Positions 1-46,654 of a stretch of 46,654 bases of DNA are shown piece by piece. The stretch comes from Falsirhodobacter xinxiangensis (lineage in GTDB: Bacteria; Pseudomonadota; Alphaproteobacteria; Rhodobacterales; Rhodobacteraceae). Location of the stretch: positions 1 through 46,654 of the forward strand of contig NZ_SMYN01000020.1 of NCBI RefSeq assembly GCF_004959935.1. Reading direction: 5' to 3'. Position 1 is the stretch's first letter. Each line of letters begins with the position of its first letter. Below the pieces are notes generated by a model. That model was not told where the DNA came from. It was given only the letters and a program-made list of their open reading frames with translations, and ran no database searches. The position numbers were made by a program, and so were the translations under genes.

Positions 1-278
1 CCCCTTCATCAACCTCCCGACCGAGCAACGCGCGATGTCGAAGCCTTCGCGACGCAGTTGCCGCCAGACCTTGCGCACGCCATAGACCCGATAGTTCTCT
101 TCAAAAACCCGTAGGATCTCGGGACGCAGCGCATCGTCACGGCGGGCCCGGTCGGACTGCCGCGCCGGATCGGCACGCTTCGCCAGATGGCTGGAGTAGG
201 TGGAAGGGGCGATCGGCAACACGCTACAGATCGGCTCGACCCCATGCATCCCTCGATGCCATCGATGGACGACACCAT
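1..278 (-). pseudogene. IS3-family transposase OrfB, N-terminal part, frameshifted and partial
   Basis: The reading frame opens with a MVS-x-ID start typical of OrfB. After about six codons (near 258-261) it must shift by one base to continue into [17 protein letters not shown] and then [11 protein letters not shown], both hallmarks of the IS3-family OrfB HTH_21 region. The integrase-core DDE domain would follow to the left of the window. Family assignment is firm from these motifs; the frameshift is seen directly. It could be a sequencing error, but orfA has a second one, which supports real decay. Confidence 0.7.
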
Positions 279-600
279 CACTTCGACCGGCGGTCGAGCT
301 CCGCCAGCCCAAAATACGCGCTCGCCTTGCGCAAGATCTCATTGGCTTGCCGTAGTTCGCGGTTCTCGCGCTCCAGTGCCTTCAGCTTCGCGGCCATATC
401 GGTCGAGACGCCCGCGCGCCGGCCGCTGTCGACCTCGGCCTTCTTGACCCAATCGTTCAGCGTATTGGCCGAACAGCCGATCTTCGCCGCAATTGACACA
501 ATGGCCTGCCAGCGCGACCCATGCGGCCCCTCGCCGTCGAGAACCATCCGCACCGCACGCTCGCGCACTTCGGGGGAAACTTGTTCGTTGTCTTGCTCAT
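278..600 (-). pseudogene. IS3-family transposase OrfA, frameshifted at its N-terminus
   Basis: The 96-residue open frame (278-568) contains the HTH_Tnp_1 pattern ([10 protein letters not shown], then an [16 protein letters not shown] recognition region) and the C-terminal leucine-zipper heptads ([19 protein letters not shown]) used for transposase multimerisation. The expected start codon is at 600-598 (MSKTTNKF), but it is one base out of frame with the rest; the shift falls in the run at 572-579. OrfA ends in TGA overlapping the orfB start region, the normal IS3 layout for frameshifted OrfAB synthesis. Confidence 0.75.
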
Positions 601-641
601 GATGCTCCAGTTGGAGCCTCCGGCAAGCCCGGAGCGGTTCA

Positions 642-930
642 CAGCGAGTTCTTCTCGCGCGACCTCGACCTGTGGGCTCATGCCAACGATGTCACGCTGG
701 ACTTCTCACTCCCCGGCAAGCCCGCGGACCACGGCTTCATCGAGGCCTTCAACAGCAAGCTTCGGTCCGAATGCCTGAACGCGCACTGGTTCATGAGCCT
801 TGCGGATACACGGGAAAAGCTGGAGGCTTGGCGTCGACGCTACAACGAAGACCGACGCCACAGCGCGATCGGATATAACGTTACGATTGCCCTGCATTAC
901 CCCTGCGACGCAGCCAGCCTGTCACCATGA
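642..930 (+). pseudogene. IS3-family OrfB, C-terminal fragment
   Basis: Encodes the last part of the rve integrase core: [18 protein letters not shown], then the GKPADHGFIEAFNSKLRSE block with the catalytic glutamate region, and the usual ending of YNEDRRHSAIGYN. The upstream two thirds, with the first two catalytic aspartates, are missing, because the sequence before 642 belongs to the end of the neighbouring IS. The open frame can be read from 493, but that part is only a shadow of orfA on the other strand. Not functional. Confidence 0.75.
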
Positions 931-985
931 CGAGGCCGGAAAATTCCAGTACTCGACGGTCCAAGGTTGGGAGCAGCACAATAAC
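642..985 (+). mobile_element. Second IS3-family fragment (3' end), abutting the first IS
   Basis: Opposite in orientation to the IS at 1-641 and directly joined to its end. Holds only the C-terminal part of an OrfB and then a CCGGAAAA-type 3' end sequence around 935-985. The junction at 641/642 suggests that the first IS inserted into this one, or that a deletion joined them. The right boundary is approximate. Confidence 0.6.
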
Positions 986-1075
986 CATCGAACTTCGGTC
1001 GCAACTGGACGAAATACCAGTGGCAGGTCAACAGCTACTGGCTGTCCCGTAGCAAGATTGCTGATCGCGGACACG

Positions 1076-1918
1076 CTAACGCGCCGCCAATACACCCCGC
1101 ATCGCCGCGACCAGAGGTGTCGTTGGCCCTGTGTCTTCCCATGCATATAACGACGTCGTCATGTCTGGCTCAGACCCGAAGACAGGGCTGCGCCGGACGG
1201 GTATTCCTGCAACGGCGCGGCATGGGAGCAGCGATATCCCGAAGCCTGCTTCGACGGCAGTGATCACATTGGGCAGGCTCGTGCCGGCAAAGGCCACGAA
1301 CCATCTGCGGCCTTCCGCTTCTGCCCGGCGGAACATCTGGTCGCGGTAGAGCCCGCCCGGAGGGAAGGTGACGAGGGGCAGGGGGTCCGGCCAGTCGCCT
1401 GCGGTCTCTGCCTCGAACCAGCCGATCGGTTCGGGGAAGCTTGCGCGGCAGTCCCGGTCTGGCGCTGCCTCCTTCACGACGACGATGTCGAAGCCGCCAT
1501 CGCGATACTGCGCCGTCAGCGCCTTGCTCAGCCCGGCGGTCACGTCCAGACGCACTTGGCGATGATCGGCGGCGAACCCGGCGAACAGACGCGCCATTTC
1601 CTTGGTAAGTATGTCTTCTGCAAGTCCGATGCGGATCGGAACGGTTCCCGACGGCTCTCGCAATGCGCGGGTTGCCTCCTCTTGAAGCGCGAGGATGCGC
1701 CTTGCATAGCCGGAAAGGCGCTCGCCACCTGCGGTCATGCGCAGCGGGCGCGCGTCCCGGTCGATCAAAGGTTGGCCAAGCTGATCCTCAAGGCGTGAAA
1801 GCTGCTGGCTGATGGTCGATTGCGTCATGTTCAGACGCGCCGCAGCGCGGGTGAAGCTGGCATCATCCGCCACCGCAAGGAAGGCGCGAAGCAGCCTGGG
1901 ATCGAGCATTTGATTCAT
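1076..1918 (-). CDS. LysR-family transcriptional regulator
   Basis: A 280-residue protein with a classic LysR N-terminal winged HTH (residues about 5-64: FLAVADDASFTRAAARLN followed by STISQQLSRLEDQLGQPL) and a LysR substrate-binding domain from about residue 90 onward. It is divergent from the amidohydrolase gene at 2001, with 82 bp between the starts, the usual arrangement for a LysR regulator and its target. The inferred role is ligand-dependent control of that amidohydrolase operon; the ligand is unknown. Length is slightly short of the typical 290-310 residues. Confidence 0.9.
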   Translation of the reverse strand: MNQMLDPRLLRAFLAVADDASFTRAAARLNMTQSTISQQLSRLEDQLGQPLIDRDARPLRMTAGGERLSGYARRILALQEEATRALREPSGTVPIRIGLAEDILTKEMARLFAGFAADHRQVRLDVTAGLSKALTAQYRDGGFDIVVVKEAAPDRDCRASFPEPIGWFEAETAGDWPDPLPLVTFPPGGLYRDQMFRRAEAEGRRWFVAFAGTSLPNVITAVEAGFGISLLPCRAVAGIPVRRSPVFGSEPDMTTSLYAWEDTGPTTPLVAAMRGVLAAR

Positions 1919-2000
1919 GCATGAACTCTATCAAGACATTTAATTTCTGAATAGGGAGCGGCGCGCCTATCTTACCCTTATCCGAAAACAGGAGTAGAAG

Positions 2001-3344
2001 ATGACCAGCCGCAGAGAATTTCTGTGCCATACCGGCGGCATCGTGGCGGCGGGTTCCGTCCTCGGTGCGGGTGCGGCCAATGCCCAGACGCCCGTTGCCG
2101 ATGATGTCGATACCATCCCGCATCGCCATTATCTGCTGACCGACGTTCGTCTGGAAAGTGGCTTTATCCATGAAGATGGCGTGGTGGCGGGGACCGAAAC
2201 CACGCTGCACACGCTGGAGATCGAAGACGGGCGCATCGTTGCCATCCTCGATGCGCCAAGCGGGACGCTTCCGCGATACAGCGCGCAGGGGATGCTGGCG
2301 CTGCCGCCGATGCGCGATATGCACATCCATCTGGACAAGACATTTTACGGCGGTCCGTGGCAGGCGCCGCTGCCGCGCAAGGGCAAGACGATCATGGACA
2401 TGATCGCGCGCGAGGAGGTGCTTTTGCCGCAGCTTCTGCCCACCTCGCAGGACCGGGCCGAGGCGTTGATCGCCCTTTTGCTGGCGCATGGCACGACGAT
2501 GGCGCGCAGCCATTGCAACATCGACCCGGTCAGTGGGCTGCAAAGCTTGGAACATCTGAACCTTGCGCTTGCGGCGCGGCGCGATGATTTCGACTGCGAG
2601 ATCGTGGCCTTCCCGCAGCATGGTTTGCTGCATTCCAAGGTTGACGGTCTGATGCGCGAGTCGATGGATCTTGGCGTTACCCATGTCGGCGGGTTGGACC
2701 CGACCAATGTGGATGGCGCGATGGAGGCGTCACTGGATGCGATGTTCCAGATCGCACTGGATCATGACAAGGGCGTGGACATCCACAACCACGAATCCTC
2801 GCCCGCGGGCATCGCGGCGCTTCGTTATATGGTCGCAGCGGTCGAAGCAAACGCCCCGCTGCGGGACCGCGTGACCTTCAGTCATGCCTTCGCACTGGCG
2901 CGTATGGACGAGGGCGAGCTGGCCGAACTGGCCACACGCATGGCCGATCAGGGGATCAGCGTCGCCTCCAGCGTGCCGATCGGGCGGGGTGTGATGCCGC
3001 TTCAGGCGATGCGCGACAAGGGCGTGACGATCATGGCCGGGACCGACAGCGTGATCGACCACTGGTCGCCCTTTGGCAGCGGCGACATGGTGGACAAGGC
3101 GAACCTCTATGCCCAGCTTTACGCGGGCAGCGACGAGGCGAGCCTTTCGCGGTCGCTGTGGATCGCGACGGGAGATGTGCTGCCGTTGGATGACGACGGC
3201 AATCGTGCATGGCCGAAAGTGGGCGATGCGGCGGGATTCGTACTGGCCGAGGCAAGCTGTTCGGCCGAGGCGGTCGCGCGCTGTTCGCCGCGCCGCGCGA
3301 CGTTCCACAAGGGACGTTTGGTTTCGGGGAGGGTCGGGGCATGA
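2001..3344 (+). CDS. Tat-exported amidohydrolase (cytosine deaminase-like superfamily)
   Basis: 447 residues. The N-terminus has a twin-arginine signal (SRREFL, hydrophobic stretch, AANAQ cleavage region), so a folded, metal-bound periplasmic enzyme is likely. Metal-site motifs of the amidohydrolase superfamily are visible: HIHLDK near residue 109, a central HNHES segment near 260, SHAFA near 291, and a late GTDSV with the catalytic aspartate near 342. The HxHxD-K pattern and the DHWSPFGSGDM block resemble cytosine deaminase/CodA-type members. A good Shine-Dalgarno (AGGAG) precedes the ATG. The substrate cannot be told from sequence; it is probably a cyclic amide or aminated heterocycle. Likely controlled by the divergent LysR gene. 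Confidence 0.85.
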   Translation: MTSRREFLCHTGGIVAAGSVLGAGAANAQTPVADDVDTIPHRHYLLTDVRLESGFIHEDGVVAGTETTLHTLEIEDGRIVAILDAPSGTLPRYSAQGMLALPPMRDMHIHLDKTFYGGPWQAPLPRKGKTIMDMIAREEVLLPQLLPTSQDRAEALIALLLAHGTTMARSHCNIDPVSGLQSLEHLNLALAARRDDFDCEIVAFPQHGLLHSKVDGLMRESMDLGVTHVGGLDPTNVDGAMEASLDAMFQIALDHDKGVDIHNHESSPAGIAALRYMVAAVEANAPLRDRVTFSHAFALARMDEGELAELATRMADQGISVASSVPIGRGVMPLQAMRDKGVTIMAGTDSVIDHWSPFGSGDMVDKANLYAQLYAGSDEASLSRSLWIATGDVLPLDDDGNRAWPKVGDAAGFVLAEASCSAEAVARCSPRRATFHKGRLVSGRVGA

Positions 3345-3730
3345 CGAATACCGAACGCGATCTTCAGGCGGTAAAGGACTACCTTGCCGCGTCGATGCAG
3401 CCCGATCCGGAACGTGCGGCGCAATTCGTCGCGCCGGGGTTCATCTGCCGATTTACCGGCAATCGGCGGTTCCACAGCCCCGACGGGCCGACCAGCTTCA
3501 ACGCCGCCCGCTATGCCTGGGTCAAGAAGCGGATCGCCCGGTATGACTTAATGCCGGGCGATGGCGAAACCATCGTCTACAGCACCGGCCACCTTTATGG
3601 CGAATGGCCGGATGGGACGCCCTTCGATCACAACCGCTATGTGGACCGCTTCGTGGTTCGGAACGGTTTGATCGTCGAGACCGATGTCTGGAACGACAGC
3701 GCCGAATGGCTGCTGGACCGCGCCGCCTGA
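3341..3730 (+). CDS. SnoaL/NTF2-like protein
   Basis: A 129-residue protein starting at an ATG that overlaps the stop of the amidohydrolase (ATGA), which implies translational coupling and a shared role. The overall pattern (an N-terminal helix with VKDYLAAS, the middle AARYAWVKKRIARYD, and late strands with NRYVDRFVVRNGLIVETDVWND) fits the cone-shaped NTF2/SnoaL fold used by small isomerases, hydrolases and carrier proteins. A longer open frame starting at 3209 is not credible, because it would overlap the upstream gene by more than 130 bp. Exact reaction unknown. Confidence 0.8.
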   Translation: MTNTERDLQAVKDYLAASMQPDPERAAQFVAPGFICRFTGNRRFHSPDGPTSFNAARYAWVKKRIARYDLMPGDGETIVYSTGHLYGEWPDGTPFDHNRYVDRFVVRNGLIVETDVWNDSAEWLLDRAA

Positions 3731-3843
3731 CATCGTGGCAGAACTGCAACGCTTGATGGGGTATGCCTTGGCATGCCGCCATCGACGCTGCCGCCGCCCC
3801 GCCAAGGGGATATTCCGGTCCAAGCAGCAAAGCGAAGACCGAC

Positions 3844-5121
3844 ATGCCTCCGAACTCCGACCATCCCCTGCGTTACGACACGGTGAACGAACTGCATGGG
3901 CGGCCCTTTCCGTCGCTGGGCGTTCCCTGCACGGCGGTGGTCATGGCGTTCAAACAGCCGATGGATGCCGCGAACCGGGACCGCGCGCTGGATCACGCGC
4001 ATCTGGTCGATCTGGTGGACCGTCATGCCGCGCCACATCCCCAGCCCGATGTCACGCATCATTCCAGCCCGATGGGCCGCGCCGCGTTGAAATGGGAAAG
4101 CCATACCGAGTTCGTGACCTATTCCGCGTTCATTCCCGGGATCGGCGACCGCCCCTTCGATCCGGCCGAGGCGGAGATATTCCCGCAGGACTGGATCGAA
4201 GCCGCGCCCGGCCGCCGCCTGACATCCCTGCTGATCCGGGTCGAGCCGATGGGCGAGGATCGCGCCGCGCTTCTGGCGCGCGCGTCGGAATGGTTCGTGC
4301 CCGAAAGCCTTGCCATCTCGTCGGTCGTGGATGACAGCGCGGTCGTTGCGGGGGATTTCCGCATCGACCCGGCGGGGCATATGCGTTTCGCGGTCTTCGT
4401 GCGCCCCGGCACCGGGCCGCGCCGCGTGGGCCGCATCGTCCAGCGCCTGTGCGAGATCGAGAATTATCGCGCCATGTCGATGCTGGGCCTGATGCGCGCG
4501 CGCAATCTTTCGGCGCATCTGAACGGACTGGATCAGCGCCTTGCCGCGCTGGTCACCGGCCAGGCGCGCCCCGAGCCCGAGGAGGCGCTTCAGGACCTGC
4601 TCTCGATCTCGTCCGAGTTGGAGCGGCAGGCGGTGGAGGTGTCCTTCCGTTTCGGCGCGACCGCGGCCTATGAGGCGATCCTGACCCAGCGGATCGAGGT
4701 CCTGCGCGAGCAACGGATCGCGGGGCGCCAGACCTTCGGCGAGTTCATGATGCGACGTTACGATCCGGCGATGCGGACGGTGAAATCCGCCGAACGCCGC
4801 CTGGCCGCCCTGTCCGAACGGGCGCAGCGCGCGGCGGAATTGCTGCGGACGCGGGTGGATGTCGAACGATCGGCCCAGAACCAGCGGCTGCTGGAAAGCA
4901 TGGACCGCCGTGCCGACCTTGCCTTGCGTCTTCAGCACACGGTCGAGGGGCTGTCGGTCGTCGCGATCAGCTACTATACGCTCAGCCTCGTGTCCTACGC
5001 CCTTTATCCGATGGCCAGCGGCGTGGGCTTCAGCAAGGAACAATTGATCGCGGCACTGGTGCTTCCGGTGCTGGCGTCGGTCTGGCTGGTGGTGCGCCGG
5101 GTGCGGCGCAAGTTCCACTAG
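3844..5121 (+). CDS. DUF3422 family membrane-anchored protein
   Basis: 425 residues from the ATG at 3844 (MPPNSDHPLRY); an upstream in-frame start at 3763 adds a poorly conserved leader and is less likely. It shows the DUF3422 features: an N-terminal NELHGRPFP motif, a long helical middle (about residues 215-370), and two C-terminal transmembrane segments (around residues 370-395 and 400-420) ending in a basic RRVRRK tail. DUF3422 is widespread in proteobacteria and has no established function. The topology predicts a large cytoplasmic domain tethered to the inner membrane. Convergent with pabC, stops overlapping by 4 bp. Confidence 0.85.
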   Translation: MPPNSDHPLRYDTVNELHGRPFPSLGVPCTAVVMAFKQPMDAANRDRALDHAHLVDLVDRHAAPHPQPDVTHHSSPMGRAALKWESHTEFVTYSAFIPGIGDRPFDPAEAEIFPQDWIEAAPGRRLTSLLIRVEPMGEDRAALLARASEWFVPESLAISSVVDDSAVVAGDFRIDPAGHMRFAVFVRPGTGPRRVGRIVQRLCEIENYRAMSMLGLMRARNLSAHLNGLDQRLAALVTGQARPEPEEALQDLLSISSELERQAVEVSFRFGATAAYEAILTQRIEVLREQRIAGRQTFGEFMMRRYDPAMRTVKSAERRLAALSERAQRAAELLRTRVDVERSAQNQRLLESMDRRADLALRLQHTVEGLSVVAISYYTLSLVSYALYPMASGVGFSKEQLIAALVLPVLASVWLVVRRVRRKFH

Positions 5122-5729
5122 GGGCGGAAGACAGCGGGCGACAGGCCGCGCAGCGCGTTCCCCAGCCACAGGCGCAGATGGGGCAGGTCGGCGGGCAGCA
5201 GCACTTCCTCGCGCAAACCCTCGGCCATCATCTTGGCCCGCAGGACGCCCGGCAGCAGGCCGGAGGCGGCGGGCGGCGTCCGCATCCCGTGGCCCCGGTC
5301 GAAGAACAATGTGGTGATCGACCCGTCGCAAACCTCGCCGCGTTCGTTCAGCAGCAGCACTTCGTCGAGGTCACCGCGCAGATCCCGTCGCGCAGCGTCA
5401 TAGCTGGCGCGGCGGGTGGATTTGATGCGCAGCCACGGATCGTCCGAGCGAAGGCGTTGGGCCGCCACCCCGACGCGCCACAGCGCGATGGGCGGCGGCA
5501 GGTCGGAAACCTCGGGCGCGGCAAGGCCATCGGGACCGCACAGGACGCGAAGCCGGGCGGGCCTGCCCGGTGGGCCGATCAAATCCAGCCGGGGCGCCGC
5601 CCATCCCATTTGCCGCGCCCCTTCCGCCAGCCGCGCCCGGTGCCATGCCAGCAGCGGACAGGCCGCGCCGTCCCACAGGACCGTCTCGATCAGCCTTGCA
5701 CCAGCGGCATCATGTAGCGGGCTTTCCAC
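5118..5729 (-). CDS. pabC: Aminodeoxychorismate lyase-like class IV aminotransferase
   Basis: A PLP-dependent class IV aminotransferase of about 203 residues. In folate synthesis PabC converts 4-amino-4-deoxychorismate to p-aminobenzoate and pyruvate. The PLP lysine is in the RIKSTRRASYD segment, and the later NERGEVCDGSITTLFF block is the family's cofactor-phosphate region. The GTG start at 5729 is chosen because GGGAGGAGG lies six bases upstream and the protein then begins with the ESPL seen in related proteins; the longer ATG start would sit on that ribosome site. It overlaps the end of pabB by 40 bp on the same strand, so the pair is translationally coupled. Confidence 0.8.
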   Translation of the reverse strand: MESPLHDAAGARLIETVLWDGAACPLLAWHRARLAEGARQMGWAAPRLDLIGPPGRPARLRVLCGPDGLAAPEVSDLPPPIALWRVGVAAQRLRSDDPWLRIKSTRRASYDAARRDLRGDLDEVLLLNERGEVCDGSITTLFFDRGHGMRTPPAASGLLPGVLRAKMMAEGLREEVLLPADLPHLRLWLGNALRGLSPAVFRP

Positions 5730-6802
5730 AGCGCCTCCTCCCATTCGGAACTTTCCGTCGAATCCGCGACGATCCCACCCCCGACATTCAGCGTGATTTC
5801 ATCCCCCCGCAGCGCCAATGTGCGGATCGCGACCGAGAAGGATGACGACCCGTCCGGCCCCATCCATCCCAGCGTGCCGCAATAGATACCGCGCGGATGC
5901 GGCTCCAGCGCGTGGATGATCTGCATGGCGCGGATCTTCGGCGCGCCGGTGATCGACCCGCAGGGAAACAGCGCCTGCATCAGCGTGCACAGGTCCGGCG
6001 GTGCGGCAAGCTGGGCCGTCACGCGCGAGGTCATCTGATGCACCGTCGCAAAGGTCTCCACATCGAACAGGTCCGGCACACGCACCGATCCGACGCGCGA
6101 CAGGCGCGACAGATCGTTCCGCAGCAGGTCCACGATCATCAGGTTCTCGGCCCGGTTCTTGACCGAGGCACCAAGCGCAGCGGCCAGTGCGGCATCCTGC
6201 GCCGGATCAGGGTGGCGCGGAGCGGTGCCCTTCATGGGCCGCGCCTCGATCCGACCGCTGGCGTCGGTGCGGAAGAACAATTCGGGCGAGCGGGAGATGA
6301 CGGTCGGGCCGACCCCAAGATCGGCGAACCCGCCATGCGCCACGGGTTGCAGATGTGTCAGCGCGGCGGCAAGGTCCGCCGCCGTCCCGTGCAAAAGCCG
6401 CGTCTGCATCGGAAAGGTCAGATTGATCTGATAGACGTCGCCCGCCGCGATCAACGCCTGCGTCTGCCGAAACGCCTCGCCATAGGCTTCGCGCGTGATG
6501 ACAGGTTCGGGCGGTGCAAGCCGAACGGGCGCCGCGTGATGGCTCTGCGGCTGCGTCGGCACGTCGAAGATGCCGAAGGCCAGAAGCGGCTGACCCGGCA
6601 CATCCAGCGAGGAAAGCCGCGCCTCGAAGGCGAATCCCGCTTCATAGGCCATCCAGCCCGCGACCCATCCACCGCCGCGCCGCGCCTCCTCCAGCCGCCG
6701 AAGCGCCGGGAGGACATCGGGAAGCCGATCGGCGACCACGACCTCTCGCGGGCTGCGAAACTCGGCAGCCCGACCTTCCGGCCCATCGTCAAGGATGATC
6801 AT
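5690..6802 (-). CDS. pabB: Aminodeoxychorismate synthase component I
   Basis: 370 residues, chorismate-binding enzyme that forms 4-amino-4-deoxychorismate from chorismate and ammonia for p-aminobenzoate and folate synthesis. Diagnostic motifs: PMKGTAPRH (catalytic lysine of PabB-type enzymes), MIVDLLRNDLSR, and FPCGSITGAPKIRAM near the C-terminus. It lacks much of the usual N-terminal lobe, as do many short PabB proteins. The ATG at 6802 is preferred over the GTG at 6808 because GGAGG stands five bases upstream of the ATG. Forms an operon with pabC. The prophage lies immediately upstream of its promoter region. Confidence 0.88.
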   Translation of the reverse strand: MIILDDGPEGRAAEFRSPREVVVADRLPDVLPALRRLEEARRGGGWVAGWMAYEAGFAFEARLSSLDVPGQPLLAFGIFDVPTQPQSHHAAPVRLAPPEPVITREAYGEAFRQTQALIAAGDVYQINLTFPMQTRLLHGTAADLAAALTHLQPVAHGGFADLGVGPTVISRSPELFFRTDASGRIEARPMKGTAPRHPDPAQDAALAAALGASVKNRAENLMIVDLLRNDLSRLSRVGSVRVPDLFDVETFATVHQMTSRVTAQLAAPPDLCTLMQALFPCGSITGAPKIRAMQIIHALEPHPRGIYCGTLGWMGPDGSSSFSVAIRTLALRGDEITLNVGGGIVADSTESSEWEEALWKARYMMPLVQG

Positions 6803-6893
6803 CCGCACCTCCTGCCGGACAGAAGCGTCGGCCTTTGGTGCCCGCGGCCGGACTGCCCGAGCACCGAATATCGCGGGGTTTTACAATGACCAT

Positions 6894-6960
6894 GTGCCCC
6901 ACGCTACTAGATTTCCTGCTTCAATAGAATCAACGGGTTAGAATGCGGGTGCCCCACGCT
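6894..6960. other. Candidate attL region with a 12-bp direct repeat
   Basis: Between pabB and the integrase stop the sequence GTGCCCCACGCT occurs twice, at 6894-6905 and 6949-6960, 55 bp apart. The second copy lies directly against the end of int. Tyrosine-integrase phages normally have their attachment core next to int, so this segment should contain attL. No tRNA is visible here. The repeat could be the core plus an integrase arm site, or chance; the true core can only be found by comparison with attR outside the window. Confidence 0.4.
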
Positions 6961-6963
6961 TTT

Positions 6964-8061
6964 TTACCAGTCCAGCCCGCTTAGGGTTTGCATGGCATCC
7001 TGCGCCAGAACGCGCCGCTTCGCCCCTTTGGTATAGATAGCTGTGGTCGTCGCCTTGGTGTGCGCCAAAACCGACATGATCTGGTGATCGGAGCATCCCA
7101 TCTCGGCGAGCAGCCCGGCGAGGGCCTTGCGGATGCCATGCGATGACCGTTCGGTCAGCCCAGCCGCATCGCACCAACGGCGCACGCGCTGGCGCAGGCT
7201 CTCCACGCTCCCGAACGGCTGGCCCTTCTCGCTGAGCAGGTAGGCATCGCCCTGCACGGTCATCGCCCGTGAGGCATTAAACAGGGGCGGGGGCAGGGGC
7301 ACGGATACCGGGGCCGATCCTTTCTTGCCGGGCTGCCATTCCAGCCATGTAATGCCGTCGCGCTGGACCTCGTGCTTTCGTCCAAGCAGCATGGCATCGC
7401 CGATCCGGCATCCGGTCATCATCAGCAGCGTCAGCCAGAGATGCGCCGTCGTTCCCGGCGGATGCACCGCGCGGAAAGCCTTGAGGTCTTCGGACGTCCA
7501 CGGCTTCGCGCCGCCCTTGCTGATGTGTATCTTGCGAACGCCCTTTGCCGGGTTTGTCTCCATGTCGCCGCGCTCGATGGCGAAATCATACATCGCACGC
7601 ACCGCCTTCATGGTATTGTCGGCTTCGGCCGGGGTGCGGACCATGTGATCGCGGACCTTCACGAACGCGGCCTGCGGCATGTCGATATCCAGATCGCCGT
7701 AGGGCGTGCCGTCCCGGTCGGGAATGGCGCACATGCGGGTGAGCTGGCTGCGGCGCTGCTTGAGGGTGCTGGACGATTTCAGCCCCGCATCGACCTCAGC
7801 CGACAGGTGGGCGAGGTATTCGTTGACCAGCCACCGAAGCGACATCTCTGGCACATGCACGGCCGCATCGCGCGCCCATCGGTTGCCGGCGCGCGCCGCC
7901 CAGTAGTGTTCGAGGAAGTCGGGGTGATCCGGACCCACCGGGATTGTCGTCTTGACGCGCGGCGCGCCCTCCTTGCGGACGCGGTGCCGCAGGTTTCCGG
8001 AGGGCAGGCGTTCCGTGAACCAGCCGTCGAACTTGTGCTTCACGCCGATCAGCCCGCCCAC
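6964..8061 (-). CDS. int: Phage tyrosine integrase
   Basis: Site-specific tyrosine recombinase, about 365 residues, that would integrate and help excise the prophage. The catalytic domain shows the first arginine in TGCRIGD (about residue 235), the H-x-x-R box in SSHGIRK, the later histidine in LAHTKATT and the nucleophilic tyrosine in AIYTKG. The N-terminal half (about residues 85-190) is the SAM-like core-binding domain. It begins with GTG; either the one at 8061 or the one at 8043 (VKHKFDGW) is possible. It overlaps the upstream small gene by 13 bp. It ends the leftward early operon and marks the left edge of the prophage. Confidence 0.93.
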   Translation of the reverse strand: MGGLIGVKHKFDGWFTERLPSGNLRHRVRKEGAPRVKTTIPVGPDHPDFLEHYWAARAGNRWARDAAVHVPEMSLRWLVNEYLAHLSAEVDAGLKSSSTLKQRRSQLTRMCAIPDRDGTPYGDLDIDMPQAAFVKVRDHMVRTPAEADNTMKAVRAMYDFAIERGDMETNPAKGVRKIHISKGGAKPWTSEDLKAFRAVHPPGTTAHLWLTLLMMTGCRIGDAMLLGRKHEVQRDGITWLEWQPGKKGSAPVSVPLPPPLFNASRAMTVQGDAYLLSEKGQPFGSVESLRQRVRRWCDAAGLTERSSHGIRKALAGLLAEMGCSDHQIMSVLAHTKATTTAIYTKGAKRRVLAQDAMQTLSGLDW

Positions 8062-8231
8062 TTCTTCAGCGCGCTGCGATCCGTGCCTTTGGTGACGGGC
8101 GCGGGCGGCAGCTTCATCGCGCGGATCGTCCCGTCAGCCGTGATCTCCACGGTGTCGGGGTCAAAGCCTGCCTCGCGGACAGCCTCGATCGCGCGCACGA
8201 CGGCGGCCTTCGTGAAAGCAGCCTTACCCAT
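8049..8231 (-). CDS. Small conserved-looking protein upstream of int (possible excision factor)
   Basis: 60 residues, starting at the ATG at 8231 with GGAGG 8 bases upstream; its start overlaps the previous stop (TGATG). The N-terminal half is helical (KAAFTKAAVVRAIEAVREAG) followed by a short strand-turn-strand (VEITADGTIRAM). No Zn-finger or clear HTH is visible. Its place directly before int in the same operon is where excisionases often lie, but there is no sequence motif to prove that role. Confidence 0.6.
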   Translation of the reverse strand: MGKAAFTKAAVVRAIEAVREAGFDPDTVEITADGTIRAMKLPPAPVTKGTDRSALKKWAG

Positions 8232-8611
8232 CACTCTTTCCTCCGAAACCGCTTAGCGGTGAATCTACCAACAGCCAGCCCGACAATGGAAGCGCCGAGC
8301 AGCCACCCCGCAGCGGGCAGCGGCACCTGCGACGGCGGCGCCTCATCTGCGCCCCCACCGATTGGCCGCTCCGGCACGCTTACCAGCCCCCGGCGCGGGT
8401 CAGGCGTATATGCGCCATAGGTGGGCCGCTCGCCCCGCCAGAACTGCGGTGCGCGTTCCGCCAGTGTCATCACCGGCGGCGGGCACATGAGGCCCTGCAC
8501 CTGCTCGTATGGGGTCGGCGTCCCGTCCGCGCGGGCGTCCACCGCAGCCAGCATCAGCACGATCCCCGTGGCAGCGCCGACCAGCCAGCATTTGATACAG
8601 CATCGGGTCAT
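8231..8611 (-). CDS. Small exported protein with a VPLPA-CTERM sorting signal
   Basis: 126 residues. The N-terminus is a signal peptide (positive start, hydrophobic core to about residue 28, ARADG cleavage region). The C-terminus has VPLPAAG, then a transmembrane stretch of about 18 residues and a basic tail RFTAKRFRRKE. That three-part ending is the VPLPA variant of the PEP-CTERM signal, which host exosortase/transpeptidase systems recognise in some alphaproteobacteria. The middle has proline-rich, low-complexity sequence. Unusual for a phage early gene; see findings. Whether the host has the matching exosortase is unknown. Confidence 0.7.
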   Translation of the reverse strand: MTRCCIKCWLVGAATGIVLMLAAVDARADGTPTPYEQVQGLMCPPPVMTLAERAPQFWRGERPTYGAYTPDPRRGLVSVPERPIGGGADEAPPSQVPLPAAGWLLGASIVGLAVGRFTAKRFRRKE

Positions 8612-9030
8612 GCGCCATCCTCCCCTTCATACGGCTCGCGGATCCGGCTCTGCACGGGGCTGCGGATGTTGGCTTGTTCGGTGAGGGGGGGCATTTCGGT
8701 GGAACGGCGGATAGACTTCGCGGCCAGCTTCTGACCGCGCCAAAACCCGACCTCGTGTTCATCCATGCCATCGCGCTTCTCAAGCTTGGCGTAGGCTTCA
8801 TTCTCCATGGCTTCGCAGCGCCCCCAGACACCCCGGACTATTTCACGAGCCTCTACCTTCTCCAGCTTCCCGCGCAGTTCGGCGTTCTCGGCCTCAAGCT
8901 GTTCGTATGCATGTATAAGGCCCTCAACTGTTTCGCGTGTCAGATCGCATCGGGTCGCATCGGGCTTCCGGTCGAGAGCGCGTTTTACCCGCGCCACCAG
9001 CCACGGCGCTTGGTCTTTGGGCGGGGTCAT
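8608..9030 (-). CDS. Hypothetical phage protein with a coiled coil
   Basis: 140 residues. A short N-terminal region is followed by a coiled coil (about residues 28-65: LIHAYEQLEAENAELRGKLEKVEAR), then a charged helical part and a basic, disordered-looking C-terminus. Starts with ATG overlapping the stop of the 43-residue gene upstream (ATGA) and overlaps the next gene by 4 bp, so it is part of the leftward operon. I do not recognise a function. Confidence 0.6.
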   Translation of the reverse strand: MTPPKDQAPWLVARVKRALDRKPDATRCDLTRETVEGLIHAYEQLEAENAELRGKLEKVEAREIVRGVWGRCEAMENEAYAKLEKRDGMDEHEVGFWRGQKLAAKSIRRSTEMPPLTEQANIRSPVQSRIREPYEGEDGA

Positions 9031-9158
9031 GGCTTCGGATCCTGTTCTTGATCGGGTTTTGATCCGATCGGCTTCTGGGTAAGTATGTTGACGATTGTTC
9101 TTTGCTGAAACAGTGCCTTAACCGACGCCAAATCCTTGATTGTGTTTTGATTGCTCAT
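9027..9158 (-). CDS. 43-residue small protein
   Basis: A short frame that joins its neighbours exactly: its ATG overlaps the upstream stop by one base (TGATG at 9160-9156), and its stop overlaps the downstream start (ATGA). Such double coupling across an otherwise empty 128-bp gap argues for a real gene. The peptide begins MSNQNTIKDLASVKAL and has a basic, proline-rich end. No known domain. Confidence 0.5.
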   Translation of the reverse strand: MSNQNTIKDLASVKALFQQRTIVNILTQKPIGSKPDQEQDPKP

Positions 9159-9787
9159 CACCGCTCCCCCTTCTCGGCCACCGATCCACGGGCGAGGGCA
9201 GCTTCATACATCTCTTTGTATCTATCCCGGTCAGCTTCGGCTTCTTTACGTTTCTTCATATGCCATTGACGAGATGCTTGATTTCGGTCTCGCTCATAAA
9301 CCAACGCCTCCACCTCGGGGGTGGGCTGCGGGGTGGCAGGTTGGGAAAGGGCGGTTCCATCCGATCCTGCGTGTTTGCGCTTGATCTCCGCAATTTGCTT
9401 CAATGGCATCCGAGCAATCGCTGCCTCCACCAGCGCCGTGTTGCCCGTGGGCGCGAGGGCGGCGCGGGTGTTCCACTCAGCTTTGCGGTTAGGTCCGTTT
9501 GCCCCACAATTTGTGCAGTATGGGTAGGGCCGAAGTCTTGTGAGGGTCGGGTCAATACCAGAACTTCCGCAGAACGGGCATGGCAGCAACTCCCCCTTCA
9601 CACCCTCCACCGCCACAGGCGCGGGTTCGGCGGCATGGGTGGCGATGAGGGCGAGGACATCGCCGCGACTGATCCAATCGCCGTGGACCGCCGGATCGTG
9701 GCCCTCATCAATCGGGACCATCGTCCCGCCTTGATAGTCGCAATACATGCCGGGCAGCGCCTCGATCTTTGCTTTCAGGTCATCCAT
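9158..9787 (-). CDS. Lar-like zinc-ribbon protein (restriction-alleviation family)
   Basis: 209 residues. The central part (about residues 66-110) holds LLPCPFCG, then CTNCGANGP about 20 residues later, and AEWNTRA. This CxxC...CxxC ribbon with a closing W-N-R is the signature of Lar-family restriction alleviation proteins of lambdoid prophages. Flanking regions differ: an N-terminal domain with GDWISRGDVLALI and a C-terminal coiled coil of about 60 residues. Known Lar protein modifies EcoKI activity; the same role here is inference, since many proteins with this ribbon are unstudied. Confidence 0.65.
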   Translation of the reverse strand: MDDLKAKIEALPGMYCDYQGGTMVPIDEGHDPAVHGDWISRGDVLALIATHAAEPAPVAVEGVKGELLPCPFCGSSGIDPTLTRLRPYPYCTNCGANGPNRKAEWNTRAALAPTGNTALVEAAIARMPLKQIAEIKRKHAGSDGTALSQPATPQPTPEVEALVYERDRNQASRQWHMKKRKEAEADRDRYKEMYEAALARGSVAEKGER

Positions 9788-10031
9788 GTGCGGCCTCTTT
9801 GGCTGCGTTGAGTTGGTCCATCAGGCCACGAATGGTTTTCCGGTAGCCTTCCGCCGCGTCGGCACGTTCCTTGGCTTCCCGCTCCGCCGCCTCTTTGGCG
9901 TCCAGAAGGGCGCGGAGGGTGTCGGAATTGGTATCCTTGATGGCGCACCAGCCATAGCTGCTGGACTGAATGCGCTCTGCCAGCCGCTCCACCGCTTCCC
10001 GCGACAGGTCCGGTTTCGTCGTGTCGGTCAT
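9780..10031 (-). CDS. Small coiled-coil phage protein
   Basis: 83 residues from the ATG at 10031, which overlaps the stop of the upstream gene (ATGA). The longer open frame to 10421 is only a shadow of the gene at 10273-10932. It has an acidic N-terminus, and from about residue 42 a long charged helix (LLDAKEAAEREAKERADAAE) likely to form a coiled coil. Function unknown; in the leftward early operon. Confidence 0.6.
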   Translation of the reverse strand: MTDTTKPDLSREAVERLAERIQSSSYGWCAIKDTNSDTLRALLDAKEAAEREAKERADAAEGYRKTIRGLMDQLNAAKEAAHG

Positions 10032-10276
10032 TTGCCTTCCCCCGTGATGAAGTCCCAGAAGCGGTCGAACCAATCGCGGCGGGGCGTGAAGCTGCTGCGG
10101 AACAGAGCCGGATTGCCCAGCGCATACTCGGGGCGCGGGACGAGCTGCCCGGTGATGCTGTCGTCGGCGGGGATGACCCGGCCATCGGCGATAGCGGCGT
10201 CCACGGCCTTCGCATCGGTGCGGCGGCGTGCCTCTGCCAGAGTGGCGGCAAGCGGGGTGGCGGTGAGGTCGGTCAT
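10028..10276 (-). CDS. Hypothetical phage protein
   Basis: 82 residues starting MTDLTATPLA at 10276, overlapping the upstream stop by ATGA. The N-terminal half is helical; the C-terminal part is rich in aromatic residues (RRDWFDRFWDFITGEGK). No domain recognised. Tight spacing on both sides supports a real gene in the left operon. Confidence 0.55.
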   Translation of the reverse strand: MTDLTATPLAATLAEARRRTDAKAVDAAIADGRVIPADDSITGQLVPRPEYALGNPALFRSSFTPRRDWFDRFWDFITGEGK

Positions 10277-10932
10277 GCTGCGATTTCCTCGACAAGGGGG
10301 GACCAGCGGGCGGCACAGGCCGCGGCGACGCCGGGGAATGTTGCACTCCGAAGCTTCCACCGATCGGGGCCCGGGCTTGCGCGGTGAACCTTCGACCAGG
10401 CGGCGTGACGCTGCGGATCATCGGTCTTTCGCGGCGGGGAAAGACGATCGGTAGCGATCAGCGGAGCAAGGCCGCGGAGGTAGAAGCCTGTCGCTTTGAA
10501 AAAGGGCTCTCCGAACCACCACGGCTGGACGATTTGCGGCTTCGGCAGGCTGGCCGGCATCAGCGCCTTCGCGTGTTTGTGCATGACCGGGTTCTCCACG
10601 GCTATGCGGGGCACCGGCGCGTTCCAGCAGGCAGAGAACAGTTCGGCACCTTCGGCAAGCTCATCCCACATCTCGGCCAGAGTCCGTCCGCGCGGTGGGG
10701 CGCTAAGCCAGCGAACGCCGCTGTTGCAGAGGCGCGTGCATGGCGGATGCGCCACCACAAGCATGTCCCAGCCATCATTTAGCAGTCCCCGCACGTCACC
10801 TACGATGTGCCGATTGCTTCCATCGTCAGCCGGCAGGAGGTCGCAGGACCAAACATCGTGGCCGCGGGCGGCGAAAGCGCGGCGCATGGCGCCCGACGTT
10901 TCGCAGCCAATAAGGATTTTCCATGCGGTCAT
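10273..10932 (-). CDS. Cytosine-C5 DNA methyltransferase-like protein
   Basis: 219 residues. The N-terminus (ILIGCETSGAMRRAFAARGH, then WSCDLLPADD) looks like an SAM-binding Rossmann start with motifs I-II. HPPCTRLCNSG (about residue 62) resembles the catalytic PC motif IV, and RIAVENPV resembles motif VI (ENV). It is much shorter than a full Dcm enzyme and lacks an obvious target-recognition domain. Phage homologues of this kind are usually annotated as DNA cytosine methyltransferase. A role in shielding phage DNA from restriction is an inference. Confidence 0.65.
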   Translation of the reverse strand: MTAWKILIGCETSGAMRRAFAARGHDVWSCDLLPADDGSNRHIVGDVRGLLNDGWDMLVVAHPPCTRLCNSGVRWLSAPPRGRTLAEMWDELAEGAELFSACWNAPVPRIAVENPVMHKHAKALMPASLPKPQIVQPWWFGEPFFKATGFYLRGLAPLIATDRLSPPRKTDDPQRHAAWSKVHRASPGPDRWKLRSATFPGVAAACAARWSPLVEEIAA

Positions 10933-11075
10933 TTCGCCACCTCCTTCGCGGCAATCTCGCGGGCGATGTTCTCGCGGATCAGGGCGCCGAGCATCGCGTT
11001 CATGGCGGCGCTCAGCTCGGCCTGAGCGGCGGGGTGGCCTATGAGGGTCACGCGCGGCTCCTTGGGTTCACCCAT
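10929..11075 (-). CDS. 48-residue hypothetical protein
   Basis: Starts at the ATG at 11075 (MGEPKEPRV) and stops on the start of the methyltransferase-like gene (ATGA overlap). It overlaps the end of the upstream HNH gene by 28 bp in another frame. Helical, with ALIRENIAREIAAKEV at the C-terminus. Too short to assign a family. Confidence 0.4.
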   Translation of the reverse strand: MGEPKEPRVTLIGHPAAQAELSAAMNAMLGALIRENIAREIAAKEVAK

Positions 11076-11410
11076 TCGCCAGCCAGCATGTCGGCGACGA
11101 CGGGCAGAAAGTCGGTGTCCAGCCCGTTGCGAGCTTCCCATGCCGCCTTGTCGCGGTGGATGGCCTCGGGGCCGTCCTGATGGCAAAGCTTACAGAGTGG
11201 GATAGTCTGGAAGTCGCTGACCTTGCGGCTGCCGTAGCGCCCGCTGATGCAGTGGTGGGCATCGGACGGGCCGGGGGCGGCGCAGATCACACAAGGCAGG
11301 GCCTTAATCGCTGCGATGTGGCGCTTGGCGGCCGCCGTGCCGCGCTCGGGCTTCGGTGCCTTGAGGCCCAGCGGCGGGCGGCCTGCGAGGTTGCCGGGGT
11401 GCACGCTCAT
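11048..11410 (-). CDS. HNH-type nuclease (DUF968/Ref-like)
   Basis: 120 residues from ATG 11410. The middle has CVICAAPG, then DAHHCISGRYGSRKV, then IPLCKLCHQDG...IH: two cysteine pairs with a double histidine between, the zinc-bound beta-beta-alpha metal arrangement of HNH proteins, and close to the DUF968/P1 Ref group found in recombination regions of lambdoid phages. It lies directly downstream of ninB and in the ERF-SSB-NinB block, so a role in phage recombination is likely. Catalytic activity is not proven. Confidence 0.7.
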   Translation of the reverse strand: MSVHPGNLAGRPPLGLKAPKPERGTAAAKRHIAAIKALPCVICAAPGPSDAHHCISGRYGSRKVSDFQTIPLCKLCHQDGPEAIHRDKAAWEARNGLDTDFLPVVADMLAGEWVNPRSRA

Positions 11411-11805
11411 TGCTTGCGCTCCTCTGACCACAGGTCCACGCCCTGCTCGGCGCACCAGGATTCAATGAAGGTCTGCATGTCGCTCATTTCGCGGACGGTC
11501 AGATCCGAAGACCGGAAGCCAGTGGGGAAGAAGCTTTCGCCGTCCAGCGTCGGCAGGAAGCTGGCCTCCTTGCCCATGGCGCGCATGAAGATGCATTTCC
11601 ACGACTCGGCGGGGTAGGCCTTGCCGTTGATCGTCATGCGCTTGGCGATGCGGCTCAGCATCTCCCACATGCGGTCGTTCTGCTCGTCGCTGCGCTTCGG
11701 TTCCTTGAACTCCACGCGCCACCCATCCGGGACGCGGGAGGTCCAGACGCCCAGCTTGGCGCGGTCGCGGCTGGTCTTGAGGGTGATCGCGTGGCGTCCA
11801 GCCAT
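11407..11805 (-). CDS. ninB: NinB-like recombination protein
   Basis: 132 residues matching the NinB family (lambda Orf): the RSDEQNDRMWEMLSRIAKR segment near residue 38 followed by WKCIFMRAMGKEASFLPTL and a C-terminal MSDMQTFIESWCAEQGV. In lambda, Orf is a recombination mediator that binds SSB and single-stranded DNA. The gene sits with ERF and SSB, which fits a single-strand-annealing recombination set. Overlaps the next gene by ATGA. Confidence 0.85.
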   Translation of the reverse strand: MAGRHAITLKTSRDRAKLGVWTSRVPDGWRVEFKEPKRSDEQNDRMWEMLSRIAKRMTINGKAYPAESWKCIFMRAMGKEASFLPTLDGESFFPTGFRSSDLTVREMSDMQTFIESWCAEQGVDLWSEERKQ

Positions 11806-11806
11806 C

Positions 11807-12010
11807 TCAGCCTCCGGTCATGTTGAGGGTGCGCTCGATCAGGACGCGCTCGACGCGCGCCCGCATTTCCTCGGCTTGGGTGTCGTCCTCAATGCCCAGC
11901 TCCATCACGACGCGATCAGCGACGAGGCCCTTGCTGTCCCATCCTTCTGCGATGATGGGCTGGATGAGGCGCCAAACGTCACCGTCGTTGCGGGGGAGCG
12001 CGGCCATCAT
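11807..12010 (-). CDS. Small hypothetical protein
   Basis: 67 residues starting with ATG-ATG at 12010, overlapping the upstream stop. The longer open frame up to 12136 is unlikely because it lies inside the upstream gene. Sequence is helical and acidic (DVWRLIQPIIAEGWDSKGLVADRVVMELGI), possibly a small winged-helix-like fold, but no motif is firm. Leftward operon member next to ninB. Confidence 0.55.
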   Translation of the reverse strand: MMAALPRNDGDVWRLIQPIIAEGWDSKGLVADRVVMELGIEDDTQAEEMRARVERVLIERTLNMTGG

Positions 12011-12369
12011 TTCGGCCTCCCGAAGCGGAGCGAGGCGGCCCCCATGCGAACCACAGCCGGGTCTTTGTCTTCCTTCGGTCGGATGATCGACTGGATGACG
12101 CGAAACTTGTCCTCGGCCGCCTTGATCGTGTCCCACTCTGGCACGAGCGCAGCCCAGTAGCTGTTGACCTCTGCCATCTGCGGCAGCCGCTCGCGCAGTC
12201 CGGGGATCATGTCCATGGCCCGCTCGCAGCGACCGAAGTCGCCGCCGTCGTGCGGATAGCTGCCATCACAGGGAAGGCCGAATGCCCTGCAGACGATGGC
12301 AGATGCAGAAAGGCCGGTGCTGCGCGACATTGCCCACGCGAGGGCTGCTTTGTGATCAAGGTCCTGCAT
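12007..12369 (-). CDS. Hypothetical phage protein
   Basis: 120 residues. It starts MQDLDHKAALAWAMSRSTGLSASAI, contains a conserved-looking GDFGRCERAMDMIPGLRERLP block (frequent in phage proteins that refer to gene dosage of recombination regions, function not known) and ends with basic residues. Start ATG at 12369 overlaps the stop of the HNH gene by one base. I do not recognise its activity. Confidence 0.6.
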   Translation of the reverse strand: MQDLDHKAALAWAMSRSTGLSASAIVCRAFGLPCDGSYPHDGGDFGRCERAMDMIPGLRERLPQMAEVNSYWAALVPEWDTIKAAEDKFRVIQSIIRPKEDKDPAVVRMGAASLRFGRPK

Positions 12370-12884
12370 CAGCGGACCTCCGGGCCAAAGGGAAGGGCGC
12401 TGTAGATGTCTGCCTTATGCATGGTTTTTCCGTCCTTGCTGGCTTGGCCGCGACGAGGGCGAGTGACAGCAGCCTCGGCTGTCCAACCCATCTTCATGCG
12501 CGCGTGAATGAGGGACTGGCTGATGCCGGTTTCGTCAGACCATTCGGCGGCGGTTTTTGTCTGTCCGGAGATGGTCAGGAATTTCGAAGAGCGCCGATTT
12601 CGGCACTGCTCTTTGATGGTCGCCCAACGGCAGTTTTCGGGCGTGTAGTCTCCATCATTGTCGATACGGTCCAGCGTATGCTTGCGGGATGGGCGCATCC
12701 CCATATCATCGACGAACGCTACAAAATCGACAGCCCAGCGATCGCAGATGCTGATGCCCCGCCCGCCGTAGCGGTGATAATTAGGGTTCTGCTTGTTCAA
12801 GCACCTCGCGCGCATACCATTCCAAATGATGTATTCGGAGGCCGTGTTTTTCGATGTCTTGAAGCCGTGGCGATAGTTGCTCAA
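12369..12884 (-). CDS. HNH homing-endonuclease-like protein
   Basis: 171 residues. The N-terminal part (YIIWNGMRARCLNKQNPNY, YGGRGISICDRW, then TLDRIDNDGDYTPENCRWA) is typical of phage HNH/AP2-type selfish endonucleases; the D-N-x-G-x-Y-x-P-x-N-C-R-W string is very characteristic. The C-terminal part (about residues 105-150) looks like an HTH module (TAAEWSDETGISQSLIHARMKMGWTAEAA), likely for DNA binding. It is coupled to ssb by an ATGA overlap. It may be a freestanding homing endonuclease that settled between ssb and the next gene. Confidence 0.8.
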   Translation of the reverse strand: MSNYRHGFKTSKNTASEYIIWNGMRARCLNKQNPNYHRYGGRGISICDRWAVDFVAFVDDMGMRPSRKHTLDRIDNDGDYTPENCRWATIKEQCRNRRSSKFLTISGQTKTAAEWSDETGISQSLIHARMKMGWTAEAAVTRPRRGQASKDGKTMHKADIYSALPFGPEVR

Positions 12885-13300
12885 AACGGGATCTCCCCGT
12901 CGTCGAAGTCCGTGCTCCGCCCGCCGCTTGAAGGCCGCCCGCCCGCGCCATAGCCGTCGCCGCCGCGCGAGCCTCCCCCATCGCGATCCTGACGCTCGCC
13001 GCGCTGTTCGCCGCCGCCCAGAAGCGTGACCTCGTTCGCGCGGATCGTCAGATAAGTCTTGCCCTCATGCTCACGGGTGCTGAACTCGCCCGAGACGGCG
13101 ACACGCGTGCCCTTGGTCAGATACTGTGCCAGCTTTTCGCCGCGGTTCCCCCAGAGGCTGACGTCGAACCAGAGGGTGCGCTTTTCCTGCCCGACGCGTT
13201 CCTCGACAGCGACAGACCAGCCGGTCACCTTGTCACCGTTCTGGGTGGAGCGGGTCACGGCATCTTTGCCGATGTTTCCTGCGATGCTGATCGATTTCAT
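12881..13300 (-). CDS. ssb: Single-stranded DNA-binding protein
   Basis: 139 residues: an OB-fold (residues 1-95: MKSISIAGNIGKDAVTR, WFDVSLWGNRGEKLAQYL, GTRVAVSGEF) followed by a glycine/arginine-rich flexible linker and an acidic tip DFDDGEIPF, the standard SSB C-terminal peptide that recruits partners. Lies directly downstream of the ERF gene (1-bp overlap), so the two are probably used together in phage recombination and replication. Confidence 0.93.
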   Translation of the reverse strand: MKSISIAGNIGKDAVTRSTQNGDKVTGWSVAVEERVGQEKRTLWFDVSLWGNRGEKLAQYLTKGTRVAVSGEFSTREHEGKTYLTIRANEVTLLGGGEQRGERQDRDGGGSRGGDGYGAGGRPSSGGRSTDFDDGEIPF

Positions 13301-13884
13301 CAGGCGGCTTCCTTCTGTTCGGCGAGTTGCGCCTTACGGTCATCCTTGGCGCGGATGACTGCGGGGCTGGATTTCACGCTGGGCGGCAAGTCGCGCCAGA
13401 TCGCGGCAAGCGCGTCCAGCGTGTCTGCGTTGCCGATGCTCTGGCGTGCGATGATGGCCGGGTCCGGCTGTGCCGGGTCGCGGTCTGTATGGTCGATGCT
13501 GTCGTGATCGGCGTCGTCGCCTGTCTCCAGCCCGAGAGCCTTGAGCAGCGCATATTTCACGGCATAGCTCATGGCCTTACCCGGCCCCTTGTCTTGGGGG
13601 TCGATGCCATAGCCGAATGTCGGAACGTCGAAGAAGTCGGCAGGCTCGTCGATGTTGACGAAGCGGACAGTCATCGCGCACTCGGCCCGGTTGCCGTTGT
13701 GTTGGTGTTCGCAGCGCACGGGATAGTAGACGATGCCGTGCTTGAGCAGGACTGGGCGCACCTTGGCCGTCACCGCGTCATGGGACACGATGGTGTAGTT
13801 CATACCCTGCTTGCGCTCTTTCTGGATGTAAGTGACTTCGCCCATGGCGGCGGCGAGACGCTGGTGAATGTTCTTTGCGGTCAT
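13300..13884 (-). CDS. ERF-family single-strand annealing protein
   Basis: 194 residues. Shows ERF features: N-terminal YIQKERKQGMNYTIVSHDAVTAKVRPVLLKHGI, then FGYGIDPQDKGPGKAMSYAVKYALLKALGLETGDDAD, which matches the conserved ERF core ending in a DDxD acidic stretch. P22 Erf and relatives anneal complementary strands and circularise phage DNA. The C-terminal part (about 145-194) is variable and probably binds SSB. Next to ssb, ninB and an HNH protein, it forms the recombination block. Confidence 0.88.
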   Translation of the reverse strand: MTAKNIHQRLAAAMGEVTYIQKERKQGMNYTIVSHDAVTAKVRPVLLKHGIVYYPVRCEHQHNGNRAECAMTVRFVNIDEPADFFDVPTFGYGIDPQDKGPGKAMSYAVKYALLKALGLETGDDADHDSIDHTDRDPAQPDPAIIARQSIGNADTLDALAAIWRDLPPSVKSSPAVIRAKDDRKAQLAEQKEAA

Positions 13885-14096
13885 GTCGGTTGCTCGATCA
13901 GGGTTTCACGCGCGGCGAGCGCCGCATCAAAGGCGGACAGACGCTGGCGCAGCAGGCGCATTTCACTCAGGGATTGCTCGTCGAAGGCATCGCCCCGGCG
14001 CAGGGCTTCGGTCAGGCGCTCGACACCGCCCAGCACCATCACGGCAAACACGTCGCGCGGTCGGCTGGCATCCTGGACGCGGGGCAGACCCTTCAT
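13881..14096 (-). CDS. Small helical hypothetical protein
   Basis: 71 residues; start and stop overlap both neighbours by ATGA. Mostly helical with a C-terminal LSEMRLLRQRLSAFDAALAARETLI segment likely to form a coiled coil. No known domain. Its place directly before the ERF gene gives no firm clue. Confidence 0.55.
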   Translation of the reverse strand: MKGLPRVQDASRPRDVFAVMVLGGVERLTEALRRGDAFDEQSLSEMRLLRQRLSAFDAALAARETLIEQPT

Positions 14097-14242
14097 TTCG
14101 GGAACCTCTTGGCCTGTGCCAGCAGCCGCAGCGCTGCGGCGCGGGCATAGGCGGCGGATTTGGGCAGGCCTTGGCGCTTGGCGTCGCGCCAGTAGCCGAT
14201 CTGCTGGACGGCGAGACTGATGGCGAAATCACGGGTGCTCAT
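14093..14242 (-). CDS. 49-residue basic protein
   Basis: Starts at the ATG at 14242 (MSTRDFAISLAVQQIGYWRDAK), overlapping the stop of the upstream gene. Basic, helical, ends LLAQAKRFPK. The upstream extension of this frame is a shadow of the 162-residue gene. Function unknown. Confidence 0.5.
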   Translation of the reverse strand: MSTRDFAISLAVQQIGYWRDAKRQGLPKSAAYARAAALRLLAQAKRFPK

Positions 14243-14727
14243 TCCGACCACTCTACGAATGCGGGGTTGCGGGCCTGCTCCAGCGTGGCCGTGTTCCGCG
14301 CGGTCAGGTGGTTCACGACGACTGCCACGATGGCGGCAGCGGCCATGACCGACGCGAACCCGGCGAAGAAAGTCAGCACCTGCCAGATCGGGAAACGGCG
14401 CTCGTTGGGCATGGGCGCGGCGCGGGTGATCCGCTTCGGCGCTGCGGCTGCCAGACGGGCGGTGTAGCGTTCGGCATAGGTCGGTGCCTGACCGGCGAGA
14501 GTCAGGATGTCGTCGCACCAGCCTTGCAGGTCATGGTCGCTGGAACCGTCGAAGAACTCGGCCAGATCGACGTGGCGCAGGAACTCGGCGTGGGTGCAGG
14601 TCTGGCCGTTAGGAAGCACGATCTCGGCATCCATGCCGCCGAAGCGGAGGACGGGCGAGGCGCTGGCGATGATCGACCGGGCGCGGCGGGTGAGGGCAAT
14701 ATCGGTGGGCGGGCAGAGAGCGTTCAT
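14239..14727 (-). CDS. Hypothetical protein with one C-terminal transmembrane helix
   Basis: 162 residues from the ATG at 14727, just after the stop of the upstream gene. A soluble N-terminal domain (about 1-110; includes EIVLPNGQTCTHAEFLRHVDLAEFF) is followed by one transmembrane helix (about 118-143, FPIWQVLTFFAGFASVMAAAAIVAVVV) and a short tail. Likely anchored in the inner membrane. A membrane protein in an early operon could act in superinfection or host interaction, but nothing in the sequence proves that. Confidence 0.6.
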   Translation of the reverse strand: MNALCPPTDIALTRRARSIIASASPVLRFGGMDAEIVLPNGQTCTHAEFLRHVDLAEFFDGSSDHDLQGWCDDILTLAGQAPTYAERYTARLAAAAPKRITRAAPMPNERRFPIWQVLTFFAGFASVMAAAAIVAVVVNHLTARNTATLEQARNPAFVEWSE

Positions 14728-14729
14728 GG

Positions 14730-14960
14730 TCAAGCGTCCAGCATGATATGAACGCAGCCATCGCGTTCGTTGCAGGGCATGCGTTCCGGATAGCCTTGCA
14801 GCGCCTCATCGCCCTCTCGCCGGATGGACCAACCATGCTCGGTGCCGCAGGGGCATTCGCGCTCGGCAAAGCTGCTGACTTGATCGTCGGTGAAGTCGGC
14901 GGGGACGCAGACTTGCATCGAGAAAAGGCCGTGTCGGGTTACTTCGGGCAGATAGGCCAT
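14730..14960 (-). CDS. Small cysteine-containing hypothetical protein
   Basis: 76 residues starting MAYLPEVTRHG at 14960; GGAG lies six bases upstream, which decides this start over the ATG at 14972. Contains a C-P-C-G-T-E-H cluster and later CNERDGC, so metal binding is possible. Function unknown. It is the first gene after a strong hairpin (14988-15020). Confidence 0.55.
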   Translation of the reverse strand: MAYLPEVTRHGLFSMQVCVPADFTDDQVSSFAERECPCGTEHGWSIRREGDEALQGYPERMPCNERDGCVHIMLDA

Positions 14961-14987
14961 GTCAGGCTCCATCGGTTGAATGAAAGG

Positions 14988-15020
14988 CCCGGTCGGCAGG
15001 GGACGGTGAAGCCGACCGGG
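14988..15020 (-). terminator. Hairpin in the leftward operon (candidate tL-type terminator)
   Basis: Perfect 10-bp stem, CCCGGTCGGC (14988-14997) with GCCGACCGGG (15011-15020), 13-base loop. On the minus strand it is followed by CCTTTCATT, a weak U tract. It lies in a 108-bp gap between two operon genes, so it may reduce or regulate expression of the distal genes. No antiterminator was identified. Confidence 0.45.
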
Positions 15021-15068
15021 AGTTGCGCCGCAGTGCCGGGACAGGCACGAGGCAGCGGCGGGTTCGGG

Positions 15069-15326
15069 TTATTCGGCGGCGATGGCGGGCGGCTCAACGA
15101 AGCTGCCCCAGATCACCGGGCCGTTCAGGTCGCTGTCGCGGCGCACCTCGGCCTCGGCCCGACGGATCAGATGCCCGGCGTCCACGGCCAGCCCATCGGC
15201 CAGCAGCAAGACGTCGGCCATGACGTGATCCAGCAGCTCTGCATCGGACGTCGAGCTATCGGCGTCGGGGTGGTGAGCCTTGATCATGTCGAGGAAGGCG
15301 CGGGCGTGTTGGGTGGGGGTCATCAT
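15069..15326 (-). CDS. Hypothetical acidic protein
   Basis: 85 residues, starts with ATG-ATG at 15326, one base inside the stop of the upstream gene. Helical N-terminus (HARAFLDMIKAHHPDAD) and a C-terminus ending PPAIAAE. Followed by the hairpin at 14988-15020. No domain recognised. Confidence 0.55.
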   Translation of the reverse strand: MMTPTQHARAFLDMIKAHHPDADSSTSDAELLDHVMADVLLLADGLAVDAGHLIRRAEAEVRRDSDLNGPVIWGSFVEPPAIAAE

Positions 15327-15688
15327 CAGTGGTCCCTCCGCAGGTCATTCTGGTGATCGGCCCAGTCGTCGAGGGCGTCGCGCTCTGCTTGGCGGACGGC
15401 TTCCTCGATGGCGGGCTGGGCGGCTTCGTGCAGGCGGTCGAACTCCTTGCCGCCGACCATTTCCTCGAAGACGTGCGGCGCGCATTTGTGACCGCCCATC
15501 TGGACGCTCAGCATCTGGCCGCTTTCGGCTGCGAAGGTGGCGTCCAACTCCATGTCAGCAGCCCACGAGACGTTCGGCTCGATGGCGACGGTGACCTCGG
15601 TGGTAAAACGGGGGCGGGCGGGGCGCACATCCTCGGGCGAGGTCAGGCGCCAAGCGTCGTAGAAGGCTGGGAGGTTGTGCTGGCCCAT
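15326..15688 (-). CDS. Hypothetical acidic phage protein
   Basis: 120 residues. Pattern of beta strands in the N-terminal half (RFTTEVTVAIEPNVSW, MLSVQMGGHKCAPHVFE) and a charged helix in the C-terminal half (EEAVRQAERDALDDWADHQND). ATG at 15688 lies three bases after the upstream stop. Acidic small proteins of this kind occur among phage anti-host factors, but there is no specific evidence here. Confidence 0.55.
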   Translation of the reverse strand: MGQHNLPAFYDAWRLTSPEDVRPARPRFTTEVTVAIEPNVSWAADMELDATFAAESGQMLSVQMGGHKCAPHVFEEMVGGKEFDRLHEAAQPAIEEAVRQAERDALDDWADHQNDLRRDH

Positions 15689-15691
15689 AAG

Positions 15692-16012
15692 TCAGCACTC
15701 CATCAGGCGGGCGTCGAGGGCTTGGACCTTGCCCTTCTCGGCAGCGATCAGTCCCGACTTGTCGCCCCCGGTCAGCGAGGACATGGGAACGGCCAGAAGG
15801 AAAACGCCGATGGCATCCCCGGTCGCTGCGCTGTTCTGCTGCTTGGACAAGGTTGCCAGTCGCTGCGTGGAGGCGTGGTGCTCGGCCCGGGCCTGATGGC
15901 AGGACATTGCGCTGAACATCCCAGCGGGCATGGGCGTTGCGGCAATGCTGTCGGGGCGCTGTGCGCAGGCGGCGGCCAGAAGCGGCAGGGAGATAATGGC
16001 GGCGCGGATCAC
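15692..16012 (-). CDS. Putative small lipoprotein
   Basis: 106 residues with a GTG start at 16012 that overlaps the upstream stop (GTGA). The N-terminus (MIRAAIISLPLLAAAC) is a type II signal with lipobox LAAAC, so the mature protein should be lipid-anchored at its cysteine 16. A second hydrophobic stretch (GDAIGVFLLAVPMSSL) follows about residue 65. In the left early operon, so expressed early after induction. Function unknown. Confidence 0.6.
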   Translation of the reverse strand: MIRAAIISLPLLAAACAQRPDSIAATPMPAGMFSAMSCHQARAEHHASTQRLATLSKQQNSAATGDAIGVFLLAVPMSSLTGGDKSGLIAAEKGKVQALDARLMEC

Positions 16013-16209
16013 TGGTGAGCCTCCGTCGAGAGCACGGGGCAGAAGACGCCATCAGCATCACGGACGCACTCGATCGGCATGGCGGGCATCTCGGCCAGCG
16101 TCACGCGAGCCAGCGACGGAAAGCGATACTGGATCAGCGCGTGGTTCGCGAGGATCACGCCGGGGATCGGCGCGCCGTCAGGGGTGGCAAGGAAAGCGGG
16201 AATGGTCAT
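16009..16209 (-). CDS. First gene of the leftward (PL) operon, hypothetical
   Basis: 66 residues beginning MTIPAFLATPDGAPIPG at 16209, with GGAG eight bases upstream. The open frame can be extended to 16281, but that would start inside PL. Compact beta-rich sequence with two cysteines (ECVRDADGVFC). Being first after PL, where lambda places N, it could act in regulation, but it has no arginine-rich N-like motif. Confidence 0.55.
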   Translation of the reverse strand: MTIPAFLATPDGAPIPGVILANHALIQYRFPSLARVTLAEMPAMPIECVRDADGVFCPVLSTEAHQ

Positions 16210-16267
16210 TCGGTGGCTCCGTTGGTTCATGTGAAAGCGGTTCATGTGCCGCGCCTTCGATGAACCT

Positions 16268-16296
16268 AAGATGCACGTCATGCATCAACACGTCAA
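16268..16296 (-). promoter_or_regulatory. Putative leftward early promoter PL
   Basis: On the minus strand: -35 TTGACG (16296-16291), 17-base spacer, -10 CATCTT (16273-16268). PR has the same design (TTGACG, 17, CATCAT), and in both a TGCA-N5-TGCA operator lies across the spacer and -10. It points at the leftward operon starting at 16209. Confidence 0.6.
16272..16284. promoter_or_regulatory. Operator OL1, TGCACGTCATGCA
   Basis: One of five TGCA-N5-TGCA sites in the immunity region. It overlaps the spacer and -10 of PL, so binding would block leftward transcription. Confidence 0.65.
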
Positions 16297-16306
16297 GCCC
16301 CCATGA

Positions 16307-16319
16307 TGCACAATGTGCA
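16307..16319. promoter_or_regulatory. Operator OL2, TGCACAATGTGCA
   Basis: Second left operator, centred 35 bp from OL1 and upstream of the PL -35. It also borders a possible rightward promoter (TTGATG at 16326, TATCCT 18 bases on) for the two small plus-strand genes. Confidence 0.65.
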
Positions 16320-16490
16320 ACATCGTTGATGTGCGAGAATCGCCCGTGCTATCCTCCCCCTGCCAGTGCCGTGCTGGCGGCAACAAAAAGCCCCGTGCGC
16401 GGTGGGGTGAAAGCATCGCTTTCTTCTCCCCTCGTCCGCGCTACCTCCGTCGCAAGCCCCCTGCCGCTCTAACCGCTCAGGAGGAGCGAC
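16320..16490 (+). promoter_or_regulatory. Leader region of the small plus-strand genes, with possible promoter and hairpins
   Basis: No gene seen. TTGATG (16326-16331), an 18-base spacer and TATCCT form a plausible promoter. Farther on, GAAAGC-ATC-GCTTTC flanked by GGGG and CCCC (about 16404-16432) can form a hairpin in the leader. AGGAGG stands just before the ATG at 16491. Confidence 0.35.
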
Positions 16491-16685
16491 ATGCTGATCT
16501 TCATAATCGTCATCGCCCTGTGGACATCGTTCATCGCGGGGCTTTCGCAGCTCCTGTGCGGGGCTGCGTGGCGGCGCGTTCTGGCGGCGAAGCTGTTCGG
16601 CCTCGCCGCCGGGGCCATCTTCGCGATGCTCGCGGCCCAGCCTATAATGGTTGCGATGGGAATGAACGTCCTGCCCGCACGTTAG
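16491..16685 (+). CDS. Small membrane protein, two transmembrane helices
   Basis: 64 residues almost entirely hydrophobic: helix one about residues 2-25 (FIIVIALWTSFIAGLSQLLCG) and helix two about 35-58 (LFGLAAGAIFAMLAAQPIMVA). Excellent ribosome site (AGGAGG). It sits between PL and cI on the plus strand, a position often used by genes expressed in the lysogen. Could be a superinfection-exclusion or holin-like protein; neither can be shown. Confidence 0.6.
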   Translation: MLIFIIVIALWTSFIAGLSQLLCGAAWRRVLAAKLFGLAAGAIFAMLAAQPIMVAMGMNVLPAR

Positions 16686-16707
16686 TTAGGTGCGAGCAGG
16701 AGGATCA

Positions 16708-16938
16708 ATGATGTGGAAGGTGCCACTCGACATGATCGACGACGCGGGCAGGATCGTGAGGATCGATGACCTGCAAGGCGCTGGACGCGAGATCCAGGAT
16801 CGCTGGAAGACGATGCCGAAAGCGGAGCGCGCCGCCGCCTACCGGGCGATGGTGGTCGAGGCGAACGGTGGGAGCAAGGGCGCGGCGCGCGATGCCGTCC
16901 GGGCGGCGCTGATCGCGAGCGGGATGCGCGAGGCATAA
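16708..16938 (+). CDS. Hypothetical protein next to the immunity region
   Basis: 76 residues from ATG-ATG at 16708, with AGGAGG at 16698-16703. Soluble and helical, with EIQDRWKTMPKAERAAAYRAMVVEANGGSKGAARDAVRAAL. Follows the small membrane protein by 22 bp and is probably co-transcribed. No clear domain. Confidence 0.55.
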   Translation: MMWKVPLDMIDDAGRIVRIDDLQGAGREIQDRWKTMPKAERAAAYRAMVVEANGGSKGAARDAVRAALIASGMREA

Positions 16939-16963
16939 AAAAGCCCGCCGGGAAGGGCGGGCT
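16937..16963 (-). terminator. Rho-independent terminator of the lipoprotein gene
   Basis: Stem AGCCCGCC (16942-16949) with GGCGGGCT (16956-16963), 6-base loop; on the minus strand it is followed by six U. It lies just after the stop of the lipoprotein gene (16976) and faces that gene, not the plus-strand gene ending at 16938, for which the U run would be on the wrong side. Confidence 0.8.
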
Positions 16964-16975
16964 CCGCATCGGTAA

Positions 16976-17356
16976 TCATTCGCACATGAACGCAGGCTTG
17001 CGGAAGCCGGTGATAGTATAGCTTTTCTGGGCGTTGGGTCGTCCAAAGAGAGTATAAACGCAATCGCTCTCAATAACTTGGCCGCCCGTTGTTGTTGCGG
17101 TTGCATAGCTCCCGTAGCTGGAAACATTTGTCGTAACTGGCGTTACATAAGAGCTATTTTGCGACCATTGGAACGCACGACGGCCGTCAGGGAGGTCGAG
17201 GGCGTTCATAGGTGGCCCGTAGTCCAGGACGACCTCAGTTACGTCCTTTCCGACATACCCTTGCATGAGTTGAGAGGCGCAGCCGGACATCAAAAAGAGG
17301 CCGCTGGTGACTACTAGAAGGTGTTTTACGGCATATTTTCGACAAGTTGAAATCAT
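16976..17356 (-). CDS. Lipoprotein, likely lysogenic-conversion (moron) gene
   Basis: 126 residues from the ATG at 17356. The N-terminus (KYAVKHLLVVTSGLFLMSGCAS) is a type II signal with lipobox MSGC, so it should be lipid-anchored. The mature part has a YVGKDVTEVVLDYGPP segment, a Ser/Thr/Tyr-rich middle and DCVYTLF...KPAFMCE with two cysteines. It has its own terminator and base composition poorer in GC than the neighbours. It lies directly downstream of cI on the same strand and may be read with it in the lysogen. A LexA-box-like site is 73 bp upstream. Function unknown; surface change or exclusion is possible. Confidence 0.65.
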   Translation of the reverse strand: MISTCRKYAVKHLLVVTSGLFLMSGCASQLMQGYVGKDVTEVVLDYGPPMNALDLPDGRRAFQWSQNSSYVTPVTTNVSSYGSYATATTTGGQVIESDCVYTLFGRPNAQKSYTITGFRKPAFMCE

Positions 17357-17398
17357 CTGGTAATCCCCAGCTAAGTTTAAACTGCGACATACCCACGG

Positions 17399-17428
17399 TT
17401 GACCGGAATCGCTTTTCGCCGCTAACGT
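17399..17428 (+). promoter_or_regulatory. Putative promoter for the plus-strand ORF antisense to cI
   Basis: TTGACC (17399-17404), an 18-base spacer and TAACGT (17423-17428). The same TAACGT is found at the late promoter candidate near 24070. The LexA-type box follows immediately, over the expected start of transcription. Confidence 0.4.
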
Positions 17429-17443
17429 GAACAGAACGAGAAC
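17429..17443. promoter_or_regulatory. LexA-box match GAAC-N7-GAAC
   Basis: GAACAGAACGAGAAC fits the alphaproteobacterial SOS box (GTTC/GAAC-N7-repeat) exactly. It lies between a promoter-like sequence and the Shine-Dalgarno AAAGGAG (17444-17450) of the small plus-strand ORF. An eight-base match with a fixed gap is expected about once by chance in a window this size, so the weight comes from its position. Confidence 0.45.
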
Positions 17444-17456
17444 AAAGGAGTGCCAC

Positions 17457-17672
17457 GTGACTGCCGCGGAAGAACAGTTCAGGACGGAAGTTGCCTCCCT
17501 CAACGACCATCAGCTTGATCTTTTCCTGACGCTGTTTTCGGATTTTCTTCGCGAGCAAGTTCAAGAAGGTCGAACACCTTCCCCTGCTTCGACTCGGGAA
17601 CCTGACGAAACGCTGCGAGAAGCGCGGCCTCGACGGGCGAGCGGTCTTCGGCGAACAGGTCGGAAAGGGTGA
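17457..17672 (+). CDS. Candidate SOS-controlled small gene, antisense to the 3' end of cI
   Basis: 71 residues from a GTG with AAAGGAG six bases upstream, a promoter-like sequence and a LexA-box match just before it. The first 35 residues (TAAEEQFRTEVASLNDHQ, then LFLTLFSDFLREQ) look like a genuine amphipathic helical protein; the rest is arginine/proline-rich and may be only the antisense of cI. It overlaps the last 173 bp of cI on the opposite strand, so its transcription would run against cI. Possible role: LexA-regulated antirepressor or interference with cI expression. This is a hypothesis; the cI gene itself is the surer of the two. Confidence 0.4.
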   Translation: MTAAEEQFRTEVASLNDHQLDLFLTLFSDFLREQVQEGRTPSPASTREPDETLREARPRRASGLRRTGRKG

Positions 17673-17826
17673 CGCCCAGCACGTCCGCGCACCTCTGATA
17701 GGTGGCAAGCTTGGCCGTTGAGGCCATCTTTTCGGCGCGCTGAATAGTGGATTGATCCACGCCGACCATCTCGGCGAGGTCACGCTGGTTTAGGCCTTTG
17801 GCCTCTCTGATCCGGCGTAAGTTCAT
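17500..17826 (-). CDS. CI-like XRE-family repressor, short form
   Basis: 108 residues from the ATG at 17826 (MNLRRIREAKGLNQRDLAEMVGVDQSTIQRAEK), an XRE/HTH_3 domain over residues 2-60. The rest is a short helical tail (EAALLAAFRQVPESKQGKVFDLLELAREE); there is no LexA-like S24 peptidase domain, so RecA-stimulated self-cleavage is not expected. A start at 17851 is in frame but would lie inside operator OR3. Divergent from cro with three TGCA-N5-TGCA operators between. Predicted main repressor of PL and PR. Confidence 0.85.
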   Translation of the reverse strand: MNLRRIREAKGLNQRDLAEMVGVDQSTIQRAEKMASTAKLATYQRCADVLGVTLSDLFAEDRSPVEAALLAAFRQVPESKQGKVFDLLELAREENPKTASGKDQADGR

Positions 17827-17836
17827 AGCCAAATCA

Positions 17837-17849
17837 TGCACGTGATGCA
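17837..17849. promoter_or_regulatory. Operator OR3, TGCACGTGATGCA
   Basis: The operator nearest cI, 10 bp upstream of its start codon, where binding would block cI transcription, as Cro does at OR3 in lambda. Confidence 0.65.
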
Positions 17850-17862
17850 TGGTTCTGGCAAA

Positions 17863-17875
17863 TGCACCACGTGCA
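17863..17875. promoter_or_regulatory. Operator OR2, TGCACCACGTGCA
   Basis: Middle right operator, centred 26 bp from OR3 and 34 bp from OR1, just upstream of the PR -35 element. Confidence 0.65.
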
Positions 17876-17884
17876 ATTCTACCA

Positions 17885-17913
17885 TTGACGGTCAGATGCA
17901 TATCGTGCATCAT
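17885..17913 (+). promoter_or_regulatory. Putative rightward early promoter PR
   Basis: -35 TTGACG (17885-17890), 17-base spacer, -10 CATCAT (17908-17913); OR1 covers the spacer and -10. Same plan as PL. Transcription would start at about 17919-17921, on or next to the ATG at 17920. Confidence 0.6.
17897..17909. promoter_or_regulatory. Operator OR1, TGCATATCGTGCA
   Basis: Fifth TGCA-N5-TGCA site. It lies between -35 and -10 of PR, so binding would shut off rightward early transcription. Confidence 0.65.
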
Positions 17914-17919
17914 ATGGCT

Positions 17920-18150
17920 ATGTCAAACCTCTCCGATTATCTCGCCAAGAACGGCATTAAGCAGCGCGCATTCGCCTCCGAGATCGGGGTCGATCCCAGC
18001 ATCGTGTCTCGGTTGGCGCGCAATGAAATGACGCCCAGCCTTCAACTTGCTGCCGATATCGAGCGCGCGACGCGCGGCGCGGTGAAAGCAATAGGCTGGG
18101 TCAAAAAGGGCCGGGCAGGCACGGCAGCGGTGCAGCGGCGGGCGGTGTGA
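17920..18150 (+). CDS. Cro-like regulator
   Basis: 76 residues with an HTH of the Cro/YdaS type: LSDYLAKNGIKQRAFASEIGVDPSIVSRLARNEMTPSLQLAADIERATRGAV. First gene read from PR and divergent from cI, hence the Cro role. The ATG at 17920 is chosen because PR should start there, giving an essentially leaderless message; the ATG at 17914 is also in frame, and no Shine-Dalgarno is visible before either. The open frame reaching back to 17836 crosses the operators and is not used. Confidence 0.8.
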   Translation: MSNLSDYLAKNGIKQRAFASEIGVDPSIVSRLARNEMTPSLQLAADIERATRGAVKAIGWVKKGRAGTAAVQRRAV

Positions 18151-18233
18151 TGATGCGTCATATGCACGAAGATTGGCAGCTTAACCTTGTCGCACAAGGT
18201 GTTGCCCGCAAAAATAACGCAGGTGCGTCATGA
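18150..18233 (+). CDS. 27-residue peptide gene after cro
   Basis: MMRHMHEDWQLNLVAQ... of 27 residues. Its ATG overlaps the cro stop (TGATG) and its stop overlaps the next start (ATGA), filling the gap between the two genes exactly. A near-match to the operator (TGCG-N5-TGCA, 18154-18166) lies inside it. Coupling is the only support for coding. Confidence 0.4.
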   Translation: MMRHMHEDWQLNLVAQGVARKNNAGAS

Positions 18234-18427
18234 CAGCCCCGCGCGAGTGGAAGCTCGGTAAGGATGCCGTCGGATCCGACACCTTCACCAGCGATGACCT
18301 GATTATCACCCGCCACAAGCTTGCGGGCGTCCAGCTATGGCGCGGCACCGGCATGGACCGCGTGCTGGTGTCCCTCGGCTTCACGTCCGTCGAGGGTGCC
18401 AAGCGGTATGTGGAGGATCGGCTATGA
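18230..18427 (+). CDS. Small hypothetical early protein
   Basis: 65 residues, beta-rich (DLIITRHKLAGVQLWRGTGMDRVLVSLGFTS). Starts in ATGA overlap with the 27-residue gene and ends overlapping the next start by 4 bp. Part of the rightward early operon. No domain recognised. Confidence 0.6.
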   Translation: MTAPREWKLGKDAVGSDTFTSDDLIITRHKLAGVQLWRGTGMDRVLVSLGFTSVEGAKRYVEDRL

Positions 18428-18597
18428 TCCAGAACGACAGCCGCGCCTTCCGTCTCGCCAAGCTGGCGCAGGAGCGGAAAGACCTGATCGCCGCCCGCGA
18501 CTGGGCCGCGCATCTGATGCAGTGCCAGCAGGTCGGCAAGTTGACCGCGCGCCTCTACGCCGTCACCCACGCCATTCTCGCGGAGGGCGGCAAGTGA
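18424..18597 (+). CDS. 57-residue helical hypothetical protein
   Basis: Starts MIQNDSRAFRLAKLAQERKDLIAARDW and is entirely helical. Overlaps both neighbours by 4 bp (ATGA and GTGA), which supports it as real. Function unknown; just before rusA. Confidence 0.5.
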   Translation: MIQNDSRAFRLAKLAQERKDLIAARDWAAHLMQCQQVGKLTARLYAVTHAILAEGGK

Positions 18598-18950
18598 TCC
18601 ACCGCGTCGAGCTTCCTTGGCCGTCCTCGGCCCTCTCGCCCAACGCGCGGGGCCACTGGCGGATCGCGGCAGCGGCCAAGGCAAGGGCCCGCCGGGACGC
18701 AAACATCGCTTGCCGCGCCGCGGGCGTCCGCAACATCGACGCGCCCGCCCTGCACCTGTCCCTGACGTTCTGCGCCCCGACCAGAGGCCGCCGCGACATG
18801 GACAACCTGCTCGCCTCCATGAAGGCGGCAATCGACGGCATCGCCGATGCCACCGGCGTCGATGACAGCACCTATTCCTTCACCCTGGCGCGCGGCCCGG
18901 TCCGAAAGGGCGGGGCGGTGCTGGCCGAGATCACGAGTGCCGAAGCATGA
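18594..18950 (+). CDS. rusA: RusA-family Holliday junction resolvase
   Basis: 118 residues with a GTG start overlapping the previous stop. Features of RusA: SPNARGHWRIAAAAKARARRDA at the N-terminus, a strand LHLSLTFCAPTRGRRDMDNLLASMKAAIDGIADATGVDDS with the catalytic aspartates in R-R-D-M-D-N-L and G-V-D-D-S. RusA dimers cut Holliday junctions; in phages the enzyme resolves recombination and replication intermediates before packaging. Confidence 0.88.
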   Translation: MIHRVELPWPSSALSPNARGHWRIAAAAKARARRDANIACRAAGVRNIDAPALHLSLTFCAPTRGRRDMDNLLASMKAAIDGIADATGVDDSTYSFTLARGPVRKGGAVLAEITSAEA

Positions 18951-19684
18951 GCATCAAGATCATGTCGGCCATCTTTGAGAGCGAGACGCTGGGCCCGACG
19001 CAGCGCCTAATCATGCTTGCTCTGGCCGATCACGCCGATGACGCAGGGCGGTGCTACCCGTCAATTGCCCGCCTGTGCCAGCGCACGGGGCTGGGCGAGC
19101 GGGCAGTTCAAGGCAACATCCGCGCGCTGGTCGCGGCGGGATTCATCACCGTCGTCCCGAACGCGGGGCAGGGGCTGGCGAACCTGTATTTCGTCCGCGC
19201 GACCCCCGCATCAGATGCACCCCCGCAGGAAATGCACCCCCGCAGGAGATGCACCTCTACCCCCGCATCTCGTGCGGAAACCCCCGCAGCAGATGCACCC
19301 AAACCGTCAAGAACCACCATTGAACCGTCAGAAGAACCCCCTGTGGGTCCCCCGGCGGTGAAGCTCCCCGACAAAGCGCGACTGCCCGAGGACTGGGCAC
19401 TCAGCGACGAAGGTTGGGCCTACGCCCGTTCTCAGCAAATTCCCGACGAGGTCATTCGAGATGAAGCAGCAGGATTTCACGCATATTGGAGCGACCGTCG
19501 TGACCGCGATGCGTCAAAGTCACAGCGCGGATGGGAACAGTGCTGGGCGACGAACTGCCGTCGCATCGCCAGCAGATACCGCCCAAGTCGCAGCATGGCT
19601 CGGTCGCCAGCGCCCGGCGGACATGGACGCAGCAGCAGTATCGCGAGCATCGTCGCACGGCGTCGAGCTGAAGGTCAGGTATGA
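18947..19684 (+). CDS. O-like replication initiator with winged HTH
   Basis: 245 residues. N-terminal winged HTH (about 15-75: LGPTQRLIMLALADHADDAG, CYPSIARLCQRTGLGERAVQGNIRALVAAGFI). A low-complexity Pro/Ala linker (about 86-125) is encoded by five 17-bp iterons. The C-terminal domain (about 140-220) has AAGFHAYWSDRRDR and WEQCWATNCRRIASRYR, like replication-initiator C-termini of alphaproteobacterial phages. The layout, DNA-binding head, origin repeats inside the gene, partner-binding tail, is that of lambda O. Confidence 0.75.
   Translation: MSIKIMSAIFESETLGPTQRLIMLALADHADDAGRCYPSIARLCQRTGLGERAVQGNIRALVAAGFITVVPNAGQGLANLYFVRATPASDAPPQEMHPRRRCTSTPASRAETPAADAPKPSRTTIEPSEEPPVGPPAVKLPDKARLPEDWALSDEGWAYARSQQIPDEVIRDEAAGFHAYWSDRRDRDASKSQRGWEQCWATNCRRIASRYRPSRSMARSPAPGGHGRSSSIASIVARRRAEGQV
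19202..19296 (+). repeat. Five 17-bp iterons, candidate phage replication origin
   Basis: Copies of ACCCCCGCAkswrrTGC at 19202-19218, 19219-19235 and 19236-19252 (three in perfect tandem), then at 19259-19275 and 19280-19296. All begin ACCCCCGCA and end TGC; the three variable bases differ. They lie in the linker region of the initiator gene, as the lambda ori lies inside O. Confidence 0.7.
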
Positions 19685-20231
19685 GCTACGCTTTCCCAGC
19701 GGTCCGAATGGCGAGCGTCTGCCGTCCTATTCGGTTGCAGTGGGATGCGAGGTCGATGGAACCACGAATGCGCTCGAATCCGCCATCGAAGATCTGCGCA
19801 AATTCCTGACCCCGGCGCCCGCGCGCGACATCGAAGCATGGCTTGCGGAGTTGTCGGTCATCGTGGCCCGGCGCGCCGACGACGAGTTCGGCGAGGAGTT
19901 GCGAATTGCTGCCTATGCGTCACGCCTTGGTCGATACCCTGCCGACGTGGTGCGGGATGTTCTTCTGCGCCAGTCCTACCGGTTTTGGCCGACATGGGAG
20001 GAACTGGAGAAGCGCTGCGATGCGATGACCGGACCGCGCCGCCACATGCTGCACGCAATGGAGCGCGGACCTGCCACCCCCGAACCTGTCCGTCGAGCCG
20101 CAACCGAAGCCGAGCGCGCCCGCATTCAGGAACTGGTTGATGAGATGTTTCCGATGCGATCCCCGGAAATGCGCAAGCGGGCCGTAGACGAAGCCCTGCG
20201 CGGTAACTGCATGGGGGGAGCAGCGGAATGA
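19623..20231 (+). CDS. Hypothetical protein at the helicase-loader position
   Basis: 202 residues from the ATG at 19623; the frame is open back to 19461 but would overlap the initiator by 224 bp. The middle (RDIEAWLAELSVIVARR, AAYASRLGRYPADVVRDVLL, FWPTWEELEKRCDAM) is helical and typical of proteins that follow the initiator in alphaproteobacterial phages. By position (O then P in lambda) it may load the host helicase, but there is no AAA+ motif. Start uncertain; the N-terminal part overlaps the initiator by 62 bp. Confidence 0.55.
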   Translation: MDAAAVSRASSHGVELKVRYELRFPSGPNGERLPSYSVAVGCEVDGTTNALESAIEDLRKFLTPAPARDIEAWLAELSVIVARRADDEFGEELRIAAYASRLGRYPADVVRDVLLRQSYRFWPTWEELEKRCDAMTGPRRHMLHAMERGPATPEPVRRAATEAERARIQELVDEMFPMRSPEMRKRAVDEALRGNCMGGAAE

Positions 20232-20887
20232 ACGCCATCATCCAGCAGAACCGCTCCAGCGCCGTGATGCAGCAGCGCACCGAGGCACACGACAGCCTCG
20301 ACGATTTCCCAACCCCGCCATGGGCGACGCGAGCCCTTTGCGACTGGATCATGGAACAGGGCGCGCTCGTTGGGCCGTGCCGTGAGCCAGCGGCGAATCG
20401 CGGCCATATGGTCCAGCCCCTGCGCGAGTATTTCAGTGCGGTCGAAGCATCGGACATCTTCGATTACGGCGCTGGCTTTCCGCAGGCTGATTACATGTTT
20501 GGCCCTGCGCCGGAATCGGTCGGTTGGACCATCACGAACCCGCCGTTCCGTCTGGCTGAGCAGTTCATCGAGCGCATGATCGCGACCAGCACCGTCGGCT
20601 GCGCAGTCATTGTCCGCAGTGCGTTTCTGGAGGGGGTGAATCGGTTTCAGCGCCTGTTCAGCCAGACGCCGCCAACCGACATCCTGCAATTCACTGAACG
20701 CGTCGTGATGCACAAGGGAAAGCTCTCGGCCACCGGCAGCACCGCCACCGCCTATTGCTGGCTGGTCTGGCGCAAGGAAGCCGCAGGAATCGCCACCCGC
20801 TTTGACTGGATTGCCCCGTGCCGCAAGCGGCTGGAACGCGCCGAAGATTACGCAACAATAGCCCGCCGGGCAGGGGGTGAGGCATGA
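20228..20887 (+). CDS. N6-adenine DNA methyltransferase-like protein
   Basis: 219 residues. EPAANRGHM (about residue 53) resembles the SAM-binding motif I, ASDIFDYG motif II and TNPPFRLAEQFIERM the catalytic NPPF/Y motif IV of N6-adenine methyltransferases. FPTPPWATRAL near the N-terminus also recurs in such phage enzymes. No separate target-recognition domain is seen. A role in protecting phage DNA or in regulation by methylation is inferred. Confidence 0.75.
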   Translation: MNAIIQQNRSSAVMQQRTEAHDSLDDFPTPPWATRALCDWIMEQGALVGPCREPAANRGHMVQPLREYFSAVEASDIFDYGAGFPQADYMFGPAPESVGWTITNPPFRLAEQFIERMIATSTVGCAVIVRSAFLEGVNRFQRLFSQTPPTDILQFTERVVMHKGKLSATGSTATAYCWLVWRKEAAGIATRFDWIAPCRKRLERAEDYATIARRAGGEA

Positions 20888-21153
20888 ATATGATGACCGA
20901 AGAGCAAACCGCCGAAGCATGGGCAACTATGGCCCGTGCCGAGGGTCATCGCCGCCGTCTTCCCGACAACCGCAACCTCAGCCGGTCCCCAGACCAGTCG
21001 TGGCGCTCCGAGCGCGCGGCGGTAGTTCGTGCGGCCATTCTCAAGGCTCATGCCGAAGGCAACCGCCGTTCCGAGATCGCCGCGATGGTCGGCGTGAGCT
21101 CCAGCCTCGTGAACGAGACGATCCGCAACGCGCGCGGCGAGGGTAGAGCATGA
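20884..21153 (+). CDS. Small HTH protein
   Basis: 89 residues. The C-terminal half (AAILKAHAEGNRRSEIAAMVGVSSSLVNETIRNARGEG) is a homeodomain-like/resolvase-type HTH; the N-terminal half is polar. Overlaps both neighbours by 4 bp. Likely a DNA-binding regulator; target unknown. It starts a run of genes with related helix-turn-helix modules. Confidence 0.65.
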   Translation: MNMMTEEQTAEAWATMARAEGHRRRLPDNRNLSRSPDQSWRSERAAVVRAAILKAHAEGNRRSEIAAMVGVSSSLVNETIRNARGEGRA

Positions 21154-21821
21154 ACGCCATGACCCCCATCCACCCCGAGGACGTCATCCGTGAGCGCATG
21201 ATCGCGATGGCCCGCCGCGACCGCGCCGCAATTGCCAAGCGCCACAGCGCCCCGGTCGAGGTCCAGCCCGTCAAGATCGCCGTGAAGGCCGCGCCCCGGT
21301 CTGCCTATGCCCCGCCGCGGCCCGCGCCGGTGTTGCCCCGCATCCGTCCGAGCGCGTCGCCGGCACCCCGCCCGGTGTTCAAGCCCAAGCAGATTGCCCA
21401 CCAGCCCGGCACCCCTGTGACCATCCGAGGCGTGGAATACCCATCCCCCATCGAAGCAGCCAAGGCGCTCAGTGTCTCACGGCAGACGATCTACGTCGCG
21501 CGGACGAACGGGCGCCTCGATTTCGTGGGCCTCGGTCGAGGTGCTGGCAACAATCGGCATGAGGTCACCATCGAGGACGTGACCTATCCGAGCCACTCGG
21601 ATGCCGCCCGCGCTCTGGGCGTCAGCAGATATTACGTCGCCCGCATGGCTGAGATCGGCAGGTTCATCACCCGCGCCGAGCATGTGGCGATCACCCGCGA
21701 GCAGGTTCTCGAACTGGCTGCGACAGGGATGTCCTGCCGGAAGATGGCCGAGGTCTTGGGCTTAAGCCCATCCAGCATTTCCAATCACAAGCGGGCGCTG
21801 GCCGAGGAGGGAAAGGCATGA
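21150..21821 (+). CDS. Protein with two NUMOD-like modules and a C-terminal HTH
   Basis: 223 residues. N-terminal helical region, a Pro/Ala-rich linker (about 40-85), then two related units, VTIRGVEYPSPIEAAKALSVSRQTIYVARTNG (about 91-122) and VTIEDVTYPSHSDAARALGVSRYYVARMAEIG (about 138-169), and finally an HTH (LAATGMSCRKMAEVLGLSPSSISNHKRAL). The units resemble NUMOD1-type DNA-binding modules that normally sit at the C-terminus of homing endonucleases; no nuclease domain is present. Probably a sequence-specific DNA-binding protein. Confidence 0.6.
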   Translation: MNAMTPIHPEDVIRERMIAMARRDRAAIAKRHSAPVEVQPVKIAVKAAPRSAYAPPRPAPVLPRIRPSASPAPRPVFKPKQIAHQPGTPVTIRGVEYPSPIEAAKALSVSRQTIYVARTNGRLDFVGLGRGAGNNRHEVTIEDVTYPSHSDAARALGVSRYYVARMAEIGRFITRAEHVAITREQVLELAATGMSCRKMAEVLGLSPSSISNHKRALAEEGKA

Positions 21822-22123
21822 CGATGCGTGTCACCATCAACGGCGTTACCTATCGCGACGCCAAGCAGGCCGCAGCGGTCCACGGAGTTACCGTCGGCCG
21901 CATCTATCAGGCCATCGAGAAAGACGGGATCGTAGGTCGACCCTCTGGTCAGGCCAAGACAGCCAAGGCCATCGAGGTTCTGGGGGTCAGGTTTCGATCC
22001 TACAGCGACTGTGCGGCGGCATACGGCGTCCCGGCGGTGATCGTGTCTCAGATGATGAAGTTTGGCGGCGTGGAGGCTGTCGAGGCCATGGCGCGCAAGC
22101 AGACGCAGGAGGCCCGCACATGA
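21818..22123 (+). CDS. Protein made of two NUMOD-like modules
   Basis: 101 residues composed of the same unit twice: VTINGVTYRDAKQAAAVHGVTVGRIYQAIE (about 4-33) and EVLGVRFRSYSDCAAAYGVPAVIVSQMMK (about 52-81). Start overlaps the previous stop. It looks like a duplication or split of the module array in the preceding gene. No catalytic part. Function unknown; DNA binding likely. Confidence 0.6.
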   Translation: MTMRVTINGVTYRDAKQAAAVHGVTVGRIYQAIEKDGIVGRPSGQAKTAKAIEVLGVRFRSYSDCAAAYGVPAVIVSQMMKFGGVEAVEAMARKQTQEART

Positions 22124-22578
22124 CCGACAAAGCAGGATACCCCCAAGCTGCGTTCGGCGGCGACACCATCCGCACCGTCACGCTGACCCCGCAGCAGGCC
22201 GTCGCAGAGCTTCGCGACCTCGTGACATGCCGCTGCCATGACGCCTTCATCCATCGTGGGCTGCATGACCCAGCTTGCAACCATGATTTTGCTGAAGCTG
22301 TGGAGGTGCTCGCAGCCCTGTCCATGCCCGCCCCCGCACCGGCGCAGGCGTGGCGCGACATCGGCACCGCGCCAAGGGACGGAACATTGATCTTAGCTTA
22401 TCGCCCGCAAGCGGCACAGACCGGAGATCCGGTGATAGATGTGGTCAGGACGCAGAAGTATCCCCGGCGGTCATTTCAGGGTGTTGAACACTACACGGAC
22501 CGAGCCTGTCACCCTACCCACTGGATGCCACTTCCCGCCCCGCCCGCCGCGCTGATCCCCGACACGGAGGGCGTGTGA
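22120..22578 (+). CDS. DUF551-like phage protein
   Basis: 152 residues. The C-terminal part has WRDIGTAPRDGTLILAYRP and, at the end, CHPTHWMPLPAPPA; the pair W-x-x-I-x-T-A-P-x-D-G...THWMPLP is the signature of DUF551, common in phage accessory regions. The N-terminal part has a conserved-looking CRCHDAFIHRGLHDPACNHDF with cysteine and histidine that could bind zinc. No known activity. Confidence 0.65.
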   Translation: MTDKAGYPQAAFGGDTIRTVTLTPQQAVAELRDLVTCRCHDAFIHRGLHDPACNHDFAEAVEVLAALSMPAPAPAQAWRDIGTAPRDGTLILAYRPQAAQTGDPVIDVVRTQKYPRRSFQGVEHYTDRACHPTHWMPLPAPPAALIPDTEGV

Positions 22579-22917
22579 ATGCCGAAACGTATCCAGCGCA
22601 GCCGCGCCAAGGGATGGAGGATGCCGGACGGGGCAATCTACGTTGGGCGCCCCGGGCTGTTCGGCAATCCTTGGTCGATCGCCGAGGCGCGAGAGTTCGT
22701 GGAGGAAAGCGGAGATCAGCGCGACCCTGCTGCAATTGCAGTCGAGTGGTTCCGCGTATGGATCACTGGAACCGGGCATCAGGGGCGTCGCTATCCACCG
22801 ACGTCACGAATGATCCAGGAGCGCCTGCGGGGCAAAGACTTGGTGTGCTGGTGCCCGATCGGCAAGCCCTGCCACGCGGACGTCCTGCTGGAACTCGCCA
22901 ATGCGGAGGCTGCATGA
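22579..22917 (+). CDS. DUF4326 family protein
   Basis: 112 residues directly after the previous stop. DUF4326 features: KGWRMPDGAIYVGRPGLFGNPW at the N-terminus and LRGKDLVCWCPIGKPCHADVLLELAN at the C-terminus (CWC...CHAD motif). Widespread in phages and bacteria, activity not established. Confidence 0.8.
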   Translation: MPKRIQRSRAKGWRMPDGAIYVGRPGLFGNPWSIAEAREFVEESGDQRDPAAIAVEWFRVWITGTGHQGRRYPPTSRMIQERLRGKDLVCWCPIGKPCHADVLLELANAEAA

Positions 22918-23147
22918 CCTCCACCCTCCCCATAGCCCAATGCACCGGCAAGACCCGCCCACTCGCCCCGGCAGAGCTTGCCGCCCTCGTCCAGTGCTAC
23001 GGCAAGGACCGGCTGACCGGCGCACAGGCCCACGCGCTAGCCCGCCGCAAGGGCAAGCAGTTCAGCCCGTATCGCTGCCCTCACTGCGGAGGAAACACAT
23101 GGCACGTCGGGCACCCACCGTTCCGCAAACCCAGGAGGCCGCAATGA
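22914..23147 (+). CDS. Small zinc-ribbon protein
   Basis: 77 residues from the ATG at 22914 (ATGA overlap). The C-terminal half, YRCPHCGGNTWHVGHPPF, is a knuckle with C-x-x-C and two histidines. The N-terminal half has a helix AELAALVQCYGKDRL. May bind zinc and nucleic acid. Function unknown. Confidence 0.55.
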   Translation: MTSTLPIAQCTGKTRPLAPAELAALVQCYGKDRLTGAQAHALARRKGKQFSPYRCPHCGGNTWHVGHPPFRKPRRPQ

Positions 23148-23410
23148 TGGACGCCGAAGTGATCCGTATCGAAGTCGCCCACGATAAGCCCATCAGTGGC
23201 ATGTGGCACTGCGGCCCGAACCCGTGCTGGATCACCGCCACGCACCTGCCGACTTTGGCGAGCGTCCGCGTCTATTCCGGCGGAAAGGGTATGCACCAAG
23301 CGCGGCAGGCGGCCGTCGATCTGTTGGAGATGATGGTCGACCAGTTCGGCGCAGATCCGTGCAACTTCCCCGCCGTGATCGCACCCACCCCCGAGCAGGA
23401 GAAAGCATAA
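23144..23410 (+). CDS. Hypothetical early phage protein
   Basis: 88 residues, ATG at 23144 in ATGA overlap. Alpha/beta pattern: strand VIRIEVAH, a segment WHCGPNPCWITATH with two cysteines, and a helix MHQARQAAVDLLEMMVDQFG. Ends one base into the next start. No family recognised. Confidence 0.5.
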   Translation: MMDAEVIRIEVAHDKPISGMWHCGPNPCWITATHLPTLASVRVYSGGKGMHQARQAAVDLLEMMVDQFGADPCNFPAVIAPTPEQEKA

Positions 23411-24051
23411 TGGCGAGCCACGCCGAAAAACGCCGGAAGAAGCAGCACGCCCGCGCGATCAAGTCTATGGCGGGCTTTGACCTTGCCCCCGTGCCGCGCC
23501 GCCAAGAGCAGACCCGAGAAGGAGGGCGTTTCGTGAAGACGCAGGAAGATCCCCGCAACGCCGCCCTGAACGTCCGCTGCATCCGCTTCGGCCTAACCCC
23601 CAACCGCAGCAACCGCCACAAGGTCAGCGGCCCGCACATGGCTTGCGACATTGGCTTTGTGATGGAGGCGTGCTGCGGCGATCGCGAGGTGTCCAGGCTG
23701 TGGGATACGTGGCAAGGCTGGGGCGCCGCTGAGCGGGCATATCGGCTGCGGTATCTCGGGCAGGCTGAAACCCCGGCGTCCAGTGCCATCGCCATGCTGC
23801 CGGAACCCATGCAGACCGACGAGGGTCATACCATTGACACCCGCAGCCCCGACGAGCGGGATCGGGACGCTGTCAACAATTGGATGCGCTGGCGCGGCAG
23901 CCTCGGCTTCTTGTCCAGCCATGAACAGTCGCTGCTACAAGCTGCGCGCCGTGAGGTCGGCCCGACGCTGTGGGATGCTGGACCGACGTCTCACGGGCGC
24001 GAGGTACTCAACGCTTTGCGACGTCTCGCAGATATTGCGGAAAAGCGTTGA
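23410..24051 (+). CDS. Last gene of the right early operon, hypothetical (Q-like position)
   Basis: 213 residues, ATG overlapping the previous stop (TAATG). Basic N-terminus (KRRKKQHARAIKSMAGF), a central domain with NAALNVRCIRFGLTPNRSNRHKVSGPHM and helical WDTWQGWGAAERAYRLRYLG, and an acidic C-terminal part with RDRDAVNNWMRWRGSLGFL. Its stop lies inside the -35 of the promoter-terminator pair at 24048-24128, where lambda has gene Q. A late antiterminator role is therefore possible, but only by position. Confidence 0.5.
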   Translation: MASHAEKRRKKQHARAIKSMAGFDLAPVPRRQEQTREGGRFVKTQEDPRNAALNVRCIRFGLTPNRSNRHKVSGPHMACDIGFVMEACCGDREVSRLWDTWQGWGAAERAYRLRYLGQAETPASSAIAMLPEPMQTDEGHTIDTRSPDERDRDAVNNWMRWRGSLGFLSSHEQSLLQAARREVGPTLWDAGPTSHGREVLNALRRLADIAEKR

Positions 24052-24076
24052 CACCGCACAAAATCTGTCTAACGTG
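24048..24076 (+). promoter_or_regulatory. Candidate late promoter (pR'-like)
   Basis: TTGACA (24048-24053), then TAACGT (24070-24075) after 16 bases, or AACGTG after 17. The terminator hairpin begins about 15-20 bases after the expected start of transcription. Late packaging and structural genes lie downstream on the same strand. Confidence 0.5.
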
Positions 24077-24097
24077 CTTATCATGCTGAGCCACCAC

Positions 24098-24128
24098 AAG
24101 CGCCTAAGGGAAACCTCGGGCGCTTTTT
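24098..24128 (+). terminator. Rho-independent terminator directly after the late promoter (tR'-like)
   Basis: Stem AAGCGCC (24098-24104) with GGCGCTT (24119-24125) and a run of T to 24128; the loop contains AAGGGAAACCTC. It would stop transcripts from the promoter at 24048 after about 45 bases unless antitermination occurs. Confidence 0.65.
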
Positions 24129-24481
24129 GCATGCCGAATTCTGGCGGTGACGATTTCGGGTTGGGCTTCTCCCGGCCGACCGCAAGCGCTGGAACTACCC
24201 CGGCGGATCGTTGCCACCTGAGCGCGGAATAGCTCGCAGACCAGAGAAGAGCCGCTGCGATACTGGCCCGGTGGAGTTGATCACCACCGCCACGCTCACC
24301 CCACGACCCGCCACGCATCTGACGCAAGCGCAATCCCGGTGGGTCCCTATCTTCACCCCGGCAACTCAAACGGTCATCCGCACAACCGATAAGCTGACAT
24401 GGGCGCAAGCCTCAACTCGTTGCCGGGGCGCCATGGGTGTTCGAAGACGGGAATGTCCGGCGGGCGGCGCTAAAGCGTGGG
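24129..24481. other. Stretch with no convincing gene
   Basis: Open frames exist on both strands but are low-complexity or shadows. A plus-strand segment near 24432-24523 reads GAPWVFEDGNVRRAALKRGL, which looks protein-like but lacks a start unless one base is shifted; it may be a decayed gene. No tRNA seen. Confidence 0.3.
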
Positions 24482-24772
24482 CTAAGTGCGGAACGCGCCG
24501 TAGCCGAAAAGTCCGATTGCTAGAAGAAAAAGGACAAACCCCACCACCCTTGTCCAGCTGTTGTCAATCTTCTTGTAATCCGCGACTTCAAGCAGAACCA
24601 AGGCGGCTGAAAGCCCGAAACTCCCAATACCGAATAGAGCTGCTGCTTTCTCTTTCACGGTCCCTGCGGGGAATGGTATCGAAAAAGCGACCCCGAAGAA
24701 CGTCAGAGCCAGCACCATAGTGGCCACTAAAAGTTTCAAACCAGCCGGAGCTTCATTGAGAAGTTTGGACAT
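24482..24772 (-). CDS. Small membrane protein, moron in the late region
   Basis: 96 residues with about three transmembrane helices: residues 12-34 (LKLLVATMVLALTFFGVAFSI), 42-62 (ALFGIGSFGLSAALVLLEV) and 73-93 (VVGFVLFLLAIGLFGYGAF). Encoded against the direction of the late genes, with its own promoter-like sequence, and poorer in GC than the surroundings. This is how lysogeny-expressed accessory genes are usually placed. Role unknown; exclusion or membrane modification possible. Confidence 0.65.
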   Translation of the reverse strand: MSKLLNEAPAGLKLLVATMVLALTFFGVAFSIPFPAGTVKEKAAALFGIGSFGLSAALVLLEVADYKKIDNSWTRVVGFVLFLLAIGLFGYGAFRT

Positions 24773-24782
24773 AACGTAATCC

Positions 24783-24833
24783 TTGCATATAGTTGACGGC
24801 TTGCGCTGTATGCAAAAGGTCGAATGTATGCAA
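24783..24833 (-). promoter_or_regulatory. Promoter and repeats upstream of the small membrane-protein gene
   Basis: On the minus strand TTGCAT (24815-24810), 17 bases, CTATAT (24792-24787) form a promoter. TGTATGCAA occurs twice, at 24807-24815 and 24825-24833, and an inverted copy TTGCATATAG lies at 24783-24792, overlapping the -10. These could be operators; TGCG-N5-TGCA at 24803-24815 is a near match to the CI/Cro sites. Confidence 0.4.
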
Positions 24834-24888
24834 CATGATCACGGCCAGCACATGCGTCGAACAGTCATTGCTAGGGTTCCGGCGACAT

Positions 24889-25362
24889 CTACAACCACTT
24901 CGTCGTGTCATCGGGCAAATCTTTGATACCTGAAACCGATAGCCATACTTCGCGCTCATCTAGGTCTTTAATGTACCGACCTTCATTCAGCGCCACTACT
25001 TTAACTCCTGCGAAGCTTCCCCATTCTTGCAGTATGGCTACGCTGCTCAGAGGGACGGTGAAGCGCGTCGAAGACCTGCCCTCATAGGTCGCCGCTAAGA
25101 CATGCGCCAAAGCGGATTGTAGTTGGACCGCATGGGTTTTCCGAAACACGTGGAATTCTAACAGGCGGCGCTCTTGCGGCGAGAGGGAGTTCAGTCGTTC
25201 CATGTTTTCCTTGTGCGAAATCCAATAGAGCCATCCATAGAAAGCACAGAGACCCAGACAGCCGGCGACTACGCATCCGATGATTACGTCTCTCGACAGC
25301 CCGGCAAAGTCCATGATTACGATAATCGCGCCGATGGAAGCGTATGTCAGGAACTCTTTCAT
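24889..25362 (-). CDS. SieB-like superinfection exclusion protein (predicted)
   Basis: 157 residues. Two N-terminal transmembrane helices (about 4-22 and 27-50: VIIGCVVAGCLGLCAFYGWLYW) are followed by a cytoplasmic domain with LNSLSPQERRLLEFHVFRKTHAVQLQS, a strand-rich middle (RFTVPLSSVAILQEWG) and LDEREVWLSVSG. Two helices plus a L-S-x-x-E-R-x-x-L helix is the plan of SieB proteins of lambda and P22, which abort infection by some other phages. Minus strand within the plus-strand late region and low GC suit a lysogen-expressed moron. Similarity is by eye, so the family is likely but not sure. Confidence 0.55.
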   Translation of the reverse strand: MKEFLTYASIGAIIVIMDFAGLSRDVIIGCVVAGCLGLCAFYGWLYWISHKENMERLNSLSPQERRLLEFHVFRKTHAVQLQSALAHVLAATYEGRSSTRFTVPLSSVAILQEWGSFAGVKVVALNEGRYIKDLDEREVWLSVSGIKDLPDDTTKWL

Positions 25363-25396
25363 CTCAATTTGCCTCGTGTGTTTCGATCGGTCCGGA

Positions 25397-25412
25397 AGCA
25401 GTGATCACTGCT
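25397..25412. promoter_or_regulatory. Perfect 16-bp palindrome upstream of the SieB-like gene
   Basis: AGCAGTGATCACTGCT lies 35 bp upstream of the SieB-like start. A TATGAT is just upstream of it on the minus strand (25424-25419). Probably an operator for this gene, as no U tract follows. It includes a GATC. Confidence 0.45.
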
Positions 25413-25486
25413 CAAGCATCATAGCCTCCGCCCCTGTCCTCCACGTCGCATAGAGCGCGGCGGTGTTAATAGGGCTACATCGCAAT

Positions 25487-25837
25487 ATGGTAAAAATCTC
25501 CACCATCAAGCCAGTCATCAAAATCATAGCCCCACGCATCGGACGTATGCCAGCAGGTGAGGCGGCGCGTCACCGCGAGAGGGACGAAGCCCTCCATTGG
25601 CGCAAGTGGTATAAGACCAGCCGCTGGCAGAAGCTGCGCTGGTCCATCCTCGTGCGTGACGGCTTCACCTGCGGCATGTGCGGAAGGCTAGAGGGGCAAA
25701 CTTCGCAGCTGGTGGCCGACCATAAGACGCCGCACAGAGGCAACGAGGCGATGTTCTGGGACGCAGACAACATCTGGTGCGTCTGCAAGGGCTGCCACGA
25801 TGGAGCCAAGCAGCGCATGGAGCGGCGGAAACTGTAG
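25487..25837 (+). CDS. HNH endonuclease next to terminase
   Basis: 116 residues. WYKTSRWQKLRWSILVRDGFTCGMCGRLEG, then VADHKTPHRG, then DADNIWCVCKGCHDGAKQ: the two cysteine pairs and the D-H/N/H metal site of HNH nucleases. HNH genes directly upstream of the terminase are common in HK97-like phages, where the nuclease is needed with terminase for cos cleavage. Start ATG 25487; no strong Shine-Dalgarno seen. Confidence 0.88.
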   Translation: MVKISTIKPVIKIIAPRIGRMPAGEAARHRERDEALHWRKWYKTSRWQKLRWSILVRDGFTCGMCGRLEGQTSQLVADHKTPHRGNEAMFWDADNIWCVCKGCHDGAKQRMERRKL

Positions 25838-26110
25838 AAAAGTTATGAGGGCTTACCCTCTGTCCTGCGCGGCGATTTCGAAGCCAAGCCCGTTCGCGGA
25901 AGTATGCGAAAGTTATGGGCGAGTATAAAAATCAGCCGCGATCCAGATGAAACTCGTGAGCGCGAAAAATCGCTCAGGCCACGGGGTAACGCCGGGGGGG
26001 GTGCCCAAGAACCCTGATCGGGCGTCGCCTCTAGACCCGCGTGGGTAACACGCAAATATTTTTTCCCTGCTGGGGCCTTTGACCCCTGCGAACCGAGGCG
26101 CGAACCTGAC
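25838..26110 (+). other. Intergenic region between HNH and terminase, candidate cos/pac site
   Basis: 273 bp without a gene. Two copies of AAAGTTATGrG (25840-25850 and 25909-25919), a GGGGGGGG run near 25995 and an AT-rich patch AAATATTTTTTCCC near 26054. Cos sites of HNH-carrying phages are commonly here, but no cut site can be placed from sequence alone. Confidence 0.35.
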
Positions 26111-26668
26111 ATGGCAGACGAAAAAAAGCCGGTCGATTGGGCGGGCATCGAGAAAGATTATGCCAACAGTGATTGGTCGGTTCGCGAGATTGCACGCTGG
26201 TATCAGATCTCCGAGACGGCAATTCGGAAGAGGGCGAAGCAGGCAAAATGGGTTCGCAAGCCCGACGCAAAGGGTTCGCAACCCGTTCGCAGGGTTCCTG
26301 ATCCTGTCGCTGACCCTGTGATGATGGCGGGCGTCGATGCCACCGACCCCACGCAGATCGTGGGACGCGGCCACAACCTGATCTTCCGACTGCTGGCTGA
26401 GCTGGACGCCGTCACCACGCACCATACCGATCTGGCCGACATGATCGAAGCGCATGAGGAAGATCCGCGCCGCCGGGCGGCGATGATGAAGGCAATCGAG
26501 TTGCCGGGGCGCGCAAACGTCGTGAAGGCATTGGCGACCGCGTTCAAGACGTGGAACGAGGCACAGGCACCGGAAGGCAAGAAGGCGCAGCGCCAGGCGG
26601 CGGCCGAGAAGGTGGCGGGCAAGTTCACGCCCCGCGGCGGTCCGAAGCTGGCGGTAAACAATGGCTGA
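26111..26668 (+). CDS. terS: Terminase small subunit
   Basis: 185 residues. N-terminal HTH region ([40 protein letters not shown]) like the DNA-recognition domain of small terminases; a helical central region for ring assembly ([53 protein letters not shown]) and a basic C-terminal tail. Overlaps the start of the large subunit by 8 bp. Role: recognises the packaging site and regulates the motor. Confidence 0.8.
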
Positions 26669-28331
26669 CTGGTCCACGGCCTGCCCGGACTGGCAGGAAC
26701 GGATCGTCGCGGGGCGTGGCCTGATCCCATTCGGACCGCTGTTCCCGAACGAGGCAGAATATGCGCTGGAGGTGTTCAAGGCACTTCGGGTTGCAGACCT
26801 TCCCGGAAAGCCGACGTTCGGCGAGTGCTGCGAGCCGTGGATCTTCGATTTCGTTGCGGCGATCTTTGGCGCGAACGACCCAGAAAGCGGCAATCAGCTG
26901 ATCAGCGAGTTCATGCTGCTCATCAGCAAGAAGAATGCGAAGTCCACGATTGCTGCGGGCATCATGCTTACGGCGCTCATAACGGGATGGCGCCAAGAGG
27001 ACGAACTACTCATCCTAGCGCCTACGATCGAGGTCGCGGGGAACAGCTTCAACCCAGCGGCGGCCATGGTGCGCGCCGACGAAGAGCTTAACGATCTTCT
27101 GCATGTGATCGATCACCAGAGGACGATCCGGCACCGCGTCACTTGATCGTCCCTGAAGGTGGTTGCGGCGGACAATGACACGGTATCGGGTAAGAAAGCA
27201 GGTCGCATCCTGATCGACGAGCTTTGGCTGTTCGGGTCGAAGCCGAAAGCCGACGCCATGTTTCGGGAGGCTACCGGCGGTCTAGTATCGCGGCCCGAAG
27301 GTTTCGTTATCTACCTGACGACGCAATCGGACGCGCCGCCTGCCGGTGTGTTCAAGGAGAAGCTGGACTACGCCCGCGACGTGCGGGATGGAAAGATTGA
27401 GGACAGGCGCTTCCTGCCGGTGCTCTACGAATTCCCGGACGCGATCGTTCAGTCAGAGGGGTTCATGGACCCCGCCAACTTCTACATCACCAACCCGAAC
27501 ATGGGGAGGTCCGTGTCGAAGGAGTGGCTGGAGCGGGAAATGGGTAAGGAGCTGGCGAAGGACGCCGGCACTCGCGCCACGTTCCTAGCCAAGCATTTGA
27601 ACGTTGAGATCGGGATGAACCTCCGGGCGAACAGATGGCCGGGGGCGGACTTCTGGCGGCCGAGGAGCGACGAGTTGACGCTTGAGAGCGTTTTGGATCG
27701 TAGCGAGGTCGTAGTTGTCGGGATCGACGGCGGGGGGCTGGACGACCTTTTCGGGCTTTGTGTTCTGGGTCGTGACCGAAAGACCAAGGACTGGTTGGCC
27801 TGGCATCATGCGTGGTGCCACAGGGGCGTTCTGGACCGGCGCAAGAGCATTGCGGCGCGGCTACGAGATTTCGAGCGGTCAGGCCACCTGACGATTGTCG
27901 GGGATGAGCTGGAAGACATCTCGCAGATCGTGGAGTTGATCGGTGACGTTGACCGGCGCGGCATCCTTGCCAGCGTGGCGGTTGACCCTGCGGGGCTTGG
28001 AGAGTTCGTGGATGCTCTGGCGGAGATCGGCGTGACGCAGGAGGCCAACAAGGTCGTCGGCGTCTCGCAGGGCTACCAGATGATGAACGCCATCAAGACC
28101 GCGGAGCGGAAGTTGGCGAACGGAACGCTGCTGCACGACGGCTCCGCAATGATGGATTGGTGCATCAGTAACATCAAGATCGAGCCGACAGCGACCGCCA
28201 TTCGCGCCACCAAGGCGACGGCGGGTGACGCGAAGATTGACCCCGCAATGGCGCTCTTCGACGCGGTGGCGGTGATGTGCCGTAACCCGGAGGCTGCCCG
28301 CCAGCCCGAATATCAGATCATGTTCGTCTAG
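26661..28331 (+). pseudogene. terL: Terminase large subunit, interrupted by an in-frame TGA
   Basis: The frame runs from ATG 26661 to 28331 but has TGA at 27144-27146 (codon 162). The first part has [21 protein letters not shown] and a Walker-A-like [16 protein letters not shown]; the part after TGA continues in the same frame with LKVVAADNDTVSGKKAG, Walker B ILIDELW and the nuclease domain (VVGIDGGGLDDLF, SVAVDPAG, LFDAVAVM). Relatives have glycine-like residues here (T-G-x-x-LKVVAAD), so GGA to TGA is the simplest change. The second part could restart at GTG 27159, but an ATPase split between Walker A and B should not package DNA. Sequencing error or readthrough remain possible. Confidence 0.8.
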
Positions 28332-28340
28332 GAGGCCATG

Positions 28341-28937
28341 ATGGAACGCAAAGAGCGCGCGTTTTCGACGCTTGAGATCAAGGCGCTGGACGAAGCTACC
28401 GGAACGATCACCGGCATCGCTTCCACGCCGACGCCTGACCGTATGGACGACGTCGTCGTGCCGACCGGGGCAAAATATCAGCTGCCTATCCCTCTGCTGT
28501 GGCAGCACAACCATTCCGACCCGATCGGTCATGTCACCGAAGCGAAGGTGACGGACAAAGGCATCGAGGTCGTCGCCAAGGTTTCGCTCGGTGTCACCGA
28601 GGAAATCGACCGCTATTGGAAGCTGATGGCCGCTGGATTGGTCCGTGGTCTTTCGATTGGCTTTCGCGGACTTAAAGTAGCCCAGATCGAGGGATCTTGG
28701 GGTGTAGAGTTTCAGGAGTGGGAATGGCTCGAATTGTCGGCCGTCACCATTCCCGCCAATGCCGAGGCGAACATCGCCACGGTAAAAGAATTTGCGGCGA
28801 AGCCTGAACAGGCCGCCGCAATCCGCCAGCCCGCCCAGAAAGCCGCCGCGTCCGGCAATACGCTTCCTGTGGTCAAGCTGGATGGTTCCGCCCGCGTCCG
28901 GGCAAAGCCGTTCGTGATCCGCAAGATCAACATCTGA
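28341..28937 (+). CDS. HK97-type prohead protease
   Basis: 198 residues from the ATG at 28341, five bases after AGGAGG. Peptidase S78 features: ITGIASTPTPDRMDDVVVP, LLWQHNHSDPIGHV with the catalytic histidine, and LVRGLSIGF with the catalytic serine, then FQEWEWLELSAVTIPAN. Cleaves the capsid protein N-terminus and itself during prohead maturation. Directly upstream of the capsid gene. Confidence 0.92.
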   Translation: MERKERAFSTLEIKALDEATGTITGIASTPTPDRMDDVVVPTGAKYQLPIPLLWQHNHSDPIGHVTEAKVTDKGIEVVAKVSLGVTEEIDRYWKLMAAGLVRGLSIGFRGLKVAQIEGSWGVEFQEWEWLELSAVTIPANAEANIATVKEFAAKPEQAAAIRQPAQKAAASGNTLPVVKLDGSARVRAKPFVIRKINI

Positions 28938-28993
28938 ACGGGCGCCCTGATCCGACCCGTGGGCGGGGTCATTTCACATAGAAAGGCCACAAG

Positions 28994-30391
28994 ATGGCTA
29001 CCTACCTTGAGCAGATCGCTGCTTTCGAGGCCAAACGCGCTTCGAACGTCGCGACCATGAAATCCCTGATGGATACCGCTTCGGAAAAGGGCGAAACTCT
29101 CGACGCCGACGCGCAGGACCAGTTCGATGAGCTGGAGCAGGAAAACGCCGCCGTCGAAAAGCACCTGACCCGCCTGAAGGCGATGCACGCTATGGACGCG
29201 GCCACAGCTAAGCCGGTGGATGCGACCAGCACCAAGTCCGCTGCCGAAAGCCGTTCGACCACCACCGTGGCCGCGCGCGTAAAGCCGAAGCTGGAAAAGG
29301 GCGTTGGCTTTGCCCGTCTGGCGAAGGTGAAGGCACTCGCGAAGCTGGATGGTGAAAGCGTCCGAGAGGTGGCCAAGCACCTCTACGGCGAGGACTCTGA
29401 AGTCTACGGCGTCGTCGCCAAAGCTGCGGTTCCCGCCGGCACGACCACGGGTGCGACATGGGCTGGCCCGCTTGTGGGCGATGAAACCAGCATCTTCGCG
29501 GATTTCGTGGAGTTCCTGCGCCCGCAGACGATCATGGGCCGCTTTGGCACCGCGCCGGTTCCTTCGCTGCGCCGGGTTCCGTTCCGCACCGCCCTGATCG
29601 GGCAGACGTCGGGCGGCGACGGCTACTGGGTGGGTGAAGGTCAGGCCAAGCCCCTGACAAAGTTCGACTTCTCGCGCACCGTGATCGAACCGACGAAGGT
29701 CGCCAATATCGCGGTTGTGACCGAGGAAACGCTGCGCAACTCCAGCCCGTCGGCCGAACTGATCGTCCGCGACCAACTCGCCGCCGCGCTGCGCGAACGC
29801 CTGGACATCGACTTTATCAACCCGGCTAAGGCTGCGGTGGCCGGTGTGTCGCCGGCGTCGATCCTGAATGGCGTCACCGGCATCGCGTCGTCCGGCAGCA
29901 CCGCTGACGATGTTCGTGCAGACATCGCAGCCCTCTTCGGTGCCTTCATTGCCGCCAACAACGCTCCGACCTCGGGCGTGTGGATCATGCAGGCCACCAC
30001 CGCGCTCGCCCTGGGCATGATGGTGAACCCGCTGGGCCAGTTCGAATTCCCCGGTGTCTCGATGACCGGCGGCACCCTCCAAGGCCTGCCGGTGATCGTG
30101 TCGCAGCACGTTCCGGCTGGCATCGTCGCGCTGGTCAACGCCAGCGATATCTATCTGGCGGACGAGGGCGGCATTACGGTCGATATGTCGCGCGAGGCGT
30201 CGCTCCAGATGGACAACGCGCCGACGATGAACTCGACCACGCCCACGGGCACCTCGGTCGTGTCGATGTTCCAAACCAACAGCGTGGCGTTCCGTGCCGA
30301 GCGCGAAGTTGGCTGGGCGCGTCGTCGCGCCGATGCTGTCGCCTACTTGACCGGCGTCGCATGGGGCGCTCCGGCGGCTTCTCAGGGCTGA
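28994..30391 (+). CDS. HK97-fold major capsid protein
   Basis: 465 residues. The N-terminal ~80 residues form the coiled-coil delta/scaffold domain (LEQIAAFEAKRASNVATMKSL, DELEQENAAVEKHL), removed by the protease. The mature domain has GRFGTAPVPSLRRVPFRT, KPLTKFDFSRTVIEPTKVANI, ELIVRDQLAAALRERLDIDF and the C-terminal EVGWARRRADAVAYLTGVAWG, typical of the gp5 family. It follows the protease by 56 bp and has GAAAGG upstream. Forms the icosahedral head. Confidence 0.93.
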   Translation: MATYLEQIAAFEAKRASNVATMKSLMDTASEKGETLDADAQDQFDELEQENAAVEKHLTRLKAMHAMDAATAKPVDATSTKSAAESRSTTTVAARVKPKLEKGVGFARLAKVKALAKLDGESVREVAKHLYGEDSEVYGVVAKAAVPAGTTTGATWAGPLVGDETSIFADFVEFLRPQTIMGRFGTAPVPSLRRVPFRTALIGQTSGGDGYWVGEGQAKPLTKFDFSRTVIEPTKVANIAVVTEETLRNSSPSAELIVRDQLAAALRERLDIDFINPAKAAVAGVSPASILNGVTGIASSGSTADDVRADIAALFGAFIAANNAPTSGVWIMQATTALALGMMVNPLGQFEFPGVSMTGGTLQGLPVIVSQHVPAGIVALVNASDIYLADEGGITVDMSREASLQMDNAPTMNSTTPTGTSVVSMFQTNSVAFRAEREVGWARRRADAVAYLTGVAWGAPAASQG

Positions 30392-30399
30392 TCAAATCG

Positions 30400-30424
30400 G
30401 GCGGGGCGCTTCTGGTGCCCCGCC
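30400..30424 (+). terminator. Hairpin after the capsid gene
   Basis: GGCGGGGC (30400-30407) pairs perfectly with GCCCCGCC (30417-30424), 9-base loop, no T run. Probably lowers expression of the genes after the capsid or protects the 3' end of the capsid message. Confidence 0.5.
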
Positions 30425-30442
30425 AATCCGAAGGAGGTTCCC

Positions 30443-30697
30443 ATGAAGATGATGACCACCAAGCCGCTGCGCTACAACAATCGCTCGATGGCCACGGGCA
30501 CGGAGTTCGCAGCGCGTCCGACCGACGTTCGCGTTCTGGTCGGTATCGGCAAGGCCCGCGTTCTGGACGAGGCTCAGGCGGCCGATGAGCTGGAACTGGT
30601 GCGCGCGGAATATGCCGACGTCGTGGGCAAGAAGCCGTTCCACGGCTGGGATGTCGAGACGCTGAAATCGAAGATCGCTGAGGCGAAAGAAGACTGA
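30443..30697 (+). CDS. Small protein between capsid and portal
   Basis: 84 residues with a good ribosome site (GGAGG). N-terminal beta-like part (KPLRYNNRSMATGTEFAARPTDVRVLVGIGKARVL) and a C-terminal helical part ending LKSKIAEAKED. Similar small proteins follow capsid genes in alphaproteobacterial phages; function not known. Possibly a head-completion or decoration-related factor. Confidence 0.6.
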   Translation: MKMMTTKPLRYNNRSMATGTEFAARPTDVRVLVGIGKARVLDEAQAADELELVRAEYADVVGKKPFHGWDVETLKSKIAEAKED

Positions 30698-30861
30698 TGC
30701 CCGCCATCGCCGCCATTGTTATCGCCCTTGCCCTTGCGAGCGCCGGCGCTGCCTCTGGCGGTGTCTATCTGCTGTTCGGTCTCGGCTGGGCGCTGATTTG
30801 CGGCGCGGCATTCCTGATGTTCTTTGCGGCCATTCTCAGCCGAGGGGTAACCAATGGCTAA
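30697..30861 (+). CDS. 54-residue membrane protein overlapping the portal start
   Basis: Almost fully hydrophobic with two transmembrane helices (MPAIAAIVIALALASAG and LFGLGWALICGAAFLMFFAAIL). Its ATG overlaps the previous stop (TGATG), and its end contains the portal start codon (ATGGCTAA), so translation is coupled on both sides. Odd for a head gene cluster. No known family. Confidence 0.55.
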   Translation: MPAIAAIVIALALASAGAASGGVYLLFGLGWALICGAAFLMFFAAILSRGVTNG

Positions 30862-32230
30862 CTCCTTGATCGCCGGTATCGGCCGCGCGCTCGCGCCTCG
30901 CACGAAGGGCGTATCGTCCGTCCCCTCCGGGCGAGGAGGATGGGGCGCAATATACGAGAGTTTTGCGGGTGCATGGCAGCGGAATGTCGTGCTGGATCGC
31001 GATGCGCTCTACGCCAACCCCTATATTTTCCGCTGCCAGTCGATGATCTCCCGCGACATATCCAAACTGCGCGTTCGGCTGATGCGAAAGGCGGCGCACG
31101 TTTGGTCCGAGGTCGAAAGCGCTGACCCGCGAAGCGTCGTCCTGCGCAAACCGAACGGCTTCCAGACCCGCAATCAGTTCTTCGAAGCATGGTTCCTGTC
31201 GAAGCTGGCCCGCGGCAACACCTACGTTCTGAAGCAGAGGGATGGTCGCGGCGTGGTGACAGGCCTCTATGTGCTGGACCCGACGCTGGTGCAGGTTCTG
31301 GTGAGCGACGCGGGTGAGGTCTTCTACAACCTGTCGGTGGACAACCTGTCCAGCATTTCAGCCGATGTGGTCGTACCTGCGTCTGAGATCATTCACGACC
31401 GATGGAACTGCCTTTTCCACCCTCTGGTGGGGATTTCGCCCCTGTGGGCCAACGCCCTGAGCGGGACGCAGTCGCAGAGGATCAGCGAGAATGCTTCGGT
31501 GTTCTTCTCGAACCAGTCTCGACCCGGCGGTGTCCTTACTGCACCGGGGGAGATCACGAAGGATACAGCTACCCGCCTCAAGGAAGAATTCCAGAAGGGG
31601 TATAGTGGCCAGAACGCTGGTAAGGTCGCCGTCCTCGGCGATGGGCTGACGTTCCAGCCGATTGCAGTGACCGCCGTCGATAGCCAGCTTGTTGAGCAGC
31701 TGAAGTGGACAGCGGAGACGGTTGCAACGACATACGGTGTTCCGCTCTACAAGGTCGGGCTGGGCGCGATGCCGACCGCTAACAACCTCCAGTCGCTAAA
31801 TGTCGAGTATTACAGCCAAGCCTTGCAGGGACTGATCGAGGACGCGGAAAGCTGCCTCGATGCCGCTCTCGGTTTCGACGGCACAACCATCGGCGTGGAC
31901 TTCGACATCGACGGCCTATTGCGCATGGACAGCCTGACGCAGATGGACGTGTTGGAAAAATCTAAATCTGTCCTGACGCTGGATGAGCGGCGGCGGAAGT
32001 TGGACGCCGCGCCGGTCGAAGGCGGCAATACCATCTACCTCCAGCAGCAGGACCACAGCATCGAGGCGATCGCCGCGCGCGACAAGCTTCTGATCGCGCA
32101 GTCTGTCGCCCCCCCCGCGCCGCCGATTGCGGAGGCCCCTGAACCCAATCCCGAGCAAGAAGCGACCGCTGAGCGTGCGTTCTTCGCCGAAACCCTGCTT
32201 TCCCTTCGGAAGGCGCTGGAGGCAGCATGA
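30854..32230 (+). CDS. Portal protein, HK97 family
   Basis: 458 residues. Features of gp3-type portals: LDRDALYANPYIFRCQSMISRDISKLRV, WFLSKLARGNTYVLKQRD, IIHDRWNCLFHPLVGISPLW, SRPGGVLTAPGEIT and LKWTAETVATTYGVPLYKVGLG. Forms the dodecameric ring through which DNA enters and leaves. Lies after the capsid, whereas in HK97 the portal precedes protease and capsid. Confidence 0.92.
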   Translation: MANSLIAGIGRALAPRTKGVSSVPSGRGGWGAIYESFAGAWQRNVVLDRDALYANPYIFRCQSMISRDISKLRVRLMRKAAHVWSEVESADPRSVVLRKPNGFQTRNQFFEAWFLSKLARGNTYVLKQRDGRGVVTGLYVLDPTLVQVLVSDAGEVFYNLSVDNLSSISADVVVPASEIIHDRWNCLFHPLVGISPLWANALSGTQSQRISENASVFFSNQSRPGGVLTAPGEITKDTATRLKEEFQKGYSGQNAGKVAVLGDGLTFQPIAVTAVDSQLVEQLKWTAETVATTYGVPLYKVGLGAMPTANNLQSLNVEYYSQALQGLIEDAESCLDAALGFDGTTIGVDFDIDGLLRMDSLTQMDVLEKSKSVLTLDERRRKLDAAPVEGGNTIYLQQQDHSIEAIAARDKLLIAQSVAPPAPPIAEAPEPNPEQEATAERAFFAETLLSLRKALEAA

Positions 32231-33018
32231 TCAACGCGGAGACGTTCGGGCAGGAATTGGCGGGCATCGTCAAGGCAGCTACCACACCTTTGCTGGCCCG
32301 CATTGACGCGCTGGAGAAGGCGCTGGCCGACATGCCTGTGCCAAAGGATGGCAAGGACGGCACCGACGGGAGGGACGGCGCAGATGGCTCTCCGGGGAAA
32401 GAGGGTGCCCATGGCCGCGATGGGATTGACGGCAAAGACGGCGCTGATGGCGCACGCGGCGACGCGGGCGAGAAGGGTGCCGATGGACGCGATGGTCAGG
32501 ATGGGGCGCCGGGCGCTGATGGGCGCGACGGGGCTGATGGTAAGGACGGCGAGAAAGGGTCGGACGGCATCGGCCTCGCAGGCGCGATGATCGATCGCGA
32601 GGGTGGCCTTGTCCTTACCATGTCGAACGGCGACACCAAAGCGCTTGGCGTTGTCGTCGGCAAGGACGGAATGAATGGTCGCGATGGCTCTGACGGAGCG
32701 AAGGGTGCCGACGGTGCAAATGGCCGGGACGGACTTGGCTTCGAAGATATGGAATTCGACACTGACGCCCATGGCCGTGTAGTCGCAAAGTTCGTGCGCG
32801 GGGACCTGGTCAAAACGGTGCGGCTGCCGGGTATCACCGACATGGGCGTTCATCGTGCCGACGGAGAATACCTGAAGGGCGATGCCGTCAGCTACGGCGG
32901 ATCGCTCTGGATTGCGCAGGAAGACGGCCCTGAAGGGCGGCCCGACACTGGCAAGGGGTGGCGGATGGCAGTCAAGAAAGGCCGCGATGGTCGTGACCTC
33001 AAGCCCAAGGGGGCCTGA
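32227..33018 (+). CDS. Collagen-like virion protein (putative head fibre)
   Basis: 263 residues. After a helical N-terminus (about 1-36) comes a Gly-X-Y collagen stretch (about 38-117, mostly G-x-D/G-x-K units), a small beta domain, a second short collagen stretch (about 147-173), and a C-terminal part with EYLKGDAVSYGGSLWIAQED and GRPDTGKGWRMAVKKGRDGRD, which resembles carbohydrate-binding CBM5/12 or phage chitin-binding-like modules. Its position between portal and connector suggests a protein displayed on the head or neck. Confidence 0.75.
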   Translation: MINAETFGQELAGIVKAATTPLLARIDALEKALADMPVPKDGKDGTDGRDGADGSPGKEGAHGRDGIDGKDGADGARGDAGEKGADGRDGQDGAPGADGRDGADGKDGEKGSDGIGLAGAMIDREGGLVLTMSNGDTKALGVVVGKDGMNGRDGSDGAKGADGANGRDGLGFEDMEFDTDAHGRVVAKFVRGDLVKTVRLPGITDMGVHRADGEYLKGDAVSYGGSLWIAQEDGPEGRPDTGKGWRMAVKKGRDGRDLKPKGA

Positions 33019-33019
33019 A

Positions 33020-33319
33020 ATGCGGCAGTTCACCGACATCTATCAGGTCAAGCAAATGCTGCGCATCGACAGCGATGACCAGAACCTGATCCTCGATCAG
33101 CTGGTCATCGCTGCTAGCGAGGCTATTGCAGAGTATATCAAGCTGCCGACTGAAGCGGCGGACGACGATGTGCCGTATCAGGTCAGGATTGCGACTGTCA
33201 TGCTTGTCGGCCACCTGCTGCGCGGCCCCGATAACGACGTAGAGGGCGCATTCGAAACTGGACTGCCCGCGCCGGTGAAGTCTCTGCTCTATCCGTTGAG
33301 GATGCTGACCCTTGCCTAG
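33020..33319 (+). CDS. Head-tail connector (gp6-like)
   Basis: 99 residues starting at the ATG at 33020. Helical DIYQVKQMLRIDSDDQNLILDQLVIAASEAIAEYIKLP and VRIATVMLVGHLLR, the pattern of the HK97 gp6/phage_gp6 adaptor that binds the portal. Stop overlaps the next gene's TTG start region. Confidence 0.82.
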   Translation: MRQFTDIYQVKQMLRIDSDDQNLILDQLVIAASEAIAEYIKLPTEAADDDVPYQVRIATVMLVGHLLRGPDNDVEGAFETGLPAPVKSLLYPLRMLTLA

Positions 33320-33662
33320 TTTTCACACCCCTCTATCAGCTGGAGAACTTGACCGTCGCGTGCAGTTTCAGGTGGTGACCACAAACGACGACGGATACGC
33401 CGAGGTCGAAACATGGTCCGATGTTGGTTCTCCTCGCTGGGCCAAACGGCAGGACGTCAGCGATAGCGAGAAATACCACGCACAGGCCAACATATCCGAG
33501 CTTCGCACACGGTTCACCGTGCGCAGCGATAGCCTGACACGCGGTGTGACAACGAGGGACAGACTGATCAGCGAAGGTGAGACGTTCCACATAGTCGGCA
33601 TCAAGGAAATCGGCCGGCGAGATTGGCTAGAGATCACGGCCAGCGCCCGGAGCGACCAATGA
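33312..33662 (+). CDS. Head-tail joining protein (head closure)
   Basis: 116 residues with a TTG start at 33312, inside the end of the previous gene. The family pattern is clear: LDRRVQFQVVTTNDDGYAEVETWSDVG near the N-terminus and the LRTRFTVRSDS, RLISEGETFHIVGIKEIGRRDWLEITA strands of SPP1 gp16-type stoppers. Completes the head-tail interface. Confidence 0.82.
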   Translation: MPSFHTPLSAGELDRRVQFQVVTTNDDGYAEVETWSDVGSPRWAKRQDVSDSEKYHAQANISELRTRFTVRSDSLTRGVTTRDRLISEGETFHIVGIKEIGRRDWLEITASARSDQ

Positions 33663-34192
33663 AGATGAAGGTCGAGGGGCTGAAGGAGCTTCAAGCGTCT
33701 CTCGATCAGATCGCCAAGCGATCAACGCAGACGGCGGTGATGCGGCGGGCGTTGACGAAGGCGGCGGAACCCATGCGGGCGAAGGCCGAGGCGCTGGCAC
33801 CTATCCGGACGGGCGATCTTTCGGAAGGCATCAAGATCAGCACGCGGACCGTGGGTGAGGTTGGGGCAGCGGCTTATTCGCGGACCATGCGCGCGACGGG
33901 CGGCGATAAGGGCGCGTCGGTCGCGGCGATGCGGGATGCGCGCCGGGAAGCGCGGGCCAGCGGGGTCAATCCGCCGGTGCAGCTTTTCATGGGGCCGACT
34001 GTCGGCAGCGGGTCGTTCTACGGGGTGTTTCAGGAGTTCGGCACGCGCAACCACGCGCCGGACCCCTTCATGCGCCCTGCATGGGAAACCGAAGCGAAGG
34101 CCACCGTCGATCGGATCGCGCCGATGCTGCGGGCCGAGATCGACAAGGCAGTGGCCCGCGCGGCCAAGAGGGCGGCGAAGAATGGAAACTGA
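33659..34192 (+). CDS. HK97 gp10-family tail completion protein
   Basis: 177 residues from ATG 33659 (ATGA overlap). Signature: VEGLKELQASLDQIAKR...AVMRRALTKAAEPMRAKAEALAPIRTGDLSEGI, and the later FYGVFQEFGTRNHAPDPFMRPAWE. Member of the gp10 family at the neck/tail end. Inserted between them is a longer charged loop than in HK97. Confidence 0.85.
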   Translation: MKMKVEGLKELQASLDQIAKRSTQTAVMRRALTKAAEPMRAKAEALAPIRTGDLSEGIKISTRTVGEVGAAAYSRTMRATGGDKGASVAAMRDARREARASGVNPPVQLFMGPTVGSGSFYGVFQEFGTRNHAPDPFMRPAWETEAKATVDRIAPMLRAEIDKAVARAAKRAAKNGN

Positions 34193-34538
34193 CCTCCGCG
34201 TGCTGGTTCTGGCTCTGGTCGATGTCCCGGTGAACTGGGGTAAGCAGCCCGCCAAGGCCCTGATCGGCGTCGTGCTGAACACCATCAGCGATGTCGAAGC
34301 GCCCCACATGCGCGGCCCGGACGGGCTGTCGGTGGCGCGGGTCCAGATCGACACCTATGCGGACACCTATGCCCGCGCAAAAGAGATTTCCAACGCCATC
34401 CGCACGGGGCTGAACGGCTACCGCGGCGGGCGCTTCCAAGGCGTGTTCCTCGACAGCGTCAGGGACAGCTACGACACCAGCGACACGACGCCCCTGCATC
34501 GCGCCTCGCTGGATTTCATGATCAACTACGAGAGGTAA
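34182..34538 (+). CDS. Tail terminator-like protein, DUF3168 family
   Basis: 118 residues from the ATG at 34182. Pattern LRVLVLALVDVPVNWGKQPAK, the central VARVQIDTYADTYARAKEISNAIRTGLNG, and C-terminal LHRASLDFMINYER, typical of DUF3168 proteins that cap siphoviral tails. Between gp10-like and major tail genes, as expected. Confidence 0.8.
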   Translation: METDLRVLVLALVDVPVNWGKQPAKALIGVVLNTISDVEAPHMRGPDGLSVARVQIDTYADTYARAKEISNAIRTGLNGYRGGRFQGVFLDSVRDSYDTSDTTPLHRASLDFMINYER

Positions 34539-34543
34539 GCATC

Positions 34544-34969
34544 ATGGCTGACGGTATGATCGGCTACGGCTCCACGGTCCGGATCGGTCGTGGTGCAACC
34601 CCCACCTGGACCGAACTGGCCTTGGTGGGCGACATCGAAATGCCGGATGAGCAGGTCGATGAGATCGAGGTGACGCACATGAAGTCGCCCGGTCGGCGCA
34701 AGCAGTTCATCGCTGGGCTGATCGACGGCGGCGAGGTTTCGATCCCGCTGAACCACATCCCCGGATCGACCACCGATGCGCTGCTGCTGGCGATCAAGGC
34801 CACCGGCGAGCAGGTGCTGATCGAGATCACGCTGCCCGCGCCCATCGAAGAGACGCCGACGCCGGAGGTGTTCTCTGGCTATCTGAGCGGCTACGGGCGC
34901 ACAGCCCCGGTCAGCGACAAGATGACGGCGACGGCCACCTTTCGTCTGTCGGAGGCTGTGGAGGTCTGA
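34544..34969 (+). CDS. Major tail (tube) protein
   Basis: 141 residues. Beta-rich sequence with GYGSTVRIG, TELALVGDIEMPDEQVDEIEVTHMKSPGRRKQFIAGLIDGGEVSIPLNHIPG, and C-terminal SDKMTATATFRLSEAVEV, as in tail tube proteins of the TP901/lambda V class. Builds the tube around the tape measure. Stop overlaps the next start by one base. Confidence 0.83.
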   Translation: MADGMIGYGSTVRIGRGATPTWTELALVGDIEMPDEQVDEIEVTHMKSPGRRKQFIAGLIDGGEVSIPLNHIPGSTTDALLLAIKATGEQVLIEITLPAPIEETPTPEVFSGYLSGYGRTAPVSDKMTATATFRLSEAVEV

Positions 34970-35310
34970 TGGCGAACCGTTTCATGGGCGAAGTCACGGC
35001 GCAGGCGGATGGGGAAACCTACACTCTGCGCATGGACATGAACGCGATGATCGAGTTCGAGGACGCCACGGGCATCGACCCGATGAAGGCGTTCGAGAAC
35101 GCCGAGGGCGGCGTCGCCAGCCTGAAGGTCATGCGGGCCATCATCCACGCGGCAATGAAGCGGCACCACCCCGACGCCAGCGTGGCGGTCGCGGGCGACA
35201 TCTTGTCGGAGGATCCCACCGTCGTGGGCCGTCTGATGGCAGCCGCTGCGCCGGAGCCGGAGAAGGATGCCGGGGGAAAGGGCACGGCCGGGGCCAAGCG
35301 GGCGGCCTGA
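34969..35310 (+). CDS. Tail assembly chaperone, upstream frame (GTA TAC family)
   Basis: 113 residues. DGETYTLRMDMNAMIEFEDATGIDPMKAFE is typical of the gene-transfer-agent tail assembly chaperones. Near the 3' end the frame reads GGG GGA AAG, giving the lambda slippery heptamer G-GGA-AAG at 35274-35280; a -1 shift there enters the frame of the next ORF without a stop. So this is the lambda G-like product, with a GT-like fusion made by frameshifting. Confidence 0.82.
   Translation: MANRFMGEVTAQADGETYTLRMDMNAMIEFEDATGIDPMKAFENAEGGVASLKVMRAIIHAAMKRHHPDASVAVAGDILSEDPTVVGRLMAAAAPEPEKDAGGKGTAGAKRAA
35274..35280 (+). promoter_or_regulatory. Programmed -1 frameshift site GGGAAAG
   Basis: The heptamer is in the correct phase (x-GGG-GGA-AAG read as G GGA AAG) in the chaperone frame. 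After the slip the ribosome reads 14 sense codons up to ATG 35322 of the downstream ORF. It is the same heptamer used in lambda G/GT. Confidence 0.7.
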
Positions 35311-35321
35311 CCATCCCGGCC

Positions 35322-35639
35322 ATGCTGGAGGCCTATATCGAGGCTGGGTTCGATCCTGCCTCGTTCTGGTCGCTGACGCTCCGGCTTTTCCAGATCCACA
35401 TGCGAGGCGCACAGGCCCGCATCAGGCGCGACCAGCAGCAGGCCACGACCACCGCCTATCTCACGGCGGGGCTGACGCGCATCAAGAAGCTTCCGAAGCT
35501 GAAAGACCTTCTCCGGCAGCCGGGCGAGAAAATGGACGTGGGCATCGCCCTCGGCCTTGTCCGCGAGACGCTGCCCAGGGTCACGCTTGCCGAATGGCAG
35601 GCCAGAGGGACGATTTATGGCAAGCGGGAGGAGCGTTAG
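35322..35639 (+). CDS. Tail assembly chaperone, downstream (T-like) part
   Basis: 105 residues if started at ATG 35322, but more likely made as a -1 frameshift extension of the previous gene (continuous open frame from 35280). Helical: ASFWSLTLRLFQIHMRGAQARIRRDQQQATTTAYLTAG. In lambda the T part brings tape measure and tube protein together. No Shine-Dalgarno is obvious before the internal ATG. Convergent with the RHH gene, overlapping its stop by 4 bp. Confidence 0.75.
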   Translation: MLEAYIEAGFDPASFWSLTLRLFQIHMRGAQARIRRDQQQATTTAYLTAGLTRIKKLPKLKDLLRQPGEKMDVGIALGLVRETLPRVTLAEWQARGTIYGKREER

Positions 35640-35890
35640 CGGTCGCGTCTGAGTTGATCGATCTTTTCTGAGACTGCCTTAACCGCCTCCGTATGATCTG
35701 CGATCATCTTCATGATGCGAACGACGTCAGCCGGGTCGGCGATCCCCGCGTCAAAGGAAGCCTCAAGACGCGCGACTATTTCGGCATTCATGCTGCGGTT
35801 GTTGGTGTCTGCGGCGTTCTTGATCTTATCCCTGAGGCCATCTGGGAAACGGACGGTGTATTGATCTGCGCCGCGTCCAACAGTTGCCAT
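35636..35890 (-). CDS. Arc-family ribbon-helix-helix repressor
   Basis: 84 residues from the ATG at 35890 with GGGGA upstream. DQYTVRFPDGLRDKIKNAADTNNRSMNAEIVARLEASF is the Arc/MetJ-type ribbon-helix-helix (strand, then two helices), followed by a coiled-coil tail. Divergent from a second RHH gene and an antirepressor, with three palindromic sites between. Corresponds to the mnt or arc role of the P22 immI region. Confidence 0.85.
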   Translation of the reverse strand: MATVGRGADQYTVRFPDGLRDKIKNAADTNNRSMNAEIVARLEASFDAGIADPADVVRIMKMIADHTEAVKAVSEKIDQLRRDR

Positions 35891-35912
35891 GAGAATCCCC
35901 TTCGCTGACCGC

Positions 35913-35923
35913 ATTACTGTAAT
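35913..35923. promoter_or_regulatory. RHH operator 1, ATTACTGTAAT
   Basis: First of three sites fitting RTYACNGTRAY between the divergent RHH genes; the nearest to the leftward gene (23 bp from its start). The palindrome extends one base each side (CATTACTGTAATG). Confidence 0.6.
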
Positions 35924-35946
35924 GTTTCTGCTTGACGTGCAATCGC

Positions 35947-35957
35947 ATCACGGTAAT
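35947..35957. promoter_or_regulatory. RHH operator 2, ATCACGGTAAT
   Basis: Second RTYACNGTRAY site; centre 34 bp from operator 1 and 16 bp from operator 3, suggesting paired binding of the last two. Confidence 0.6.
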
Positions 35958-35962
35958 GTGGA

Positions 35963-35973
35963 GTTACGGTGAT
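35963..35973. promoter_or_regulatory. RHH operator 3, GTTACGGTGAT
   Basis: Third RTYACNGTRAY site, 23 bp before the start of the rightward RHH gene. Together the three probably control both divergent transcripts. Confidence 0.6.
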
Positions 35974-35995
35974 ACTATGTGGAAGGAGAAGTGAA

Positions 35996-36148
35996 GTGAG
36001 CTTGCAGCGCGTTCCGTTCGGGCTTCGGATGACCGAAGACCTTCAGGACTGGATCAAGATGAAAGCGAAGCGGGAAGACAGGTCGCAGAACTATGTCATC
36101 AACCGCATTCTGGCGAAGGCGATGGAAGATGACCACGTCAAGGCCTGA
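35996..36148 (+). CDS. Second small ribbon-helix-helix protein (Arc-like)
   Basis: 50 residues with a GTG start at 35996 preceded by AAGGAG. RVPFGLRMTEDLQDWIKMKAKREDRSQNYVIN is a complete RHH unit; the size is that of P22 Arc (53 residues). Read from the same direction as the antirepressor gene 75 bp downstream and separated from it by a hairpin. Probably autoregulates and limits antirepressor synthesis, as Arc does. Confidence 0.75.
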   Translation: MSLQRVPFGLRMTEDLQDWIKMKAKREDRSQNYVINRILAKAMEDDHVKA

Positions 36149-36154
36149 AACGAG

Positions 36155-36188
36155 AAAGGCCACCGGGGCTGCAACCCCAATGGCCTTT
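36155..36188 (+). terminator. Hairpin between the RHH gene and the antirepressor
   Basis: AAAGGCCA (36155-36162) pairs with TGGCCTTT (36181-36188), with an inner GGGG/CCCC stem; short T tract. Looks like a terminator or attenuator that would reduce antirepressor expression. Confidence 0.55.
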
Positions 36189-36223
36189 AATGAAACCCAA
36201 CCGTCTAAGAAAGGTATCTGGCT

Positions 36224-36982
36224 GTGAATATGCCACTCAACCCTCAACATTTCAATGACCTCGTGACGCCAGCGTTGCGGACGACCTCGAAAATCATCGC
36301 TGAGCGGTTCGGAAAACGTCATGCAGACGTTCTGCGCGCCATCCGAGATATGGTGGAAAAAGAACCGGTCTGGGGTCAGCGCAATTTTGCGTCGTTCAAA
36401 AACAATGACTTAACTGGCGAGAGCACTTCCCACTACGAGATGACCCGCGACGGATATTCGATGCTCGTTATGGGGTTCACCGGAGAGAAGGCGATGGAGT
36501 GGAAGATCCGCTTCCTCGAAGCCTTCAACAAGATGGAGGCAATCCTTAAGGCGCAATCGCAGCCGGTCGCGATTGATCTGAACGACCCGGCTCAACTGAT
36601 GCCCCTTCTGGCGAGCTACACCCAGCGAACCCAGATCGCTGAGGCGAAGGTCGAAGTGATGGCTCCGAAAGCTGATGCGTTCGACGTCCTCGACGCTTCG
36701 GAAGGGTCGATGACGGTGCGCGAGGCGGCGAAGGTTCTGGAGGTGCCGGAGCGCAAGTTCATTCGCTGGCTCGAAACCCGTGGCTGGGCGTTTCGGCAGA
36801 ACGGTGTCGGCCAATTGCAAGCCTACGTTGATAAGCGAAACGCGGGCTACCTGACCCACAAGCCGCGCACTTACTTCGACGAACGAGTAGGCGAGAACGT
36901 GACGAAGCCGCAGATGATGGTCACGGCTAAAGGCCTTGCGCGTCTGGCGGCCGTCTTTTCGAAAGAGGGAGCGCCAAAATGA
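36224..36982 (+). CDS. Phage antirepressor, Rha N-terminal and KilAC C-terminal domains
   Basis: 252 residues. The N-terminal part (TTSKIIAERFGKRHADVLRAIRDM, later YEMTRDGYSMLVMGFTGEKAMEWKIRFLEAFNKME) is a pRha domain. The C-terminal part (about 125-250: AFDVLDASEGSMTVREAAKVLEVPERKFIRWLETRGW...VTAKGLARLAAVF) is the KilAC/ANT domain of phage antirepressors. Start GTG 36224 (AAAGG upstream) or ATG 36230. Such proteins bind or displace phage repressors. Under control of the flanking RHH proteins it could inactivate the CI-like repressor. Confidence 0.88.
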   Translation: MNMPLNPQHFNDLVTPALRTTSKIIAERFGKRHADVLRAIRDMVEKEPVWGQRNFASFKNNDLTGESTSHYEMTRDGYSMLVMGFTGEKAMEWKIRFLEAFNKMEAILKAQSQPVAIDLNDPAQLMPLLASYTQRTQIAEAKVEVMAPKADAFDVLDASEGSMTVREAAKVLEVPERKFIRWLETRGWAFRQNGVGQLQAYVDKRNAGYLTHKPRTYFDERVGENVTKPQMMVTAKGLARLAAVFSKEGAPK

Positions 36983-37341
36983 ACCGCCGCAACCTTCTTC
37001 GCTCGGCACCTGCCGCTGGCTTCGCCGCCTTGCTAGTCGGCGCAACACCCGCCATCGCGGCGGAACAAGCCGAAACGCCGATCGCCGCGATGTTTCGTGA
37101 ATGGTCAGCCCTATACGCTTTCATCAATTCCGATGAGGCGCGCGGCATGGACGATTTCGAATGGACGCCGCAGCACGACCGCATGTGGCGAATCGCGGAC
37201 GACATCATCGAGATGCCCGCGCAAAACGCTGCCGACTTTGTCCGCAAGGTCATCGCTAATACGTGCCGAGGAGAGCATGGACTGCCGGATCACAGTCAGG
37301 CACCCGCGCTTTGGAATGAAGCACAGGCGCTGGCGGCTTAA
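36979..37341 (+). CDS. Small Tat-signal exported protein
   Basis: 120 residues. The N-terminus MNRRNLLRSAPAAGFAALLVGATPAIAAEQ is a Tat-type signal (RR, hydrophobic, A-x-A). The mature part contains MFREWSALYAFINSDEARGMDDFE and WRIADDIIEMPAQNAADFVRKVIA, a helical domain seen in accessory proteins of alphaproteobacterial phages. Starts in ATGA overlap with the antirepressor. Exported function unknown. Confidence 0.65.
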   Translation: MNRRNLLRSAPAAGFAALLVGATPAIAAEQAETPIAAMFREWSALYAFINSDEARGMDDFEWTPQHDRMWRIADDIIEMPAQNAADFVRKVIANTCRGEHGLPDHSQAPALWNEAQALAA

Positions 37342-37347
37342 AGATAG

Positions 37348-37369
37348 GACGGTCCCTCAGGGGGCCGTC
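37348..37369. terminator. Hairpin between convergent genes
   Basis: GACGG...CCGTC with inner CCC/GGG pairing at 37348-37369, in the gap and over the last codons of the minus-strand gene. No strong T run on either side; may serve both converging transcripts. Confidence 0.35.
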
Positions 37370-37707
37370 TCCAACGGGATAAGGTGCTCCCGCAGTTTTG
37401 CGCATATGCCTTTTGCGAAAGGATTTGGCTCAGTCGCCTCGGCGGTTTCCATTTCGTGGCGAGCCTGCTTGATTTGCTCATCGCTCGGGGGGTCGTCCAA
37501 TCGCCTCGCTTCTTCTTCGAAGTTGCGGAATGCGATATCAAATAGTTCGTTATCGCCAAATTGAGCGCGGCACATCGCAGAGATGGCCAACTGCATTCCG
37601 GCAGTCTCAAACTCTGGGCTAACCGCCTCAGAGGATTGAGCGAAAGCGCAGGAGGCAGAAAGAAGCAAGGCCTGCCCCGCCGCTCGAAGGATGGTTACGG
37701 AAGTCAC
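37357..37707 (-). CDS. Exported moron protein
   Basis: 116 residues with an N-terminal signal peptide (ILRAAGQALLLSASCAFAQS, cleavage after AFA). Mature part is acidic, helical (QLAISAMCRAQFGDNELFDIAF, EQIKQARHEMETAEAT), two cysteines that could pair (in AMCRAQ and GICAKL). Minus strand in the plus-strand tail cluster, second in a two-gene operon. Function unknown; periplasmic. Confidence 0.6.
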   Translation of the reverse strand: MTSVTILRAAGQALLLSASCAFAQSSEAVSPEFETAGMQLAISAMCRAQFGDNELFDIAFRNFEEEARRLDDPPSDEQIKQARHEMETAEATEPNPFAKGICAKLREHLIPLETAP

Positions 37708-38111
37708 CTGAACTTCTCCACTTCGCCATCGTCATATACCAGCCCCCGGATACATGTAGAGATGACGACATCTTCTTTCGCAACGTCCGCTAGACGCAGA
37801 TTGCTGTATATACCTGTTTGTTCGACAGTGCCCCCGGCATCGATCTTCATGTCAGGATTGAAGGCGATCCGAAGGATATCCCTGCCTAGAACGTCTTGAA
37901 AAACGATGCTGCCATCCACCATTCGGATAGACCTATCCGACACGTTGGCGACAGAAACACCCAACCGCAGTTCCTTCATGAACGAACCGTCTGCCAGAGC
38001 AGACGAGTAGTCGGTCACCAGCAGAATATCGTCCTTCCCGTTTGAGCAAGCCTCTTGGGCGAACGCCATAGACGGGACTAAAAAGGCCCCGGCAATCATC
38101 AACCACTTCAT
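37704..38111 (-). CDS. Exported moron protein
   Basis: 135 residues from the ATG at 38111 (GAGGAG upstream). Signal peptide MKWLMIAGAFLVPSMAFAQ, then a beta-rich mature domain (LRLGVSVANVSDRSIRMVDGSIVFQDVLGRDILRIAFNPDMKI, VVISTCIRGLVY) that looks like an immunoglobulin-like/FxLYD-type fold. ATGA overlap with the following exported gene, so the two probably work together in the periplasm. Opposite to late transcription, so likely expressed in the lysogen. Confidence 0.6.
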   Translation of the reverse strand: MKWLMIAGAFLVPSMAFAQEACSNGKDDILLVTDYSSALADGSFMKELRLGVSVANVSDRSIRMVDGSIVFQDVLGRDILRIAFNPDMKIDAGGTVEQTGIYSNLRLADVAKEDVVISTCIRGLVYDDGEVEKFR

Positions 38112-38192
38112 TGCAAATCTCCTCGCATCCACTGATCCGAAATAGGAATCAGCGGGATATTCGCAATGTGAGGCTTCAACTCAAGGTAAAAC

Positions 38193-40229
38193 ATGGCAAG
38201 CAGCGTGATCGGCAACCTTCGGGTTGCCTTGGGCCTTGACAGTGCGGCCTTCCAAGGCGGTCTGAGGAACGCCTCCAAGCAGGCGGACGGCTTTGCGGCC
38301 ACGATCCGGGGGCTTGCCGCATCGATGGCCGGCGCGTTCAGCGTCGGCGCTTTGGCGGCTGCGGCTGACCAGTTCACGCAGATGCAGAACGCATTGCGGG
38401 CACTGGAAGGCGATCAGGCGGCGGTCAACCGAACAATGGAGGAATTGAACGCCATCGCGGGCCGCACCCGCGCGCCGCTGGATGCCACGGTCAAGCTGTA
38501 TCAGCGCATGGCAATCTCGGCGAACGAGCTGGGCGTCAACCAGCGCGACGTGTTCCGCTTCACCGAGAACATCGGCCTTGCGCTGGCTCAGGCCGGCGGA
38601 TCGTCGCAGGAAGCCGCTGGCGCGCTGTTCCAGCTTTCGCAGGCCATGGGCGGCGGGATCGTCCGGGCCGAGGAGTTCAACTCGATCGTCGAGGGCGCTT
38701 ATCCGATCGCCCTTGCGGCGGCCAAAGGCATCGACGAGGCGGGCGGATCAGTCGCGAAGCTGCGCCAGATCATGCTGGCCGGAAACCTGACCTCCAAACA
38801 GTTCTTCGACGCGATCCTGTCGCAGACAGACGAACTGGAGGAAACCTTCGGTCGCACGATGCCAACGATCAGCCAAGCCCTCGGGCGGCTGCGCGATAGC
38901 TTCGTGGTGTTTATCGGGCAGATGGATCAAGGGGCGGGCGCATCGGGCCGGGTGGCGCAGGCGATCTTGTTGCTGGCCGACAACCTGCGCCGGGTGGCAA
39001 CCTATGCGGCGACTGCGGCTGCCGGCTGGGTCACATATCGGGCGGCAACCATCGCGGCTACTGCCGCAACCGGGGGTTTCACTGCCGCACTGACGCTGTT
39101 GCGAACGGCAATCGCCAGGACTGGGATCGGCGTTCTGGTCGTCGGCGCGGGAGAAATGGTCCACCAGTTCATGTTGCTCACGCAGCGCGCGGGCGGCTTC
39201 GGCAATGCGATGAACCTTCTCGGCGACGTCGTGAACTCCGTCTGGGCTGAGATCGGGCAGGGCGGGCAGGCGCTGGTTCACATATTGAAGGGCGCGGCGT
39301 GGGCAATCGCCGGATCATTTATCGACGCCTTCCGGTGGATTTTCGACCAGTGGGATAACCTCATCAACTCGATGCTGGGGCCGTTCAACTCGATGCTGAG
39401 CGGTATCGGCGCGGATTTTCAGCTGAATGCGGCGAACCCCATTTCTCAATCGCTGCGGGGTGCCTCGGCGAGCGTTCAGCAATGGGCTGCGGAATCATTC
39501 GGGGCGGCCGCTACTGTCTATGACGGAATGACACGGACCAAAGCCGCAGTGGACGCGCTGAAAGGGGCAGTGGATGAGGCCGCTGTTTCGACCGGAGGGG
39601 CCGCTGCGGCGGCTGACAGTCTGAACGCTGCGTTGGCTGGCGTGGGCAACTCTGCTGCGTCCGGTGGAGGACGCGCCGCAACAGCTATGGAGCCTTTGAG
39701 GCAGACGGTTGAAGAAATCAACGTCGCTGGCGATCAGATGAAGGACACCCTCGGACGCGCATTCGCCGACCTGACCGCGCGGGGCGGGGAGTTCCGCGAC
39801 GTGCTGAGCAGCGTCTTGTCCAGCCTCGCTGAGATGGCCGCCAGTTCAGCGTTCGATGCCCTCTGGTCGAGAGGCAAGGGGGGCGGCCTTGGCGGGTTCA
39901 TCGGTGGCCTGTTTGGCATCGGCAGCAACGCCAACGGCACGAACAACTGGCGCGGCGGCTGGTCGTGGGTGAACGAGCGCGGCGGCGAGTTGATGAACCT
40001 GCCGAGCGGAACCCAGATCATCCCCCACGACATCAGCAAGCGCATGGCCGACAATGCCAGCGGCGGTGAGAACGTGCATGTGACGGTCGGCATTGACCCG
40101 CAGTCCGGCAACCTCACCGCATTCGTAGATCGCCGTTCGGCGGCCACGGCCTCGGCGGTGGTATCGTCCTACGATCAGGCGATGCCGCAGCGCCTCCAGC
40201 AGATCAACCAAAACCCGAGGTTCCGCTGA
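38193..40229 (+). CDS. Tape measure protein
   Basis: 678 residues. N-terminal GNLRVALGLDSAAFQGGLRNASKQADGFAATIRG and the region RTRAPLDATVKLYQRMAISANELG...FNSIVEGAYPIALAAAKGI are typical of the tape-measure domain (TIGR02675/TMP). A hydrophobic stretch at about 260-315 and Ala-rich helices follow; the C-terminus has NWRGGWSWVNERGGELMNLPSGTQIIPHDIS, a common TMP ending. Sets tail length; at about 1.5 angstrom per residue that predicts a tail near 100 nm. A lambdoid-type siphovirus of short to medium tail. Confidence 0.92.
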   Translation: MASSVIGNLRVALGLDSAAFQGGLRNASKQADGFAATIRGLAASMAGAFSVGALAAAADQFTQMQNALRALEGDQAAVNRTMEELNAIAGRTRAPLDATVKLYQRMAISANELGVNQRDVFRFTENIGLALAQAGGSSQEAAGALFQLSQAMGGGIVRAEEFNSIVEGAYPIALAAAKGIDEAGGSVAKLRQIMLAGNLTSKQFFDAILSQTDELEETFGRTMPTISQALGRLRDSFVVFIGQMDQGAGASGRVAQAILLLADNLRRVATYAATAAAGWVTYRAATIAATAATGGFTAALTLLRTAIARTGIGVLVVGAGEMVHQFMLLTQRAGGFGNAMNLLGDVVNSVWAEIGQGGQALVHILKGAAWAIAGSFIDAFRWIFDQWDNLINSMLGPFNSMLSGIGADFQLNAANPISQSLRGASASVQQWAAESFGAAATVYDGMTRTKAAVDALKGAVDEAAVSTGGAAAAADSLNAALAGVGNSAASGGGRAATAMEPLRQTVEEINVAGDQMKDTLGRAFADLTARGGEFRDVLSSVLSSLAEMAASSAFDALWSRGKGGGLGGFIGGLFGIGSNANGTNNWRGGWSWVNERGGELMNLPSGTQIIPHDISKRMADNASGGENVHVTVGIDPQSGNLTAFVDRRSAATASAVVSSYDQAMPQRLQQINQNPRFR

Positions 40230-40837
40230 TGGCGCTGGTGTTTCCCCTCGCCGCCGACTTCTTCGCTGGTCTGCCCGTGTCGTCGTGCTCGCTCGATCTG
40301 GGCGAGGCAATGCAGGTCAGCGGGCGCACGGCGGGCGGATCGGTCCTGACGGCGGGCCTTGGCGCGCGGCTGTGGCAGGGGTCGGTGAACCTGACGCCCA
40401 TGACCGCGCGGCAGGCAGAGGCGGTTCGGGCGCGGCTGAACGTTCTGCGCGAGCCGGGGCGGACGCTGCTGGTCACGCCGTATCCGGTGGACCGGCCGGC
40501 TGCGGGTGCCACGACCGGCCTGACCATTGCGGCGATCAGCACCAACAGCCGCGAGATGCGTCTGAGCGGCGGCACGCTGGAGCCGGGCGACGGGCTGTCC
40601 TTCACCTATGGCACGAACCCGATCCGATACGCCTTCCACCGCGTCGTCGCGAACAACGGCGGACTGCTGGAGGTTACGCCGAACATCCGCCCCGGTGCCG
40701 CTGTGGGCGCGGCGGTGCGCGTGGTGCAGCCGTGGTTCAAGGCGCTGATCGTGCCCGGCAGCGTGAACGCCGGGACCGCGCAGCCCGGCGACCTGATCAC
40801 CGGCATCTCCTTCGATATCCAGCAGACCCTCCGGTAA
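40229..40837 (+). CDS. Distal tail protein-like
   Basis: 202 residues, ATG overlapping the TMP stop. Beta-rich with FPLAADFFAGLPVSSCSLDLGEAMQ, GARLWQGSVNLTPMTARQAEAVRARLNVLREPGRTLLVTPYP, and ending PWFKALIVPGSVNAGTAQPGDLITGISFDIQQTLR. It lies where siphoviruses place the Dit-like protein or the DUF2460-type GTA gp12 that joins the tail tube to the tip. Confidence 0.7.
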   Translation: MALVFPLAADFFAGLPVSSCSLDLGEAMQVSGRTAGGSVLTAGLGARLWQGSVNLTPMTARQAEAVRARLNVLREPGRTLLVTPYPVDRPAAGATTGLTIAAISTNSREMRLSGGTLEPGDGLSFTYGTNPIRYAFHRVVANNGGLLEVTPNIRPGAAVGAAVRVVQPWFKALIVPGSVNAGTAQPGDLITGISFDIQQTLR

Positions 40838-40839
40838 CC

Positions 40840-41439
40840 ATGCGCGCCATTCCCGCAGCAATCGCCGCCGCTCGTGCAGAGCGCGCGGGCATCATCTCGC
40901 ATCACCTCGTCTGGGTGCGCGCAAAAGACCGGGAGACGGGGGCCGCGTCTCCCATCGGCTTCTGGACCGGCGACGATCACCGCGAGTTCACGGTTGGCGG
41001 GGCGTCCCGACTCTATTACGGCGCGGGCGGGCTGCTGGCGCTGGATCAGATCGTGCAGGGCGTCGGCATGGAAGTTCGGCAGCATCAGATCAGCCTTTCC
41101 GGCATCGCGCCGGAGGTTGAGTTGGCGATCCGAGGCTATGAGGTCCGTCTGGCCCCGTGCGAGATCCATCGGGCCGAGTTTTCGACCGAGACAGGGGCGC
41201 TGCTGGCCGCGCCGGAGATGGTCGTGGACGGTGAAGTCGATGCCGTGACCATAACCACCCCGCAGATCGGAGGCGAGGCGACGGTGGGCATGCGCGTGCT
41301 GTCCAACGCCGCGCTTCTGACGCGCCCGCTGGCGATCAAGCGGTCGGACGAGAGCCTGCGCGCCCGCGCGCCGAATGACGCCTTCTTGCAATACGCGAAG
41401 ATCAGCGGGTCGAAGGGCGATCCGTGGGGAGCGAAATGA
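40840..41439 (+). CDS. Phage tail-tip protein (DUF2163/GTA gp13-like position)
   Basis: 199 residues from ATG 40840, three bases after the previous stop; the longer frame is a shadow. Contains HHLVWVRAKDRETGAASPIGFWTGDDHREFTVGG and RLYYGAGGLLALDQIVQGVGMEVRQHQISLSGIAPEVELAI, repeated beta patterns as in tail-hub proteins. Gene order (Dit-like, this, cysteine peptidase-like, tip protein) matches the GTA tail-tip order. Baseplate hub role likely. Confidence 0.7.
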   Translation: MRAIPAAIAAARAERAGIISHHLVWVRAKDRETGAASPIGFWTGDDHREFTVGGASRLYYGAGGLLALDQIVQGVGMEVRQHQISLSGIAPEVELAIRGYEVRLAPCEIHRAEFSTETGALLAAPEMVVDGEVDAVTITTPQIGGEATVGMRVLSNAALLTRPLAIKRSDESLRARAPNDAFLQYAKISGSKGDPWGAK

Positions 41440-41822
41440 GACTGCACGATTACATCCGCTCCACCGCGCGCATGCCGTTCAAGCTCGGGCAGCATGACTG
41501 CGCGACCTTCGCGACGGGTTGGGTGCTGGCCGCGACGGGGCGCGACATCAGCGAAGGGCTGGCCGGACGCTATCGCACCTATGCGGGCGGGCTGCGGCAG
41601 GTCCGCAAGCTGGGTTATGACGACCATGTCGCCCTGATCGCTGCGCATCTGCCGGAGCGGGCAAGCATCGCGGATGCCATGCCGGGTGATATCGCCGTGG
41701 TCGAGGGCGAGGATGGGCTGGCGCTGGGCATCTGCGCTGGCGATCACGTGCAGGTGCTGACCGAGCGCGGCTTCGGCGTGGTCGATATGGCGCAGGCGCT
41801 GCGCGTGTTCGAGGTGCGCTGA
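41436..41822 (+). CDS. NlpC/P60-like tail peptidase (DUF6950 type)
   Basis: 128 residues from ATG 41436 (ATGA). GQHDCATFATGWVLAATG has the catalytic cysteine at about 23, and DAMPGDIAVVEGEDGLALGICAGDHVQVLTERG the C-terminal strand with the histidine (GDHVQV). Proteins of this fold in tail tips cleave peptidoglycan cross-bridges to assist DNA entry. Short relative to classic NlpC/P60; activity not proven. Confidence 0.75.
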   Translation: MRLHDYIRSTARMPFKLGQHDCATFATGWVLAATGRDISEGLAGRYRTYAGGLRQVRKLGYDDHVALIAAHLPERASIADAMPGDIAVVEGEDGLALGICAGDHVQVLTERGFGVVDMAQALRVFEVR

Positions 41823-44800
41823 TGTCGAAGGTGGCAAAGGTTCTCGTCGGCGCGGCAGCCATCGGCTTCGCAGCCTTCACGGGCGGCGTTTCCCTCGCGG
41901 GCCTCGGATCGTTTCTGACGACCGGCATCACCGGGCGGCTGCTGACGTCCGTGGCTCTGTCGGCTCTGTCCCAGGCGCTGGTGAAGCCGCAAGGGCAGAA
42001 GAACCCCGGCATTCGGTCCAGCAGCACCGCGCGCGGCGACATCAACCCTGACGGCTTCATCCTCGGGCGATATGCGACGGCGGGGGCGGCTGTCGCGCCG
42101 CCCTATACCCATTCCCGGTCCGGCCACAAAACACCGAACCCGTATCTGCAATACGTCATCCACCTTGGCGGCGCGCCGGGGCAGGGGCTCGCAGGGCTGC
42201 TGATCGACGGGCGCACGACGGAAATCCTCGGCACGGAAATCCCGTGGGACGGCTCCACCAACTTCGGCGGCGCGAACGACGCGGCGGGCAAGCGGCGCGA
42301 ATACGGGCGCGAGGTTCGGATCGACGGCAGCGATACGATTGCCTGCTGGGTGCGGTTCGTCGACGGCACGCAGACGGTGGCGGATGGGCGGCTGGTGAAC
42401 CGATACCGGAACCACCCGGAGCGCCCGTGGACGTCCAGCATGATCGGTGCGGGCATCAGCTATGCCATCGTGACGTTCCAGCTGGAGCAGCCGCTGTTCT
42501 CGGGCTTTCCGCAGGTGCAGTTCATCGTGGACGGCATCCCGCTCTACGACCCGCGCAAGGACAGCACGGCGGGCGGCAGTGGCGCGCATCGGTGGGGCCA
42601 GCCCGCGACCTATGAGCGGACCGAGAACACCGCCGTTCAAATCTACAACCTTCTGAGAGGCATCTCTCTGCCCGGCGGGCGGGTCTATGGCGGGCGCGCG
42701 CGGGCGGAGCAACTGCCGACATCGTCGTGGTTCGCGGGCATGAACGCCTGTGACGCGTCGGTTGCGCTGGCAGGGGGCGGGTCGGAGAAGGCGTGGCGCA
42801 CCAGCTACGAGATTTCCGTCGCGGATGAACCGGCCTCGGTGATCGAGGAACTATGCAGCGCCGCGTCGATCCAGCTGACCGAGATGGGCGGGACGTGGAA
42901 GATCCGCGTCGGCGCGCCCGGCGTGCCGGTGGCGTGGCTGACCGATGACGACATCATCATCAGCCAGGAGCAGACGCACGAGCAGTTCCCCGGCCTCGAC
43001 AAGACCTATAACGGCGCGAGCATCAGCTTTCCCGATCCGGCGAGCGGCTGGCAGGCCGTGGAGGCCCCGATCCATGTGCGCGCGGACTATGCGGCGCAGG
43101 ATCAGGGGCGCGAGCTGATCGCCAACCTGTCGCTGCCCGCTGCCCCGTATCAGGCGCAGAACCAGCGCCTCGCGCGGGCCTATGTGGAGGAAGAGCGCCG
43201 CTTCCGCCGCCATGTCGTGACCCTGCCGCCGGATTATGGCGTTCTGGAGCCGCTGGACGCGCTGGCATGGTCGAGCGAGCGGAACGGCTACGAGGACAAA
43301 ATCTTCGAGGTCGTGCAGACCACGACTGATCCTGTCACCCAGCTTGTGACGGCCAGCCTGCGCGAGCGCGATCCGGCGGATTACGACTGGGAGCCGGGGT
43401 TCCAGCTGCCCTATGCGCCGAAGCCGCCGATCTGGACCGGGCCGGTGGTGGTCGAGGTGGGGGATTTCGCGGTTTCCCCGTTGATCATCACCGATGCCGA
43501 CGGCGTCGCGCGGCGCCCGGCGCTGCTGCTGACATGGGACACCGACGATCTACAGGACGTGGATGGTCTGGAATGGGAGGTCCGGCTTTCGGGCGCGACC
43601 GATCCTCTCCTGCGCGGCAGCATCACCGATGTGATGGCGGGGCGGCTGGTCATCGCTGAGGGGATTCTGCCGAACGAGGCCTATCAGGTCCGCGCGCGGA
43701 TGGTGGGCAAGGCGTTCGACAATATCTGGAGTGTCTGGCTGGCGGTCGTTGCGCCGAATGTCGGTCTCGGCGAGCGCGACATTGCCCAAGAGGTTTTCGA
43801 CGAAATGCGCGACATTGCCGCGCAGGCCGGGATCGAAGCTGTCACGACGCTGCCCGCGACGGGCCGTCCGAACCAGATCGTGATGAAGCTGCCGGAGGGC
43901 GTGCTGTATCGCTGGGACGCGGCGGCGGGGCAGTGGGTCACGACGATCTATGCGGGCATCCCCGATGGGGCCATCACCATCGCAAAGTTCGCGCAGGGCA
44001 TCCGCCCGGCGGAAGTGCTGGACGCGCTGCCGGGCGCACCGCACACCAAGGGGCGGCTGGTCTTCCTGACGACCGACAACAAGCTGTATCGCAACACCGG
44101 CACGGGCTGGACCGCTGCGGTGCCGTCAGCGGACATTACCGGCACGATCACCAGCGCGCAGATTGAGGGACTGGCGGCGTCGAAGGTTACGGGGCAGCTG
44201 ACGAACGACCAGATTGCGGCGGTGGCGGCGGCAAAGCTGACGGGGCAGATCACGGGCACGCAGATCACCGATGGCGCGGTGACGACGGCGAAGGTCGCGG
44301 CGGGCGCAATCGAGACGGAAAAGTTGGCCGCAGGATCGGTCATTGCAGACAAGATCGCGTCGAACGCTGTCACGGCGGTCAAGATCCAAGCCGGGTCCGT
44401 GGAGACGGCGAAGCTGGCCGCCGGTGCGGTTGAAGCCGACAAGATCGCGTCGGGCGCGGTGACGACGGCCAAGCTGGACGCGCTCGCAGTCACGACGGAG
44501 AAGCTGGCGGCTAACTCGGTCACGGTCGGCAAAATCCAAGCCGGGGCCGTGGGCGCGGATCAGATCGCGGCCAATGCGATTACGGCGAAGCAGTTGCTGG
44601 TGATGGATTTCACCAACCTTATCCTCGACCCGGACTATAGCGCCGAAAACTCTGGATATTGGAACCTCCTCGGAACCACCTCGGGCATCAGCAGGCAACC
44701 CACACCTTCGAACATGCAACGCCCCACGGCGGTGGTGATTGCAGATACGATCACTGCCGGAACTGGCGTCCGCGTTCAGCCGAGCACGCCTATCCCGGTC

Positions 44801-45766
44801 AATCCTGGCGAACAATGGTATGTGTCTGCGGTCGTCAGGGCGACTGGCACGACGCCATATGCCACGATGGCACTGATTGCCTATTGGTATTCCACGCCAA
44901 GTGTGGGCGGTCCAACGGCTTCATCGTCGCCGGACAAGGTTTACGGCAGCGTCTCGCCGCAACCGCTCGACCACACGTTCACTGTCCCCGAAGGCGCGGC
45001 CTATGTGTCATTCGGATACGTGCGCCGCTCCACTTCCGGCCAGTCTGGCGGCGTCTTCATGAACCAAATGTCCGCCCGCCGCGTGAACGGCGCAGTTCTG
45101 ATTGAAAACGGCGCGGTCACGGCGGACAAGATCAGCGCCGGGGCCGTCACCACCGATGCCCTTGCTGCAACGGCGGTCATCGCATCGAAGATCGCGGCGG
45201 GGGCGGTGACGACCGACAAGCTGCTCGCCAACGCGGTGACGGCGGTGAAGATCGACACGGACGCGATCGAGGCGCGGCACATCAAGGCCAAGCAGGTAAC
45301 CGCCGATGCGATGGCAGCCAATTCGATCACTGCCGCGAATGGCGCGATTGCAGATCTTTCCGTTGATACGCTGCAAATACGTGGGAACGCGGTCACGGTG
45401 AGCGCCTACGGCGAAATTCCCGACAGGGTTACGTTCAGCAGCGGAAGCGGGCGGCTATTTGGTGTGAGTGCCACCATCAATCGTTCGGTTGGCCACTCGT
45501 CCCAGATACTCATTTCGGCATTCACTACCGCGGCCCCCAACGCAACCATGATCATGTATCTATACAGAAACAGCACCCTGATAAAACAATGGGGTTCAGG
45601 AGGCGGCCATGCAGTCAGAATTGCAGTTGACGACGACGCAGGTTCTGGGCTGACCAATTATCAGATACAGTTCCAAGCTTTCTATTCTGGCGGTGGTGGT
45701 GGCACGCCAGAGTTTAGCAGCACGTTCTCCGAACGGTTCATCTCTGTCACGCAATTCAAGAGGTGA
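41822..45766 (+). CDS. Tail tip/host-specificity protein with repeat-rich C-terminal fibre
   Basis: 1314 residues. N-terminal hydrophobic/Gly-rich region (1-60), then a J-like/phage-tail domain (about 190-560: AVQIYNLLRGISLPGG, SYEISVADEPASVIEELCSAASIQL, YNGASISFPDP), a fibronectin-like part (about 560-650), and at about 773-927 and 1095-1170 repeats of A-V-T-T-A-K-L-A-A-G type units (11-12 residues). Between them lies a jelly-roll-like module (about 930-1090; SAENSGYWNLLG, WYVSAVVRATGTTPYATM). The last 140 residues have lower GC, which suggests an exchanged receptor-binding tip. Confidence 0.88.
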   Translation: MSKVAKVLVGAAAIGFAAFTGGVSLAGLGSFLTTGITGRLLTSVALSALSQALVKPQGQKNPGIRSSSTARGDINPDGFILGRYATAGAAVAPPYTHSRSGHKTPNPYLQYVIHLGGAPGQGLAGLLIDGRTTEILGTEIPWDGSTNFGGANDAAGKRREYGREVRIDGSDTIACWVRFVDGTQTVADGRLVNRYRNHPERPWTSSMIGAGISYAIVTFQLEQPLFSGFPQVQFIVDGIPLYDPRKDSTAGGSGAHRWGQPATYERTENTAVQIYNLLRGISLPGGRVYGGRARAEQLPTSSWFAGMNACDASVALAGGGSEKAWRTSYEISVADEPASVIEELCSAASIQLTEMGGTWKIRVGAPGVPVAWLTDDDIIISQEQTHEQFPGLDKTYNGASISFPDPASGWQAVEAPIHVRADYAAQDQGRELIANLSLPAAPYQAQNQRLARAYVEEERRFRRHVVTLPPDYGVLEPLDALAWSSERNGYEDKIFEVVQTTTDPVTQLVTASLRERDPADYDWEPGFQLPYAPKPPIWTGPVVVEVGDFAVSPLIITDADGVARRPALLLTWDTDDLQDVDGLEWEVRLSGATDPLLRGSITDVMAGRLVIAEGILPNEAYQVRARMVGKAFDNIWSVWLAVVAPNVGLGERDIAQEVFDEMRDIAAQAGIEAVTTLPATGRPNQIVMKLPEGVLYRWDAAAGQWVTTIYAGIPDGAITIAKFAQGIRPAEVLDALPGAPHTKGRLVFLTTDNKLYRNTGTGWTAAVPSADITGTITSAQIEGLAASKVTGQLTNDQIAAVAAAKLTGQITGTQITDGAVTTAKVAAGAIETEKLAAGSVIADKIASNAVTAVKIQAGSVETAKLAAGAVEADKIASGAVTTAKLDALAVTTEKLAANSVTVGKIQAGAVGADQIAANAITAKQLLVMDFTNLILDPDYSAENSGYWNLLGTTSGISRQPTPSNMQRPTAVVIADTITAGTGVRVQPSTPIPVNPGEQWYVSAVVRATGTTPYATMALIAYWYSTPSVGGPTASSSPDKVYGSVSPQPLDHTFTVPEGAAYVSFGYVRRSTSGQSGGVFMNQMSARRVNGAVLIENGAVTADKISAGAVTTDALAATAVIASKIAAGAVTTDKLLANAVTAVKIDTDAIEARHIKAKQVTADAMAANSITAANGAIADLSVDTLQIRGNAVTVSAYGEIPDRVTFSSGSGRLFGVSATINRSVGHSSQILISAFTTAAPNATMIMYLYRNSTLIKQWGSGGGHAVRIAVDDDAGSGLTNYQIQFQAFYSGGGGGTPEFSSTFSERFISVTQFKR

Positions 45767-45772
45767 GCGCAA

Positions 45773-46405
45773 ATGGCTGAAAACACGCGATATGTCGTGG
45801 TGGACCAACGCGGGGAAATCCTGCAAAGCGGAAAGTGCCCATCTGACGTTGCGCATATGCAGGGCGTTGGAAATACCATCTCCTTCCCGGTGTCAGACGA
45901 GCAAATCACGCAGGGCGTTTACTGGCGGGATGGCTCCTTTGTCGAATACCCAGCGAAACCCGGCGACTGGGCCATTTTCGATTACACGTCAGAGGAATGG
46001 ATCGACCCCCGCACGCCTGCTGATCTGGCGGCGGAATTGGAGGCGCTGCGGTCCGAGGCAATCCAGCAGGTGAATGCCGTCTCGGGTGCGATCCGGGCGC
46101 GCTTCATCACCGTCATTCCGGGGCAGGAAATGCTTTACCTGCTGAAAGAGCGCGAGGCAGTGGACTGGCTGGCGGCAGAGGCCCCGGAAATCGCCGATTA
46201 TCCGCTGGTCGCTGCCGAGATCGGCATCACCGCCGATGACGCGGATCAGGTGGCGCAGGTCTACGTCAACATGGCCGCCATGCTCCGCCTTACCGCCGCC
46301 CAGCTCGAAACCCTCCGGCTGGGGGCGGTGGTCGCGATCGAGGGTGCATCGGACGTGGGTGCGATCGAGGCCGCGCTGGCGCAGTTCCTCGGGGCGGTCC
46401 AGTGA
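45773..46405 (+). CDS. Tail-fibre-associated protein (assembly/DUF4376-like)
   Basis: 210 residues, 6 bp after the tip protein. The N-terminal part (YVVVDQRGEILQSGKCPSDVAHMQGV, GVYWRDGSFVEYPAKPGDWAIFDYTSEEWID) is similar to the N-terminal beta domain of fibre-assembly proteins; the C-terminal half is helical (AAELEALRSEAIQQVNAVSGAIRARFIT...VYVNMAAMLRLTAAQLETLRLG), like DUF4376. Often a chaperone or a component of phage fibres. Confidence 0.7.
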   Translation: MAENTRYVVVDQRGEILQSGKCPSDVAHMQGVGNTISFPVSDEQITQGVYWRDGSFVEYPAKPGDWAIFDYTSEEWIDPRTPADLAAELEALRSEAIQQVNAVSGAIRARFITVIPGQEMLYLLKEREAVDWLAAEAPEIADYPLVAAEIGITADDADQVAQVYVNMAAMLRLTAAQLETLRLGAVVAIEGASDVGAIEAALAQFLGAVQ

Positions 46406-46654
46406 GGGCCGCGCTTCGTTCCATCTGGTGCGAGATCGTCCAGCCGTCCAAGCCCGATGAGCCAGCGTATTACGTGATGCTGATCGCCGTTGGGCATGCC
46501 CTGCTGGGGGCCAGCCTCGCGCCGCTGGACGTAGCGGCGTGGTTCGCTGCCGGGCGCTTCGCGATCCCGGTCATCTACTGGGCACTGAAGGAGTGGGGCG
46601 ACCTGCGCCGGGGCGGTTCCATCTTCGACGGGCTGGTCGATACCGGCTTTGTCG
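46402..46654 (+). CDS. Putative membrane (holin-like) protein, truncated by the window end
   Basis: GTG start overlapping the previous stop (GTGA). The visible 84 residues begin VRAALRSIWCEIVQPSKPDE, then a hydrophobic segment YYVMLIAVGHALLGASLAPLDV, another AGRFAIPVIYWALKEW and a charged D-L-R-R-G-G end. Two or three transmembrane helices suggest a holin or lysis-associated membrane protein, which fits the end of the tail cluster. The family is not certain because the C-terminus is missing. Confidence 0.6.
   Translation, partial: MRAALRSIWCEIVQPSKPDEPAYYVMLIAVGHALLGASLAPLDVAAWFAAGRFAIPVIYWALKEWGDLRRGGSIFDGLVDTGFV

Follow-up and report, generated by a model that had tools for sequence, protein, structure and literature searches.

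A small gene antisense to the end of a short prophage repressor gene as a probable LexA-controlled antirepressor

How does a prophage learn of damage to its host's DNA when its repressor carries no self-cleavage domain? Some temperate phages rely on short, non-self-cleaving repressors, and their sensing of DNA damage is often unexplained. The question is raised here by a prophage of Falsirhodobacter xinxiangensis (integrase at 6964-8061, large terminase, portal and major head genes, all recognized by family profiles) that lies in the window, by which we mean the whole stretch of DNA analyzed, bases 1-46654 of one contig of a host genome of 3.97 Mb.

The repressor locus

An earlier note on this DNA had described a 108-residue CI repressor without an S24 peptidase domain and, facing it, a promoter, a perfect LexA box, a ribosome binding site and a small frame that starts at GTG 17457 and overlaps the repressor gene by 173 bp. 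Both descriptions are borne out, as every element of the layout lies where the note had placed it, and no Peptidase_S24 was found in CI in Pfam at E<=0.1, where the families matched are almost only of the HTH type. The parts of the locus are as follows.

17399-17404, plus strand: -35 element TTGACC, read from the sequence; the same promoter is present in L033, L035 and the matches of the blind search described below
17423-17428, plus strand: -10 element TAACGT, immediately 5' of the LexA box, read from the sequence; also in L033, L035 and the blind-search matches
17429-17443, plus strand: LexA box GAACAGAACGAGAAC, spanning the predicted transcription start; a box type also present at host recA and lexA
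17444-17450, plus strand: ribosome binding site AAAGGAG, six bases 5' of GTG 17457, read from the sequence
17457-17672, plus strand: small gene, the proposed antirepressor, 71 codons with a GTG start; an open frame under coding selection
17500-17826, minus strand: cI, a 108-aa repressor with an HTH domain and a C-terminal helical hairpin, without S24 peptidase domain (Pfam, AlphaFold2 model)
17914-18150, plus strand: Cro-like HTH gene, divergent from cI (HTH_3 5.4e-7, ORF 17836-18150)
17836-17850, 17862-17876 and 17896-17910, no strand: three operator-like palindromes in the cI-cro interval, two exact and one with one mismatch
16271-16320, no strand: two further operator-like palindromes, 5' of the left arm (palindrome scan)

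The small gene and the 3' end of cI overlap in antisense orientation over 17500-17672, and 18 bases separate its -35 and -10 elements; this promoter with its TTGACC is absent from the list given by a generic sigma-70 promoter scan of the window. The 71-aa product belongs to no Pfam or PHROG family at E<=0.1. The Cro-like gene starts at 17914 or 17920, depending on the reading. Operator-like palindromes at up to two mismatches number eight in the window against 6.6 expected, and since this total is near expectation only their clustering is suggestive. The palindrome scan found none at the promoter of the small gene; control of this promoter by a CI operator was therefore set aside, and LexA looks like the main repressor of the small gene in the window. 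Between cI and the left arm lies a small lipoprotein-like gene (16976-17356, minus strand; LMSGC is lipobox-like by eye) that matches phrog_3716, of unknown function there, at E 1.7e-5; no gene is so named in the corresponding region of phage Pthi1.

A small-gene family facing short repressors

Searched directly, the 71-aa protein returned only the copy of the same phage from IMG/VR, and from 394 genomes of the family its own copy and one match at E 3.1e-4, which was rejected as chance-like, as it contains a stop and has no cI-like ORF nearby. A nucleotide search of a phage collection gave no match. As direct searches were unproductive, relatives were gathered through cI and the regions after their stops were inspected (139 repressor loci collected, 110 of them non-redundant, four left out for too little downstream sequence). 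The start of the small ORF lies on the opposite strand, 25-127 bases past the cI stop, from where the frame runs into cI; the distance between this start and that stop is 1 mod 3 in all 29 aligned type I and all six type II members, the ORFs of both types having been chosen by shared motif. Type I members share an ungapped N-terminal block, roughly E-E-x-F-x3-L-x2-M/L-S/T-D-x-Q-L-x2-F/L-L/I-x2-L, and type II members, which accompany a different repressor type, the motif M-x3-Y-x-R-Q-L-L-A-A-L. Identity of type I members to the window row in the alignment is 7-30%, so the relatedness of the window protein to the family rests on profile, position and phase. Recurring ATACG...CGTATA palindromes lie about 70-100 bases before the small start in the type II loci L037, L042, L047, L048, L113 and L117; by eye they are possible CI operators, and CI may thus also control the small gene in type II.

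In a leave-one-out HMM test over the 110 loci, 30 best matches fell below E 0.01. Twenty-nine of these lie at the antisense place over the end of cI (L049, L051 and L204 among them kept a close relative in the training set) and one lies elsewhere (L066, E 0.0062); the window phage, as L024, was found at E=2.8e-5, and the aligned members L033 and L046 were not recovered. At the level of the order, 14 of 390 genomes have a cI relative at E<=1e-15, and the antisense small ORF is present in all 14 (11 type I, three type II), with a perfect box after the cI stop in seven. The earlier note had proposed conservation in relatives that keep cI as a check: the frame is kept as a protein throughout these genomes, and half of them have the perfect box. 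A small-protein profile built from 23 of the 29 type I rows, and hence covering type I, gave 11 matches at E<=1.8e-5 in the 390 genomes, every one antisense over a cI-like ORF, and ten weaker matches (9.3e-4 to 0.019), whose loci contain no cI-like ORF. The strong matches, except that in G460, are profile members or their copies, so this result shows specificity rather than discovery. One cI relative, L018, has neither box nor small ORF. HTH-protein records of E. coli phage PhiR29_2, Sinorhizobium, two Paraburkholderia, Serratia, Acinetobacter and Brevibacillus have no box near the stop and no small-protein profile match better than E 0.81. The 29 type I members have no credible match in Pfam, PHROGs or NCBIfam, the best for any single member being an unrelated dioxygenase at E 0.0037.

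The first alternative to an antirepressor is a small protein that is induced in the SOS response and serves some other role, be it in the host SOS response, replication or lysis, with its place beside cI serving co-inheritance. The protein is without a known family, CI binding is something that we infer, and the LexA box is missing in part of the family, all of which this reading accommodates. It would not explain why all strong profile matches lie antisense over cI-like ORFs or why the type of the small protein, I or II, tracks that of the repressor; moreover, an S24-less CI needs an inactivator, and the phage Pyei1, which has an S24 repressor, is without the module. We therefore regard another role as unlikely.

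Selection on the small gene acts on its codons. Across 26 sequences (three near-copies dropped from 29), its frame has a mean pairwise BLOSUM of 0.94 and no stops, and the other five frames, including that of cI itself, reach at most -0.02 with stops in 15 to 26 of the 26. The motif residues are more conserved at codon positions 1 and 2 than at position 3. Outside cI, six close pairs taken together (a seventh, identical pair was left out, and L042 stands in two pairs) have 43 synonymous and 54 nonsynonymous changes, which gives a dN/dS of about 0.36 (p=1.2e-6). A chance ORF was set aside on the frame-specific BLOSUM score without stops, and an artefact of cI conservation on the lead of the small frame over the other five and on selection that extends outside cI. 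By computation, the small genes form a genuine family that codes for protein and keeps a fixed antisense place at short repressors.

These results bear on the claim of the earlier note that the locus would give a small protein or an antisense RNA: codon-level selection favors the protein, and an antisense effect may be added to it. That the functional product is instead a cis-antisense RNA, or transcription that collides with that of cI and lowers its mRNA, the open frame being secondary, seems to us slightly less probable still than a protein of another role. The 173-bp overlap with the 3' end of cI and the fixed antisense place in relatives are what such a mechanism would use, but an RNA would not need the strong amino-acid-level selection found here, and CI already made would persist. 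The OOP RNA of lambdoid phages likewise runs against the 3' end of a regulator gene, cII, and is non-coding (PMC7067206), whereas the frame in the window is under coding selection both inside and outside the overlap.

LexA boxes at the small genes

The window contains seven copies of the perfect pattern GAACN7GAAC, where shuffles predict 0.95, and none of the reversed control pattern, for which the expectation is 1.28. The chance level of about one box given in the earlier note is thus right as an expectation and wrong as a count. The six further boxes, at 637, 9561, 14543, 19311, 26274 and 44662, bring the total above the shuffle level, and the host genome has 156 perfect matches against 89 for the reversed control. 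One box by itself is weak evidence; the arrangement, which the note had singled out as what stands out, is conserved and exceeds chance. A perfect box lies within 150 bp after the stop in 21 of 66 repressors of 75-150 aa, where the remaining sequence of these loci predicts 0.75; the count becomes 22/67 once L023, with a box at +86, is included. Longer repressors have such a box in one of 24 cases (0.16 expected) and repressors of less than 75 aa in none of 16, L023 being placed in that class, and the reversed control box was found in 2/66, 0/24 and 1/16 of the three classes, respectively. In the single longer case, L069, the repressor-like ORF encodes 247 aa, and the perfect box follows its stop by 40 bases.

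The promoter and box also lead back to the layout when the repressor is disregarded. TTGAC-N19-TAAYGT-GAACN7GAAC stands in the same register in the window, L033 and L035, and a scan of viral contigs for TTGACN{18,20}TAAYGT plus the box, made without regard to repressors, gave 13 stretches. In ten of these, a small ORF and the end of a short repressor-like ORF face each other, a layout that L265, L268 and L272 do not have. In the ten, the small ORF starts 12-17 bases after the box and the repressor-like ORF ends 37-130 bases after it. They amount to eight distinct modules, namely the window phage, L033, L035 and five new ones (L261, L266, L267/L273, L269/L271 and L270). Four of the five new repressors match HTH_3 in Pfam, and that of L269, with no Pfam match, is called repressor-like by eye. 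The antisense phase agrees with the family in four of the five new modules. The exception is L267/L273, whose small ORF has phase 2 mod 3 and has the words PLDF and RSDL in common with its own repressor. The control scan with the box halves reversed gave one stretch, too near the end of its locus for the layout to be judged. At the level of sequence, the layout is shared by many viruses related to this one and by some that differ from it considerably.

The box in the window promoter is, as a sequence, of the type apparently used by the host for lexA and recA: one GAACN7GAAC lies upstream of recA and two overlapping ones at lexA. The pattern is present at lexA in all ten further hosts (11/11 lexA genes examined with the own host). 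This box differs from the LexA box of enterobacteria. Within 110 bp upstream of the small-gene start, a perfect box is present in 16/29 type I and 5/6 type II members, 21/35 in all when the near-copies L022/L034 and L040/L041 are included, and is missing from 13/29 and 1/6, 14/35 in all; L031 and L109 among the 13 box-less type I members have a one-mismatch box. The hosts with a box at lexA include G593, G625, G597, G598 and G460, which carry members or near-copies without one, and G499, which carries L109. Five box-less members are thereby placed in such hosts (L107/G625, L112/G597, L115/G598, L114/G460 and L109/G499), so LexA is not the sole input of the family, and the box-less small genes likely respond to another inducing input. 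The type I gene is kept without a perfect box in L107, L108, L112, L114 and L115 (G625, G593, G597, G460 and G598, respectively).

Five Paracoccus phages have been induced with mitomycin C, and Pyei1 alone among them has a CI with an S24 domain, according to Decewicz and co-workers (PMC6536676). In the four S24-less phages, a perfect box follows the CI stop (by 68 bases in Pthi1, 80 in Pkon1, 63 in Pben1 and 55 in Psul1), and all four have an antisense small ORF in the family phase. In Pyei1, the 20 kb covered contain no box downstream of CI, and no profile match falls below E 4. The small ORF of Pkon1 matches the profile at E 0.029, and those of Pben1 and Psul1, with no profile match, were assigned by place alone. 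None of the four records annotates the small ORF, and in Pben1 the box and the small-ORF start lie inside annotated gene p19. In sequence terms this pattern is what the antirepressor hypothesis predicts; the induction was published without a test of it, and the words antirepressor and LexA are absent from the accessible text of that paper. Together with the boxes at host recA and lexA, the four mitomycin-induced S24-less phages lend support to the LexA input suggested by the earlier note. A chance box in the window, with a regulator other than LexA in control of the gene, is very improbable, for although 14 of 35 members have no perfect box and six of the seven boxes in the window lie elsewhere, the box, -10, -35 and start keep nearly the same register in L033, L035 and the five blind-found modules, and the position of the box after cI is far above chance.

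Proposed mechanism and its relation to known systems

Read together, the sequence evidence makes it likely, in our judgment, that these small genes, which are nested in the repressor gene on its other strand, encode LexA-controlled antirepressors of protein families not yet described and would serve as a DNA-damage fuse. We infer that LexA binds, that the gene is induced and that its product binds CI, as well as the surface involved and any effect of antisense transcription, in the following order of events. In a lysogen, the small gene would be silenced by host LexA bound to the box at 17429-17443, and the short CI, having no self-cleaving S24 domain, would hold the lytic genes off. Upon DNA damage, active RecA would bring about self-cleavage of LexA and the promoter TTGACC-N18-TAACGT would fire. 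The 71-aa helical hairpin would then bind CI, most likely at the C-terminal hairpin expected to mediate CI oligomerization, and take it off its operators, whereupon cro and the lytic genes would be expressed. Since the small gene is read across the last 173 bp of cI from the other strand, its transcription may in addition reduce the expression of cI.

Predicted structures suggest how the small protein might act. The AlphaFold2 model of CI shows an HTH domain and, at the C-terminal end, a hairpin of helices 64-75 and 78-94, and that of the small protein is a helical hairpin (residues 3-13 and 17-37) with a low-confidence tail and a mean pLDDT of 95-98 over residues 1-30. In Foldseek, the top match of the CI model is the SinR chain 1b0n_A of the SinR/SinI complex, a weak one (E 2e-3, with no match at E<=0.001), and the small-protein model has no match at E<=10. 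SinR likewise combines an HTH domain with a C-terminal helical hairpin and has a small antagonist, SinI; the pair differs in not being a phage switch, in not being known to be under LexA, and in that the small proteins here have no SinI match at E<=1, the SinI family being absent from the 19 Pfam families matched at that threshold by any of the 29 members. These hairpin models and the SinR fold, considered together with the SinI heterodimer, make a SinI-like attack our preferred mechanism. In Bacillus subtilis, SinI breaks SinR multimers through a heterodimer (PMC6123443).

It may be that the small protein is a mimic of the CI C-terminal hairpin, a hypothesis only, for which the evidence is weak. 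In hhalign, the small protein and the CI hairpin give a 25-column ungapped match in register (probability 1.1, P=0.048). The best offset of the small-protein profile along CI is the hairpin, with a score of 6.42, but the reversed profile scores higher (7.57), and permutations give p=0.22 when residue classes are preserved and 0.039 when they are full. Cognate pairs do not stand out from non-cognate ones among 23 type I modules (p=0.27). Over 38 modules, from which near-copies and odd N-termini (L034, L041, L114, L028 and L046) were dropped, p=0.019 with an N-terminal control of 0.41, and a diverse set of 12 modules gives 0.11. The striking single case is L261, with a score of 42 and rank 2 of 38.

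LexA-controlled antirepressors of non-cleaved repressors include GfoA, GfhA and GftA of the Salmonella Gifsy prophages, Tum of phage 186 and AntC of N15 (PMC3121763). The likeness lies in a short non-cleaved repressor that is, or here would be, inactivated by a small protein from a LexA-repressed gene, and CI has no S24 self-cleavage domain, as is the case for the repressors of this class. According to Lemire and co-workers in the same source, the Gifsy antirepressor genes lie apart from the immunity region and share a LexA-regulated operon of their own with a dinI homologue, whereas the window gene lies at the repressor and overlaps the 3' end of cI antisense. Small phage proteins also oppose a repressor without cleavage in the TF-smORF modules of polylysogens (PMC10432266) and in AimX (PMC11323111); the former are driven by a neighboring transcription factor and the latter by arbitrium. 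Structure entries 9sf2 and 9iaq, AimX by title, are among the matches listed for the CI fold search. The 2023 study of Silpe and co-workers (PMC10432266) was restricted to phages whose repressors cleave themselves and left non-proteolytic repressors out. In the open-access literature searched, we came across no account of an antirepressor that is under LexA control and encoded antisense to cI.

For temperate phages with short repressors, the module provides a testable answer to how DNA damage is sensed, and a simple search rule, a LexA box together with a small ORF antisense to the 3' end of the repressor gene. It brings to light small-protein families missed in the annotated records examined, and an antisense pair with coding selection on the small gene. 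More broadly, and as a tentative view that we hold with less confidence than the antirepressor itself, alphaproteobacterial prophages without self-cleaving repressors may possess a recurrent, undescribed SOS wiring in which repressor and antirepressor occupy the two strands of the same DNA. The origin or reshuffling of the layout would have involved several unrelated types of repressor and of small protein, some of the small proteins, L261 above all, being copy-like of their own CI hairpin and poisoning it in a SinI-like manner, and the box-less ones being under another input. If this is true, lock and key would be inherited together and would coevolve as one overlapping unit.
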